Source of the DNA: a bacterium
GTDB lineage: Bacteria > Chloroflexota > Anaerolineae > Caldilineales > Caldilineaceae
Direction: 5' to 3'
Assembly (NCBI GenBank): GCA_016124945.1
Contig: WGMT01000069.1
Span: 62,001-126,000, forward strand
DNA length: 64,000 nt
The notes below the pieces were generated by a model. The model saw only the letters and a list, made by a program, of their open reading frames with translations. It was not told where the DNA came from and made no database searches. Below, in pieces: positions 1 to 64,000 of this stretch (its first letter is position 1; each line of letters starts with the position of its first letter). The translations under genes were made by a program, and so were the position numbers.

Positions 1-1004
1 CCTGCGTTGACCAAGGCGTTGCGCACTTTGTTGGTGTAATCAAAGCCGTGCCACGAGAGCGAGTAATGATGGCTGGCGGCAGCGTCGAAAAAGCCGTTGT
101 ACTCAGCCGCCATCGGGTCGGCGCGCAGTGCATCCACAAGATCATAGAGCCATTGACCGTTGGCGAAGTGGGCCAATCCACCCCACATCACGGTGGCAGC
201 GGGATCGTGGAGTTTGATCACCAGGTAGGCCACTTTGAGCAGGCGCGCATATTCCTGGGGCGTGCCCGACCAAAAGTGACAGAGATCCGGCTCGTTCCAG
301 ATCTCCCAGTGGCGCACGTTGACGCCGATTACGCCGCCAGGACGGTATCGCTGTACAGCCTGTTCCACGAATCGCGCCCAGTAGTTGTCTGGATTGGCTA
401 CCTTGCCTGGGCCAGGGATGTCGCTGCCGTCGCTGAAAATGGGATTGTAAAGGCCTGACGGCGCGGGTGGTCCTTGGGTGCGGTCGCAGGTGGATTGGCT
501 GTTGACGTTGCCGGCGTAGCGCACAAAGCTGCCGCCGATGGTCGGCATTGAGGCGGTGGGTGCGCTACGGGCGTAATGTCCCGGCGTGCCGAGAAGGATG
601 GCCAGAGTGGGCAACCCGGCTGCTTCGTTGGCTTGAAGGACATTGTCCTGCGCGGCCCAGTTGAAGTTGCCGTAGCTTGTCTCAATCCGATCCCAGTAAA
701 TGGGGAAGCGATCCATCTGCGCGCCACTGTCAATCCCCCGTTGGATGCGTTGTGGTCCGCTGGGGGTTTCGGCCGAATTGATGAAAGCCAACCCAAAGGT
801 GGGTTCATCACTGTTGGGGGCGGGGATGGTTGAACCGGAGGCGCCGTCTATCTCTTGCGCCAGGATGGCTGAAGCACCGTTTTGCTGTGAGTGGGCAAAG
901 TTGAACAACAGCGTGGTCAACAAAGTCAGCATACAGAGACGAGTACAGCCTGCCTGTATGCGCCGCAGATGGGGCGTCCATGTCGTTTTCGCTTGTGCGT
1001 CCAT
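1..1004 (-). CDS. Secreted glycoside hydrolase-like TIM-barrel protein (GH39/GH5-like), C-terminus off the left edge
   Basis: Continuous open frame from ATG at 1004 to the window edge (not in the ORF track because no stop is in the window); signal-peptide-like N-terminus; motif ...VRHWEIWNEPDLCHFWSGTPQEYARLLK... Confidence 0.75.
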   Translation of the reverse strand, partial: MDAQAKTTWTPHLRRIQAGCTRLCMLTLLTTLLFNFAHSQQNGASAILAQEIDGASGSTIPAPNSDEPTFGLAFINSAETPSGPQRIQRGIDSGAQMDRFPIYWDRIETSYGNFNWAAQDNVLQANEAAGLPTLAILLGTPGHYARSAPTASMPTIGGSFVRYAGNVNSQSTCDRTQGPPAPSGLYNPIFSDGSDIPGPGKVANPDNYWARFVEQAVQRYRPGGVIGVNVRHWEIWNEPDLCHFWSGTPQEYARLLKVAYLVIKLHDPAATVMWGGLAHFANGQWLYDLVDALRADPMAAEYNGFFDAAASHHYSLSWHGFDYTNKVRNALVNA

Positions 1005-1454
1005 AATCTCAACTGTTAAGTGAACAGGCTGTGCAGCGGTTCAATACGTGCGGCCATCGCCTGTCATAGCCGGACATGGCACCATTCTAACATGCCGCGA
1101 AGGTCGTGCAAGTGTGAAAGTACGTAGCGGTCTGCAACTACTTTGGCATTCTTGGCCGGCTGATCGATATCAATTTGCCAGTGGGCTTCCTTTACTTTTT
1201 GTGTAAGCCGGTAAAGATCAAGATACGTAAAATTACAGAATCGGTAACGCATTCATTACACATAACAATGTGTTCTTTGTTACAATCCGTTTAGCTGTTG
1301 TGCGTTAACGTGTATGGGGTAGACGTTAATGTCTTGAAAAACTCAGATGTTTCTTAATAACTCAATTTTCTGTCCATAGTGAAAGCCGCAAGCGACCACT
1401 ACCCCACAGCTCGATTCATTTGGTTTTTGTGCGGACGGATATCAAGGACGTCCC

Positions 1455-1661
1455 ATGGCAACAATTGCCCTCGATCCTTTGCTGGTCGCCAAAATTAATG
1501 CACTATTGGCTTCGATGCAAAGTAGAGCAGAGCAGGAGCAGTTTACAACTGAAGATATTTTGGAATTGTTCGAAACCTTTCTGGTTGAACAGGCCCAACG
1601 CCCTCAAGCATCGAAAGAATTTGTGGTACGCCGAACACAGCCTGTAAAAGAACCGATGTAG
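1455..1661 (+). CDS. Small hypothetical protein (68 aa)
   Basis: MATIALDPLLVAKINALLASMQSRAEQEQFTTEDILELFETFLVEQ...; upstream AAGGA; followed by an intrinsic terminator at 1744-1777. Confidence 0.45.
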   Translation: MATIALDPLLVAKINALLASMQSRAEQEQFTTEDILELFETFLVEQAQRPQASKEFVVRRTQPVKEPM

Positions 1662-1743
1662 AGCTGCTGGAAAGGTAGACTTCACAGTCGCCGTCTACAC
1701 GTATACATAGATGGCGTCAATTTAATGATGTTCTTTTTTAGGC

Positions 1744-1777
1744 AGAAAGAGCCGCCCCATTTGAGGCGGCTCTTTCT
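1744..1777. terminator. Intrinsic (bidirectional) terminator
   Basis: Perfect 13-bp stem AGAAAGAGCCGCC / GGCGGCTCTTTCT with 8-nt loop. Confidence 0.8.
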
Positions 1778-1811
1778 ATTTGGGATGCGTCTACGCTCCT
1801 TTCCGGTTTGA

Positions 1812-2831
1812 TTACCAGCGCACTTCGCTTAACTTCACAGGTCGATTCTCTTCCAGCGACATACGCGCCGCGATACCCATGATCACAGGGATCTTGCCGT
1901 CCACGCCGGTGACGGACACCGGCTTGTCTTGAAGGACGGCGTCAACGAACTGCTGGAGTTCGCTGACGTAACTTTCCACATAACGCTGCATGAAGAAATT
2001 GAGCGGCAGATCGCGCCGCACCGATTCAGCAGTACTGACGACGGCGCTGTTCGGATAATTGTTGCCAGTAGACACTGACCCCTTGCTGCCCAGCACCTCC
2101 ACCCGTTGATCGTAGCCATACACGGCCTGGCGGCTGTTGTCGATGACGCCAAACGCGCCGTTCGTAAACTTCAGCGTGATCAGCGCCGTGTCGAAGTCGC
2201 CCGCCTCGCCGATGTCAGGATCAACCAACACGCCCGCCGCCGTGTAGATCTCTTCCACTTCGCAGCCCATGAGGAATCGGGCCATGTCGAAGTCGTGGAT
2301 CGTCATGTCGAGGAAGATGCCACCGGAGTTGCGGACGTACTCCATGGGTGGCGGCGCAGGATCGCGGCTGATGATGTGCATCAGATGCGGTTGGCCGATT
2401 TCGCCGCTGGCAATCGCTTGTCTCACACGGGCATAGTTGGCATCGAAACGGCGGTTAAAGCCGATCTGCAACTTGACCCCGGCTCTTTCCACGGCTTCCA
2501 ATGCTTTGTCAATCACAGGCAAATTGAAATCGATGGGCTTCTCACAAAAGATGTGTTTGCCCGCCGCTGCCGCTTCCTGAATGATCTGCGCATGGGTATG
2601 TGTGGCCGAACAGATCACAACGGCGTCAATAGCAGGGCTTTTGATGATCACCTGGTAATCTGGCACGGCAAACTTGACACGGAAATCATCGGCACACGCC
2701 CGCGCCGCCATTTCGTTCACATCGGCGACGATCAACGCGCGTGCGTTGGGAATGCGAAACGCAATATGCTCGGCGTGCAGGCGACCAATGCGCCCGGCAC
2801 CGATGAGGCCCAGGTTGAGTGGGGTGGACAT
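1812..2831 (-). CDS. iolG: Gfo/Idh/MocA family oxidoreductase, inositol 2-dehydrogenase-like
   Basis: MSTPLNLGLIGAGRIGRLHAEHIAF...; EKPIDFNLP; located in iol cluster. Confidence 0.8.
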   Translation of the reverse strand: MSTPLNLGLIGAGRIGRLHAEHIAFRIPNARALIVADVNEMAARACADDFRVKFAVPDYQVIIKSPAIDAVVICSATHTHAQIIQEAAAAGKHIFCEKPIDFNLPVIDKALEAVERAGVKLQIGFNRRFDANYARVRQAIASGEIGQPHLMHIISRDPAPPPMEYVRNSGGIFLDMTIHDFDMARFLMGCEVEEIYTAAGVLVDPDIGEAGDFDTALITLKFTNGAFGVIDNSRQAVYGYDQRVEVLGSKGSVSTGNNYPNSAVVSTAESVRRDLPLNFFMQRYVESYVSELQQFVDAVLQDKPVSVTGVDGKIPVIMGIAARMSLEENRPVKLSEVRW

Positions 2832-2865
2832 GGGGATATCCTTGTGATGAGTGGACGGACATGCG

Positions 2866-2905
2866 AATGACGACTGACGCCGGGCGACTGACGACGGACG
2901 ACAGT
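2866..2905. repeat. Degenerate heptamer array (GACGACR/GACTGAC family)
   Basis: CGACTGA CGCCGGG CGACTGA CGACGGA CGACAGT in register 7. Confidence 0.6.
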
Positions 2906-2962
2906 TGTTGAGCGTGTGAGCGATCTGGATATGCGTCCTGGGTCTATTGTCCTGCGTCTCCC

Positions 2963-3895
2963 TTACAGCGTAAGTGTACGCAAAAACGCCCGATTGCGCC
3001 CGGCGCTCTCCTTCGGCGCACCCATGCCGGGGAGGACGTCCTGTTCGACGGTGATGAAGCCGGTGTAATCGTGTGCGCGCAACCATTGGGTAACGGCGGC
3101 AAAGTCGACGCAGCCCTGGCCCAGCTCGCAGAAGACGCCATGTCGCACGGCATCGAAGTAACCCCATCCTTGTGCTTTGGCCTGATTGCCCACGTTCGGA
3201 TCAAAATCCTTGTAGTGGACGTACCAGATGCGGTCGGCGAAGCGCTCCAACGCCGCCATCACCGTCTCACAGCCGCCTGCACCAAAGGCGTAATGCCCCG
3301 TATCAAAGACCAAGCCCAACACCGTTGGATCGGTCAATTCGAGGATGCGGGCGATCTCCTCCGGTGTTTCCACGTACCCGGCGCAGTGATGGTGAAAGAC
3401 GGTGCGCAGCCCGCTCGTTTCTTTGACGGCGCGGGCGATGCGTTCCGCTGCTTGCGCATAGTGATTCCATTCCGCGTCGCTGAGCATCAAATCGGGAGTG
3501 ACACGACCGGCATTCGCCACCCGCACCGGATCTGTCCCCGCGTCATCGGCGAGGACGAGGAAGGGCTGCACCGACTGTCCTAGCCGCTGCGCCGTTTCGG
3601 CCAGCAGCTTTGCCGTGCGTACGGCGGCCTCTTCCCCAACGGCGTGCGCGGCTGGATCACGCAACTTTACGCCGACGTAGGCGCCGGTCATTGTCAACCC
3701 ACGCTTGCGATACTCGGCGGCCAGCGCGTCGGGCTCTGTCGGCATAAAGCCCCAGTCGCCCAACTCGCTGCCCGTGTATCCCGTTCCCACCAGCTCATCC
3801 AACATTTGCGTAAAGTGGTAAGAACGGCCTTCTTTTCCTTCAAATTCCAGCGTGCCCCAGGAGCAGGGGGCGTTGCCGACAGAGATTGTGGACAT
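2963..3895 (-). CDS. Sugar phosphate isomerase/epimerase, inosose dehydratase-like (IolE-like)
   Basis: [35 protein letters not shown]...; TIM-barrel AP-endonuclease-2 family look; iol context. Confidence 0.75.
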
Positions 3896-3919
3896 TATTA
3901 TCGTCCTTTTGTGGGAAGG

Positions 3920-4078
3920 ACGTAGTGCGTGGTGCGTCGTGCGTCGTGCGTGTACAAGTGAAGGAAGTGATTTCTACATTGGTTCGCGTTTTGCCCTCTA
4001 CGAGCATGGTGTTCCCAATGACCTCTCAGTTCGTCGACAGGCACACGCACCACGCACTACGCATCACGCATCACGCCC
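3920..4078. repeat. Inverted pair of heptamer arrays (CGTNGTG / CACNACG)
   Basis: Left arm CGTAGTG CGTGGTG CGTCGTG CGTCGTG CGTGTAC (3921-3955); right arm GCACACG CACCACG CACTACG CATCACG CATCACG (4041-4075). Confidence 0.75.
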
Positions 4079-5204
4079 AATTCTTGTAATAAAACTCACT
4101 ACCCTCATCATTCGTCAACCGCGCCATCACCTCGAACATCCACTCGTCGAGGAAGCTGTCGTGGGCGTCGGTGCGGGGGAAGGGGTTGTCGTAGCCCTCG
4201 GTGAGGGCGCGACCGGTGAAGTTGAGGCCCATCAACGCCAGTTCGGGCACGTCGATATGACGGACGCCCTCACGTTCCATGATCTTCTGGTTGAGGTTGG
4301 CGATGGTCATGCCGCCGGGGATCAAGGGCAGGGCGCGGGTGCGCATCATCGGGTAGAAGATGTCGAGGACGACACGGTCACTGCCGTAGGCGCTGCGCGC
4401 TGCTTCCTGCAAATATTCCTTGGGCAGGTAGAGGCTGGTAGAGTATGCGCCCTGTCGCCCGTACTCACGCAGTGAGGGATCGCGGCTGGCCTTGTCCAAA
4501 CTGCCGCGCCAGTCGGCAAAGACAGACGCTTCCACCGCCACGCCGTTGTCTTCCAGCACTTTGGGGAACGCCACCGCCATCTCGCCCATCACGTAGCGGG
4601 TGATGCCGATTTCCTTCTCGGAAAGTGGCTGCAACTCCCACTGGAAGAGACCGTCGGCGTCGACGTCTCGGATGTAGACGGGCGGCATGCCCGGCAGTAA
4701 GCCCGAAAGCGCCGCCGCCACCGTGTTGACGTAGATCACCCGATCTGCGCCCGCTTCTTTGAGCGCGGCCAGCAGCGCTTCCAGCGGTGCACCTTCCATC
4801 GCCATACCATCGTTGAGCCAGTGGAAGCGTGTGCCCATGCCCGCAGCTTCGGCCCGATCCTGCATGGCTTTGCCCGTCTCGTAGTTGATCGACTTGCTCA
4901 GATCGCGCCCCAACACGGTGACGCTGGCCGCTTTCCCCGCGCCCAGCAGCGCCGAAGCAAACGCGCCGCCCAAACCCGGTCCTGTAGCCCCGGCCAGGAG
5001 AAAGTGATGGCCCTCGATCCAATCAAGATTGTAGCTTCCATTGTTCAGCAGCGCTTCCTGTTGGCTCCAATTCTTCGTCAGCAACGCCTGCGCTTCGTCG
5101 GGGAAGGCAGCGCTCTCCTCCTTGGTGGGGCGCGTAATCGCCGGCGTCCCCTTGCGTACAGGCAGATTCGGATCAGGTTTCCCAAATGGGCTGATGATTG
5201 ACAT
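4071..5204 (-). CDS. FabV/trans-2-enoyl-CoA reductase-like Rossmann-fold oxidoreductase
   Basis: LLAGATGPGLGGAF...RVIYVNTVAAA...LSEKEIGITRYVMGEM...; topology resembles FabV by eye, divergent. Confidence 0.45.
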   Translation of the reverse strand: MSIISPFGKPDPNLPVRKGTPAITRPTKEESAAFPDEAQALLTKNWSQQEALLNNGSYNLDWIEGHHFLLAGATGPGLGGAFASALLGAGKAASVTVLGRDLSKSINYETGKAMQDRAEAAGMGTRFHWLNDGMAMEGAPLEALLAALKEAGADRVIYVNTVAAALSGLLPGMPPVYIRDVDADGLFQWELQPLSEKEIGITRYVMGEMAVAFPKVLEDNGVAVEASVFADWRGSLDKASRDPSLREYGRQGAYSTSLYLPKEYLQEAARSAYGSDRVVLDIFYPMMRTRALPLIPGGMTIANLNQKIMEREGVRHIDVPELALMGLNFTGRALTEGYDNPFPRTDAHDSFLDEWMFEVMARLTNDEGSEFYYKNWA

Positions 5205-5233
5205 GATTGTGATTGTTCCTTGTGTAGTTGATT

Positions 5234-5350
5234 TTTGGTGATTGGTGACTGGTGATTGGTGATTAGGATCGTGTCAACACCGTGATTCACAATTGGGTTG
5301 TCGCTCTGTTTACACGACCCCAATCACCAATCACTTATCACCAATCACCT
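5234..5350. repeat. Inverted pair of heptamer arrays (GTGATTG)
   Basis: GTGATTG GTGACTG GTGATTG GTGATTA GGATCGTGT ... ACACGACCC CAATCAC CAATCAC TTATCAC CAATCAC. Confidence 0.8.
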
Positions 5351-6500
5351 CTTCCCACGCCCCGCTTGCCCATGATTTTTGCATAGCCTGCTGCACTTGG
5401 GCCAATTGGCGGGCGGCTGTGAAACTGGGCTCGCGGGGGACGCCGTCGGCGATGCCTTGCAAAAAGTGATAAGCTTCGATGATTTTGAGATCCTCGTAGC
5501 CCATGCCGATGCCGTCGCCGGGGTTGAAGCGCCCGTGCATCGGGTACTTAGGACCCCCGTAGAGTCGGGTATAGCCGTCGTGGTGGGGCGAGTCGGCGGG
5601 CAGATAGAGGTCGAGTTCGTTCATGCGCTCGAAATTCCAGCGCAGCGCGCCCTGCGTGCCGTTGACCTCGAAGGCCATCTCACACTTCGGCCCGTAGATG
5701 ACGCGACACGCTTCCAATGTCCCCTGTACGCCGTTGGCAAATTCCACGAGCACGCCGGCGTAGTCTTCGTTGGTGACAGCACCTCTGGGATCGCCAGGTT
5801 TGCCCACGGCGAAGTGCGTCCCCTGCGCCGACGGCAGCGGACGCTCTTTGATGAAGGTTTGCCGATTGGCGACAACCCGCTTAATCGGCCCGGCCAGCAT
5901 GTGCGCCATGTCTGTGACGTGGGACATGAGATCGCCCAACACGCCCAATCCCGCCTGTTCTTCCTGGAAGCGCCAGGTGAGCAGACCGTGCGGGTTGCTG
6001 CCATACATCGAGAAGAAGCGCCCACGGTAGTGGGTCAACTCGCCGAGGACGCCGTCTTCGATCAGTTGGCGGGCGTGCTGCACCAGTGGCGCCCAGCGGT
6101 AGTTGAAGCCCACAAACGAGTGGACACCCGCCTCGCGCGCCAGCGCCTCGATCTCTAGCGTCTCCGCGGGCGTGCGGCCTACCGGCTTCTCACAGAAGAC
6201 GTGTTTCCCCGCCGCAGTGACGGCGCGCACCATCTCCAAGTGCAAAAAGTTGGGCGCGGCCACGTTGACCACCTCCACGTCGGGGTGATCCACCACCGCG
6301 CGCCAATCGGTCGTGATTTCGGCGAAGCCCAGCGCTTCCTGCGCCTGCCGCACCCGCGCCGCTACATCGTCGGCGCAGATCACCAGGCGCGGCCGAATCC
6401 CGCTGTCGTAAAACCGATCCGCCACCTGCCGATACGACCGGCTGTGGACCATCCCCATCCATCCCATCCCGATCACGCCGATGCCGGGGGAGAAAGTCAT
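5331..6500 (-). CDS. Gfo/Idh/MocA family oxidoreductase
   Basis: [26 protein letters not shown]...[11 protein letters not shown]; start trimmed from the ORF-track start. Confidence 0.85.
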
Positions 6501-6545
6501 TGTGGCTCCTTGAAGATAAAGATTGACGACGCCGCTGAAGACAGC

Positions 6546-6690
6546 GGGACGACAGACGACGGACGACGGGTTGTCGCCAGGCCCAACCGAACGTGTTATT
6601 GGCAGCAACTCACCAATCAAATTATCACTTGCTCAACGGGATCTGTCGTCTGTCGTCCGTCGTCTGTCGTCCGTCGTCTGTCGTCGTCTC
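6546..6690. repeat. Inverted pair of heptamer arrays (GACGACR / YGTCGTC)
   Basis: GGGACGA CAGACGA CGGACGA CGGG ... CTGTCGT CTGTCGT CCGTCGT CTGTCGT CCGTCGT CTGTCGT. Confidence 0.8.
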
Positions 6691-8169
6691 TTAGAACTGC
6701 CGACTCCACTCCCGCGGCCACCGCTCCACCACCACCTTCGTCTGCGTGTAGAATTCGACGCCGTGACGGGATTGGGCGTGAAGATCGCCGAAGAAACTAG
6801 CGTTCCAGCCGCTGAAGGGGAAGAAGGCCATGGGCGCAGCCACGCCGATGTTGATGCCGATGTTGCCCGCATCCGCGAAGTGACGGAACTGGCGCGCTGT
6901 GGCCCCGTTGCTGGTGAAGATACAGGCCATGTTGCCGAAGGCGCGGTTGTTCACCAGTTCGATGGCGCTGTCGATGTTGTCGGCGTGCATCAGGCTGAGG
7001 ACAGGACCAAAGATCTCCGTCTGCGCGATGTCGCTGCCCGGGTTGACGTCGTCGAGGATGGTGGGGAAGACCCAATTGCCGTTCTCATAGCCGTCCACCT
7101 GTTTTTGGCGTCCATCGACCAGCACCGTCGCGCCTTCCTGCGCGCCCTTTTCAATCAGACCATTGATGCGCGACTGGCTTTCCTGCGTGATCACCGGCCC
7201 CATCTGCACACCTTCGTTAAGGCCATAGCCCACCTTGCGGCTGGTGGCTACGTCTGCCATCATCTCGGTAAAGTTGTTGCGGGCGCTGCCCACCGTAATC
7301 GCCACCGACGCCGCCAGACAGCGTTGACCGGCGCAGCCGAAGGCCGAATCGGCCATGATGCGCGTGGTGGTCTCCATGTCGGCGTCGGGCATAATGACAA
7401 CAGGGTTCTTGGCCCCACCCTGGCACTGGGCGCGCTTGCCGTTGGCCGTGGCGCGGCTGTAGACGTACTTGGCCACCGGTGTGGACCCCACAAAGCTAAT
7501 CGCCTTGACGCCGGGGTGATCGAGCAGGGCGTCGACGGTCTCCTTGCCGCCATTGACCAACTGCACCACGCCCGCGGGGAAGCCCGCCAGTTCGAGCAGT
7601 TCAAACAACTTCTGGCTGCTCATGGAGACTTTTTCACTGGGCTTGAGGATGAAGCTGTTGCCGGTGGCGAGGGCGTAGGGCAGGAACCAGAGCGGGATCA
7701 TGCCGGGGAAATTGAAGGGCGTAATCGCCGCCACCACCCCCAACGGCTGGCGGAACATGTGCTCGTCGATGCCGCGGGCGATGTCCTCGTTGTTGTAGCC
7801 CTGCATGAGGATGGGGATACCGCACGCCACTTCCACGTTTTCGATGCCGCGGCGCATTTCGCCCACGCTCTCGGCGTAGGTCTTGCCGCACTCATTGGTG
7901 ATGATACGCGCGATCTCGTCGAGGTGTTCTTCCAGCAGCATCTTGAACTTGAACATGTGCTGAATGCGATCCACGGCAGGCGTCTCGCTCCATTCCTTGA
8001 AAGCGATCTGCCCGGCCTGCACCGCGGCGTCCACTTCGGCGCCGGGGGAAAGCGGCACCGTGGTCAGCGCCTCTGCTGTGGCGGGGTTGACAATCGTCAT
8101 CGCCTCGCTCGCCGAAGAGCGCGTCCACTGGCCGTTGATGAAGTTAAGAAGTTGGTTGGGTGTGGTCAT
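6691..8169 (-). CDS. mmsA: Methylmalonate-semialdehyde dehydrogenase (acylating) family
   Basis: [35 protein letters not shown]...; ...[14 protein letters not shown]...; start at 8169 preceded by GGAG. Confidence 0.9.
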
Positions 8170-8186
8170 GTTGGTTCTCCTGGAGG

Positions 8187-8290
8187 GGTGATTGGTGATT
8201 AGTGATTGGTGATTGGGATCTCGTCGAGAACGTTTTGCGCCAATTGGCGACCAACGCCTCAACACGATCCCAATCACCAATCACTAATCA

Positions 8291-8294
<4 letters not shown>
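8187..8294. repeat. Inverted pair of heptamer arrays (GTGATTG/GTGATTA)
   Basis: GTGATTG GTGATTA GTGATTG GTGATTG GGATC ... AACACGATCCCAATCACCAATCACTAATCACTA. Confidence 0.8.
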
Positions 8295-10168
<1,874 letters not shown>

Positions 10169-10190
10169 TGGGCGCTCCTTGGTGTGAAGA

Positions 10191-10281
10191 AATGAGTAAG
10201 GAGTAATGAGTAGGGTTGGCGGCGATCCTGCCCAATTGGGAAGCGACTTCGTTAACCCTACTCATTACTCCTTACTCATCC
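10191..10281. repeat. Perfect inverted repeat of heptamer-like arrays
   Basis: ATGAGTAAGGAGTAATGAGTAGGGTT and exact reverse complement AACCCTACTCATTACTCCTTACTCAT, spacer ~36 nt containing CCAATTGG. Confidence 0.85.
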
Positions 10282-11316
10282 ATAAATCTCCGGTCGTGCT
10301 GGAATTTCAATGTCTACCGCCGCCCCACTCTTCGCAGACCGGATACACGCGTCCGCCACGAGCATGGAGACGTAACCATCCCAGGCCGAGGGGCCGCTAG
10401 GCTGCGCGTGGACGATGGAGTTGACCCACTCGCGCACTTCGGCGACGTAGGCGGTGTCGAAGCGTTGCAGCCAGTTGTCTTCGACCCACTGACGGCGGCT
10501 GTTGGATTGGCGAACACCGGCGCTGCACAGTGAATTGGTTTCGGCCATGCCCCGTTCGCCCGTTATCTGCACGTCGACTTCGTAGCCGTAGCCCGAGTCC
10601 ACATTGCAGTCGACCAGACCGAGCGCGCCGTCGGCAAAGTGCAACTGCACAAAGACGAAACGCGCCGTGTCGGGTCGGTCCGCCGCCGCGGGGATGACAC
10701 TGGCGTAGACGCGCACGATCTCCTCGTCCATGAGCCAGCGCGCTGAGTGGATGTCGTGGATCGCCGAGTTGGTGATCACGTCCTCGATGGTGCGGGGTCG
10801 TCCATCGCTCAGCCCGTTGTGCATCCCGCGGAAGACGAGGACGCGTCCCAGTTCGCCGCTGTCGCAGATCCGTTTTACCGCTACGTGCGCCGGATCATAC
10901 TCGCGCATAAAGCCCAGTTGCACAAGCCGCTTGCCGCCCGCCACCTCGGCGTCGATGACCGTACGCGCCTCCGCTGCTGTGGTCGCCAGCGGCTTCTCGC
11001 AGAGGACAGGCTTGCCCGCCGCGATGCAGCGCTTTGCCAGGTCCGCGTGAAAGCGATCCGGCGCGGCGATGAGCACCGCGTCCACGTCGGCGTGAGCGAT
11101 GAGCGCGTTGGCGTCGCTGAAGCGCAGATCCGCTCCGCACTCGTCGCCCACCTTGGCAAGGGTCGTCACGTCCACATCCATCACCGCTGTCACCTTCGCT
11201 GCCGCCACTTCCCGCGCCAAATTGCGGGCGTGGCGTCCGCCCATTCCTCCAACCCCCACCACACCGATCCGAACAGGATTCGTGCTCACAATAGTTTCCT
11301 CGACCGCCTTGGTCAT
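10276..11316 (-). CDS. iolG: Gfo/Idh/MocA family oxidoreductase, inositol dehydrogenase-like
   Basis: [37 protein letters not shown]...[12 protein letters not shown]. Confidence 0.82.
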
Positions 11317-11321
11317 TTGAT

Positions 11322-11507
11322 GATCCACGAAGTCACACGAAGAACCACGAAGGCAGAGAAGAGAAAAAGAAGAGAGAGGGACACGGATTGCGCGGATTTT
11401 CAGGAGATATTGAGCAAAACAACAGGTCTCTTCTCTCTGCTGTCCTGATAATCCTGAAATCCGTGTCCTTCTCTTCTCTCCTTCGTGTGACTTCGTGGAT
11501 CACATTT
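11322..11507. repeat. Long inverted repeat (GATCCACGAAGTCACACGAAG / CTTCGTGTGACTTCGTGGATC)
   Basis: Outer 21-bp perfect arms plus inner ACACGGATT...GATTTTCAGGA / TCCTGATAATCCTGAAATCCGTGT. Confidence 0.8.
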
Positions 11508-11519
11508 TCTCTGCTTTTC

Positions 11520-12545
11520 CTAGTCCAGCCCCCCGCGCTCGTTGGCGAAGGACATTACCTCGTCGTAGGTGGGCATGAAGTTGGCGCAGCCGTGTTTGGT
11601 GACGACGATGGCACCGCAGGCGTTGCCCAATCGCGCCGCTCTGCGCAGATCCCAGCCGTGGACGTAGCCATAGATGAATCCGGCGCCGAAGGCATCCCCC
11701 GCACCGAGGATGTTGTAGATCTCCACCGGGAAGCCGGGCGCTTCCTCAACGCGACCATCCTGCCAGTGGACCCGCGCCCCCAGCGCGCCCACCTTTTCGA
11801 TCACGGCTTTGGGGCCGAGTGAGAGGATCGTCTTGATGGCCGTGTTGACGTCACCTTCCACTTTGGTGTCGGAGACCTGCGAATGGGTCAGCGACATCTG
11901 CGCCGTGTCCACGAGCATGGCGGCGTTGATCTCGTCCTTGGTGCCGATGACAATGTCCACCAAATGCATGGCCGAGCGGCAGACCACGCCGAACGCTCGT
12001 GGATCGTGCCACTGGTCAGGCCGAAAATCGATATCGAAGACGACGTCGGTGCCTACCTGTTGCGCGATCTCAGCGCCGAACATGGTGGCGCTGCGGCTGG
12101 GTTCCTTGCTCAGGTTTGTCCCCGCGAATTGGAATACCTTGCTGTCGGCAATCGGCGCGGCCAGCACATCGTCGATATTCAGCTCAATGTCCGCACAGTT
12201 GTCGCGGTAGTAGACCAGTGGGAACTTGTTGGGCGGCTCAATGCCGAGGACGACGGCGCTGGTGCGGTGTCCTGGCTTGCGCACGCTGAACTTCGTCTCC
12301 ACGCCTTCCTTCACCAGGAACGCGTGGATAAAGTCGCCCACCGGGTCCACCCCCAACCCAGTGACAATGGCGCTCTTCAGCCCCAAGCGCCGCGCCCCCA
12401 CGCTGATGTTCGTGGGCGAACCGCCGACATAGGCGGCAAAGCTCGTAATCTGCTCAAACGGCGCGCCGACATCGTTGCTGTACAGATCGATGGATGAACG
12501 TCCCATGTGCAAAGAATCATAAGTTCGGGTGGACAAGTCGGTCAT
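11520..12545 (-). CDS. iolC: 5-dehydro-2-deoxygluconokinase (PfkB family)
   Basis: MTDLSTRTYDSLHMGRSSIDLYSNDVGAPFEQITSFAAYVGGSPTNISVG...; NILGAGDAFGAGF. Confidence 0.92.
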   Translation of the reverse strand: MTDLSTRTYDSLHMGRSSIDLYSNDVGAPFEQITSFAAYVGGSPTNISVGARRLGLKSAIVTGLGVDPVGDFIHAFLVKEGVETKFSVRKPGHRTSAVVLGIEPPNKFPLVYYRDNCADIELNIDDVLAAPIADSKVFQFAGTNLSKEPSRSATMFGAEIAQQVGTDVVFDIDFRPDQWHDPRAFGVVCRSAMHLVDIVIGTKDEINAAMLVDTAQMSLTHSQVSDTKVEGDVNTAIKTILSLGPKAVIEKVGALGARVHWQDGRVEEAPGFPVEIYNILGAGDAFGAGFIYGYVHGWDLRRAARLGNACGAIVVTKHGCANFMPTYDEVMSFANERGGLD

Positions 12546-12597
12546 GGTGATCTCCTCTGGTTCAGATGACAAGCGTTATCCGAAGAATAGAGAAGAA

Positions 12598-12818
12598 GTT
12601 TTTCCACAGATTCCACGGATTAAAAGGATTTCCAGAAAGGACTCAAGTCGCAATTCTCGCCAAAATAGCCGAGAGAGCATCCTCTGATGCGGCTTGAATG
12701 TGATCTGGTCGGCTTACGTCGGCATCTGAGGATGCCTACTCAGCGTTCATATTGATGCAAACTCTGGAAATCCTTTTCATCCGTGTAATCTGTGGATAAT
12801 TTCTGTCTTCGTGTTTCT
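12598..12818. repeat. Nested inverted repeats between iolC and iolB
   Basis: CCACAGATTCCACGGATTAAAAGGATTTCCAGA vs TCTGGAAATCCTTTTCATCCGTGTAATCTGTGG; inner GCATCCTCTGATGC / GGCATCTGAGGATGC. Confidence 0.75.
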
Positions 12819-12868
12819 TCGTGTGGCTTCGTGGATCAATTTCTGGCAATTGGGATACTGTGGGTAGC

Positions 12869-13756
12869 TTAGTACAAAGGCAATCGTTCATCCACCCGCG
12901 TATACGTCGTCTTCACCCACGTATACTGCGGATCATCCTGGTTGGCCAGGCTCTGCGCGCTCCCTGCCAGGACGTTCAAATAGTACGTCGTGTACCCTGG
13001 CGCGCTGACCACAGGATGGTAGCCCTCCGGCACGAGGACGGCGCTGTTGTGCGTGGCGCGCATGAGGCCGTCGATGGGCCGACCTGCCTGATGCAGCGGC
13101 GAGTGTTCGTCGGTGTAGACGCGCTGATAGGCGTAGCCTTCGGGCTTGTCGATCTGGTAGAAATAGACCTCTTCCAAATCGGCTTCGATCAGCTTTCCGT
13201 CGGCGTCTTCAATGTGGACATCGTGCTTATGCGGTGGATAGCTGCTCCAGTTGCCACTAGGGGTATAGACTTCCACCAGCACCAACCGGTGGACGGGCGA
13301 TCCCGGTGGCAGCAGATCGTTGATCTGCCGACTCACGTTGTCGCCGCCGCGGATGCCGCTGGGCACATCTTCGGGCTTGATCAACCAGGGATCATGATCC
13401 TCGTCGGTGGGCACCCAGGTGACGGCAAACTCACCCGCTTCCTCCGCTGTAACGGTCAACTGTGTGTGGCGGGGCAGGTAGAGCGCGTGGCCGGCGGCCT
13501 CGAAGACGTGTTTTCGCCCGCCGATGCCCGTCCATGCGCCACGGTTGCTCGTCACCGCGTAGCGGCCGGTGAGGTTGACGAAGGCAAACTCATTTTCACC
13601 GGTGTCAAACGACCAACTTTGCCCCTGTCCTAAGCGGCGGGCTTGGAACGAAATGTAGTCCCACCCGGCGCTCTCCGGCGTAATGGACAGGATCAGATTC
13701 GGGTCCTCGGCGTGGTGTTGGGGGAGGACCAACATCGTTTCGGCTGTATAGCGCAT
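12869..13756 (-). CDS. iolB: 5-deoxy-glucuronate isomerase
   Basis: MRYTAETMLVLPQHHAEDPNLILSITPESAGWDYISFQARRLGQGQSW... Confidence 0.9.
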   Translation of the reverse strand: MRYTAETMLVLPQHHAEDPNLILSITPESAGWDYISFQARRLGQGQSWSFDTGENEFAFVNLTGRYAVTSNRGAWTGIGGRKHVFEAAGHALYLPRHTQLTVTAEEAGEFAVTWVPTDEDHDPWLIKPEDVPSGIRGGDNVSRQINDLLPPGSPVHRLVLVEVYTPSGNWSSYPPHKHDVHIEDADGKLIEADLEEVYFYQIDKPEGYAYQRVYTDEHSPLHQAGRPIDGLMRATHNSAVLVPEGYHPVVSAPGYTTYYLNVLAGSAQSLANQDDPQYTWVKTTYTRVDERLPLY

Positions 13757-13830
13757 TGGTTGCTCCAATCAGTGATGGAGGACGGTGGACGAAAGACTAG
13801 TCTATGATCGTCCTTGACGTTCGTCTATTG

Positions 13831-14325
13831 TCACTCAGTCTGTCTCACAAAGTAGATGTAATCCAGCGGCTCCGTGGGGAAGCCCAACGGGTAGACAATC
13901 GGCGTGATCTGAGATCTGTGTTCGGTGCCGTGGTTGATCAGGTGGTGCAGCAGATCGTTCAGGGAACAATTGTAGGGTGTGCCAAGTGTGTCTCGAAAGT
14001 GAAAGATTTGTGCCAGATCCGATTCGTTCAGCGTTGTCACCCAGGATCGCCATTCGGCACGCAGCGGGTCCCAGCGCTCGCGCAATTCGGCCAGCGATCC
14101 GATCTTGGACGGGTCGACCATGGCGGCGGGCGCACTGCCCAGGATGCGCTGTCGCCAGATCCACTCGGCGCTGTAACAATGGACGGCCACCTTGTGCAGC
14201 GAACCCCAAAAGAACGGCCGTTCCTCGAAATACGCCGCTTCGGGGATCGCTGCCAAACTCGGAAAGACGCGCTGCCACGCCCATTCGTTGTATTCAAAAA
14301 GCCGATAGACCGAGTTTATATGCAT
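13831..14325 (-). CDS. DinB family protein
   Basis: LFEYNEWAWQRVF...DLLHHLINHGTEHRSQI. Confidence 0.8.
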   Translation of the reverse strand: MHINSVYRLFEYNEWAWQRVFPSLAAIPEAAYFEERPFFWGSLHKVAVHCYSAEWIWRQRILGSAPAAMVDPSKIGSLAELRERWDPLRAEWRSWVTTLNESDLAQIFHFRDTLGTPYNCSLNDLLHHLINHGTEHRSQITPIVYPLGFPTEPLDYIYFVRQTE

Positions 14326-14390
14326 ATTTCTGCTCTCCGATAGAACCTACCTTTACCCATCCAAACGACCCAATCGAGCGAAAACCTGCG

Positions 14391-14420
14391 CCACCCACGC
14401 AACACGAATCACGAATCACC
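14391..14420. repeat. Short heptamer array (GTGATTC) overlapping the lacI-family stop codon
   Basis: Minus strand GTGATTC GTGATTC GTGTTGC GTGGGTGG. Confidence 0.6.
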
Positions 14421-15440
14421 TTTCACCGTCGATTCCCGAATCAACAATTCCCCGCGCAATTGCACCTCGTGTGGCGGCGCGGTGACTTTGTCTGTCAGCA
14501 GACCCAGTAGCATCTCTGTTGCGCGCACACCCATTTCATAGCGAGGCTGTGCCAGCGTGGTAAGCGGAGGCGCAACGTGGGGTGTCACCTCCAGGCCGTC
14601 GAAACCGGCTACGGCCACATCATCGGGGACACGTAACCCGCGCCGTCGCAGCCCGCTGAGGACGCCGATGGCCAGCAAATCGTTGTAGCAGAAAACTGCG
14701 TCCGGCAACTGACCCCAACTACGTTCCGCTTTGGCCAGCAGCGCATCCACCGCCTCCATGCCAGTATCGATGGTTGAACCCTGCACATCCACCGTTACCG
14801 GCTGTATGAGGTTGGCCTGTGCCAGTGCATCAAGCCATGCATTACGCCGTTCCCGATCAACGCGGCCGCCAGAGAGATGACCTAGGTAGGCAATACGTTG
14901 ATATCCCTGCGCCAGCAGGTGCGCCATGATCTGCCCAGCGCCGGTATAGTCGTCGTGGGTTACCGAGTAAAGCGTGTCTCCTGTGCTGTGGGTGCTGATC
15001 AGCACAATGGGAATGTCTATCTCGTCGAGGACTTCGGCGTAGCGATCTCCAAACTGTCCGGCTGAGATGATGATACCGTCTACATTGCGTGCTTGGAAGC
15101 TGCGCACCATGCGTACTTCTTGCTCCGGGTTGGCGGTCGTACTGCCAAGGAAGAGGCTATACTCGTGGGCTTGGGCCACATGTTCAACGCCCTTGATGAT
15201 CTCAGCGTGAAAAGGATCGCCGATGTTCGTCACCACCAGGCCGATGCTGCGTGTACGCTGCATCACCAGGCCACGCGCCACGAGATTCGGGGTGTAGCCC
15301 ATCTCTTGTGCAATGGCGACGACACGTGCCCGCGTGTCTTCGCCGATCCGTCCTTCGCCACGCAGCGCCCGGCTTACAGTAGGGTGGCTGACGCCGGCAA
15401 CTGCGGCAATATCCTTAATCGAGACGCGTTTTTTGCTCAA
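14409..15440 (-). CDS. LacI family transcriptional regulator
   Basis: MSKKRVSIKDIAAVAGVSHPTVSRALRGEGRIGEDTRARV... Confidence 0.95.
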   Translation of the reverse strand: MSKKRVSIKDIAAVAGVSHPTVSRALRGEGRIGEDTRARVVAIAQEMGYTPNLVARGLVMQRTRSIGLVVTNIGDPFHAEIIKGVEHVAQAHEYSLFLGSTTANPEQEVRMVRSFQARNVDGIIISAGQFGDRYAEVLDEIDIPIVLISTHSTGDTLYSVTHDDYTGAGQIMAHLLAQGYQRIAYLGHLSGGRVDRERRNAWLDALAQANLIQPVTVDVQGSTIDTGMEAVDALLAKAERSWGQLPDAVFCYNDLLAIGVLSGLRRRGLRVPDDVAVAGFDGLEVTPHVAPPLTTLAQPRYEMGVRATEMLLGLLTDKVTAPPHEVQLRGELLIRESTVKGDS

Positions 15441-15740
15441 AGTTCGTCTCTCATTCGGCTAAAAATTGGGTTTTGGGGCTATGGGTGTTGGGTTCTTTTT
15501 GTGTCTACATAATCGGCATGAGGAAGGGGGGGCATCTGCCGGTACTTGGCTCGCGCATACGTTTGCGCAATTAAGGTGAGTATAGCATCCACACCTTTTG
15601 GTGTCAACCGCGTTCTATAGTTTGCATTTCTTATCAATTCGAGGATATGATCAACTCTCGATTTGTTTTTTGTATCATGGGCTGAGAGTGCGACTTGGCT
15701 TGTGTTGCCAAGTTTGGCGTTTCGCCAAGGAGTACTTTCA

Positions 15741-17099
15741 GTGAGTTTTGAACAATTTTCTTTTGACGCGCGCATCGCGTCCGGTATTCGCTCCGCAGGA
15801 TACACCGCACCTACCCCCATCCAACTAGACGCAATCCCCTACGTATTGGCTGGGCGTGATCTACTGGGCCTTGCCCAAACCGGCACCGGCAAGACGGCTG
15901 CCTTCGTCCTTCCCATCCTGCAAAATCTGCTCAATGGATCGTCGCGCCAGCCGCGTGTACTCATCCTTGCCCCGACGCGGGAACTGGCAGAACAGATCAA
16001 CACCACCATTCAAGATCTGGGCAAGCAGACCCGCATCCGCAGCATGACCATCTACGGCGGCGTGGGCAAAAGCCCACAGATCGCCGGCCTGCGCCGCGGA
16101 ACCGATATTGTTGTGGCCTGCCCTGGTCGCTTACTAGATCTCATGGGCGATCGTGCGGTGGATCTGTCACGTATCGAGGTGTTAGTGTTAGACGAAGCGG
16201 ATCGCATGTGCGACATGGGCTTTCTGCCCGATGTGCGCCGCATCCTTTCGCAGTTGCCCACACAGCGCCAGACGCTCTTCTTCTCTGCCACCATGCCCGA
16301 AGACATCCGCAAACTCGCCGGTGAAATCCTCAAGAAGCCGGCTTCAGTACAGATTGGCTTGATCGCACCTGCCAAGACGGTGTCACATGCGCTCTATCCG
16401 GTGGCGTCGGGCCTGAAGAAACGCCTGCTGCTGGCAACGCTGGCACAGACGGCGACGGGACGCGTGCTTGTCTTTACACGGACCAAGCACCGTGCTCGTT
16501 CCCTGGCCGAGGATCTTATCCGCGAGGGCTATCGTGCTGTCGCCCTACAAGGAAACATGGCCCAGAATCGTCGCCAGCAGGCCATCGATGGCTTCCGCTC
16601 CGGCCAATATGACATCCTCGTGGCCACCGACATCGCCTCGCGTGGCATCGATGTCACCGAAGTCTCTCACGTCATCAACTACGATATCCCCGACACGGTG
16701 GACGCTTACACCCATCGTATCGGGCGCACCGGCCGCGCCGAGCAAGAAGGCGACGCTTTCACATTCGTTTCACCGGAAGACGAGCCGATGGTGCGCGACA
16801 TTGAGCGCGTGCTGGGCATGGTGCTGGAGCGCCGCTATTTGGAGAATTTCAACTACGGCGCGCCGATTCCCGCCGCTAGCGAAGAGCGCCGCCCGCCCCG
16901 TCCTGGTCGAGGACAGCCCAGCCGTCGGCCCGCTCAGTCTTCTAACGCCCCTCGCAAGAGCAGTACTGCCAAACCCGTACCCGCACATAACGGCAGCAAA
17001 CAGGCCGAAACCAGCAACGCCACCGTGAGCGACAGCAGCACCGACGACAAAGTGCGTCGTCGCCGTTTCCGCCGCCGCAACCCGCGTAGTCAGGCGTAG
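15741..17099 (+). CDS. DEAD/DEAH box RNA helicase
   Basis: Q-motif, AQTGTGKTAAF, DEAD, SAT, HRIGRTGR; GTG start with AGGAG upstream. Confidence 0.93.
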   Translation: MSFEQFSFDARIASGIRSAGYTAPTPIQLDAIPYVLAGRDLLGLAQTGTGKTAAFVLPILQNLLNGSSRQPRVLILAPTRELAEQINTTIQDLGKQTRIRSMTIYGGVGKSPQIAGLRRGTDIVVACPGRLLDLMGDRAVDLSRIEVLVLDEADRMCDMGFLPDVRRILSQLPTQRQTLFFSATMPEDIRKLAGEILKKPASVQIGLIAPAKTVSHALYPVASGLKKRLLLATLAQTATGRVLVFTRTKHRARSLAEDLIREGYRAVALQGNMAQNRRQQAIDGFRSGQYDILVATDIASRGIDVTEVSHVINYDIPDTVDAYTHRIGRTGRAEQEGDAFTFVSPEDEPMVRDIERVLGMVLERRYLENFNYGAPIPAASEERRPPRPGRGQPSRRPAQSSNAPRKSSTAKPVPAHNGSKQAETSNATVSDSSTDDKVRRRRFRRRNPRSQA

Positions 17100-17168
17100 G
17101 TAGACGACGGACGACAGACGACATGCACGGTCGCATCCTGGGCCGGTCGTCCGCCGTCTGTCGTCCTC
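17097..17168. repeat. Inverted heptamer arrays between convergent genes
   Basis: TAGACGACGGACGACAGACGAC ... GGTCGTCCGCCGTCTGTCGTCC. Confidence 0.75.
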
Positions 17169-17172
17169 CTCC

Positions 17173-17619
17173 TCACCAATCCACTCCCTTGCGCCGACCT
17201 TTACGTTCGCTCTGTTCTTTCTTCCTCTGCAAGCGCTTTTCCTGCGCCGACTTTGACGGACGTGTGGCGCGGCGCGGGGGACGGGTGACCAGCGCGCTGC
17301 GTAATAATTGCTGCAACCGGCTCAGCGCCGCCTCGCGATTCTGCTCCTGGCTCCGATACTCCTGCGCTTTGATGATGACTTCACCACTGGCCGTCATTCG
17401 GTGATCTTTGTACTCAAGCAAACGTTCTTTGTAGAAATCAGGCAACGACGACGCCGGAATGTCGAAGCGTAACTGGATCGCGGTAGACGATTTGTTGACG
17501 TTCTGCCCGCCTGCACCTTGCGCGCGTACAGCCGTCAGCTCGATTTCGCTAAGCGGAATTGCCACCCGATCTGTAATTTGAAGTAAGTTTTCCTGATCCA
17601 CAACGAGACTTTCCTTCAT
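17173..17619 (-). CDS. arfB: Alternative ribosome-rescue factor ArfB (YaeJ-like)
   Basis: VRAQGAGGQNVNKSSTAIQLRFDI... GGQ domain with basic C-terminal tail. Confidence 0.88.
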   Translation of the reverse strand: MKESLVVDQENLLQITDRVAIPLSEIELTAVRAQGAGGQNVNKSSTAIQLRFDIPASSLPDFYKERLLEYKDHRMTASGEVIIKAQEYRSQEQNREAALSRLQQLLRSALVTRPPRRATRPSKSAQEKRLQRKKEQSERKGRRKGVDW

Positions 17620-17623
17620 GACA

Positions 17624-20455
17624 CTACGGCAGCCGACGCCCCGGCACTTCGATGGGTGGCGCAGACGGTGGCATGGCTACTTCGGCGGCGACTTCTCCGC
17701 GGATGCCGGCGGGTATGATGAGCTTTTCCACTTCCATGAAGGGCAAAGGATCGGAATAGCCGCCCCAGCCGTCGCCGCGGAAATGGGGCGTGATGCGGAT
17801 GCTGAAGTGCAGATGCGGCCCCGTACTGGTGCCCGAATTGCCCGACTCGCCCAACACGTCCCCACGGCGGACGGTTTCGCCCTCGCGCACGGTGACACGG
17901 TGCATGTGCGCGTAGACCGACTGTCCCCAGCGGTGATCGACCATCACCCAATTGCCGAATCCACTTGGCGACGCCCCCACTGTGAGGACACGTCCTTCGT
18001 CGCTGCTCACGAGCGGCGTGCCGACGGGCAGGGCAAAGTCGATGCCGTTGTGTCCGCGCAACGGCACGCCGTCGTACAAAAACTGTTTGTAAAAATCGAC
18101 GTTGTCGCCCCAAAGCTGAGACACACGATGTGTGCCCCGGTATGGGATTGCTAGTTGAATCGCATTGCGGAAGATCGCCGGGGCCAGCAGCCGCGTGCCG
18201 GTAGGCGACACTTCGGCCATCCACCCCACCAACGGGCTACTGCTGTCGCCTCCTTGCACCTGCCACCAGAAGAGACCGTCTGCCTGGCGTGGGCCATCCT
18301 TCAAGCGCAGGAGTGCCTTGCTCGGCACCACGGCTACCACATCGTCTATTGGCTTGTTGCGGAAACCGGGCGTGCGGCGGATATTGACATCGCTCAGCGA
18401 TATGTTGCAGACGCCGTCACCGACGCGGTAGGTGTCGAAGACAGGCGGCTCTACCGGCGCGGGTGGCGGCGGCGCTTTTTCCAGCAGTAGTTCCTCGCCG
18501 TTGCTTGTGGCTTCAGCGGTCCAACCGCGCAGGCGCCGGCCTTCGTGTGTGAAATCGACCTGCCACCACGTCAATTCGTCCGCTGTTCGCGGGCCGGAAA
18601 TGATGGTCACCGCGCCGCCGTAGGGGATCTCTGCCAGAATATCGTCGGTGGTCTTGCCCACGTAGCCGGGGGTGCGCCGCAAATTGACGTAGCTGCCGGT
18701 GTAGACAAGCTGATTCGGGCGAAACTTGCCTGTTGGCGTTGGTGTGGGTGGTTCGACGGGCGCAGGCGGGGTGACGGGCGTAGGCGATGCGTCGACTTTC
18801 GTCACCAGTGGTGCGCCGCTGCCTGATGTCTGCGCCAACCAGCCGGTGACTTCTTGCCCGGCGAAGCGGGTTTGCACCTGCCACCAGGTCAACCCGTCTA
18901 CGGCGCTCGGACCGGTCAACACGGTAGCGCGTACATCCAATGGCAGATCGGCGAGCACGTCTTCGGCGGGTTTGCTCTGGAAGCCGGGTGTCTTGCGCAG
19001 GCGTACCGTGGTGAGTGTCGAGATGATGTCCTGTGCTTTGAAATCGCCCACCTGGATCCCCTCGCGGCTGAGCAGCGGCTGATCGTCGGCCAGCGACTGC
19101 GCCGACCATCCCTGCACTGTGCGCCCGTCGTGTTGCGCCGTCAGCAACCACCAGACGAGGTTGTCGCCCAGGCGAGGACCGTCTACAACGCGTACGTTGC
19201 TGTTGAAGGGCAGGCTGGCGACAATGTCCTCCGCTGTTTTGCCGGTGACACCAGGCGTTTGGCGCAGGTTCACTACCGCTACGGTGAAAATTCGTTCGCC
19301 CCGCGTGAAATCGGCGGCCACCAGCGGCTTTGGCGGTATACCCACCACAGGCGGGGGTGGGCTCGCCACCGGCGTTGGCATTGCCTTCCATCGATAATCA
19401 TTGCGCAGCGCTTCGCGGAAGTCGTTGATTACGCCGTTGACCCCCTGGATCACCCACTTGTCCGCCGGCTTCCAACGGTAGAGGATCGCCGCCCGAATCT
19501 GTTGATATCCTGGCTGCTGATTCCACCAGTCGATTTCGGCGTAGGCGAGCTTCACCCAGCCGCGGTTGGCGTCTTCCCAGCGTTCGTCCTGATCCGTTTC
19601 TGTAAGGTAGACGGGCAGGTGACGCATGTTGGCCGGGATGCCGTGCATAAAGTCGCGATAGGTGAAGAAGTTGTAGTAGCGGTGGCCGAACGGGTGATCC
19701 ATGCGGCTTTCGTCGTGGATCAGATTTGGATCGACGCCGTGGGTGTAGGTGTGAATCGTAATGCCGTCACAGCCGTTGGGCCCCAGGTGATTGAGGAGAT
19801 CGGTGAGATACTGCACCCAGTCTCCTGTGGGGTTCTCTGGGTACTTTGTGTCAATGTTCCACGGGGCCACCGAGCCGATCAGCACTTGATCGTCCCCATG
19901 ACCGGTGACGGCGCGGATGGCGTTGCGGCAGAGTGTATAGCAGCGCGCATACATCTCGGGTGTAATTGGCTCGCCACGGTCAACATCGCGCGATTCGGGC
20001 AGTGCGGGGTGTAGCGCGTTGAAGCGTTGATGCAGTTCGCGTAGTTGACCGTAGATCACCTCAGGATCGGCGTCAATGTCACGTGTCCCTGGGATTTCGC
20101 GACGGATGGAATAAGCGCCCGGCCATTCCACCTGGTAGTTCATCTCATTGCCGATGATCCAGATCGCCGCGCCCTGGCTACCGCGCACGAAATTGGCGCA
20201 GCGTCGCGCAAAGTTCTCGTATTCGCGCGGAAAGGGGATCGTCCCCCCTGGGTTGTATCCGTTGTTCAGGCGCACAATCACGCCGAAACCGGCGTCGCTC
20301 CAGCGTCGGTAGTCCACACCGCGTGGATCGTTGGGATCGCTGCCGATGGCCTCTGTAAAGAGGACCCAACCTTTGCGTCCCTCGTCGGCCATGATTTGTT
20401 CGCCGCCGGGATCGTGTAAGCCGAAGATGAAGGGTGACTCATGCAAGTTGGCCAT
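17624..20455 (-). CDS. Multidomain protein: glycoside-hydrolase-like N-terminus, four SH3b-like repeats, C-terminal M23 peptidase
   Basis: Four copies of V(N/R)(L/I)R(Q/K/R)TPG...K...D..; C-terminal HNGIDFALPVGTPL...GNSGTSTGPHLHF. Confidence 0.85.
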   Translation of the reverse strand: MANLHESPFIFGLHDPGGEQIMADEGRKGWVLFTEAIGSDPNDPRGVDYRRWSDAGFGVIVRLNNGYNPGGTIPFPREYENFARRCANFVRGSQGAAIWIIGNEMNYQVEWPGAYSIRREIPGTRDIDADPEVIYGQLRELHQRFNALHPALPESRDVDRGEPITPEMYARCYTLCRNAIRAVTGHGDDQVLIGSVAPWNIDTKYPENPTGDWVQYLTDLLNHLGPNGCDGITIHTYTHGVDPNLIHDESRMDHPFGHRYYNFFTYRDFMHGIPANMRHLPVYLTETDQDERWEDANRGWVKLAYAEIDWWNQQPGYQQIRAAILYRWKPADKWVIQGVNGVINDFREALRNDYRWKAMPTPVASPPPPVVGIPPKPLVAADFTRGERIFTVAVVNLRQTPGVTGKTAEDIVASLPFNSNVRVVDGPRLGDNLVWWLLTAQHDGRTVQGWSAQSLADDQPLLSREGIQVGDFKAQDIISTLTTVRLRKTPGFQSKPAEDVLADLPLDVRATVLTGPSAVDGLTWWQVQTRFAGQEVTGWLAQTSGSGAPLVTKVDASPTPVTPPAPVEPPTPTPTGKFRPNQLVYTGSYVNLRRTPGYVGKTTDDILAEIPYGGAVTIISGPRTADELTWWQVDFTHEGRRLRGWTAEATSNGEELLLEKAPPPPAPVEPPVFDTYRVGDGVCNISLSDVNIRRTPGFRNKPIDDVVAVVPSKALLRLKDGPRQADGLFWWQVQGGDSSSPLVGWMAEVSPTGTRLLAPAIFRNAIQLAIPYRGTHRVSQLWGDNVDFYKQFLYDGVPLRGHNGIDFALPVGTPLVSSDEGRVLTVGASPSGFGNWVMVDHRWGQSVYAHMHRVTVREGETVRRGDVLGESGNSGTSTGPHLHFSIRITPHFRGDGWGGYSDPLPFMEVEKLIIPAGIRGEVAAEVAMPPSAPPIEVPGRRLP

Positions 20456-20662
20456 CCGTCCTCCTGTGGGTGGTGACATTTACTGCGTTTACTGCCCAGT
20501 GCATGGCATTATACAGCACAAAAGACTGCGCATCTAACCGATGAAATGTAGGCTGGATCGGGTTTAGAATTGCATGGTCAGACGGCCACATCTATAATGA
20601 TCAAATGTGTGCCTTCGGCACAAACCAAAACTTTCCAGTCACCCGTTGTTAAGGATGCCCTC

Positions 20663-22471
20663 ATGCTGAAGACCCATACCTGCGGCGAATTACGTGTAGA
20701 GGATAGCGGCAAAGAAGTGGTTCTGGCCGGCTGGCTCAACCGCCGCCGTGATCACGGTGGCCTGATCTTCCTTGATTTGCGCGACCGATTCGGCCTTACC
20801 CAGGTCACCATCAATTCCGACGAACAACCTGCGGCCCATGCCGCTGCTTCTGATGCCCGCAGTGAGTACGTTCTTCAAGTGAAGGGGATTGTACACCAGC
20901 GCCCTGAAGGGTTCGAAAACCCCGATCTGGCCACCGGTCAGATTGAAGTGCTGGCCACCGAAGTCACCATCCTTACCGAGTCGCGCACACCGCCCTTCTA
21001 CCTCAGCGGCGCCAAGACCGACGACGTAGACGAAGCGTTGCGCCTGAAATACCGCTACCTCGATCTGCGCCGTCCGAGGTTGACGCAGAACATCATCCTG
21101 CGCCACGATGTCGTCCGCTATATTCGTGAATATCTCTATGATCGCCACTTTTTAGAGATCGAAACGCCTATCCTGCTCAAGAGTACACCCGAAGGGGCTC
21201 GCGACTTTGTCGTTCCCAGTCGCTTGCATGCTGGGGAGTTCTACGCCCTGCCTCAAAGCCCGCAGCAGATGAAACAACTGCTTATGGTGGCCGGCATGGA
21301 GCGCTACTTCCAGATCGCCCGCTGCTTCCGCGATGAAGATCTGCGCGCCGACCGCCAGCCCGAATTTACACAGCTTGACCTCGAAATGAGCTTTGTCGAC
21401 GTTGACGACATCCGCAACCTCATTGAAGGGCTCATGATCGACCTCTCGGGCAAAGTCAGCCAGAAGCAGATCGTGCAGATCCCCTTCCCTGTGATCAGCT
21501 ACGATGAGGCCGTGGACAAGTACGGTGTTGACCGCCCTGACATTCGTTTTGGTTGTCGCCTCTTTAACATTACCGATGTGGTAGCCGGTAGCGGGTTCGC
21601 CGTCTTCAGCAATACCGCCGCCTCCGGTGGGCAGGTGAAGGGTGTGATCTATCCCGGCGGCGCGGAAATGTCGCGCCGAGAGATCGACGAACTCACCGAC
21701 TTTGTCAAGCAATATGGCGCCAAAGGGCTGGCCTGGATAGGCGTCACCGGCACACCGGACGCCGATGGGCACCTCCCCGCGGACGGGCTACGCAGCCAGA
21801 TCACCAAGTTCCTTACGCCTGAGGAGATCGATGCCATCGTTGCGCGTAGCGAGGCGAAACAGGGCGATCTCATCCTCCTCGTGGCCGACAAGCCATCGGT
21901 GGTAGCCCAGAGCCTGGCCAATCTACGCCTGGAGATCGGCAAACGTGCCAATCTCATTGATCCCAACATTCTGGCCTTCTGCTGGGTGCTCGACTTCCCG
22001 CTGGTGGAGTACAACGAAGACGAGAAACGCTGGGAAGCCGTACACCATCCTTTTACCAGCGCTAAAGACGAAGATTGGCACAAACTCGAAAGCGATCCCG
22101 GCTCAGTGAAGGCCAAAGCCTACGATATCGTCCTCAACGGTTGGGAAATCGGCGGCGGCAGTATCCGAATCCACCGTAGCGACAATCAGGCCCGCCTCTT
22201 CAAGCGCATCGGCCTGGCCGAAAGTGAGATCGAAGCACGTTTTGGCCATATCATCGAAGCCTTCCAGTATGGTGCGCCGCCGCATGGTGGCATTGCCCTG
22301 GGTATTGAACGCGTTGTGGCGCTCTACGCCGATGCAACGAGCATCCGCGATGTGATGGCCTTCCCCAAGACCGCCGCCGGCACCGATCTTATGCTTGATG
22401 CGCCCAGCCCCATCGACGAACGCCAACTTGTAGAGCTTCACATCCGAGTGCGCGACGAAGACAAGAAATAG
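20663..22471 (+). CDS. aspS: Aspartyl-tRNA synthetase
   Basis: [48 protein letters not shown]...; class II motifs; start trimmed from the ORF track. Confidence 0.95.
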
Positions 22472-22493
22472 AACGATGCTGATTTTCATGTAT

Positions 22494-22522
22494 TTGCGCA
22501 GTGATAGGCCGTGTGATATATT
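22494..22522 (+). promoter_or_regulatory. Sigma70-type promoter for downstream ncRNA
   Basis: TTGCGC (22494-22499) - 17 nt - TATATT (22517-22522). Confidence 0.65.
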
Positions 22523-22528
22523 GAAATC

Positions 22529-22720
22529 AAACCCTGCGGTGTTTGTGATAGACCAGAATACGGGGCGAGCCAACAATTCAATTATGGGAGCACGGTGACG
22601 CAACGTGGATGTGGTAGCCCCCTGGCAACAGGACCGGCAAGACTGAAGCGTTCAGCTAGCACCCACCTGCAATAGCAGGTTCGCACCCACTGGCTCACAC
22701 GGCATTGTGGGGTTTCCCTT
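22529..22720 (+). ncRNA. ssrS: ~190-nt structured ncRNA, probable 6S RNA
   Basis: Downstream of aspS (as B. subtilis bsrA is); AAACCC/GGGTTT terminal pairing; 6S-like 3' half with hairpin CACCTGC..GCAGGT then GGCTCACACGGCATTGTGGGGTTTCCC; own promoter and terminator; no ORF. Confidence 0.6.
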
Positions 22721-22728
22721 CATCAATC

Positions 22729-22762
22729 ACGCCGTCTGGATCATCCAGACGGCGTTTTTTTA
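22729..22762 (+). terminator. Intrinsic terminator
   Basis: ACGCCGTCTGGA TCA TCCAGACGGCGT + T-tract. Confidence 0.92.
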
Positions 22763-22947
22763 CGAAATTTGCCTACGATTTTCTTACGTTCATTGACGCT
22801 TGCCCTCCGTCTGTGCTACACTCGGAAGTTGATGATTACACGATTGATCTACGGTACAACGCTGGAGTAGTGCAGACCTAAGCCGTCTTTCGAGTCTGCT
22901 ATTTTATAAACACGTGAATAAAGGGTTAGAAGAAAGGGTATGCCTCC

Positions 22948-23811
22948 GTGGCCATCACACGCACACGAGTTGCCGATGATACTTGGGTTTTTACCAGTGA
23001 ACTCTATGCGGAGGTCAACGCAGGGCTGGTTGTCACTTCTGAAGGGTGCATATTGATCGACACGCTTCCCTTCCCGTCGGAGACGCGCCAGATCATCGAG
23101 TTTGCCGATCGTATTTGCCCCGATGGCATCCGTTATGTGATCAACACGATCAGCCACGCTGATCACGTGTATGGATCGTATCTCTTCCCCGATGCAGAGT
23201 TGGTGGCCCACGAAAAGTGCCGAGAAATGTTGGCCCGTTTCGGCCGCAAAGCCCTCGACGATGCCCGCGAACATACGCCCGAACTGCTTAAGGTGGAGAT
23301 TCGCCTGCCCAAACTCGTCTTTAGCGAAGGTGCCGTGATTCGCTTGGGCGACAAGACCGTGCACATTATGCACGCGCCGGGGCCCAGCCCCGACGTGGCG
23401 GTTGTCCATGTGCGAGAGGAGAAGGTTCTCTTTGCCAGTGATTTGATGATGCCGGTTCCTCTCATCGCCAGCCCGCTGAGCAACCTGGAGCACTACAAAA
23501 GCTCACTGCGCAAACTTCACGATTTCAACCTTGAATCGATTGTGCAGGGCCACGGCGATATCCTTTTGCGTGGCGAGGTGACAAGCAGCATCGAAGAAAG
23601 CATCAGTTATCTCGAAGACATTCAGGCTCTGGTCGATCGGCTCATGGCTGAAGGCGCCACCAAGCACGACCTACTGCAAAACGATGTCGAACAGTTTGGG
23701 CGTAGCCGTATTCCGTTGGGCGGCTTGGTACAGAATTTTCACCAGGCTAATCTTCTCTACCTCTGGGAGCGCGCCCGCGCCAGACAGCGCCGTGAACGGG
23801 CAGCGGCATAA
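22948..23811 (+). CDS. MBL-fold metallo-hydrolase
   Basis: [11 protein letters not shown]...; GTG start. Confidence 0.85.
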
Positions 23812-23829
23812 AAATAGGGGAGCGTCACA

Positions 23830-24651
23830 TTGTCTAATACCCGTAAATCCGCTGCACGCAGTCGCGACATGCAGCACCTCAACCAGTTGATCGAAGAGAT
23901 CCGCCGGCTCTCTTCTAAAGACAGGCGACGGCTCTTTCGCCATGCTCAATTGGTTGGCCTTTTGGATTTGGAGGATCTGCTTACCGACCGCGATGCCCTG
24001 CGTATTGTGCCTGCGGTGCCCCCAACGCCTCCTAAACCTGTTACCGCTCCTGTGGACGCGCCAAAGCCCGCCCCGTCGCAGCCGTCTGCACCGGGGGGGC
24101 GCATTGAATTGAAAACACCCCAATCCGACGCGCAGACAGGTGACGGCAACTATCGCTCCTCGGTCAGTGGACGGGTGGTCATGGGGACGCCGCAAAAGGG
24201 TGCCGAAGAAGCTCCGTTGGCCATGCGTCCTTTGCCGGGGCAAGCGCCCGAACAGCCTATCAAAATCATCTTCGACGGTGGCAGCAAAGGCAATCCCGGC
24301 CAGGGCTATGGCAGCTATGCCTTGGATTGGCCTGCGTATCCGCGCCAGGTCGTGCGTCTGCAATTTGGCAACCACGTCACCAACAACGAAGCCGAGTACG
24401 ACACCTTGATCGCCGCCCTTGAAGCCGTGGAAAAGCGCCTGGCCGAGAACGGTGCCAATCCCGGCGGTGCCCGCATCGAAATCTGGGGCGACTCACAATT
24501 GGTAATCAACCAGGTGAAGGGCGAATGGCAGACCAACAAGCCCGAACTACGTGTGCGCCGCGACAAAGCCCGCGCCCTTCTAGAGAAGTATGGATCTGCT
24601 CGTCTCCACTATCATGACCGTTCCAACAATGTAGAAGTGTTGGGGCACTGA
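23830..24651 (+). CDS. RNase H-like (reverse-transcriptase-like/RnhA) domain protein
   Basis: IKIIFDGGSKGNPGQGYGSYAL...NNEAEYDTLIAALEAVEKRL...IWGDSQLVINQVKGEW. Confidence 0.88.
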   Translation: MSNTRKSAARSRDMQHLNQLIEEIRRLSSKDRRRLFRHAQLVGLLDLEDLLTDRDALRIVPAVPPTPPKPVTAPVDAPKPAPSQPSAPGGRIELKTPQSDAQTGDGNYRSSVSGRVVMGTPQKGAEEAPLAMRPLPGQAPEQPIKIIFDGGSKGNPGQGYGSYALDWPAYPRQVVRLQFGNHVTNNEAEYDTLIAALEAVEKRLAENGANPGGARIEIWGDSQLVINQVKGEWQTNKPELRVRRDKARALLEKYGSARLHYHDRSNNVEVLGH

Positions 24652-24652
24652 A

Positions 24653-24822
24653 GATGATTTTCGATTGACGATTTTCGATTGACGATTTTCGATTGACGAC
24701 TTTCGATTGACGACAGTCTAGCGTCACATACGCGATCAAAAAAAGAAAAACGACGACTATGTCAGGTCGTCGTTTTTTGATCTAATAAACTCTACGTATC
24801 GTCAATCGAAAATCGTCAATCG
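24653..24822. repeat. 14-bp (2x7) tandem array with inverted partner
   Basis: GATTTTCGATTGAC x ~4 (24656-24711) and TCGTCAATCGAAAATCGTCAATCG (24799-24822). Confidence 0.85.
24735..24781. terminator. Bidirectional intrinsic terminator nested inside the repeat pair
   Basis: GATCAAAAAAAGAAAAACGACGAC TATGTCAG GTCGTCGTTTTTTGATC. Confidence 0.85.
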
Positions 24823-26015
24823 TTCCGAATTTGCACCAACGTCTTCCCCTGATTCGTGGTTAGGGCCATCATGCTAAAGCGGAGTTCGTCTTTGGTGGCT
24901 TCGTAGAGGCCGAACGCGCCTTCGATCTTCCAACCCAGCTCCGTGAGTGTCTGTTGATAGAAGTTCATTACTTCGGTCTCGCTCATGTCGGTCATAATCT
25001 CGGTTTGGCCGAACATGTTTGTCTTCATTTCAGCACCAATGGGCAGCGGAAACTCGCCTTCGGCAAAACCGGGTACGCTGGCTGAACTGGGTTCAGGCGC
25101 CTCTTCAGGCACCAGAATCTGGACATCGGCACCGATGTCGTAGATGTCAAACTGCCAGTTGATCTGCTGATCAACCCGCACTTGATTGCGTTCGATGTCA
25201 AAATCGACTGCGTCGTTGATTGTTGCTTTTAGCTCGTAGCCAACGATGTAGTTGCCCTCTTCAGAAACCCACACGTCAACCTGCACATCGGCGATTTCCT
25301 GCCCGTCGTTCAAGTCTAAGTTCGCTGCAGAGAGGAAGAGCGCCGGATCTGTCGATTGATAGTGAATCACGGCGACGCCGTTTCGTTCTCCGTTGCCTAC
25401 CCTGTCCGCCTCGCTCATGCTGGTTGTCAGTTGGTAGAGCGGCGGCGCGAAGGGGTTGTCCGTCATCGAGAGGATGGCATCGTTGCGGTCGGCAGTGCGC
25501 CACGTGCCGTTAAAGAGCGCAGCCACCACTTCGCCTACTTCGTAAATCGCCAAACTCTGTGGATCAGGCTGATCGGCTCGAATGGCTTCAAGCTGAAAGT
25601 ATTGGTTGAAGCCAAAATCATTCTCGGCGCTACTGTAACCCGCATCGAGGACAAGTGTCTCTTCCTCAGTGTTGCCGTCTTCGAAGACCGTGTTCAAGAA
25701 GAGTGCACCGCTGCTGCGAAACGTGCCAATCACGTCGCTAGGAATGTTAAAAACCACTGTCCGGGCATCTGCTGTATCGCTTCTGGGCGTTTCACTCTGG
25801 GCGTCTGTTGGCGTACTTTCCGGCGTTGGCGGATTGGTGGGCGCAGGTGTAGCCGTGGGCGGCAGTGTGGTCGGCAGTGTGGTCGGGGTATTGGTCGCAA
25901 CAACGGGTGTATCAGCAGGGATCGGCTCTTCTGTTTCACGACGTCCACAACCAGCCAGAAGCGCGATCATGGTCATCACCAAAACGACGACGGCGATAGA
26001 TCGCTTGGCTTGCAT
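24816..26015 (-). CDS. Lipoprotein, hypothetical
   Basis: MQAKRSIAVVVLVMTMIALLAGCGRRE lipobox. Confidence 0.75.
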   Translation of the reverse strand: MQAKRSIAVVVLVMTMIALLAGCGRRETEEPIPADTPVVATNTPTTLPTTLPPTATPAPTNPPTPESTPTDAQSETPRSDTADARTVVFNIPSDVIGTFRSSGALFLNTVFEDGNTEEETLVLDAGYSSAENDFGFNQYFQLEAIRADQPDPQSLAIYEVGEVVAALFNGTWRTADRNDAILSMTDNPFAPPLYQLTTSMSEADRVGNGERNGVAVIHYQSTDPALFLSAANLDLNDGQEIADVQVDVWVSEEGNYIVGYELKATINDAVDFDIERNQVRVDQQINWQFDIYDIGADVQILVPEEAPEPSSASVPGFAEGEFPLPIGAEMKTNMFGQTEIMTDMSETEVMNFYQQTLTELGWKIEGAFGLYEATKDELRFSMMALTTNQGKTLVQIRND

Positions 26016-26288
26016 CTGGATGTCCTTTCTGATGGCGGCACAAGTCTGATGGCGGTATATGGGAACGATGGTGTTGCATCTATCCTAGAAAAATTGGCCC
26101 GCCTGCCAAAGCGTGCGGTATCCCAGTTGCTTAGGAATAGACAAGTCCAGAGCGGTATCCTCTCCAGCAAATGCCGCATTGCAGGGGAAATCCACGTCTC
26201 CCATTATACGGTCTGCGTCTAGAATGTCAATCGTAGGCAAAACGTATTTTTGCCATCAGTGCTTAGCCCAAAGGTGGACCGAATTAGG

Positions 26289-28436
<2,148 letters not shown>

Positions 28437-28478
28437 AGAGAATGGAGCCCTTCGAGAGAGTAGAGACTGAGTTATAGA

Positions 28479-28640
28479 GCGTTGAAACGTTGAAACGTTG
28501 AAACGTTGAAACGTTGAAACGTTGAAACGTTAGAACGTTGAAACGTTAGAACGTTAGAACGTTAGAACGTTGAATCGTTCCAACGCTCCAACGTTTTAAC
28601 GTTTTAACGCTCCAACGTTTCAACGTTTTAACGCTTCACC
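28479..28640. repeat. 8-bp tandem array (GAAACGTT) with inverted partner
   Basis: ~12 copies of GTTGAAAC/GTTAGAAC followed by CGTTCCAACGCTCCAACGTTTTAACGTTTTAACGC... Confidence 0.88.
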
Positions 28641-29485
28641 GCTCCACCATAGGCTTCGAGCAGGTTCTGCATCAACATCACATTCGTCATGGGGCCGGTG
28701 CCACCGGGGACGGGGGTCATCATGCCGGCCACGGCGGCAACGCCTGCTTGATCGCAATCACCCTTGAGTCCGTCGTCGGTGTAGGTTGTGCCGAAATCGA
28801 CAACAATGGCACCAGGTTTGATCCAATCTGCCTTGATCATTTCGGGGCGTCCTACGGCGGCGCAGAGGATGTCGGCGCGACGGGCCACTGCGGGTAGATC
28901 ATGGGTGCGGCTGTGGGCGAGGGTGACGGTGCAATGACGGTGTAGGAGCAACAGCGCCATGGGCTTGCCTACAATGTCGCTGCGCCCGATCACAACTGCC
29001 TCTTTGCCTTTGAACTCAACGCCTGCTTCTTCGAGCATGCGAATGGCGCCGGCAGGCGTGGCAGGGACAAAATAGGGCGGGCGCTGTGCCGAAAGCCGCC
29101 CGGCGTTGACAGGGTGTACACCGTCGACGTCTTTTGCTGGGTTGAGTCTATCGACCAGGATGTTGCTGTCGATGGTATCGGGTAGCGGTTCGAGGATCAT
29201 GATGCCGTGGACGGTGGCATCGTTGTTCAACCCGTCTAGTGCAGCCGCGACGCTGGCCTGGTCGCTGTCGGCAGGCAACACCACCGGTTTGAAGTGGGCA
29301 CCTACGCCGGTACAAGTACGCTCGATGGCGCGGGCGTAACCGGCGGCGGCGGAGTCGTCCCCAACGCGGAGGATAGCCAGCGTCGGCGTGATCCCATGCT
29401 GGGCCGCCAGCTCGGCGAAGCGTTCTTTGAGTTGACTTCGGATCGTCTGCGAGAGCGTTTTGCCGTCGAGCAAGTGGGCGCTCAT
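28628..29485 (-). CDS. folD: Methylenetetrahydrofolate dehydrogenase/cyclohydrolase
   Basis: [23 protein letters not shown]...[16 protein letters not shown]...[18 protein letters not shown]. Confidence 0.94.
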
Positions 29486-30159
29486 ACTGTCACCCCCAGC
29501 GTAGCCGAGCAGGCAGCGCGCGCTTCGTTGTAGGCCATCTGCGCCGAAGCCACCAGTGACTGTGCTTTGTCTGACCATTCGGCTGTATAGGCTTCGTCTT
29601 TGATATATTTGAGGTTGATATTGACGTTGACCAGCGCGCTGAGGATGGCGCCAAAGGCCAGATGGGCTGAGGTGGCGGCGTCGCTCACAACATTGGTGTT
29701 GCCCTTCTCCGCAACCGGTTTGGCCATCTGCAAGAGGATGAGACAGTGCTCTGCAATCTGGTAGGGTACTTCAGCTGCGCCGCGCATGGCCTCTTGAAGT
29801 GCCGCAGTACGCGCCTGCTTTTCAGCATCACTTGTGCGGGGCATGCCATAACATGCCGAAACAGCCTCGAAGGCTGCAGCATCTTTGTTGATCAAGTGGT
29901 AGAGTTCCATGCGTAGCGACTCCGCATGTTGCAAGTAGGCGCGCATCTCGTCTTCGACTTCGGCGTACTTGGGGCGACCTACAGTGAAATTGATCACCAT
30001 GCTTAAAAGCGCCGCCGCCTGACTGCCGGTGAGTGCTGCTGCGCCGCCACCTCCCGGCGTCGACTGCTCTGAAGCCAGCGCGTCGAGGAAGTCTATGATC
30101 GTCGATTCTGCAATCGTTGTCACTTTCGTTGTCACTTTCGTTGTCACTTTCGTTGTCAC
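29482..30159 (-). CDS. Cyclodeaminase/cyclohydrolase (FTCD_C) family
   Basis: [41 protein letters not shown] overlap with folD; N-terminal TTKV repeats. Confidence 0.85.
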
Positions 30160-30265
30160 TTTGGGGGGACCTTTCTACTGAGGCAATGAACGAATGCTAA
30201 ACGAGTAACGGTCATGTGCATTATAGCATCAGGCCACCTGAAACCTGTACTCTACCGTCCTGCTA

Positions 30266-30336
30266 GGGTGCATTTCAGGCTGGGGGCAGACAGTGCCTGG
30301 CACTGTCGCCGCGCTCCCCGAAATTGAAATACACCC
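30266..30336. repeat. REP/MITE-like imperfect hairpin
   Basis: GGGTGCATTTCA ... GACAGTGCC TGGCACTGTC ... TGAAATACACCC. Confidence 0.55.
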
Positions 30337-30341
30337 GCCCT

Positions 30342-30375
30342 GGTATGTGCAGGCATCTGGTATATGCAGGCATCT
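30342..30375. repeat. 17-bp tandem duplication upstream of lon
   Basis: GGTATGTGCAGGCATCT GGTATATGCAGGCATCT. Confidence 0.8.
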
Positions 30376-30536
30376 ATGCAAAAGTCGGCAAAAACTATGT
30401 CAGATTGCTGTTCTACATCCTTGCGCGGGGCCTTACAATCGGTAGGACGTTCCACTTTTTATATTGTATATATGTGGTACAATGTCTCCGTCCTAAACAT
30501 AAACAAACGCGAATTCAAGGTTAGGATGAACCGTTA

Positions 30537-33170
30537 ATGATTGGGGATCAAGATAATTTGGATGACATGCTTTGGTACGACGATGAAAATGAAGAAAGCG
30601 ATGATGGCGAAGTCGTTTTCGAATCAGAGTCGTACAACGAAATCAACGGTGAGAGTGGCCAGGAAGCCGAAAAATCGATGATCTCAGATGATCTGCCCGT
30701 GCTGCCACTGCGCGGTGTGGTCGTCTACCCGATGATGTGGTTGCCGTTGACCATTGGTCAGCAACGCAGCATCAACCTGGTGGAAGATGCACTGCCCGAA
30801 AGTCGTATTATTGCGTTGGTCACCAGCCGCGATGAAAGCGTAGAAGAGCCTCTGCCTGCTGAGATCTATGAGATTGGCACGGCTGCGCAGGTTCACCGCG
30901 TACTCAAAGCACCCGACGGCACCATTCGCCTCGCTGTGCAGGGGTTGGAACGTATTCGCATTCGTGAGTACATCCAAGAGAAACCCTATTTGCGCGCCCG
31001 CGTTGAGGTGTTGCCTGAGACAGTTGAAGAAAGCCTTGAAGTTGAGGCGTTGACCCGTGCCGTTCAGGATCTCTTTCGCCGGTTGGTAGAGCTTGATGGG
31101 CAGATGCCCGACGAACTGGCTGTCATGGCGGCCAATGTAGAGAACGCCCGACAGCTTGCCTACCTTGTTGCCAGCAGCATGCGTCTGGAATTGGCAGATG
31201 CGCAGCAAATGCTCGAAATTGACTCGGTGCAAGAGAAACTGCTGCGGCTGACCCAACTTCTTAACAAGGAAGTGGATGTCCTCGAACTGGGGCACAAAAT
31301 CCAATCGCAGGCCCAAGGAGAAATGGAGCGCATGCAGCGCGATTTCTTCTTGCGTGAGCAGTTGAAAGCGATTCAGCGTGAATTGGGCGAAGAAGACGAA
31401 CAGGCCGCTGATATTCGCGAGTTAGAGGAGCGGATTGAGGCCGCCGGTCTTTCCGAAGAGGCGCAGAAAGAGGCGCAGCGCGAACTCAACCGTATGCGCC
31501 GTATGCCGATCCAGGCCGCCGAATACAGCGTGATCAAGACTTACCTGGATCTCATGGTCAGCCTGCCCTGGCAGAAGACCACCGAAGACAACCTGGACAT
31601 CAACCACGCCCGTAATGTCTTGAACGAAGATCACTACGGCCTGGATGAGATCAAAGATCGCATTCTTGAGTACCTGGCTGTGCGTAAATTGCGCTTTGAC
31701 CGCAAAGACGAGCGCACCGGCGAAGGCGAAGAGGACGTGCGCGACAAGATCCGCCGCGAACGCGAAGGTGTTGTCCTCTGTTTCGTGGGGCCGCCTGGTG
31801 TCGGTAAGACGAGCCTCGGCATCAGCATTGCCCGTGCCACCAATCGCAAATTCGTGCGTTTGGCCCTTGGTGGTGTGCGCGACGAAGCTGAGATTCGTGG
31901 CTTCCGCCGCACCTATATCGGCGCTATGCCCGGTCGTGTGATCCAAAGTTTGCGCCGTATTGAGAGCAAGAATCCCGTCTTCATGCTAGACGAAGTGGAC
32001 AAATTGGGGCGCGATTTCCGTGGGGATCCTACCAGCGCGCTGCTCGAAGTACTCGATCCCGAACAGAATCGAGAGTTCCGCGATCACTATCTCGACGTGC
32101 CATTCGATCTGAGCCAGGTGATGTTCATCACCACCGCCAATGTGCTGGATACGATCCCCAGCCCGTTACGCGACCGTATGGAGATCATCCAGCTCAGCAG
32201 CTACACCGAAGACGAAAAGGTGAAGATCGCCGAAGGCTACCTTGTGCCCCGCCAAATCAAAGAAAATGGGCTGCGCGCGGGTGAGCTGAGCTTCACCGAA
32301 ACGGCGCTGCGCGAGATGGTGCAGGGTTACACCCGCGAGGCCGGCGTACGCAACCTCGAACGCGAGATCGGCAAAGTCTGCCGGAAGTTTGCTGCGCGCA
32401 TCGCCGCAGATGAAGTAAGCGAAGATATGGTCATCGACGCCGTGGATTTGCCCATCTACCTGGGGAAACGCAAGTTCTTCAGTGAAGAGATCGCTGACCG
32501 TCTGCAAATTCCCGGTGTGGCTGTGGGCCTGTCGTGGACGATGACCGGTGGTGACATCCTCTTCTTCGAAGCGACCAAGATGCCTGGGCGCAAGGGCTTT
32601 GTGCTCACCGGGCAACTGGGCGACGTGATGAAAGAGAGCGCACAGGCGGCGTTAAGCTACGTGCGCAGCCGTGCTCGCGATCTGGGCATCGATCCCAGTT
32701 TCTTCCAAGATCTGGACATTCACCTGCACATCCCCGCCGGCTCGCTGCCTAAAGACGGCCCTAGCGCAGGGGTGACGATGGTGACGGCAATTGCCAGCCT
32801 TCTCACAGGGCGACCTGTCAAATCGAACATCGGTATGACAGGCGAAGTGACGCTGCGCGGCAAAGTCTTGCCCATCGGCGGGTTAAAAGAGAAGGTCCTC
32901 GCGGCCGCCCGCGTCGGGTTGGATACTGTCATCCTGCCCAAGCGTAACGAAGCCGATCTAGAGGATATCCCCGAGAACGTGCGCGACGAGATGAACTTTG
33001 TGTTGGTTGACACCGTCGACGAAGTGCTGGCCGCAGCCTTGGATGCGCCAACAAATGACGCCGGTGGAAACGGCGTTGTGCTGTCCCCTGCGGTGCAGGA
33101 TGGCGCACTGAACCAAGACGATGCAGAAGAGGAACCTTCCGGCCAGCAGGTTGACTACGTTTCGTCTTAA
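30537..33170 (+). CDS. lon: ATP-dependent protease Lon
   Basis: [32 protein letters not shown]; proteolytic DGPSAGVTM. Confidence 0.97.
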
Positions 33171-33208
33171 AGTAGTTTTACTTTGAAAGTTTCGCATATA
33201 CACTTTTC

Positions 33209-33236
33209 TTGAGTTTCTTTTCAGGTAGTGTATAAT
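33209..33236 (+). promoter_or_regulatory. Sigma70-like promoter
   Basis: TTGAGT - 16 nt - TATAAT. Confidence 0.45.
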
Positions 33237-33845
33237 ATGTTGTGTGTAGCTGACGTTTTTCTTAGTAGCTACAGATTGATTTGTGTTAATTTAGGCGTTT
33301 TCCATTGATATGGCCCCATGTGGGGCCAGGTAAACGTCGGCTGGATGTCAGACGTTTTCGGGGTGAGATCCAAGCCGTTTTGCACCAAATCGAGTGTGCT
33401 TGTTCTGAACTTTCTCGGTTCTGTTGTTGTTTACCATTCGCTCTCCTGGCGTGTCTTCGTTTTACATCGAATTGACCCAACGAGAGACGTGAAATTTCAA
33501 CACAGCCAAGATTTCTATTGAGCAATCACAACGAAGGTGAAGCCAATTTTGAGGTGGCCGCTTGAAGTGTGCCTCTCATAGGTACAGTTGCTTTGGTTCT
33601 GTTTTCTACTGCTGTTTCTACTGTTGAGTGTAGATTCTGCTGTGTAGATTCTGCTGTGTAAATTTGTTGGGTGCTTGGTCTTTCTCTGATTTTTGTTGTG
33701 GTTCGGGGCGGTTGTCTCGTCCAGAACATTGCCGGAGATGGCTGACGCCACAATGACCAAAGCGTGTGTCGTTGTTTCACCGGTGAAGACGGCCGGATTC
33801 CTCTGAAGCGAAACCAGCTATTGATGAAAGGATTGTGATGGTTTC

Positions 33846-35663
33846 GTGAGCAGGAGAAAAAAATCGAATAGCAGTGGTCGCCAGAATGAGAGCCCTGCAC
33901 AGCCTACAAAGTTGACCTGGTACAAGGTGGATCTGCATCTGCATACGCCTGCGTCCCACGACTATGAACAGCCTGGGGTGACCTTTCTGGAGTGGTTGCG
34001 TAAAGCAGCCGAGAAAGAGTTGGATATTGTGGCCATTACCGATCACAACACTGTGGCCGGTGTGGCAAGGGTTCGGCAGGAAATTGAATGGCTTGGCCGT
34101 TTAGAGTCTGAAGGTCGCCTGCACCAGGACGAAAAAGATCGGCTTGATGAATGGCGAAGGCTCGCCAATCAGGTATTGGTACTGCCGGGGTTTGAATTCA
34201 CCGCAACATTTGGTTTCCATATTTTAGGTATCTTCCCGCCTGAAACGAGTGTGCGTCAATTGGAGCATGTGCTCCTCTCGCTCAATGTTCCCGCCGACAA
34301 ACTTGATGCCGGCTCGACTGAGACCGGTGCAGGTACTGACGTGTTGACCGCCTACGAGGTCATCCGCAAAGCAGGCGGGCTGCCCATTGCCGCCCACGCC
34401 AACAGTACCCACGGCGTGGCCATGCGCAACTTCCCCTTTGGTGGACAAACCAAGATTGCCTATACCCAGAACGAAAATCTGCTTGCGCTCGAGGTCACCG
34501 ATTTCGACAACCGTAGCAGACGAGCAACGTCGCGCTTCTTCAACGGATCGAAGCCCGAGTATCCGCGTCGTATGCACTGTCTTCAAGGTAGCGACGCACA
34601 TCGCCTTGTGGCGGATCCCAAGAACCCGAAGCGATTAGGAATTGGGGATCGCGTCTCTGAACTGCTGTTACCTGAGGCGTCGTTTGAGGCGATTCGCGAC
34701 CTGTTGCAGAGTAAATCGTTCGACCGCATCCGCGCCTACCGGCCCAAGGACAAACCCATCGACTACCTGGCTGTAGCCCGCAACGAAGGCGCCAACATGG
34801 TGCAGAGTTTCCATGAATCGGCCAACAAGGTGGGTGGGCGTCAGGCCGCTATTCTGGCAGATATTTGTGCCTTTGCCAACACGGATGGTGGTGTTGTCTA
34901 CGTAGGCGCCAGTCTGCGTAAAGGGCCGGTAAAGGGGCTACCCCACCCGGCGCAAGTGCAGCAGGAATTGCAGCAGGCGTTGGCCGAACGCCTTGCTCCA
35001 CCCTTAGAGTTGAAGTATGAAGTGGTGCAGAGTGACAACGCCAAGGTGCTACGCATCAGCGTCAGCGAGGGTGAGGACAAACCCTACTGTCTCGACGGGT
35101 CGAAGTTTTACGTGCGCAACGATGCTGAGACGGATCTGGCTGTACGCGATGAAATCGTGGCCCTGGTGCTTGAATCTGTGAACGCAGACGGCAGTGGATC
35201 GAGCCGGGGTAGCAGCAATGGTGGCGGTGGACGCCGTCAGCGCGGCGCACAGGCGCCGTCTGTGGCAAAGGATGCACCTGCCACACCTCCTCCGTCAGGT
35301 GATCCGTTTTACCTTCCGCAGATGGGTGTGGAATTGGTCTCCTCGGAGACGCGCAGCGGCATCAATTACTATGTCGTGCGCGACATGCGCAATGGTCGAA
35401 CCGTGAGCAACGTCACCCGTCGCGGAGCGCGCAAGCTGTGGAACTATGCCATTGCCCAAGCAGAGGACCAGCCGGTCGATCCCAACAAGGTGCAATGGAA
35501 GGACAACGTGGCATTGCTTCGCTCCGACAAGCGCGCTGGTAAGGTGCGCTACGATCTGGTGTTACGCGAAAACGGCAGTATGCGCGTCTTCTACGGTGTC
35601 ACCGAAGATGGTATGGAAGGGCAATGGGCGCAGTTTGTGGAAGAGGAAGAAGAAACAAGCTGA
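33846..35663 (+). CDS. PHP-domain phosphoesterase fused to Schlafen AlbA_2-like domain
   Basis: [13 protein letters not shown]...[11 protein letters not shown]...HANSTHG...GSDAH; then [20 protein letters not shown]... Confidence 0.75.
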
Positions 35664-35686
35664 CGCCACACAAATTGATGAACAAG

Positions 35687-35713
35687 GGGACGGCGTCAGC
35701 CGTCCTCTTTTTG
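35687..35713 (+). terminator. Intrinsic terminator
   Basis: GGACGGC GTCA GCCGTCC TCTTTTT. Confidence 0.75.
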
Positions 35714-35776
35714 CTTCAACGAGCAGTTTGTGACTGGTGGTTCGTCATTGGGTCGCTTAAATCGAAAGGAAGTGTC

Positions 35777-37599
<1,823 letters not shown>

Positions 37600-37609
<10 letters not shown>

Positions 37610-38556
37610 ATCACCACAACCAGCGCCACTACCCACAGAATGATGGCGATCAGGAAGGGTTTGTCCTGGAGGATGAGATCCTCGGGCGCGCCGCCAAGCT
37701 TGCGCACGTGGATCAGGTAGAGGTAGCGTAGAATGCCGTAGAAAACAAAGGGGACGGTAAAGAGCATCTTGCCGTCCCTGGCCAGGGACGTCTCGGCTTC
37801 GAAACTGTATAGCGTATACGAAACCAGCGCGCTCGTAGTCACCAGGCCGATGATTTGATCGAGGAAGGGTAGATTGTAGTGCTCCAGGCTGGCGCGGTGG
37901 GTGCCTGCATCCGCTTCAAGTAGGGCGATTTCATGGCGGCGCTTGCCAAAGCCCATGAAGAGCGCCACCAACGTGACACAGACATAGAGCCACGGGCTGA
38001 AGTTTTGCACATCCACCACGAGGACGCCAGCCACCACACGCAACACAAAACCGGCGGCGATGGTCATGACGTCGATGAGCACAATGTTTTTGAGGTAGAA
38101 GCTGTAGGCCAGGTTTTGAATCAAGTAGACGCCGACAACCGCCCCCGCCCAAAGATCAACTATCCCCATCGCCACCACGCTGATCACGGCGAAAGCCAGC
38201 GCCATGATCCCCGCCAACGTCGGGCTGAGCTGTCCACTGGCGAGAGGACGCAGCCGTTTGCGTGGATGCTGGCGATCCTTCTCGATGTCGACGAGGTCGT
38301 TGAGTAAGTAGACGGAACTCGATGCGAGACAGAAGCAGAAAAAGGCAACCAGCACACGCTCAAGCATGACGAACTCGAAGAGCTTGCCATCGAAAACCAG
38401 TGGCGCCAGCACAAAACTGTTCTTTGTCCACTGTTTGATGCGCATCGTTTTGATCAAGCCGCGGATGCTGTTTGCAGGCGATCTTACGGGCCGTGCTGTA
38501 CGTTCTCTCACTGTGCGCTCGCTCGTGGTCGAGGGTGTTCTTGGCTCCTTCTTCAT
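37600..38556 (-). CDS. UbiA-family decaprenyl-phosphate phosphoribosyltransferase-like
   Basis: MRIKQWTKNSFVLAPLVF...YLLNDLVDIEKDRQHPRKRLRPLASG. Confidence 0.9.
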
Positions 38557-38813
38557 GTCCTGTGCTTTCTAAGTGCTTATCCTGAAATGACAGTTTACAG
38601 CAGTAAGAACTGTCTTCATTGGTCCGGCTATTGGGCCGCTGTCAATTTCAAGAAAGAAACTTTCAAGAGAGAAACAAAGCGCCCTTCCGATCATTTGCCC
38701 GAAGCTGGGCGCATGGATCATACTTTAGCCCTTGAATATACGTCAACAATAACCGGCAATAACAAGCGTCAGACTTGTGCAGCATTCATCAAGGCTTTCC
38801 TGAGAACGGCATC

Positions 38814-39620
38814 ATGGCGAAACAAGCAAAGGAACGGCTGGATCGGCTGCTGGTCACCCGAGAATTGGTGGAAAGCCGCGAACAAGGACGTCGCCTGATC
38901 ATGGCGGGCGAGGTGCTTGTAGACGAACAGATGGTGGACAAACCGGGCCAGCCGGTACCGGTAGACGCTGTGATCCGGGTGCGTGCGCAACCCAAATATG
39001 TGAGCCGCGGCGGGCTCAAGCTAGAGGCCGCACTCGACGCCTTCGCCTTGGATGTAACAGGATTGACAGCGGTGGATGTGGGCGCCAGCACAGGCGGCTT
39101 TACCGATTGTCTTCTACAGCGTGGGGCGGCGCAGGTCTACGCAGTTGACGTGGGTTACGGACAACTGGCGTGGAAACTACGCCAGGATCCCCGTGTGGTG
39201 GTGCTGGAACGCACCAACATTCGTCACCTTGAAGCGCTGCCTGAGGGTGTCCTCGCTGATCTGGCTGTGATCGATGCCAGTTTCATCGGGCTGGGATTGG
39301 TGTTGCCGCCGACGTTGCGGTTGCTGAATCCTAACGGTCAGATTGTGGCGTTGATCAAGCCGCAGTTTGAGGCTGGGCGGGCGCAGGTAGGCAAGGGTGG
39401 CGTGGTGCGCGATCGTAGGGTCCACCGCCATGTGATTGAAGAAGTGATGGCACTCGCCCACACCCAAGGACTTGCGGTGGCGGGGATCGTAGTGTCCCCG
39501 GCCCCTGGCCCAGCCGGAAACATCGAGTTTTTGATCTGGTTGAAGCGAGGTGAAGACGAAATCGACCTGGAACAGGCTGTGTTGCGTGCGCTGAGCCAGG
39601 CCGATACGTTGGATGTATAG
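38814..39620 (+). CDS. tlyA: TlyA family rRNA 2'-O-methyltransferase/hemolysin-like
   Basis: [39 protein letters not shown]...[19 protein letters not shown]. Confidence 0.93.
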
Positions 39621-39636
39621 ACGGGTGTAGTCTGTA

Positions 39637-42570
39637 TTATTCTTTGGCGTCGGGGTTCGAGAGGACGTTCGGCATGTAGAGGTTGCGCGTTGTGATTTCA
39701 ATGTCCGGCGCTGGGAAGGTCTGCGCTACGGTGACCGTTTTTGTGACGGTCGACGCAGCGGATTTGATGATGATCTCCACAATGTCTTCTACACCAAAGG
39801 TGTAGATATCCCCGCTTGGTGTGCGTGCATTTCCAAGATTGACATACCAATAACCGTTGCCATCGAGCAAGCCTGTCAGTGGCAGTGACTTGTCGACTGT
39901 CCCGGCGTCGTCTGCGTTGATGAGGGTCAACTTCACCTGCATCGCCGTCGATGGTGATCGTCCTGCTGTCTGCCAGATGCGTCCATACGCTGAGTGGCTT
40001 TGGGGGATGGTGTTGGGCGTCTTCAGTGTGGTGAACGTACCGCTCCGGCTGTCGAAACCGTCATCCACATAGTTTGAGAATAGGGTGAACTGGTAGGAGG
40101 TTTCGGGGGCGAGGCCTGTCACCTGTACGTAGTGGAGCGTGTCAACCGTCTGCGCGCCGCGCACATCGTCGATCACGGCAACGATCTGTCCATTCCGACT
40201 GATCTCCAGCCAACTATTGGCGGGAGCATCCGTCCACCACGAGAGGACGGCACTGCCGTCTGTGAGATTGGAGACAAGCGCGTTGTTGGGGGGCACCGTC
40301 TGTTGCGCGAGTGTGGAAGGAGAGCGAGTCGGCTGATCGGTCTCTGCGGCAGTGGCGAACGTAGGCGCGTTCTGCGTCTTGACGAAGTAGCCGTCTCCCT
40401 GTACCACGGCAAAGTTGTTAAATCCCTCAGTACAGATGTGACCATCCCAGCCGGCGGCAAACCAGCGGTTTACTTCCACCGACTGTTGTGGGAGTGAAAT
40501 GGATTCGCATAGCGAAGATGCGTTGGCTGCGTTCCAATAAGCGCCGTTGACGCCGTTCCATCCTAGCATTGTGCTTGCTTCCGCGGCGGGCGACAAGGGT
40601 AATCCGCCCAGATCAATGACGCCTGGTCCGTTGTGGCGTATGAAGTAGGCGGTGTCGCTTTGCAGATCGAAGTTATTGGCGTTGACGCCACAGATGTGTC
40701 CCGTCCACTGGTTATTGTGCCAGCGGACTACTTCAACCGGTAGCCCCGTGGTGGCGTCCTGTTTCATCTGGGCACAGAGACGTTCGGCTGAGAAGCGCCC
40801 AACGGGTTGAACAGGCAACGCCACCAGGTTCCAGCCTGTGTTGAGGGCGCGGGCAACCCGCTGCAACGAGACAACCGTGATAGTGGGGGCGGGGGCATCG
40901 TTATTGGTGTCCAGCGCAACGCCGGCGGCCAGATTCGGCGCGCATTGCACTTCGAGGCTCAATCTGTCTCCGCTCAGTGAGTAGAGAAAGTAGCCGTCCA
41001 ATGTTGCGGTACGGGTGTTGCCTAGATCGAGTGTCCAAAATCCGGTTTCGTCGCTGCGGGTGGCGAGTAAGGCCGAAATGCCTGGGCTGCCCACTGGATC
41101 GCGATTAACGATTTCGGCCAGAACCGTGCAACCTGTTGCAGGCAGGCCGTTGCTGTCTTCGATAAAACCGCGCACATTGTCGCTGTTGGGCAGTACCAGG
41201 GTGCGGCCTGTGGTGACGCGGTAGTAGCTGCCGAGATTGTCGTCGATGTGATCGCCGGAGCGTACGTAGAAGTAGTAGGTGGTTTGTGCCGCCAGCCCGG
41301 TGGCTGTGGCAAAGTGGGATTGTCCTGTGGCCGGGCTGTTGAAGACGCGGGGGGTATTGGCCAGCTCAGATGGGCTGCCGGCGACGTAGAGTGCCCCGTT
41401 GAGCGCGTTTTCGGTTGTCCACGATACGCTGAAGACGCTGTCGCGTACGTTGCTCGTGCGCAGTGAACGAATCATTTTGCGCGCATAGTTGGGGGTAGCT
41501 GTCGGCGTCGGGTTTGGCGTCACTGCGCTGGGGGTGGGGGTTGCATTTGGCGCAGGTGTGGGTGTTGGCTCTGGTGTGCCGATTTTTGACTGGATCCATT
41601 CGCCTAACGTACCAATCCGGGTGTAGACGCCATAGAGATTAGGTTCAGCGCAGCCAATGCCCCAACTTGTAATGCCTGCTTGTAGCCAGCCCCCCTGGGG
41701 ATTGGGCACCATGAGCGGGCCGCCGCTGTCACCGTGGCAGGCGTCTTTGCCACCTTCGGCGAAACCGGCGCAGAGCATACGACTTGTCACCTTGCCGTTG
41801 TACGAGGCGGGTGCGTTGCAGATGTCATTCGATACCACCGGCACCTGCACCTGCCGTAACACATCGGAATAACTGCCGGGGCCGTTTTCTAGGGTGTCGC
41901 CCCAGCCGACAATCGTAGAAAGCACGCCGGGCGCGCTTAGTAGAATGTCATCGATGGGCACAAGTTCAATGGGCGACAAGGTGCTGTTCTGGCTGAGCCT
42001 CAGCAGGGCGATGTCATAATCGAAGGTGGCGCCGTTGTAGTTGGGATGAAAGATGACTTCCACCACGTCGATGCGTTCACCGTCGCTGTCGCTCAAGCGA
42101 TGCCGCCCGATGAGCACGTCTATGGCCGAGGGGGGAAGTGGTCGGTAGAAGGCGTCATCGGCGCAATGGGCCGCCGTGAGCACCCAACCCGGGCGAATCA
42201 ACGATCCGCCGCAGATCCAGCCGTCTTGTTCGTTGGTGGCGTTGCTGCGAATAATGGCTGTTACCCAGGGGTAGGCGTCCTCGGGCGCTTCTTCGCCGCC
42301 GACAATCGCCGGCAGCACCTCACTGGTCGCTTTTTCGTTAGAGAAGGGTGTGATGTGGGGCGTTGGCGTTGCGTCACTCGGCAAAATCGTCGAGTCACTA
42401 ACAACAGGGAGGGTAGGCGCTTGTTGTGTGCTTATGCCAACGCCGGCGTAAGTTGTTGTTTTTGGGCCAACCAGGGCAAAGACAACGAAAAAGACAACGA
42501 AAAAGACAAGGATAAAGACTATGAACGAGACGGAGGAGAAGATACGAACGATGGTGGTGCGATGTTTCAT
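39637..42570 (-). CDS. Secreted trypsin-like (S1A) serine protease with C-terminal FN3-like and duplicated modules
   Basis: IVGGEEAPEDAYPWV, TAAHC, DIALLRL, GDSGGP; signal peptide encoded by 12-bp repeats. Confidence 0.88.
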   Translation of the reverse strand: MKHRTTIVRIFSSVSFIVFILVFFVVFFVVFALVGPKTTTYAGVGISTQQAPTLPVVSDSTILPSDATPTPHITPFSNEKATSEVLPAIVGGEEAPEDAYPWVTAIIRSNATNEQDGWICGGSLIRPGWVLTAAHCADDAFYRPLPPSAIDVLIGRHRLSDSDGERIDVVEVIFHPNYNGATFDYDIALLRLSQNSTLSPIELVPIDDILLSAPGVLSTIVGWGDTLENGPGSYSDVLRQVQVPVVSNDICNAPASYNGKVTSRMLCAGFAEGGKDACHGDSGGPLMVPNPQGGWLQAGITSWGIGCAEPNLYGVYTRIGTLGEWIQSKIGTPEPTPTPAPNATPTPSAVTPNPTPTATPNYARKMIRSLRTSNVRDSVFSVSWTTENALNGALYVAGSPSELANTPRVFNSPATGQSHFATATGLAAQTTYYFYVRSGDHIDDNLGSYYRVTTGRTLVLPNSDNVRGFIEDSNGLPATGCTVLAEIVNRDPVGSPGISALLATRSDETGFWTLDLGNTRTATLDGYFLYSLSGDRLSLEVQCAPNLAAGVALDTNNDAPAPTITVVSLQRVARALNTGWNLVALPVQPVGRFSAERLCAQMKQDATTGLPVEVVRWHNNQWTGHICGVNANNFDLQSDTAYFIRHNGPGVIDLGGLPLSPAAEASTMLGWNGVNGAYWNAANASSLCESISLPQQSVEVNRWFAAGWDGHICTEGFNNFAVVQGDGYFVKTQNAPTFATAAETDQPTRSPSTLAQQTVPPNNALVSNLTDGSAVLSWWTDAPANSWLEISRNGQIVAVIDDVRGAQTVDTLHYVQVTGLAPETSYQFTLFSNYVDDGFDSRSGTFTTLKTPNTIPQSHSAYGRIWQTAGRSPSTAMQVKLTLINADDAGTVDKSLPLTGLLDGNGYWYVNLGNARTPSGDIYTFGVEDIVEIIIKSAASTVTKTVTVAQTFPAPDIEITTRNLYMPNVLSNPDAKE
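42478..42525. repeat. 12-bp tandem repeat in signal-peptide coding sequence
   Basis: AAAGACAACGAA x2, AAAGACAAGGAT, AAAGACTATGAA. Confidence 0.85.
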
Positions 42571-42590
42571 GAATTGAACTCTCGTTGATG

Positions 42591-44396
42591 CTAGGGTCTT
42601 TCCCAATAACTTGCGCCGAAGACACGGTTGAGCGTCTTCTGGCGTTCCTCGCCGGTTGTCCACCGTGGCTGCCCGTAGTCGTAGATCAATGTGGTCAGGA
42701 TCTGTGTGCTCAGGTGCCGCCCATCGTAAATGGTGTGTTTAATCACCATGCCTTCACGGGTTGTTCCTTGCATTTGGTCAAACAAGAAATTGCCCAAGCC
42801 GTAGAGGATCAGTGAGCCCTCTTCAAATTCAAACGACTGGGGGACATGACTTTGTATGCCGGTGACAATGTCCGCGCCGGTGCGGCTTAATGCCAGGAAG
42901 GTTTGGCGTTGGTCAAAGAGCGGCGTAACATCGTAACTTTCCTGGTACTGTAATTCCGCCAGCACGACTTCTGCTAGATCACGCGCTTTGATGTTGCGAA
43001 TTGTGGCCGACATAATGTTCAGATCAAATACTGTGCTGCCAGGACCATTGTCCGTCGCCCAAGCAAAGGGGGGGCCATAGCTATTGGCGCCTAAAAAGGC
43101 CAGCCGATTGCCGTTGTGTTCGATGTAGAGCGGCTTGAATGCCTCTTCTTTGTTGGGCCCACCGCCGTAGACAGGCAACCCTGCGTCTTCGTAGATCTGT
43201 AATGAGGTGAGCGTTGCATTGCGCCCGTAGTCGTTCTGGTGATTGCCTGTCAGGCCAATGAGATCGGCGCCCATGGCCTCAAATGCTGTCATGTACTCCG
43301 GTGGACTGCAAAAGGTAAGGTTGTCGGGCGCGGTATTGGTGGTACAGCCTGGTACAAAAGGTACCTCGTTGCTGATGACGGTGAGATCGGCGGCGGCCAG
43401 TGTATCGCTGACATATTCTACAGCCCATAGTGGCCCGTAGAGATCCATCTGTTGCGCCGTGAGCCGCACCATCGCCGTGACGCCTGTCATGGCGATGACA
43501 GTGAGATTGTTGCTGCGGCGATTGCTGCCACCACTTGCGGCTATGATTTCAGCCAGTACCGGATCGACGGGTGCCACCGGATCAAGGATTTGCGCATAGA
43601 CATCGAGCACAAAGGGATAGCCGTCGACGTTGAAAAGATTGTCGTTTTCCACAGGTGTCTGTCCATCCACCTTGAGGGCAGTCAGTTCAGGGATCAGTTG
43701 CTCAAACGGCAACAGTGTGAGTGTCCCACGATCTGCCCAAACGGCATTGGTCACGGCGTCGGTGTCGGCGTAACCGGTAACGGCTTCACCAGCTTCACCG
43801 AGCAAGGCAACCAGGCTGGGCAGGGTGTCGCTGATGACGGCTATTTGTGTGTATCTGTTCTCTGGCGGCGGCGTGCTCTGCCAGAGAGCATAGACGGCAT
43901 CCGCTGCAATATCAGTTTCCACCACATCAAAGCGGGTGGCGACGGCAAAAAGTGAGCGGTAGATCGGCTCACCGCTGGATGTATCTGTGGCGATTCTGAG
44001 TGTAGGCGGGCCTGCATCGCTGGTCGTCGTCAATGGGATGGTGCCAGAGAGCGCCAACTGCGCCAGGATCTGTTGAAACTCGGCCGGCACGTTCTCTTCG
44101 ACAGTCAGAACCAATAGGCCTGCGGGCGTTGGCGTGTCCGTTGCTCTATCTGCCTGTGTTGCGTCTGCCATTGAGTTTTGTAGACCAGATGAAGTGTTCG
44201 TTTGTTCAGTGGAGGTCAAATTCCCCGTCTGTGCTTCAAGTGATTCTGCCTGAACATCAGCCGTAGTCGGCTGATTGGAGGCGCCTGTGGGGCGATCCCA
44301 TTGGGTAAATGCCCAGATACCCAGTAGCAAACCGCCGAGAATCATGGCAATGCCGATGGCGGCGGCAATCGTTCTTGGAAGTGACTCGATCTTCAT
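42591..44396 (-). CDS. CapA-family (poly-gamma-glutamate capsule biosynthesis-like) metallophosphoesterase
   Basis: [17 protein letters not shown]...[11 protein letters not shown]. Confidence 0.82.
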
Positions 44397-44645
44397 GTTG
44401 TTTTGTTGCCTAGCTAGAGTACGGTAAAATAATGAACTGAATAATAGGCACAAAATCGGCAAAATTCCTTAGAAAAATCTTGTTCCGTTTCCTTTTTTTC
44501 TGCCGGTTTGGGTAAGTGATGCCTGAGATAGATATCGGTTGCCGAGGCTACCTGCCATCATAGCGCAGGCAATGCGAGACCGCAATCCGTAAAGTAAGCC
44601 TTTTGTACTTAACATACGCAGAATTGGTAAAGACTGCGCAGTGAA

Positions 44646-46778
44646 ATGAGGATTTTCCGTATTATGTCTCATAACCATCTAAGTGATTCAGTCGCGCCAA
44701 CTGTATCATCATCTACGGCTGACAGCTGGCGCATGGACGATGAAATTGATCTGCGCGAGTATCTGGAAGTTCTGATTCGCTGGTGGCGAGAGATCCTACT
44801 GGTGACAGGCGCGGTGGCTGTCCTTGCAACCGGTGCTATGTTCACGCTGGAGCAACTGACACCGCCAATTTACGAAGCGTCGGCCACTGTTGCCATTGCT
44901 CGTGTCAAGAGCGACATTACCTTTGACGATCGCTACCGTACGCTATCTGAAGAGGAACTTCAGCAACTGCGCGGAGATGCCCGTCGCTCCGCACTGTTGG
45001 GTTTGGTGCGAAATAGTGCAGTGGCCGAAGCTGTGATCAATGAACTAGGCGGTAGCCTTCCCCTGGACGAACGCAACCCTGCCCTTCTGTTGGAACAGAT
45101 TGGCGCGTCTTTGGTAACTTCAGAGAATGGACGCTCAGACAGTGATTTGATCCGTGTAACTGTTCAATCTGAATCCCCCGAACTTTCTGCACTCATCGCC
45201 AATGCTTGGGCCAATCACTACGTTCAGCATGTCAACACACTGTATGGCAGCGTGCCCGCTGAGCTTATGGCGTCGGTACGCAACGATCTCGATCTGGCAA
45301 CCGTCGACTACGAAGCAGCCCAGCGTAACCTGGAAGCATTTATCGCCCAGGACAATGCCGACCAACTGGCGCGCCTGATCGCTGAAAACGAGTCGGTGAT
45401 TTCAGCCATTCAAATGGGCAAACAGGCTGCACTTCAATCGCTGATCGACAAAGAGTTGGCGGCGCGCCAAGAGATCGCCGCCGCCTACATCAATGCGTTG
45501 GCACAAAACCGGCTGCTCGGTTTTGAAAAAGAACAGGAAGCCAAGCGCCAGATTGTGGCCGCTTATATCGACAGTGAACTGGAGAACCGTCTCAATGCCT
45601 TCTATGATGATCAACGAGCTCGCCAGGAAATCTATACCCGGCTGGTGAATGCAGAACTAAACTCGGTGACAACCATCTTCGACAAGCAAGTGGAAGACAA
45701 TTTACTGCAACTTGCGCGGCGCTACGAGGAAAAGCAACGGCTGGAGTCACTCTTGATCAGCGCGCAAACACTGCGCAATCAGGTGGCAACAGGCGGCGAT
45801 GCTGCCGCTGCCAGCAATAGTCTGGCCGTTACCTTGTTGAAGACGCAAATTGTCAGCGCAACCACATCACTGGCCGACACGCTCCAATTGAATGTGGATA
45901 CAACGAGTGGTGTTGCTGTCTCTGCCGATGAGCAGGAAGCGGATCTCGCCGCGTTAATCGAGACAATTGAACAGCGGTTGTCTACATTGTCCACCGAAAT
46001 CAGCCAACAAGCGGCTACGCTGGCTGCGGGCGACGGCTACGAGATGCTCGACTTATTCGCGCCCGAACAACTTGCCGTCTCTACTTCGAGTGAGGGCAGG
46101 GGGGGAGCGTCCGCCCAGGCAGATGCTGTGCTGCGTACGCTTAGAGATGCCATTGCTGCTCGTTACGAAGATCTCTATGAAATCGGTCGCATTGCAGAGA
46201 CTGGGCAGGAACTTGCCGTTGATAGCGAGATTTTCAACGAGATCCGAACGCTTTATCCCAACCTGTTCAAACTTGGTGAACTGTCGGAACTGGTTAGTGC
46301 CGATACCAGTGAGAGTCCACTATCGGTGTTGGGGCAAACGGAAGCGGCTGAACTACTACAGCTGCAAGCGCCGGCGAGCCTGGTTTCCTATGCAGCTGCT
46401 ACTGCAGAATTCGATCAAACGCTCTTAACGCTGGAAGAAGAACTACAGGCGTTGCGATCACAACAAGAAGCACGTATGGGGCGTAAGCAACAGTTAATGC
46501 AACAGCGTGATCTAGCCTGGACAACATTCACAACGCTTAGCAACAAGAACGTGGAGCTAAACCTTTCCAATACCGCAGCCAACAGCGAAGTTCGCTTCGC
46601 TGCTCCTGCCATTCCACCTGCTGAACCGCTCGGCGGAACCAGCCTCTTGATGGTGCTGGCATTGTCGGGTATTGTGGGGTTGATGTTGGCTTTAGTGATT
46701 GCCTTCCTATCGAATTTTATGGGAATGCAACCCTTTCTACAGCGGACAGCCCGGCTGGAGACGAAACCAACCGGCTGA
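44646..46778 (+). CDS. Wzz-like chain-length determinant protein with long coiled coil
   Basis: EIDLREYLEVLIRWWREILLVTGAVAVLATGAMF...; C-terminal TM; long repetitive helical centre. Confidence 0.8.
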   Translation: MRIFRIMSHNHLSDSVAPTVSSSTADSWRMDDEIDLREYLEVLIRWWREILLVTGAVAVLATGAMFTLEQLTPPIYEASATVAIARVKSDITFDDRYRTLSEEELQQLRGDARRSALLGLVRNSAVAEAVINELGGSLPLDERNPALLLEQIGASLVTSENGRSDSDLIRVTVQSESPELSALIANAWANHYVQHVNTLYGSVPAELMASVRNDLDLATVDYEAAQRNLEAFIAQDNADQLARLIAENESVISAIQMGKQAALQSLIDKELAARQEIAAAYINALAQNRLLGFEKEQEAKRQIVAAYIDSELENRLNAFYDDQRARQEIYTRLVNAELNSVTTIFDKQVEDNLLQLARRYEEKQRLESLLISAQTLRNQVATGGDAAAASNSLAVTLLKTQIVSATTSLADTLQLNVDTTSGVAVSADEQEADLAALIETIEQRLSTLSTEISQQAATLAAGDGYEMLDLFAPEQLAVSTSSEGRGGASAQADAVLRTLRDAIAARYEDLYEIGRIAETGQELAVDSEIFNEIRTLYPNLFKLGELSELVSADTSESPLSVLGQTEAAELLQLQAPASLVSYAAATAEFDQTLLTLEEELQALRSQQEARMGRKQQLMQQRDLAWTTFTTLSNKNVELNLSNTAANSEVRFAAPAIPPAEPLGGTSLLMVLALSGIVGLMLALVIAFLSNFMGMQPFLQRTARLETKPTG

Positions 46779-46813
46779 ACTTTGACGGACAACCTTTTTG
46801 ATGGATAACAACG

Positions 46814-47524
46814 ATGCCCAGCTTTTTCGAGACAGTTCGACAGGCACTGGGACTTGAACCGGATATTTTTTACCAGATCACCCTTGCAGGCAATGGTCTA
46901 TTGATTGCGCTGTCTGTTGTTGCATTGGCGGGGCTTTCTGAGGCATTGGCGCAGAGCCTTGTGCTGTTCATCAATCGCATTTCGCCACAGCGTTTTGGCT
47001 TGGCGATTATGTTGTCAACAGGTAGCCACATGATCGGCTACCTGTTTTGGACTGCCACGATTTGGCTTGTGGGGTTCTACATCTTTGGCCGTAACGTCTC
47101 GTACGACGTGGTAGGACGTGCTGTTGGGCTTGCCTATGCGCCACAGCTTCTGGGGTTTTTCGTGCTAACACCCTATTTGGGGTCGCTCTTTGCCCTGATT
47201 ATCGGTGTTTGGAGTTTGTTGGCCACAGTGGTGGCTGTGCAAAGCGGTTTAGACTTAACCGTTTGGCAAGCGGTTGCCTGTAGTGGACTCGGCTGGCTGC
47301 TGGTACAGACATGGCGGCGAACACTGGGACGCCCGTTGTTGCGGTTCGAGCAGTGGCTGCATCGGCGTACCACCGGCGTCACCATTCAGTGGACACTGCG
47401 GGATGTGCGGCGTATGCGCCTGCCAGAGAAGTTGCGCAACCGCATCTCCTTGCGCGATAGCTCGTCATCTCGTGGCGAAAAAGCATCGACTGTCCAAAAA
47501 TCAAAGGACCCGCTCGATGGCTGA
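46814..47524 (+). CDS. Membrane protein (Yip1-like), hypothetical
   Basis: Multiple hydrophobic segments; follows the Wzz-like gene. Confidence 0.6.
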   Translation: MPSFFETVRQALGLEPDIFYQITLAGNGLLIALSVVALAGLSEALAQSLVLFINRISPQRFGLAIMLSTGSHMIGYLFWTATIWLVGFYIFGRNVSYDVVGRAVGLAYAPQLLGFFVLTPYLGSLFALIIGVWSLLATVVAVQSGLDLTVWQAVACSGLGWLLVQTWRRTLGRPLLRFEQWLHRRTTGVTIQWTLRDVRRMRLPEKLRNRISLRDSSSSRGEKASTVQKSKDPLDG

Positions 47525-48488
47525 GCCATTCGCCAATATACTCTCGTTATTTGGAATTGCACTGTTGGGTTTGCTGGTGTGGGCCGCACTCGCGCCCTTC
47601 GAGGCGTTGGGCTGGTGGGCAGGCTGGTTCGGCGACAAAATTTACCAGCAAGAAATCGAGGTCCCACCACCTGTGCGTCCACTGCCGGTTGAGGTGGACA
47701 ATTACATTGTCTTCTTGTCGGGCATCAGTCGCGTTTCTGGGGAGCCGATGAGTCGGCGTGAGCAGAATTTCTTGCGCGAGTTAGCCTCCGCTATGCCGAA
47801 TTCAGTGGTGATTGACAACATATTCCCCTATTCGGTAAATAATTTGCCGCTGACTGGGCAGCCGATTTTTGCTCGGATGTGGCGCTGGGTGTTGAAGCGC
47901 AAGCTAAGTAGCCACTGGCTGGAGCGTTTGGCCGGCTACTTGATCAATGTGCGCAATATGTGGCAGGTGGCCATGTCTATCGACAAGCGCTACGGGCCGA
48001 TTTACAACCAGGCGCTGGCACAGGTGTTGATTTACACACTGGTGCGACATGGATACGATCTCGAGAAGCGCCGGCCAATCATTTTGATTGGATACAGTGG
48101 TGCAGGGCAAATCGCCGTCGGGGCAACAACTTACCTGAAAGAAGAACTGAACGCGCCGATTTTTGTGGTGTCTCTCGGTGGGATCTTTGGCAGCGACGTC
48201 GGCCTGCTGGCTGCAGACCATGTCTTTCATCTCTACGGCGCTGAAGATAGACCTCAGCGATTGAGCCAGATCCTTTTCCCGGGGCGCTGGCCCTTCTTCT
48301 TCTACTCCGCCTGGAACCGCGCCGTACGTCTAGGACGCTACACCGAAGTCTGCCTCGGCAAAGTCGCCCATTCCGGCGGAATGGGCTACCTCACCACGAG
48401 CCGTCACTTGGCGGATGGTGAAACCCATCTAGCGCGAACCGTGCGCTCGATTGCCGAATTGCCTTACAAGCAGTACGTGCTGGGGTGA
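47517..48488 (+). CDS. Membrane-anchored alpha/beta-hydrolase-like protein
   Basis: IILIGYSGAGQIAVGA (GxSxG); overlaps previous CDS by 8 bp. Confidence 0.6.
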   Translation: MAEPFANILSLFGIALLGLLVWAALAPFEALGWWAGWFGDKIYQQEIEVPPPVRPLPVEVDNYIVFLSGISRVSGEPMSRREQNFLRELASAMPNSVVIDNIFPYSVNNLPLTGQPIFARMWRWVLKRKLSSHWLERLAGYLINVRNMWQVAMSIDKRYGPIYNQALAQVLIYTLVRHGYDLEKRRPIILIGYSGAGQIAVGATTYLKEELNAPIFVVSLGGIFGSDVGLLAADHVFHLYGAEDRPQRLSQILFPGRWPFFFYSAWNRAVRLGRYTEVCLGKVAHSGGMGYLTTSRHLADGETHLARTVRSIAELPYKQYVLG

Positions 48489-48506
48489 TGTTCCCTGCTT
48501 CCTCTG

Positions 48507-49049
48507 TTACGCTTCCTCAGATTTTGTCTGTGAACGCCGCTCTTGACGGCGTGCCCGCGCTGCTGCCACATTGGGAGACATCGGTTCTGGCTTGTTGCGT
48601 TCTTGTTCCTTTTGCATTGCCGATTTTTCCGCCGCTTCTACCAGGGGATCAACTTCCTCTGCCTCGCGCAGATCGGGCACGTAGACCGGTTCAGCGCCAG
48701 ACGGGAAATGACGATGAAAGATATACGCATCCACCGGTTGTCCGCCCAGAAGGTGTTCCCGATAGATGCGGTTGAGCCGCTCTGTGTCCACATGGTGATA
48801 CCAGATCCCGTCTGGATAGACCACGAGGATGGGCCCATTCGTGCAGACGCCAAGGCAGCCACAGGGCACGTGGACAATGCGGGCGGGGTTGCTGAAGCGG
48901 TTCATGCCATGTTTGCGATGAAGCGCCCCCAGTTGCCGCAGTAGATCTGTTACATCTTCCGCGCCGGCGCAATTGCCATTGGTGCAAATGAACAGTTGCC
49001 GACCATACGGCGGTATGCTGGGGATCATCTCGGCTCTGGTCTCACTCAT
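48507..49049 (-). CDS. (2Fe-2S) ferredoxin-domain protein
   Basis: RQLFICTNGNCAGAEDV...VHVPCGCLGVCTNGPILVVYPDGIWYHHV. Confidence 0.85.
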   Translation of the reverse strand: MSETRAEMIPSIPPYGRQLFICTNGNCAGAEDVTDLLRQLGALHRKHGMNRFSNPARIVHVPCGCLGVCTNGPILVVYPDGIWYHHVDTERLNRIYREHLLGGQPVDAYIFHRHFPSGAEPVYVPDLREAEEVDPLVEAAEKSAMQKEQERNKPEPMSPNVAAARARRQERRSQTKSEEA

Positions 49050-49234
49050 GGTCTACTCCCAAATTTTTTCGTATACACAGTGCGCTAGTGCTGCTGACCT
49101 TGATTCTTCCACAGCTTGACGCGATTCAAAAGTTTTGATCGGCCTGCTGATTGACGTCCAATGGCCTCTATGATAGGCTAACCGTTACGGTTGTTTTCGG
49201 GGCACTCTTTTTGCCTGTGAATAGGAGCCATTTG

Positions 49235-50770
49235 ATGACCACTTCGGCCAGTACAATTCAACCAGCACGTGTCCGCTTTGCGCCAAGCCCTACCGGGTAT
49301 CTCCACCTGGGCGGATTGCGCACGGCCCTCTTTGATTGGCTCTATGCCCGTCACACCGGTGGTCAATTTATCCTGCGCATCGAAGACACAGACCAGAAGC
49401 GTTACAATCCTGAAAGCCTGAACGATCTGATGACCAGCCTGCGCTGGCTTGGCCTCGACTGGGACGAAGGCCCCGACGTGGGCGGCCCGTACGGCCCCTA
49501 CACCCAGAGTGAACGCAAGGATCTCTATGCTCAGTACATCGAGCCGCTGATCGAGAGCGGCCATGCCTACCGCTGCTACTGCACTGCTGAGCGCCTGGAT
49601 GGGGTGCGCGAGGAACAGCGTAAGAACGGTCAACCGCCAGGGTACGACCGTCACTGCCGCTATCTCTCGCCTGAGGAACGGGCCAACTTGGCTGCGCAGG
49701 GACTGCCCTCTGTGGTGCGTTTGGCCGTGCCAGAGGATGGTTCCACAACCTTTGTCGATCTGATCCGCGGTAACATCACCACCGACAATCGTCAACTTCA
49801 GGATGCAGTCCTCATCAAGAGCGACGGCATGCCTACCTATCATTTTGCAGTGGTGGTGGACGACCAGTTAATGAAGATTACCCACGTGCTACGTGGGCAA
49901 GAGTGGCTGGCCTCAGCACCGCTGCATCAAATTCTGTACGACGCCTTCGGTTGGACGCCGCCGATCTTTGTGCATCTGCCCATCATCCTTGACCCGAGCG
50001 GCAAGGGGAAGATGAGCAAACGCAAGACGGTGGTGGCGGGCAAGGAATACCTGGCGCTGGTTCACGAGTTTATCGAAGCCGGTTACTTGCCGTCGGCAAT
50101 GTTCAACTTCCTCACGAATGTGGGCTGGAGTTACGATGCGTCACAGGAGGTGTTCGCTGTCGAAGATGCGATTGAACGTTTTGATTTGAGTTCGATCAAC
50201 CCGTCACCGGCAGCGTTGCCCTACGACAAGTTGGATTGGCTGAACGGTCTATACATTCGTGAGCTAACACCGGCGGCCCTGAAGGAAGCCGTCCTCCCCT
50301 TCCTCGTGCGGGATCTGGGGCGGACTGAAGCCGAATTGCGCGCCGACGCTCGGCTCGATATCCTTGTGCCGTTGATTCAGGAGCGCATCAAACGCCTCGA
50401 CGAAGCCGCCGGCTGGATCGATTGGGCCTTTGTCGAGGCCGACGAGATCCAATACGACGAGCCGTCGTTGCTGTTAGGCAAAAAGCTCGACGCTGCGCAG
50501 AGTGCTGCCGTCCTGGCGCGGGGGGGGGAACTGCTGAAAACGCTGGATCCATTCACCGCCGATGCCATGCAAGAAGCGTTCCGCTCGGCTGCCGACGAGA
50601 TGGATGTTAAGGCAGGGAGCTTCTTTGGTCCTTTCCGCGCCGCGATTAGTGGCAAGCAAGTATCGCCGCCATTGTTTGAGAGCATGGAAGCGCTCGGGCG
50701 CGTCGAAGTCCTGCGCCGCATTGAGAACGCCATGCAGGTCCTCAATCGCGAAGCAGTGGCGGGGAGTTGA
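49235..50770 (+). CDS. gltX: Glutamyl-tRNA synthetase
   Basis: VRFAPSPTGYLHLGGLRTALFDWLYARHTGG; KMSKRK. Confidence 0.96.
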   Translation: MTTSASTIQPARVRFAPSPTGYLHLGGLRTALFDWLYARHTGGQFILRIEDTDQKRYNPESLNDLMTSLRWLGLDWDEGPDVGGPYGPYTQSERKDLYAQYIEPLIESGHAYRCYCTAERLDGVREEQRKNGQPPGYDRHCRYLSPEERANLAAQGLPSVVRLAVPEDGSTTFVDLIRGNITTDNRQLQDAVLIKSDGMPTYHFAVVVDDQLMKITHVLRGQEWLASAPLHQILYDAFGWTPPIFVHLPIILDPSGKGKMSKRKTVVAGKEYLALVHEFIEAGYLPSAMFNFLTNVGWSYDASQEVFAVEDAIERFDLSSINPSPAALPYDKLDWLNGLYIRELTPAALKEAVLPFLVRDLGRTEAELRADARLDILVPLIQERIKRLDEAAGWIDWAFVEADEIQYDEPSLLLGKKLDAAQSAAVLARGGELLKTLDPFTADAMQEAFRSAADEMDVKAGSFFGPFRAAISGKQVSPPLFESMEALGRVEVLRRIENAMQVLNREAVAGS

Positions 50771-50813
50771 CCTGCCGAGTTTTTTGTAACCCCGCAGGTC
50801 TCTTGTGACCCGC

Positions 50814-50852
50814 AAAGACCCGCCAGGAGAAAAGCAGACCTGGCGGGTCTTT
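50814..50852. terminator. Bidirectional intrinsic terminator between convergent gltX and atpG
   Basis: AAAGACCCGCCAGG ... CCTGGCGGGTCTTT (14-bp perfect stem). Confidence 0.88.
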
Positions 50853-50863
50853 CTTATCTCCAA

Positions 50864-51751
50864 TTACCAATCCCCACGAATCGCCTCGAAGCCGGCAGTG
50901 ATGTCGAGTAATTCCTCGGTGATGGCGCGTTGGCGCTGTTGCTGGTAGCGGAAGTTGAAATCGGTTAATTTGTCTTCGATGTTGCGCTCGGCGGCCTGCA
51001 TGGCGGCCAGCCTGGCGGCGTTCTCACTGGCCAGAGACTGGGCGAAGGCGCGGTAAAGCGTAACGAAGAAATGCTCGCGGATGAGCGACGCAAAGAGCGG
51101 TTCCCAATCCATGCGGAAGGTGGGCAGAGTGCGGAAAGGCCATTTTGCCTCTTCCAACGTGTGCAGCCAGTCGAGATCAAGCGGTAGTAGATGGGCGATC
51201 TGGGGGGCATAGGCCGCACCACCTGCCTGCCTGTTGTAAAAGATCACAATCTGATCGATCTGCTGCTGCGACTGCCAATACTCCACATGTTGCAGCAACT
51301 CGTGGACGGCTTCCGTCATGCCGGTAATAGAACTAGGCATATCAAAGGCGCGCTCAATCGGCTGGTGTGCATCGTGCAGGTGACCGGTGACGCGCCGCCC
51401 CAGCGCCAGAACCGAGCGGTGCTGTCGGCGTATCTGCATACCGTTCATGCGATCCACCGCAAATTCAGCAAGCCGTTCGTTGAACTGGCCACACATCCCC
51501 TGATCCGAACCGAAGATGACGGCGCCCAGTCGTTCGTGATGCATTTCCGCGGCAATACTGCTGCCTTCGGGCCGATTGTGTAGTGCAATGTGCAGCCCCA
51601 GTTCCACCACTCGGTTGTATTCCTCGATTGAGTTGGCGGCGCGTTCGTAATGACGAATGCTCACTGCAGCCAGCGATTTCATTGTCTTCACCACCGATTG
51701 CAGATCGCGGGCACTTTCAATACGTTGGCGTAGGCTTTCAAGCGTTTCCAT
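50864..51751 (-). CDS. atpG: N-ATPase gamma subunit
   Basis: [38 protein letters not shown]...; operon position. Confidence 0.9.
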
Positions 51752-53333
51752 GCGCGGCCCTTTGGGGTAGCTCGTCGTCGTGTGCAGCGCTGATGGCGCG
51801 GCGGGCATGACGGATCAAGAGTGTACGATCTTCGTCTGAAAGAGGATCGCCCCGAGTGATACGCCGACAGAGTTCCGGCAATTCGTTGACGATGGCGTTG
51901 CGTACAGCTTGCTCCACGGCAGGGATACGCTGCACAGGCAGGCGATCGAAAAGCCCCTGGCCGGCGGCAAGCAGTACGGCAATCTGTTCCGGCACTGGGA
52001 TGGGGGCGTAGGCAGGCTGCTGCAACACGGCACGCACACGTCGCCCGCGTTCCAGCCGGCGGCGCGTCTCATCGTCGAGGCGAGTATCGAACCGTGAGAA
52101 TGCCTCTAATTCCTCAAACTGGGCATAAGACAAGCGCAGCGCACCTGCCACCGATCGATAGGCGGGCAACTGCGTCTTGCCGCCCACGCGCGAAACCGAG
52201 CGGCCTACGTCCACCGCGGGTAGAATGCCCTTCTGGAATAGATCGGGGGAGAGGTAGATCTGGCCGTCGGTGATGGAGATAAGGTTGGTTGGGATGTAGG
52301 CCGATAGGTTTTGAGCCTGGGTTTCGATGATGGGTAACGCCGTGAGCGAACCGCCGCCCCGGGCTTCGTTAAGTTGTGTGGCCCGTTCGAGCAACCGCGA
52401 GTGGATGTAGAAGATGTCGCCGGGGTAGGCTTCACGTCCTGGCGGACGGCGCAATAAGAGGGATAGTTCACGGTATGCGCGGGCGTGCGCCGTGAGATCA
52501 TCATAGATGACGAGGACGTCGCGACCCTGTTCCATGAAGTATTCGGCCATGCTGGTGGCAGCGTAGGGAGCGATAAACTGAAGTCCCGCGGCCTCTTCGC
52601 CCATCGCCACAACCATAATGGTGTAGCCGAAAGCGTCGCGCTTACGTAGATCGTCGATGATCCTGGCGACGGCGGAATTGGGCTGCCCAATGGCACAGAA
52701 GATGCAGATCACATCCTCGTGGCGCTGATTGATGATGGTGTCGATGGCGATGGTCGTCTTGCCGGTCTGGCGATCACCGACGATCAACTCGCGCTGGCCA
52801 CGGCCCACGGGGATCAAAGCGTCGATGACTTTGATGCCGGTCTGGATGGGCACGGTGACAGGTGCCCGATCCACAATGGGAGCAGCATCACGTTCGATGG
52901 GCCAACGCTCTGTTGAGCGAAGGGCGCCCTTGCCGTCCAATGGGCGACCCAGCGGATCGACAACGCGGCCCAGCAGCCCTTCGCCTACGGGCGTGTCTAC
53001 GACGCGGTTTGTACGCCGCACAGGCTGCCCGGCGCTCAGGTGTTCGTCGCTGCCCAGCAGCACCACGCCGATCTCCTCGCGATCAAGATTGAATGCGATC
53101 CCTTGCACATCGGCTGCTGCCCCCTTTTCGTTTGAGAGGAGCAGTAGCTCGTCGACCTTGATTTCGGGCAAGCCGATGACGCGAACGACACCGTTGCCTA
53201 CGCTGCGAATGGTGCCGATGTTTTCAACAAGTAGCTCTGGACGTTCATTGTGTAGAACCTGATCAGTCGCAGCGAAGAGCGACTCTAGTGCCGGGGTGAG
53301 CACGCCGACTTCAGGCAGGTTCATGCGTTTCAT
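51738..53333 (-). CDS. atpA: N-ATPase alpha subunit
   Basis: [23 protein letters not shown]. Confidence 0.95.
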
Positions 53334-54147
53334 CTTTCACCCTCCGCTCCGCGGCGATAGCTTCCGGTATCTCCCTCCGTAGATTATGATCGGTTTCGCC
53401 GGCAATCAGCGCCGTTGCCTCGGCTTCCAACTGATCGAGGTAGTGGGAAAGGTGCCAGGCAACGCGTTGGCTGGGCGATTTGATTTCAATGCCGGCCGTG
53501 AGATCCGGCCGAACCTTGAAGTCGATGTGCGGACCTTCTTTGCTGATTTGCAGGGCTGCGACGATGCCGCCACGCGCTTGATCGGGCAAGGCAAAGGCGC
53601 TGTAGACCGTTACCGGCAGATCTGACTCTTGCGCATAGCGAACGATTTCGCGGCGGGTGTCGTCGCCCATCTCTGTCAACTTGCCAAGGAAGACGGCGAG
53701 CATCTGGCGTTCGAGATCGGCCTCGGCCAGATCGGCCAGGGCGCGGCGTGTCACCGTGTAGACGTGTTCGCTGGTGCGTCGGCGCAATTCGCGTAGGAAA
53801 TCGGCCTGCTCGCGCTGGATGGTTTCGTGCCAGCGGCGGCGGGCGTCCTCTGCATCGACGCGTGCCTGCCGGATCATCTCTTTGCGCTGCACCTCCACTT
53901 CGGCGACGGTCTTGTCGAGCATCTGCCGGCGTTGTTCTTCGAATTCGGTGCGTTCCTTGCGATAGCGGCGGGCTTCCTGCTCAGCCTGCTCCTGTTTACG
54001 GTCGGCTGCGGCCAGTTCCTCGGCGATCCGGCGTTCTCGTTCTTCCATTGCTTTCACAATCGGCCCATAAAGGAACCGGCGTAACAGCAGCACGAGGACG
54101 ACAAAATTGATGATCTGCGCGATCACTGTGAACCAGTCGATGAGCAC
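53311..54147 (-). CDS. atpF: N-ATPase b subunit (long; delta-like C-terminus)
   Basis: [41 protein letters not shown]...; 278 aa. Confidence 0.88.
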
Positions 54148-54149
54148 TG

Positions 54150-54437
54150 TTAACCTCCTGCTGCATTTAGTTGGCCGACCAGGAAGTTCCAGAACGGGTT
54201 GGCGAAGATCAGGATCATGGAGACGACAAAGCAGTAGATTGCAGTGGACTCGATCATCGCCAGGCCCACGAAGAGCGTGCGCGTGATCGTGTTCGATTCA
54301 TCCGGCTGCTGCGCGATGGACTGTAAGGCGCGGTCTACGGCCCGACTTTCGCCCAATGCCGGCCCGATAGAACCGATTGCAATGGTCAGCCCAGCCGTGG
54401 CGATGGAGATCAAAGCGACGAAACCAAGGTTATCCAT
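54150..54437 (-). CDS. atpE: N-ATPase c subunit
   Basis: MDNLGFVALISIATAGLTIAIGSIGPALGESRAVDRAL...MIESTAIYCFVVSMILIFANPF. Confidence 0.94.
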   Translation of the reverse strand: MDNLGFVALISIATAGLTIAIGSIGPALGESRAVDRALQSIAQQPDESNTITRTLFVGLAMIESTAIYCFVVSMILIFANPFWNFLVGQLNAAGG

Positions 54438-54442
54438 GAAGC

Positions 54443-55120
54443 TTACTCCTTTTGCTTGTGAGAACGTGTTGCCGATGCGATATAGACCATTGCCAGGATA
54501 GCGAAGATGTACGCCTGTACCATCCCTGTGAGGAGGCCCAGCACCTGCATGAGGATGGGGAAGAAGAGCGGCGCCACGCCGAGAATGATGGCGCCGATGA
54601 CGGTGCCGCTCATAACATTGCCGAAGAGGCGGATGGCCAGGGCGACGGTGCGTGAGATTTCGCTGATGATGTTGAAGGGCAGCATTAACGGTGTGGGTTG
54701 CATGTATGCGCCAAGATAGGCGCGTACACCTTGCCGTGCAATGCCGTAAATGGGCACGGCGACGAAGACACAGATGGCCAGCGCTGCGGTGGTGGAAAGG
54801 GAACCGGTGGGCGGTTGGTAGCCCGGCACAATCGCCAGCAAGTTCGACACGGCGATGAAGAGAAAGATTGTGCCGATGAAGTTCAAGTAGGGGCCTGGCT
54901 CTTGGCGGCTCACGCTGCGGATCTGGTCGCGGGTCATCGAGACGATTACTTCGAGCACATTCTGTCCGCGTGAGATTTGCGGACTGGATGTGAGATTACG
55001 TGTCACCAGCCACGAGATCAGGGTTATCAGCGCCATCACGAGCCATGTGAAGACGATGGTGGCGTTGAGCCGCACCGCGCCCCACTGCCAGAAGACAATG
55101 TTGTCGGGGGTGATTTCCAT
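54443..55120 (-). CDS. atpB: N-ATPase a subunit
   Basis: MEITPDNIVFWQWGAVRLNATIVFTWLVMAL...ISRTVALAIRLFGNVMSG. Confidence 0.94.
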   Translation of the reverse strand: MEITPDNIVFWQWGAVRLNATIVFTWLVMALITLISWLVTRNLTSSPQISRGQNVLEVIVSMTRDQIRSVSRQEPGPYLNFIGTIFLFIAVSNLLAIVPGYQPPTGSLSTTAALAICVFVAVPIYGIARQGVRAYLGAYMQPTPLMLPFNIISEISRTVALAIRLFGNVMSGTVIGAIILGVAPLFFPILMQVLGLLTGMVQAYIFAILAMVYIASATRSHKQKE

Positions 55121-55168
55121 GATTTTACGGCTGCTTTCTCTTTGCGTTCTTAGCATGCACTAAAATGA

Positions 55169-55507
55169 CTAAGTGGCGAGATCTCCTTTGTGCCTTTGTA
55201 GTGAATTGTCTTCGCCTGGCCTCAGGAACTGCACCAGCATCACTCTCGCCAGAATGAAACCGATCAGGCAGACGACGAGCCGTTCCCAGCGGTCAGCGGT
55301 GATCAAGTAAAAGCCGAGCAGGGCGACGGCGTTGCGTACAAACAAGCTGATCAGCGCCAGCAGCGACGGATCCGCAGCGGTGACGAGCCGCTGTACCGTC
55401 CACCACAAGCCGCCGAAGTAAAAGAGGCCGAGCGCGATCCCCACCAGAAATGGCGGCACCAGCGCGATCCAGTCGATGGCGGTTGCCCACTCAGGGAGGG
55501 GTGCCAT
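55169..55507 (-). CDS. atpR: N-ATPase subunit AtpR
   Basis: Small 3-TM protein between atpQ-like and atpB: PFLVGIALGLFYFGGLWWTVQRL... Confidence 0.85.
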   Translation of the reverse strand: MAPLPEWATAIDWIALVPPFLVGIALGLFYFGGLWWTVQRLVTAADPSLLALISLFVRNAVALLGFYLITADRWERLVVCLIGFILARVMLVQFLRPGEDNSLQRHKGDLAT

Positions 55508-55870
55508 TGCGTCTTCCTTCCTCGATCTGTTCACGTTCACGGCTGACCCAATACCATGCGTTAAAGATTCCCAACGTTACCCCGGCGAAGAGCAGCGCCA
55601 CCGTCCACGAAAAGCCGGCTGGATAGCGGCTGTCGAGCCATAGGCCCAACAGAATCCCCAGCAGCGTGGGAATGGCGATAGCCCAGCCGATGATGCCGAA
55701 GGTGCCCAACCCAAACCAGATGCTTTCGGCCTGCGAGCGCCGCGCCCGTAGCTTGCGCCTTTCCTTAACAGAGACCTGTTCCACCAGGGTTTCATGGTGG
55801 TCGGGTTCGGCCAAGTGGGCGAGTTTGTCATCTTCTGGGCGAGGATTGTTGAATGGTGGTGTGGTCACGG

Positions 55871-55874
<4 letters not shown>
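55491..55874 (-). CDS. atpQ: AtpQ/AtpZ-like F1F0 assembly protein
   Basis: SIWFGLGTFGIIGWAIAIPTLLGILLGLWLDSRYP...; operon position. Confidence 0.82.
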
Positions 55875-57717
<1,843 letters not shown>

Positions 57718-57889
57718 TTATAGCACGTTTCTAGGGGTTGTGATTGGACAAACGTTGCAGCCGGGGGAACGAATCACGTTTTTTGCATGAGCGCGGTCGG
57801 TCACTTTATCGGAAATGTTGCCTCTGCTCCGCTCTGAAATTTGCGTCTCAGGTGGGCCCGTGGTATCCTATTGAACATTGCGCAAGCAA

Positions 57890-57963
<74 letters not shown>

Positions 57964-58074
57964 TTCTTTACCTAGCAGCTTGAAATTCCGTGGCAGAATT
58001 AACACGGGGTTTCACCCATCTTCAATCCATAGTTGAAGTGTCTTAACAGTATTCACTTGTTAAGGTGCGTTTGT

Positions 58075-58116
58075 GAAAGCCACCCAGGGGGTCGCCAAAC
58101 CAAGAGGGTGGCTTTC
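58075..58116. terminator. Terminator-like hairpin
   Basis: GAAAGCCACCC ... GGGTGGCTTTC. Confidence 0.55.
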
Positions 58117-58145
58117 GCTATTGGTCTGAAATAACCACAAGCATA

Positions 58146-58391
58146 CTACGCGCTTTCGGAATGCTCAAACTCTAGCAGGTCGTTGGTTGTAACCGGCCCC
58201 AAGTATTGCCGCAAGAAGATCAATAACTGGTTGACCGTATGGATGTCGACCCGTTTGGGTGGATGTTCGGTAAGCAGATAGACTGTTGACACCGACAAGC
58301 CGGTGGCTTGTGCGATGTGCGCAAAATGTAAACGTTCCCCGCTTTTCTGCCGAGCCTTTTCCAGCAGCATCGGCCAGCGCCAGTGCACCAT
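58146..58391 (-). CDS. Small helix-turn-helix (XRE-like) protein
   Basis: MVHWRWPMLLEKARQKSGERLHFAHIAQATGLSVSTVYLLTEHPPKRVDIHTVNQLLIFL. Confidence 0.65.
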   Translation of the reverse strand: MVHWRWPMLLEKARQKSGERLHFAHIAQATGLSVSTVYLLTEHPPKRVDIHTVNQLLIFLRQYLGPVTTNDLLEFEHSESA

Positions 58392-58499
58392 GTGTTCCTT
58401 CCTTTTGCGGCTGAACTTCGTTGTTTTTCGAAACCAGAACGTTTGTGCCGCATCGTAGCAAAGAACAGACTTGCCCGCAAGCTGCATAGCGCATTGTTT

Positions 58500-58880
58500 T
58501 CAGGCCGTTGCAGATTCACTTCCCCGGTTTGCATTCTTTAACGCTGAAAACGCCAGGCTGCGGGTCTTGCGGTCGACCACAGCCGTGACGCGCTCGGCAA
58601 TCACCACCACCTCTTCCTGTCCACTGAACAACCAACCAAGCACCATCAATTCCAAAAATCCATCCTTGACTGAAATCAGCAGATAGCCGGTTTCGACGGC
58701 CTGCTTGCCGTAGACCATTACCTTGTGCCGACCGGACACAGTGGTTTTGTCTGTGAGCAGGATGAGATCGAGGACGGGCACCATCTTGCCGTCCAGCTCG
58801 GCCTCGCGCCGGGAATAGGTGAGCACTTCACCCACCAGGAAGACCACATTGTTTCGATAGAGAGAAGATTTGGGGATCAC
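58500..58880 (-). CDS. Possible SSB-like OB-fold protein
   Basis: NNVVFLVGEVLTYSRREAELDGKMVPVLDLILLTDKTTVSGRHKVMVYGKQA... by-eye resemblance. Confidence 0.45.
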   Translation of the reverse strand: MIPKSSLYRNNVVFLVGEVLTYSRREAELDGKMVPVLDLILLTDKTTVSGRHKVMVYGKQAVETGYLLISVKDGFLELMVLGWLFSGQEEVVVIAERVTAVVDRKTRSLAFSALKNANRGSESATA

Positions 58881-59242
58881 TGCCTGCTCCGAGGGGTATG
58901 GATGATCAGCGGCTCGCGTTGTGATGCTTGCTTTGCTTCATCAGCAAGGTGACGCAGTTTCTGGCTGAGGAGCTGGAGGTGAAGATCGGCTGTGGTATGC
59001 GCCGGTGCAAAGGGGCAGTTGTCACAGTTGTCAGCGATGTCGATTTCACTCAAGCGCAGGGCGACGCCGTAGCAGATGGACAACATCTCTTGCAATGCAG
59101 CCTGAACCTGTGGTGAAGAACCGCGGTTGGCATGTAGCATATCAAGCAGAAGATTGATGCGCATCCCGACTCCTTTCAAGTCGGCGATGCTATCCCGAAT
59201 GACGGCATAGTGTTTCTTAGGTAATGGTTGCGCCCCAGGCAT
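58877..59242 (-). CDS. Hypothetical protein with CxxC
   Basis: ATGA overlap with downstream SSB-like gene; DIADNCDNCPFAPAH. Confidence 0.6.
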   Translation of the reverse strand: MPGAQPLPKKHYAVIRDSIADLKGVGMRINLLLDMLHANRGSSPQVQAALQEMLSICYGVALRLSEIDIADNCDNCPFAPAHTTADLHLQLLSQKLRHLADEAKQASQREPLIIHTPRSRQ

Positions 59243-59598
59243 ATCTGTCTTCCCTTGGTGGTGAAGTGCTTGCCGGTAATCGATCAAATCACATGGTGAT
59301 AACAACAAGACCGGACAACAAAAAACATCGACAATTAATGTCCAATTTAGTTCACTGAAGGTCGTCAGGCAACTAGAAATTCTTATAGTCTGTCTGACTG
59401 GTAATTTTTGCAGTCTTCAATGCGTTTTTGTTAAGTACTTGTAAGAAAAGGCTGGAATTGGTAAGTATTGAAGCTATGAAGCGCCTTCTAGTTGTACATT
59501 CGCTTGAGTCTGTACTTGACGCTGGCGTTGGTGGGCATATACTAAATCACAACCTCCTACCTATTAACCATCGAATCAAACGACTACGCACAATCAGC

Positions 59599-60303
59599 AT
59601 GACACTCCAGCATAAACAGATTACCGTTGTGGCCATTGATGACCACGAGCTCATTCTTCAAGGCATTCGCTATCTTCTCGAAAAGAACGATGACATCAAA
59701 TTGGTGGCGGAAGGTTATGCCGGCAGTGATATCGTACCCCTTGTGGCGCGTCACCAACCGGAAGTACTCCTTCTTGATATCGGGATACCGGAAGAACGAA
59801 GCTATGGGGAACAGGCTGCCAGTCGGCATTCTGTCTTCGCGACCCTACATCTGTTGCAGACAGAATATCCTTATACGAGAACCATTATTGTCTCTCAATA
59901 TGGTACGCCACTGTTGGCAAAGGCGGCGCTATCGGCCGGTGTGAAAGGCTATCTCATCAAGGACGATGCCTTAACGAGTTATCTCGCAAACGCAATTCGC
60001 ACCGTGCATCGCGGGGGAATTTTCTTTTCTCGGTCACTGCAATCGCAGCTCATCCAAGCCCGGATCGGTGAACCCAACCCATTACAACCACGCCAGATTG
60101 AGATTTTGACAGCCTTTGTTCTGAAACCAAATGAGGATCGGGGCGTTATTGCCAAAACTCTGGGAATCTCTGTGAGCACATTGAATTATCATCTTGGGCG
60201 AATCTATGACGTCCTTAAGGTGAATGGTCTTGCCGCAGCCCTAGTGAAGGCAATGGAAATGGATCTGCTACCGGTACCTCCTCCTGACTTACCCTTGATG
60301 TAG
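59599..60303 (+). CDS. NarL/LuxR-type (ComA-like) response regulator
   Basis: Receiver: VVAIDDHELILQGIRYLLE, LLLDIGIPEE, GYLIKDD; C-terminal HTH LQPRQIEILTAF...IAKTLGISVSTLNYHLGRIYDVLKV. Confidence 0.85.
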   Translation: MTLQHKQITVVAIDDHELILQGIRYLLEKNDDIKLVAEGYAGSDIVPLVARHQPEVLLLDIGIPEERSYGEQAASRHSVFATLHLLQTEYPYTRTIIVSQYGTPLLAKAALSAGVKGYLIKDDALTSYLANAIRTVHRGGIFFSRSLQSQLIQARIGEPNPLQPRQIEILTAFVLKPNEDRGVIAKTLGISVSTLNYHLGRIYDVLKVNGLAAALVKAMEMDLLPVPPPDLPLM

Positions 60304-60350
60304 ACAAACTCATTCAGTGCTCAACCCAAATCAACGCCGGCACGCGAACG

Positions 60351-62765
60351 ATGAAAATGCACCACAATTTTTCAAACAAGAGTATCGCAAGGCATTTCTA
60401 CCTCGTCCGGATACCGGTACTTACCGGAGCTCTGTTTGTTATCCTCTTCTATACGTATGCCATCGTTGTTCTGGTGCCGAACTATCCCTTCGGCGCACGG
60501 TGGACACCTGACGGCCAAATGGAAGTGCTGCGACCGTATCAGGATACCCTGGCGGAAGCACTTCTTCGGCCAGGTGACATCATCTACCAGATTGATGGAA
60601 GGCCTGCCTTGCGCTCGCCCTGGCGTTTTCTATTTGAGTGGGATAACGATACACACATCTACGACATTCAGCGTGGTGATGAGCAACTACAGCTGGCGTT
60701 GCCTAACCAACCGATGGATTGGACGGAATACCGCTCACGAACAACCGCCGGTGCAATTGCTGTAGGCATATGGGGAATTGCAGCCGTCGTCTTGGCTGTT
60801 GCCCCGACGCACAATCGACAGGCATGGCGGCTGGGCCTGGTCAGTCTGGCGACGGCGGTAACACTGGCTGCGTCAGAAGGCGCACTTTACAACATTCCAA
60901 TTGCCTGGTTGATATCAGAACCGTTCTTACCACTTGTCTCTGTTGCTTTCGCGGCTCTTGCCCTGATGCCTTGTCCGCACAACCGACTGCGCTGGGCGAA
61001 AAGGTTGCTCCGAGTTGGTTACGTGGGAACGGGATTCCTGGCGCTGGCCCTCCTTTTTGAGATCCTTATACTGCGCCCACAAGGTCTTCGTTTGCCAGAT
61101 CTCGGCGGCTTGCCAATAGGAGACGTCGGCCTGCTTGTCACCGGTCTCGGATTGTTGCTCAATCCTGTACTGTTGATCTTCTCACTTTTTACGCTGGAAC
61201 CAGGACAAGCGCGCCGCAGCGTACAGACCCTCCTGCTATTCACCCTGTTGGCCATACTACCTCTCGTCCTCTTTACGATCTTGCCACGAGTTCTAACAGG
61301 GACACCCGTGCTAGCCTGGGAGCTTGGGATCAGCATGCTTCTACTGGTGCCGATTGGTTATGGCTTCGTCGTCTACCGTCGCCAATTCCTTGGGTTGGAT
61401 CTCATTGTATCTAGAACACTCGTAGCGCTACTGCTGATTCTACTGTTTACGACGTTATACGGCGCTACTTTCCTCAGTATAGCCCTGCAACAAACAGTGC
61501 AGACACTGCAACCCATGTCCGGCATCGTGGCAACCTGTATCGCAATGGGGGGTGTTGTGACGGCGGGGCAATTTATACAACGGCAAGTGCATTCTCTTGT
61601 CTTCGGACCCTCTGTGGCATACGCAGACAAGATTGCCGACTATACTGCATCTCTGGCGAGTGAACCTGAAGTGACATTCTTGGAGCGCACGTTTCGAGAA
61701 GTGATGGCATTGTTGGAGATTCAACGCGCCTTTCTGTGGATCGTCGGTGAGGATGAACCGATTCCGGTTTCCCGACAGGGGATGCACACCATTCCACAGA
61801 TAGAGATGAGTGACTTTGAAACGGTCATACAGCGTTCTACGCATCCACAGCAATCTGTGTTTGCAGAATATGAGTGGCTCGAGCTGGTGATTCCGCTACG
61901 ACATGAGGATCGCACCATCGGCGTGGTTTTCATTGGCAATCGGGTGGTTAGTGACTATTTCAATCAGCTTGAACTGGGTTTTCTCAAACAAATCAGCGCC
62001 TCAATTGCAGTGACGGTGATGAACATCGCGCTGTTTGAGGCATCACGCATGATGTCACGACTACTTCTCTATGTCAGGGAAGAGGAACGAGTACACTTCG
62101 CAACGCTACTGCACAATGGCCCGTTACAACGCCTTACACTGGTGTCCGGTGCATTGCACAGACTACAAGAGCATGCAGTCGGACCAGAGGTAAAAGCAAG
62201 AATTGAACAGATTCGCAACGATGTTCTGCTGATATCTTCACAACTCCGCACAGCGTGCACCGATTTACATTCCCCTGTAATTGATCTTGGCGTCGAATTG
62301 ACCGTACAGGAAGTTATCGAAAAAGCAGCGCAGCACCTTAAAGTACCTATCTCACTTGAGGTGACCGTGCCGCCGGATCTCTCAATCTCCAGCGCCGGTG
62401 TCACCGCGATTTATCACATCCTGACTGAGGCACTAAACAACATTCACCGGCATGCAGGCGCATCTGCTGTCACAGTTTCACTGGCACAGCCAGACGCAGA
62501 ACATCTACATCTCCTTATCCGGGACAACGGCCGTGGCTTTGTGATTACGCATACATCGTTATCGGAGTTGCTGCGTTCTCGTCGTTTTGGCCTGGTGGGC
62601 ATGCATGAATGGGCGCGTCTGGCCCACGGCGTGCTGGCAATACAATCTCGTCCCGGCGCTGGTACCACAATTGACCTGACTATCCCACTTTTTGCATCCC
62701 CAATTGCAGGATCACCACCATCATTCTCACACATTGCAGAAAGGAAAACCCTATGTCCAACGTAG
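60351..62765 (+). CDS. ComP-like sensor histidine kinase (multi-TM, PDZ-like loop, HisKA_3 + HATPase)
   Basis: N-terminal TM, PDZ-like ALLRPGDIIYQIDGRPA, ~8 TM, EERVHFATLLHNGPLQRL, DNGRGFVI...GLVGMHEWARLAHGVLAIQSRPGAGT. Confidence 0.82.
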   Translation: MKMHHNFSNKSIARHFYLVRIPVLTGALFVILFYTYAIVVLVPNYPFGARWTPDGQMEVLRPYQDTLAEALLRPGDIIYQIDGRPALRSPWRFLFEWDNDTHIYDIQRGDEQLQLALPNQPMDWTEYRSRTTAGAIAVGIWGIAAVVLAVAPTHNRQAWRLGLVSLATAVTLAASEGALYNIPIAWLISEPFLPLVSVAFAALALMPCPHNRLRWAKRLLRVGYVGTGFLALALLFEILILRPQGLRLPDLGGLPIGDVGLLVTGLGLLLNPVLLIFSLFTLEPGQARRSVQTLLLFTLLAILPLVLFTILPRVLTGTPVLAWELGISMLLLVPIGYGFVVYRRQFLGLDLIVSRTLVALLLILLFTTLYGATFLSIALQQTVQTLQPMSGIVATCIAMGGVVTAGQFIQRQVHSLVFGPSVAYADKIADYTASLASEPEVTFLERTFREVMALLEIQRAFLWIVGEDEPIPVSRQGMHTIPQIEMSDFETVIQRSTHPQQSVFAEYEWLELVIPLRHEDRTIGVVFIGNRVVSDYFNQLELGFLKQISASIAVTVMNIALFEASRMMSRLLLYVREEERVHFATLLHNGPLQRLTLVSGALHRLQEHAVGPEVKARIEQIRNDVLLISSQLRTACTDLHSPVIDLGVELTVQEVIEKAAQHLKVPISLEVTVPPDLSISSAGVTAIYHILTEALNNIHRHAGASAVTVSLAQPDAEHLHLLIRDNGRGFVITHTSLSELLRSRRFGLVGMHEWARLAHGVLAIQSRPGAGTTIDLTIPLFASPIAGSPPSFSHIAERKTLCPT

Positions 62766-62974
62766 CCACTCAGTTGATCAATGCACCGGCAGAAGCACTC
62801 ACCATCGCCAGTCAATTAAGTCTGAATCTTGATGAGCGTGCCACCTACCTGAGCCCCATTGATATCACGGTGGAAGGCTGGGTGGCTGTCACCACTGATT
62901 GTCTCGACCACTTGCGTGCCGCATTTCCTGGGTTTATGTGCTCCGATTCCGGTGGATGTGAACGACTCCGCTGA
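62753..62974 (+). CDS. Candidate ComX-like pheromone precursor peptide (73 aa)
   Basis: AAAGGA RBS; overlaps kinase stop by 13 bp; lies between ComP-like and ComQ-like genes; MSNVATQ...VEGWVAVTTDCLDHLRAAFPGFMCSDSGGCERLR. Confidence 0.55.
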   Translation: MSNVATQLINAPAEALTIASQLSLNLDERATYLSPIDITVEGWVAVTTDCLDHLRAAFPGFMCSDSGGCERLR

Positions 62975-62989
62975 TGGATGCCCCACTTA

Positions 62990-63021
62990 GGAGCAGGTCA
63001 TCGGTCTAGATGATCTGCTCC
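62990..63021 (+). promoter_or_regulatory. Strong hairpin between peptide and ComQ-like genes
   Basis: GGAGCAGGTCATC GGTCTA GATGATCTGCTCC, 13-bp stem with one G-U, no T-tract. Confidence 0.7.
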
Positions 63022-63060
63022 AAAATCGTTGACAGGCCGGCACAACATGGAGCAGTGAAC

Positions 63061-64000
63061 ATGATCTCTGATGGAATACAACCAAGCATAGACAGTCTCT
63101 TCGTTCGGGTTTTTGAGTGGGTAGAAAATGAGTTGACGAAACTCACCGGCTGGTCCTGGCTCGGAGAACTTGTGGTATGGCGCCGTCACCGGCTTCATGA
63201 TACGTATGGCGTATACGGCATTACCCTGCCTATTTTGGCAACAACGCTGGTGGGTGGTTCAGACCGCAAGGCCATACCCTTAGCCGCAGCCTGGGTACTC
63301 TATGACCTGGCATCCGACATCTTCGATGATCTACAAGACAAAGATGAGAAACCACACCCCTGGTGCAACTGGCCACCGGATCGCGCCATGTTGGCCGGCC
63401 TCGGCTTGCTCTTTGCCGGCCAGCACTGCCTTGCTCAATTGGATGCACCAGCGGAAGTACTCAAAGAAATCCAACAGAGGTGGTCACAGACAGGGCTATT
63501 GGCCGCTCTGAATCAACACTCCACTGAACAAACAACCGCGGAACGCTATTTTGAAGAGATTACGGCAAAGTCCGGCATTATTTTTTCGTCCGTCATGTGG
63601 AGTGGAGGCCGTCTGGCCTCGTCTGAGACAGACAAGCTCTCCGCCTTAGAAGAATATGGATTGGCATTGGGTATCCTCATCCAGCTTTGCGACGATGGAC
63701 GGGATTGGGCGGTACCCAGTGAAAACAAGAAGTCGAATATCCAGTCAACGCTGTATCAACTGATAGCAATGGGGCACCCAAAGATGCCACGTATCCAGGA
63801 CATTCAGATTCGCGGCGCGCTGTATCCTGGCGCCGAAAAGGAGATGTTGAACGTCGTTTTCCCGTGGGTGGCGTACACTTTTGTGATTGAGATGATGAAA
63901 GTCTATGAAGAAAAGGCGATTTCTGCGCTGTCCCCCTTTACAAACGGACCGGTTGACCATCTAATCGACTATGCCAGGTATTTCCGCAGTACCGTGTCGG
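63061..64000 (+). CDS. ComQ-like polyprenyl synthetase/isoprenyl transferase, C-terminus off the right edge
   Basis: Open frame from ATG (GGAG upstream) to window end; DIFDDLQDKD and LCDDGRDW (two DDxxD motifs); absent from ORF track because no stop is in the window. Confidence 0.75.
   Translation, partial: MISDGIQPSIDSLFVRVFEWVENELTKLTGWSWLGELVVWRRHRLHDTYGVYGITLPILATTLVGGSDRKAIPLAAAWVLYDLASDIFDDLQDKDEKPHPWCNWPPDRAMLAGLGLLFAGQHCLAQLDAPAEVLKEIQQRWSQTGLLAALNQHSTEQTTAERYFEEITAKSGIIFSSVMWSGGRLASSETDKLSALEEYGLALGILIQLCDDGRDWAVPSENKKSNIQSTLYQLIAMGHPKMPRIQDIQIRGALYPGAEKEMLNVVFPWVAYTFVIEMMKVYEEKAISALSPFTNGPVDHLIDYARYFRSTVS

Follow-up and report, generated by a model that had tools for sequence, protein, structure and literature searches.

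A candidate prenyl-peptide locus outside the Firmicutes

Do bacteria outside the Firmicutes possess a prenyl-peptide signalling system of the ComQXPA type? A census from 2014 found no such system beyond that phylum (PMC4008528). In a review from 2017, the geranylation or farnesylation of tryptophan was still described as peculiar to several Bacillus species, though suspected to be more widespread (PMC5331326). ComP-ComA-like pairs in Chloroflexota have been noted by their KEGG names (PMC8895600), and our literature search found no published ComQ or ComX from this phylum. The question is raised by a locus at the end of a 64,000-nucleotide stretch of a Chloroflexota genome (the window), which an initial annotation had read as the Bacillus toolkit in reversed order.

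Indeed, the four consecutive plus-strand genes described there, in the order A-P-X-Q, are all present, encoding a response regulator, a multi-TM histidine kinase, a 73-aa peptide and a trans-IPPS-fold protein, and the 13-bp overlap of the small ORF with the end of the kinase gene was seen again. The ComQ-like gene does run off the edge, with its stop 44 bp past the window, but it is complete in the assembly. The operon goes on past this gene with an ABC ATPase, whose start overlaps the transferase stop, and two ABC-2 permeases, all outside the window (L006 7041-9601). As in comQXPA of Bacillus, a Firmicute, four roles lie adjacent on one strand; the Bacillus order is Q-X-P-A, whereas in this Chloroflexota locus A-P-X-Q is followed by an ABC exporter that comQXPA lacks.

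The kinase carries a ComP-type sensor

The gene in the comA position (59611..60303, + strand) encodes a predicted NarL/FixJ-type regulator of 230 aa with an ortholog (50%) in a same-genus genome. Its receiver domain matched Response_reg in Pfam (PF00072, 3.9e-11), and its GerE match (PF00196) of 20.6 bits fell just under the cut-off of 23.5. The adjoining 804-aa kinase (60351..62765, + strand) matched HATPase_c (PF02518) and GAF, and gave no Pfam match to HisKA_3 (PF07730). The earlier description had been of a NarL-type regulator with a HisKA_3 kinase.

The kinase is predicted to consist of TM1, an extracytoplasmic PDZ-like domain (residues ~44-118), ~8 more TM helices, GAF and HATPase_c (model pLDDT 81.7), and resembles ComP, which likewise has TM1, a loop of about 110 aa and a multi-TM region. 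Profile-profile comparison of its sensor with Firmicute ComP gave a probability of 99.1 over 347 columns, compared with 0.1 for a reversed profile and <1 for unrelated polytopic proteins. This comparison with its controls bore out the ComP-type assignment, and on profile evidence the multi-TM sensor is homologous to that of Firmicute ComP. In a PDB fold search with the sensor no match reached significance; what came back were PDZ and generic 7-TM hits, all of them weak.

The small ORF is a coding gene

The candidate precursor X (73 aa, MSNVATQLINAPAEALTIAS...GFMCSDSGGCERLR; 62753..62974, + strand) follows a Shine-Dalgarno-like AAAGGAAAA within the kinase gene (62740..62748, + strand) and is the only small ORF with both an ATG and a Shine-Dalgarno sequence that adjoins the transferase. 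Its codon score lies inside the range of true genes and exceeds that of 99.93% of false frames. Moreover, the 24 columns after its Met align without gaps to the co-located small ORF of a sister genome (shuffle p = 0.0004). Judged by codon use and this anchored alignment, X is a coding gene beyond chance, as the initial annotation had proposed.

The transferase is of the ComQ type

The transferase gene starts at 63010 or 63061, the latter being likelier because a Shine-Dalgarno-like GGAG lies upstream (63049..63052, + strand). From there it encodes 327 aa (63061..64000, stop at 64044 beyond the window; + strand). The protein matched PF00348 in Pfam (5.6e-11), and its model (pLDDT 87.6) together with a PDB fold search indicates an isoprenoid-synthase fold. 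The DDLQD and DDGRD motifs noted earlier recur here as the FARM and an intact SARM.

Fold and PF00348 match would equally be expected of an ordinary polyprenyl diphosphate synthase lying by chance beside a two-component system, and the grouping of the transferase with housekeeping synthases was checked. In a 78-row tree, ComQ-type and housekeeping IPPS proteins split with a support of 100/98, and the window transferase nests in a clade that we call Qw (100/98). The IPP-binding motifs GKRxRP and RR[GH] occur in 14/14 housekeeping enzymes and in 0/63 transferase kin (Firmicute ComQ, Paenibacillus and three Chloroflexota families). Like ComQ, the window transferase lacks these motifs and carries a PW signature after the FARM; ComQ differs in having an ND pseudo-SARM. 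The tree, the motif loss and the PW signature support a ComQ-type enzyme rather than a housekeeping synthase. Its neighbourhood is recurrent, and two other synthases in the genome score far higher on PF00348. We rejected identity with an ordinary synthase on the tree and motifs, and consider it extremely improbable.

By sequence, the best-scoring PDB chain is 9v4g, that is Ord1 (PDB 9v4g to 9v4j), a tryptophan farnesyltransferase. Ord1 has about 25% identity to the window enzyme and is described as acting on free Trp (PMC13290415). Both enzymes have a glutamine before the SARM (Q208 in LIQLCDDGRD of the window transferase), a residue that is non-discriminating because housekeeping enzymes carry it too. 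Another counterpart is the PalQ/PalX/PalP cluster of Paenibacillus alvei (PMC10853753), in which a kinase, a precursor and a trans-IDS-like transferase are clustered as in the window. PalQ also keeps the SARM aspartates; unlike the window locus, its cluster is described as three genes, with no exporter or regulator (PMC10853753).

Related loci form several families in Chloroflexota

A ComP-like kinase recurs in Anaerolineae together with regulator, small ORF and transferase. Relatives of the window locus have the ABC exporter as well: beside the transferase lie an ABC ATPase plus two ABC-2 permeases in the window, L040, L080, L099 and L100, and an ABC ATPase in L078. Conservation of the small ORF beside the transferase in relatives holds for its position and is weak for its sequence.

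In a second family, X-Q-P, the precursor is Trp-tailed in 16/16 loci, including one elsewhere in the window's genome (C26), by comEC. The X-Q-P loci (C26, L007 and kin) share the phylum, a related transferase and a ComP-like sensor with the window locus, and differ from it in their Trp-bearing X, HisKA-type kinase, gene order and lack of a transporter of the window's kind. The two sets of transferases are only distantly related, Q2 and Qw being separate clades. In another family the precursors, some with tandem cores, carry NHLP-type RiPP leaders above the NCBIfam cut-off, a leader type also found in PalX. The precursors of these sister families have conserved leaders and Trp-bearing tails, and a blind six-frame search with the X profile uncovered a further, new X-Q-HK locus, this one from a different class of Chloroflexota.

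Counted by one blind rule, a Trp tail was present in 15/16 precursors of Q2, 6/12 of Qw and 7/14 of NH, compared with 20% of control genes and 2/14 housekeeping synthases; by these counts the window's own family exceeds chance only weakly, and the window scores negative. L115, a candidate NH-family member, was rejected, as it falls among the housekeeping enzymes and lacks an adjacent kinase.

On gene content, the Chloroflexota hold predicted ComX/ComQ/ComP-type systems of at least three families, which together supply about thirty new enzyme-precursor pairs. The recurrence of the X-Q-P and NHLP-leader families in Anaerolineae places such systems outside the Firmicutes, and the spread of prenyl-peptide-type loci to another phylum is in this respect borne out at the level of genes. 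Prenyl-peptide quorum sensing, held to be a Firmicute speciality, would thereby gain representatives in a second phylum.

The precursors of the window's clade lack a tail tryptophan

ComX is characterised by a Trp in its last 5-10 residues and by the domain PF05952; window X shows neither. Its single Trp is residue 43 of 73, with none in the last 30 residues, whereas ComX natto, also 73 aa long, has its Trp at position 54 of 73 (PMC5331326) and PalX ends in Trp. The tail Trp is absent in 5/5 X of the window's subclade, four of which (L078, L080, L099 and L101) have no Trp whatsoever, and no alternative Trp-tailed small ORF was found next to the transferase in four exporter loci. Window X matched no Pfam or NCBIfam model, including ComX (PF05952) and the NHLP leader that sister-clade X do match, and its full-length alignment to the X of relatives was not significant (z about 1.3). 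A Pfam search with PF05952 over Anaerolineae gave nothing above cut-off and weak matches in unrelated long frames. This model cannot find the Chloroflexota X family, and as a test it has low power because B. subtilis itself scores under its cut-off.

These features of window X count against a ComQXPA-like reading, since every trans-IDS-like prenyltransferase characterised so far is reported to modify Trp (PMC13290415). The proposal of the same toolkit in reversed order found no support in that form, given an X without a Trp in its C-terminal region or PF05952, the extra ABC exporter and the intact SARM. It is the X-Q-P locus, elsewhere in the same genome, that represents the canonical Chloroflexota equivalent, and the window clade is the odd one among the Chloroflexota families rather than a textbook ComQXP member.

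The locus might be decaying, its ancestral Trp-bearing peptide having degenerated in the window's clade. The uniform loss of the tail Trp would fit, as would the same-genus copy of the transferase, which appears frameshifted or truncated and itself counts against a ComQXPA-like reading. However, the window genes are open, codon use in X resembles that of coding sequence and its ribosome sites are good, both catalytic motifs (FARM and SARM) are intact, and distant members have conserved the exporter; we regard decay as improbable. The missing Trp could also mean that the transferase acts on free Trp or a different indole and that this small molecule, once prenylated, is the signal, with X as an accessory or chaperone peptide. 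The match to Ord1 and the retained glutamine agree with such a role; against it, the enzyme in sister clades is accompanied by precursors that clearly bear Trp, and X is kept directly 5' of the enzyme in the window's clade too. A small-molecule substrate therefore seems rather unlikely.

A prenylated peptide with its own exporter is proposed

We lean towards prenyl-peptide signalling, working like ComQXPA, as the probable function of the window operon. X would serve as a RiPP-type precursor, to which the ComQ-like transferase would transfer the isoprenyl group of an allylic diphosphate. The modified C-terminal part would be cleaved free, with the co-transcribed DrrA-like ABC-2 transporter as its probable exporter. 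Through its PDZ and multi-TM sensor, the ComP-like kinase would detect the product and phosphorylate the neighbouring NarL-type regulator, and this regulator probably governs its own operon.

The exporter also suggests that X is itself the end product, a prenylated, bacteriocin-like RiPP, the two-component system sensing it for production or self-protection, the ABC-2 transporter serving export or immunity in the manner of LanFEG for lantibiotics, and signalling being secondary. ABC genes adjoin the transferase in the loci given above, the NCBIfam matches include, under cut-off, a model for a lantibiotic-protection ATPase, and the tandem-core precursors of the sister family suggest product yield. 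Yet the kinase sensor is specifically ComP-like, the operon has no protease or further RiPP-tailoring gene, and a transporter of the window's kind is missing from the sister X-Q-P loci, which leaves this alternative possible but doubtful.

In the window's subclade, the ComQ-like enzyme may prenylate a non-Trp residue of a Trp-less X, whose product would leave by a dedicated ABC-2 exporter. We consider this reading unlikely; if true, it would be a new chemistry of prenyl peptides, and one whose export route can be identified. The route by which ComX leaves the cell has been called unknown (PMC4008528), and an exporter inside the operon makes the exit of a ComX-like peptide testable, just as the Trp-less precursors of the window's clade make testable the Trp restriction of trans-IDS-like enzymes. 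Finally, X-Q-P loci adjoin comEC, the DNA-uptake channel gene, in three related genomes, which hints at a link to competence outside Bacillus.

Gene content of the locus

All four genes claimed by the initial annotation are present on the plus strand at the end of the window: a response regulator (59611-60303), a histidine kinase (60351-62765), a 73-aa small ORF, X (62753-62974), and a ComQ-like transferase that probably starts at 63061 and, as claimed, runs off the window edge, continuing to 64044. The start of X precedes the kinase stop by 13 bp and lies behind AAAGGAAAA. Codon use in X is that of a gene: the score exceeded 99.93% of false-frame segments and lay within the range of true genes, at the 9th percentile. 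On the 3' side the locus continues with a DrrA-like ABC ATPase gene, which begins before the transferase stop, and then with two ABC-2 permease genes; a P450 gene outside the conserved set follows after a gap. The ATP synthase beta-like ORF (56251-57645, minus strand) of the previously named N-ATPase operon lies outside the signalling locus.

The window corresponds to C71:62001-126000 of a draft genome of 8.74 Mb. Despite an estimated contamination of 9%, a foreign origin of the contig is unlikely, because both transferase loci of this genome have their nearest relatives in the same genus or family.

The same-genus neighbour is the MAG 'Caldilineaceae bacterium ACE_CHL9', in which L039 and L078 are one and the same 25,791-base contig; this places the organism in the Chloroflexota, class Anaerolineae. 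The gene order there is identical and a 71-aa ORF fills the X slot. The N-termini of the two peptides give a gap-free alignment of 24 columns (shuffle p = 0.0004), and their full-length similarity is not significant. In the L078 transferase (region 4790-8450) the first 54 residues are missing from the reading frame, and part of them lies in a neighbouring frame, so that the gene is either broken or carries an assembly indel. The reading frames of the ABC-2 genes that follow are interrupted too.

Relationships of the transferase and kinase

In PDB searches, whether with a profile or with a single sequence, 9v4g ranked first; fold search names it as Ord1, a Trp farnesyltransferase (PMC13290415). 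The modelled transferase has the fold common to the whole superfamily, and this does not discriminate transferase type. We built a tree of 78 proteins comprising 14 housekeeping synthases, 13 Firmicute ComQ (from loci carrying a Pfam ComX gene), nine Paenibacillus loci and three Chloroflexota families (Qw, Q2 and NH). The housekeeping synthases split from the rest with support 100/98, and the window transferase grouped with Qw (100/98), where it shares a six-member subclade with L078, L040, L101, L080 and L099 (96/87). The IPP-binding signatures GKRxRP and RR[GH] occurred in 14/14 housekeeping proteins (one as GKLVRP) and in 0/63 others; L115, the sole NH-set exception, is placed by the tree with the housekeeping enzymes. 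Tree and motifs argue against an ordinary FPP/GGPP synthase, the alternative raised initially. A 'PW' shortly after the first Asp-rich motif (FARM) is common to Firmicute ComQ and Qw. The second Asp-rich motif (SARM) is an intact DDGRD in the window transferase and ND in Firmicute ComQ. In the L100 and L102 transferases the glutamine and first Asp of SARM have been lost.

Over the N-terminal 400 residues, Qw kinases matched Firmicute ComP across 347 columns (probability 99.1, E 6e-19), and the window kinase alone gave a probability of 94.7; the reversed-alignment control gave 0.1. Eleven of 16 polytopic controls scored below 1, and the five high scorers (L044, L045, L046, L093, L195) were all kinase genes adjoining other transferase loci. 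In the model of the window kinase, TM1 is followed by a beta-rich domain (residues about 44-118, with weak PDZ matches in fold search) and then by a helical bundle.

Recurrence in Chloroflexota and the acceptor residue

Regulator, X, transferase and kinase recur in the Qw family, to which the window locus belongs. The exporter is found in the window, L078, L040, L080, L099 and L100. L101 carries a lone, long-branched Qw transferase (5985-6926), a small ORF ending GICGRCG and a phage-type integrase nearby; no kinase was found beside the transferase.

The data establish the anatomy of the locus, the coding status of X, the protein families and their recurrence. In the best supported mechanism for the window, whose every chemical and regulatory step we infer, X would be the substrate of the ComQ-like transferase and would be secreted by the exporter, with the ComP-like kinase and the regulator responding. 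The main difficulty is the acceptor residue. Trp is the target of every characterised trans-IDS-like peptide prenyltransferase (PMC13290415). X tails carry Trp in the Qw loci L041, L042, L100 (two X), L102, L103 and L118; those of the window's subclade have none, and X of L078, L080, L099 and L101 has no Trp at all. The only Trp in X of the window is Trp43, 31st from the C-terminus. By analogy it is a possible acceptor: ComX natto, likewise 73 aa long, carries its modification on Trp54, 20th from the end, and is trimmed on both sides (PMC5331326). With no Trp in X of those four relatives, however, the window-clade enzyme may use another residue or act on a different substrate, or the locus may be in decay. 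In L100 a single transferase is preceded by two paralogous X genes (about 7050-7540, minus strand), with tails QGLWDRK and LLCWPRCDGA.

A census covering 9,590 genomes detected ComQXPA in Firmicutes alone (PMC4008528), and we found no description of ComQ or ComX in Chloroflexota in the open-access journal papers searched. Of the proposal that the window holds this same toolkit, a locus that would work like ComQXP stands, but X falls outside the definition of ComX. Pfam ComX (PF05952) is insensitive, leaving even the B. subtilis control genome below its cut-off.

A second locus and related families

A more canonical locus, deserving the name ComXQP, lies on contig C26 of the same genome (L007, 2366-9010): comEC (PF03772 by Pfam), a convergent 874-aa ComP-like kinase, a Q2 transferase and X2 MNTQTQTLTIQEFQQMMKSADSKLPEFLQKIVEIAKPEDVREMTNKAIGTDNWGWRW, with tail GTDNWGWRW. 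A mutS-like gene lies upstream of the locus; in L138, Pfam identifies this gene as MutS. Two other genomes (L138, L147) likewise have comEC next to the locus. At >=35% identity, Q2 occurred in 15/298 sampled Anaerolineae genomes, in the order X, Q and usually a ComP-like kinase. The X leader is conserved (MTIQEFNxLLKS...LLKVLRQL...KPEDVR) and the tail variable, with one Trp column invariant among 13 aligned sequences. A blind rule found a Trp-tailed ORF at 15/16 Q2 loci vs 20% of control genes; in the 16th it was seen by eye. The X profile, run against 301 genomes of the phylum, matched a genome of another class, where a Q2 transferase (58% identity) and a kinase come after X, and gave another new match at a contig end.

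PalQ of Paenibacillus is paired with an NHLP precursor and kinase (PMC10853753). NH-family X also have NHLP-type leaders; two pass the NCBIfam cut-off set for Os1348-type NHLP RiPPs, and several others score under it. Three NH precursors combine an NHLP-like leader with tandem Trp-bearing cores, all on the minus strand: four PWGWQF units in L110 (1520-1945), three in L108 (upstream of the transferase, within 6750-7720), and many copies of GPFPGWQG in L106 (upstream of 5420), interrupted by Ns at an assembly gap.
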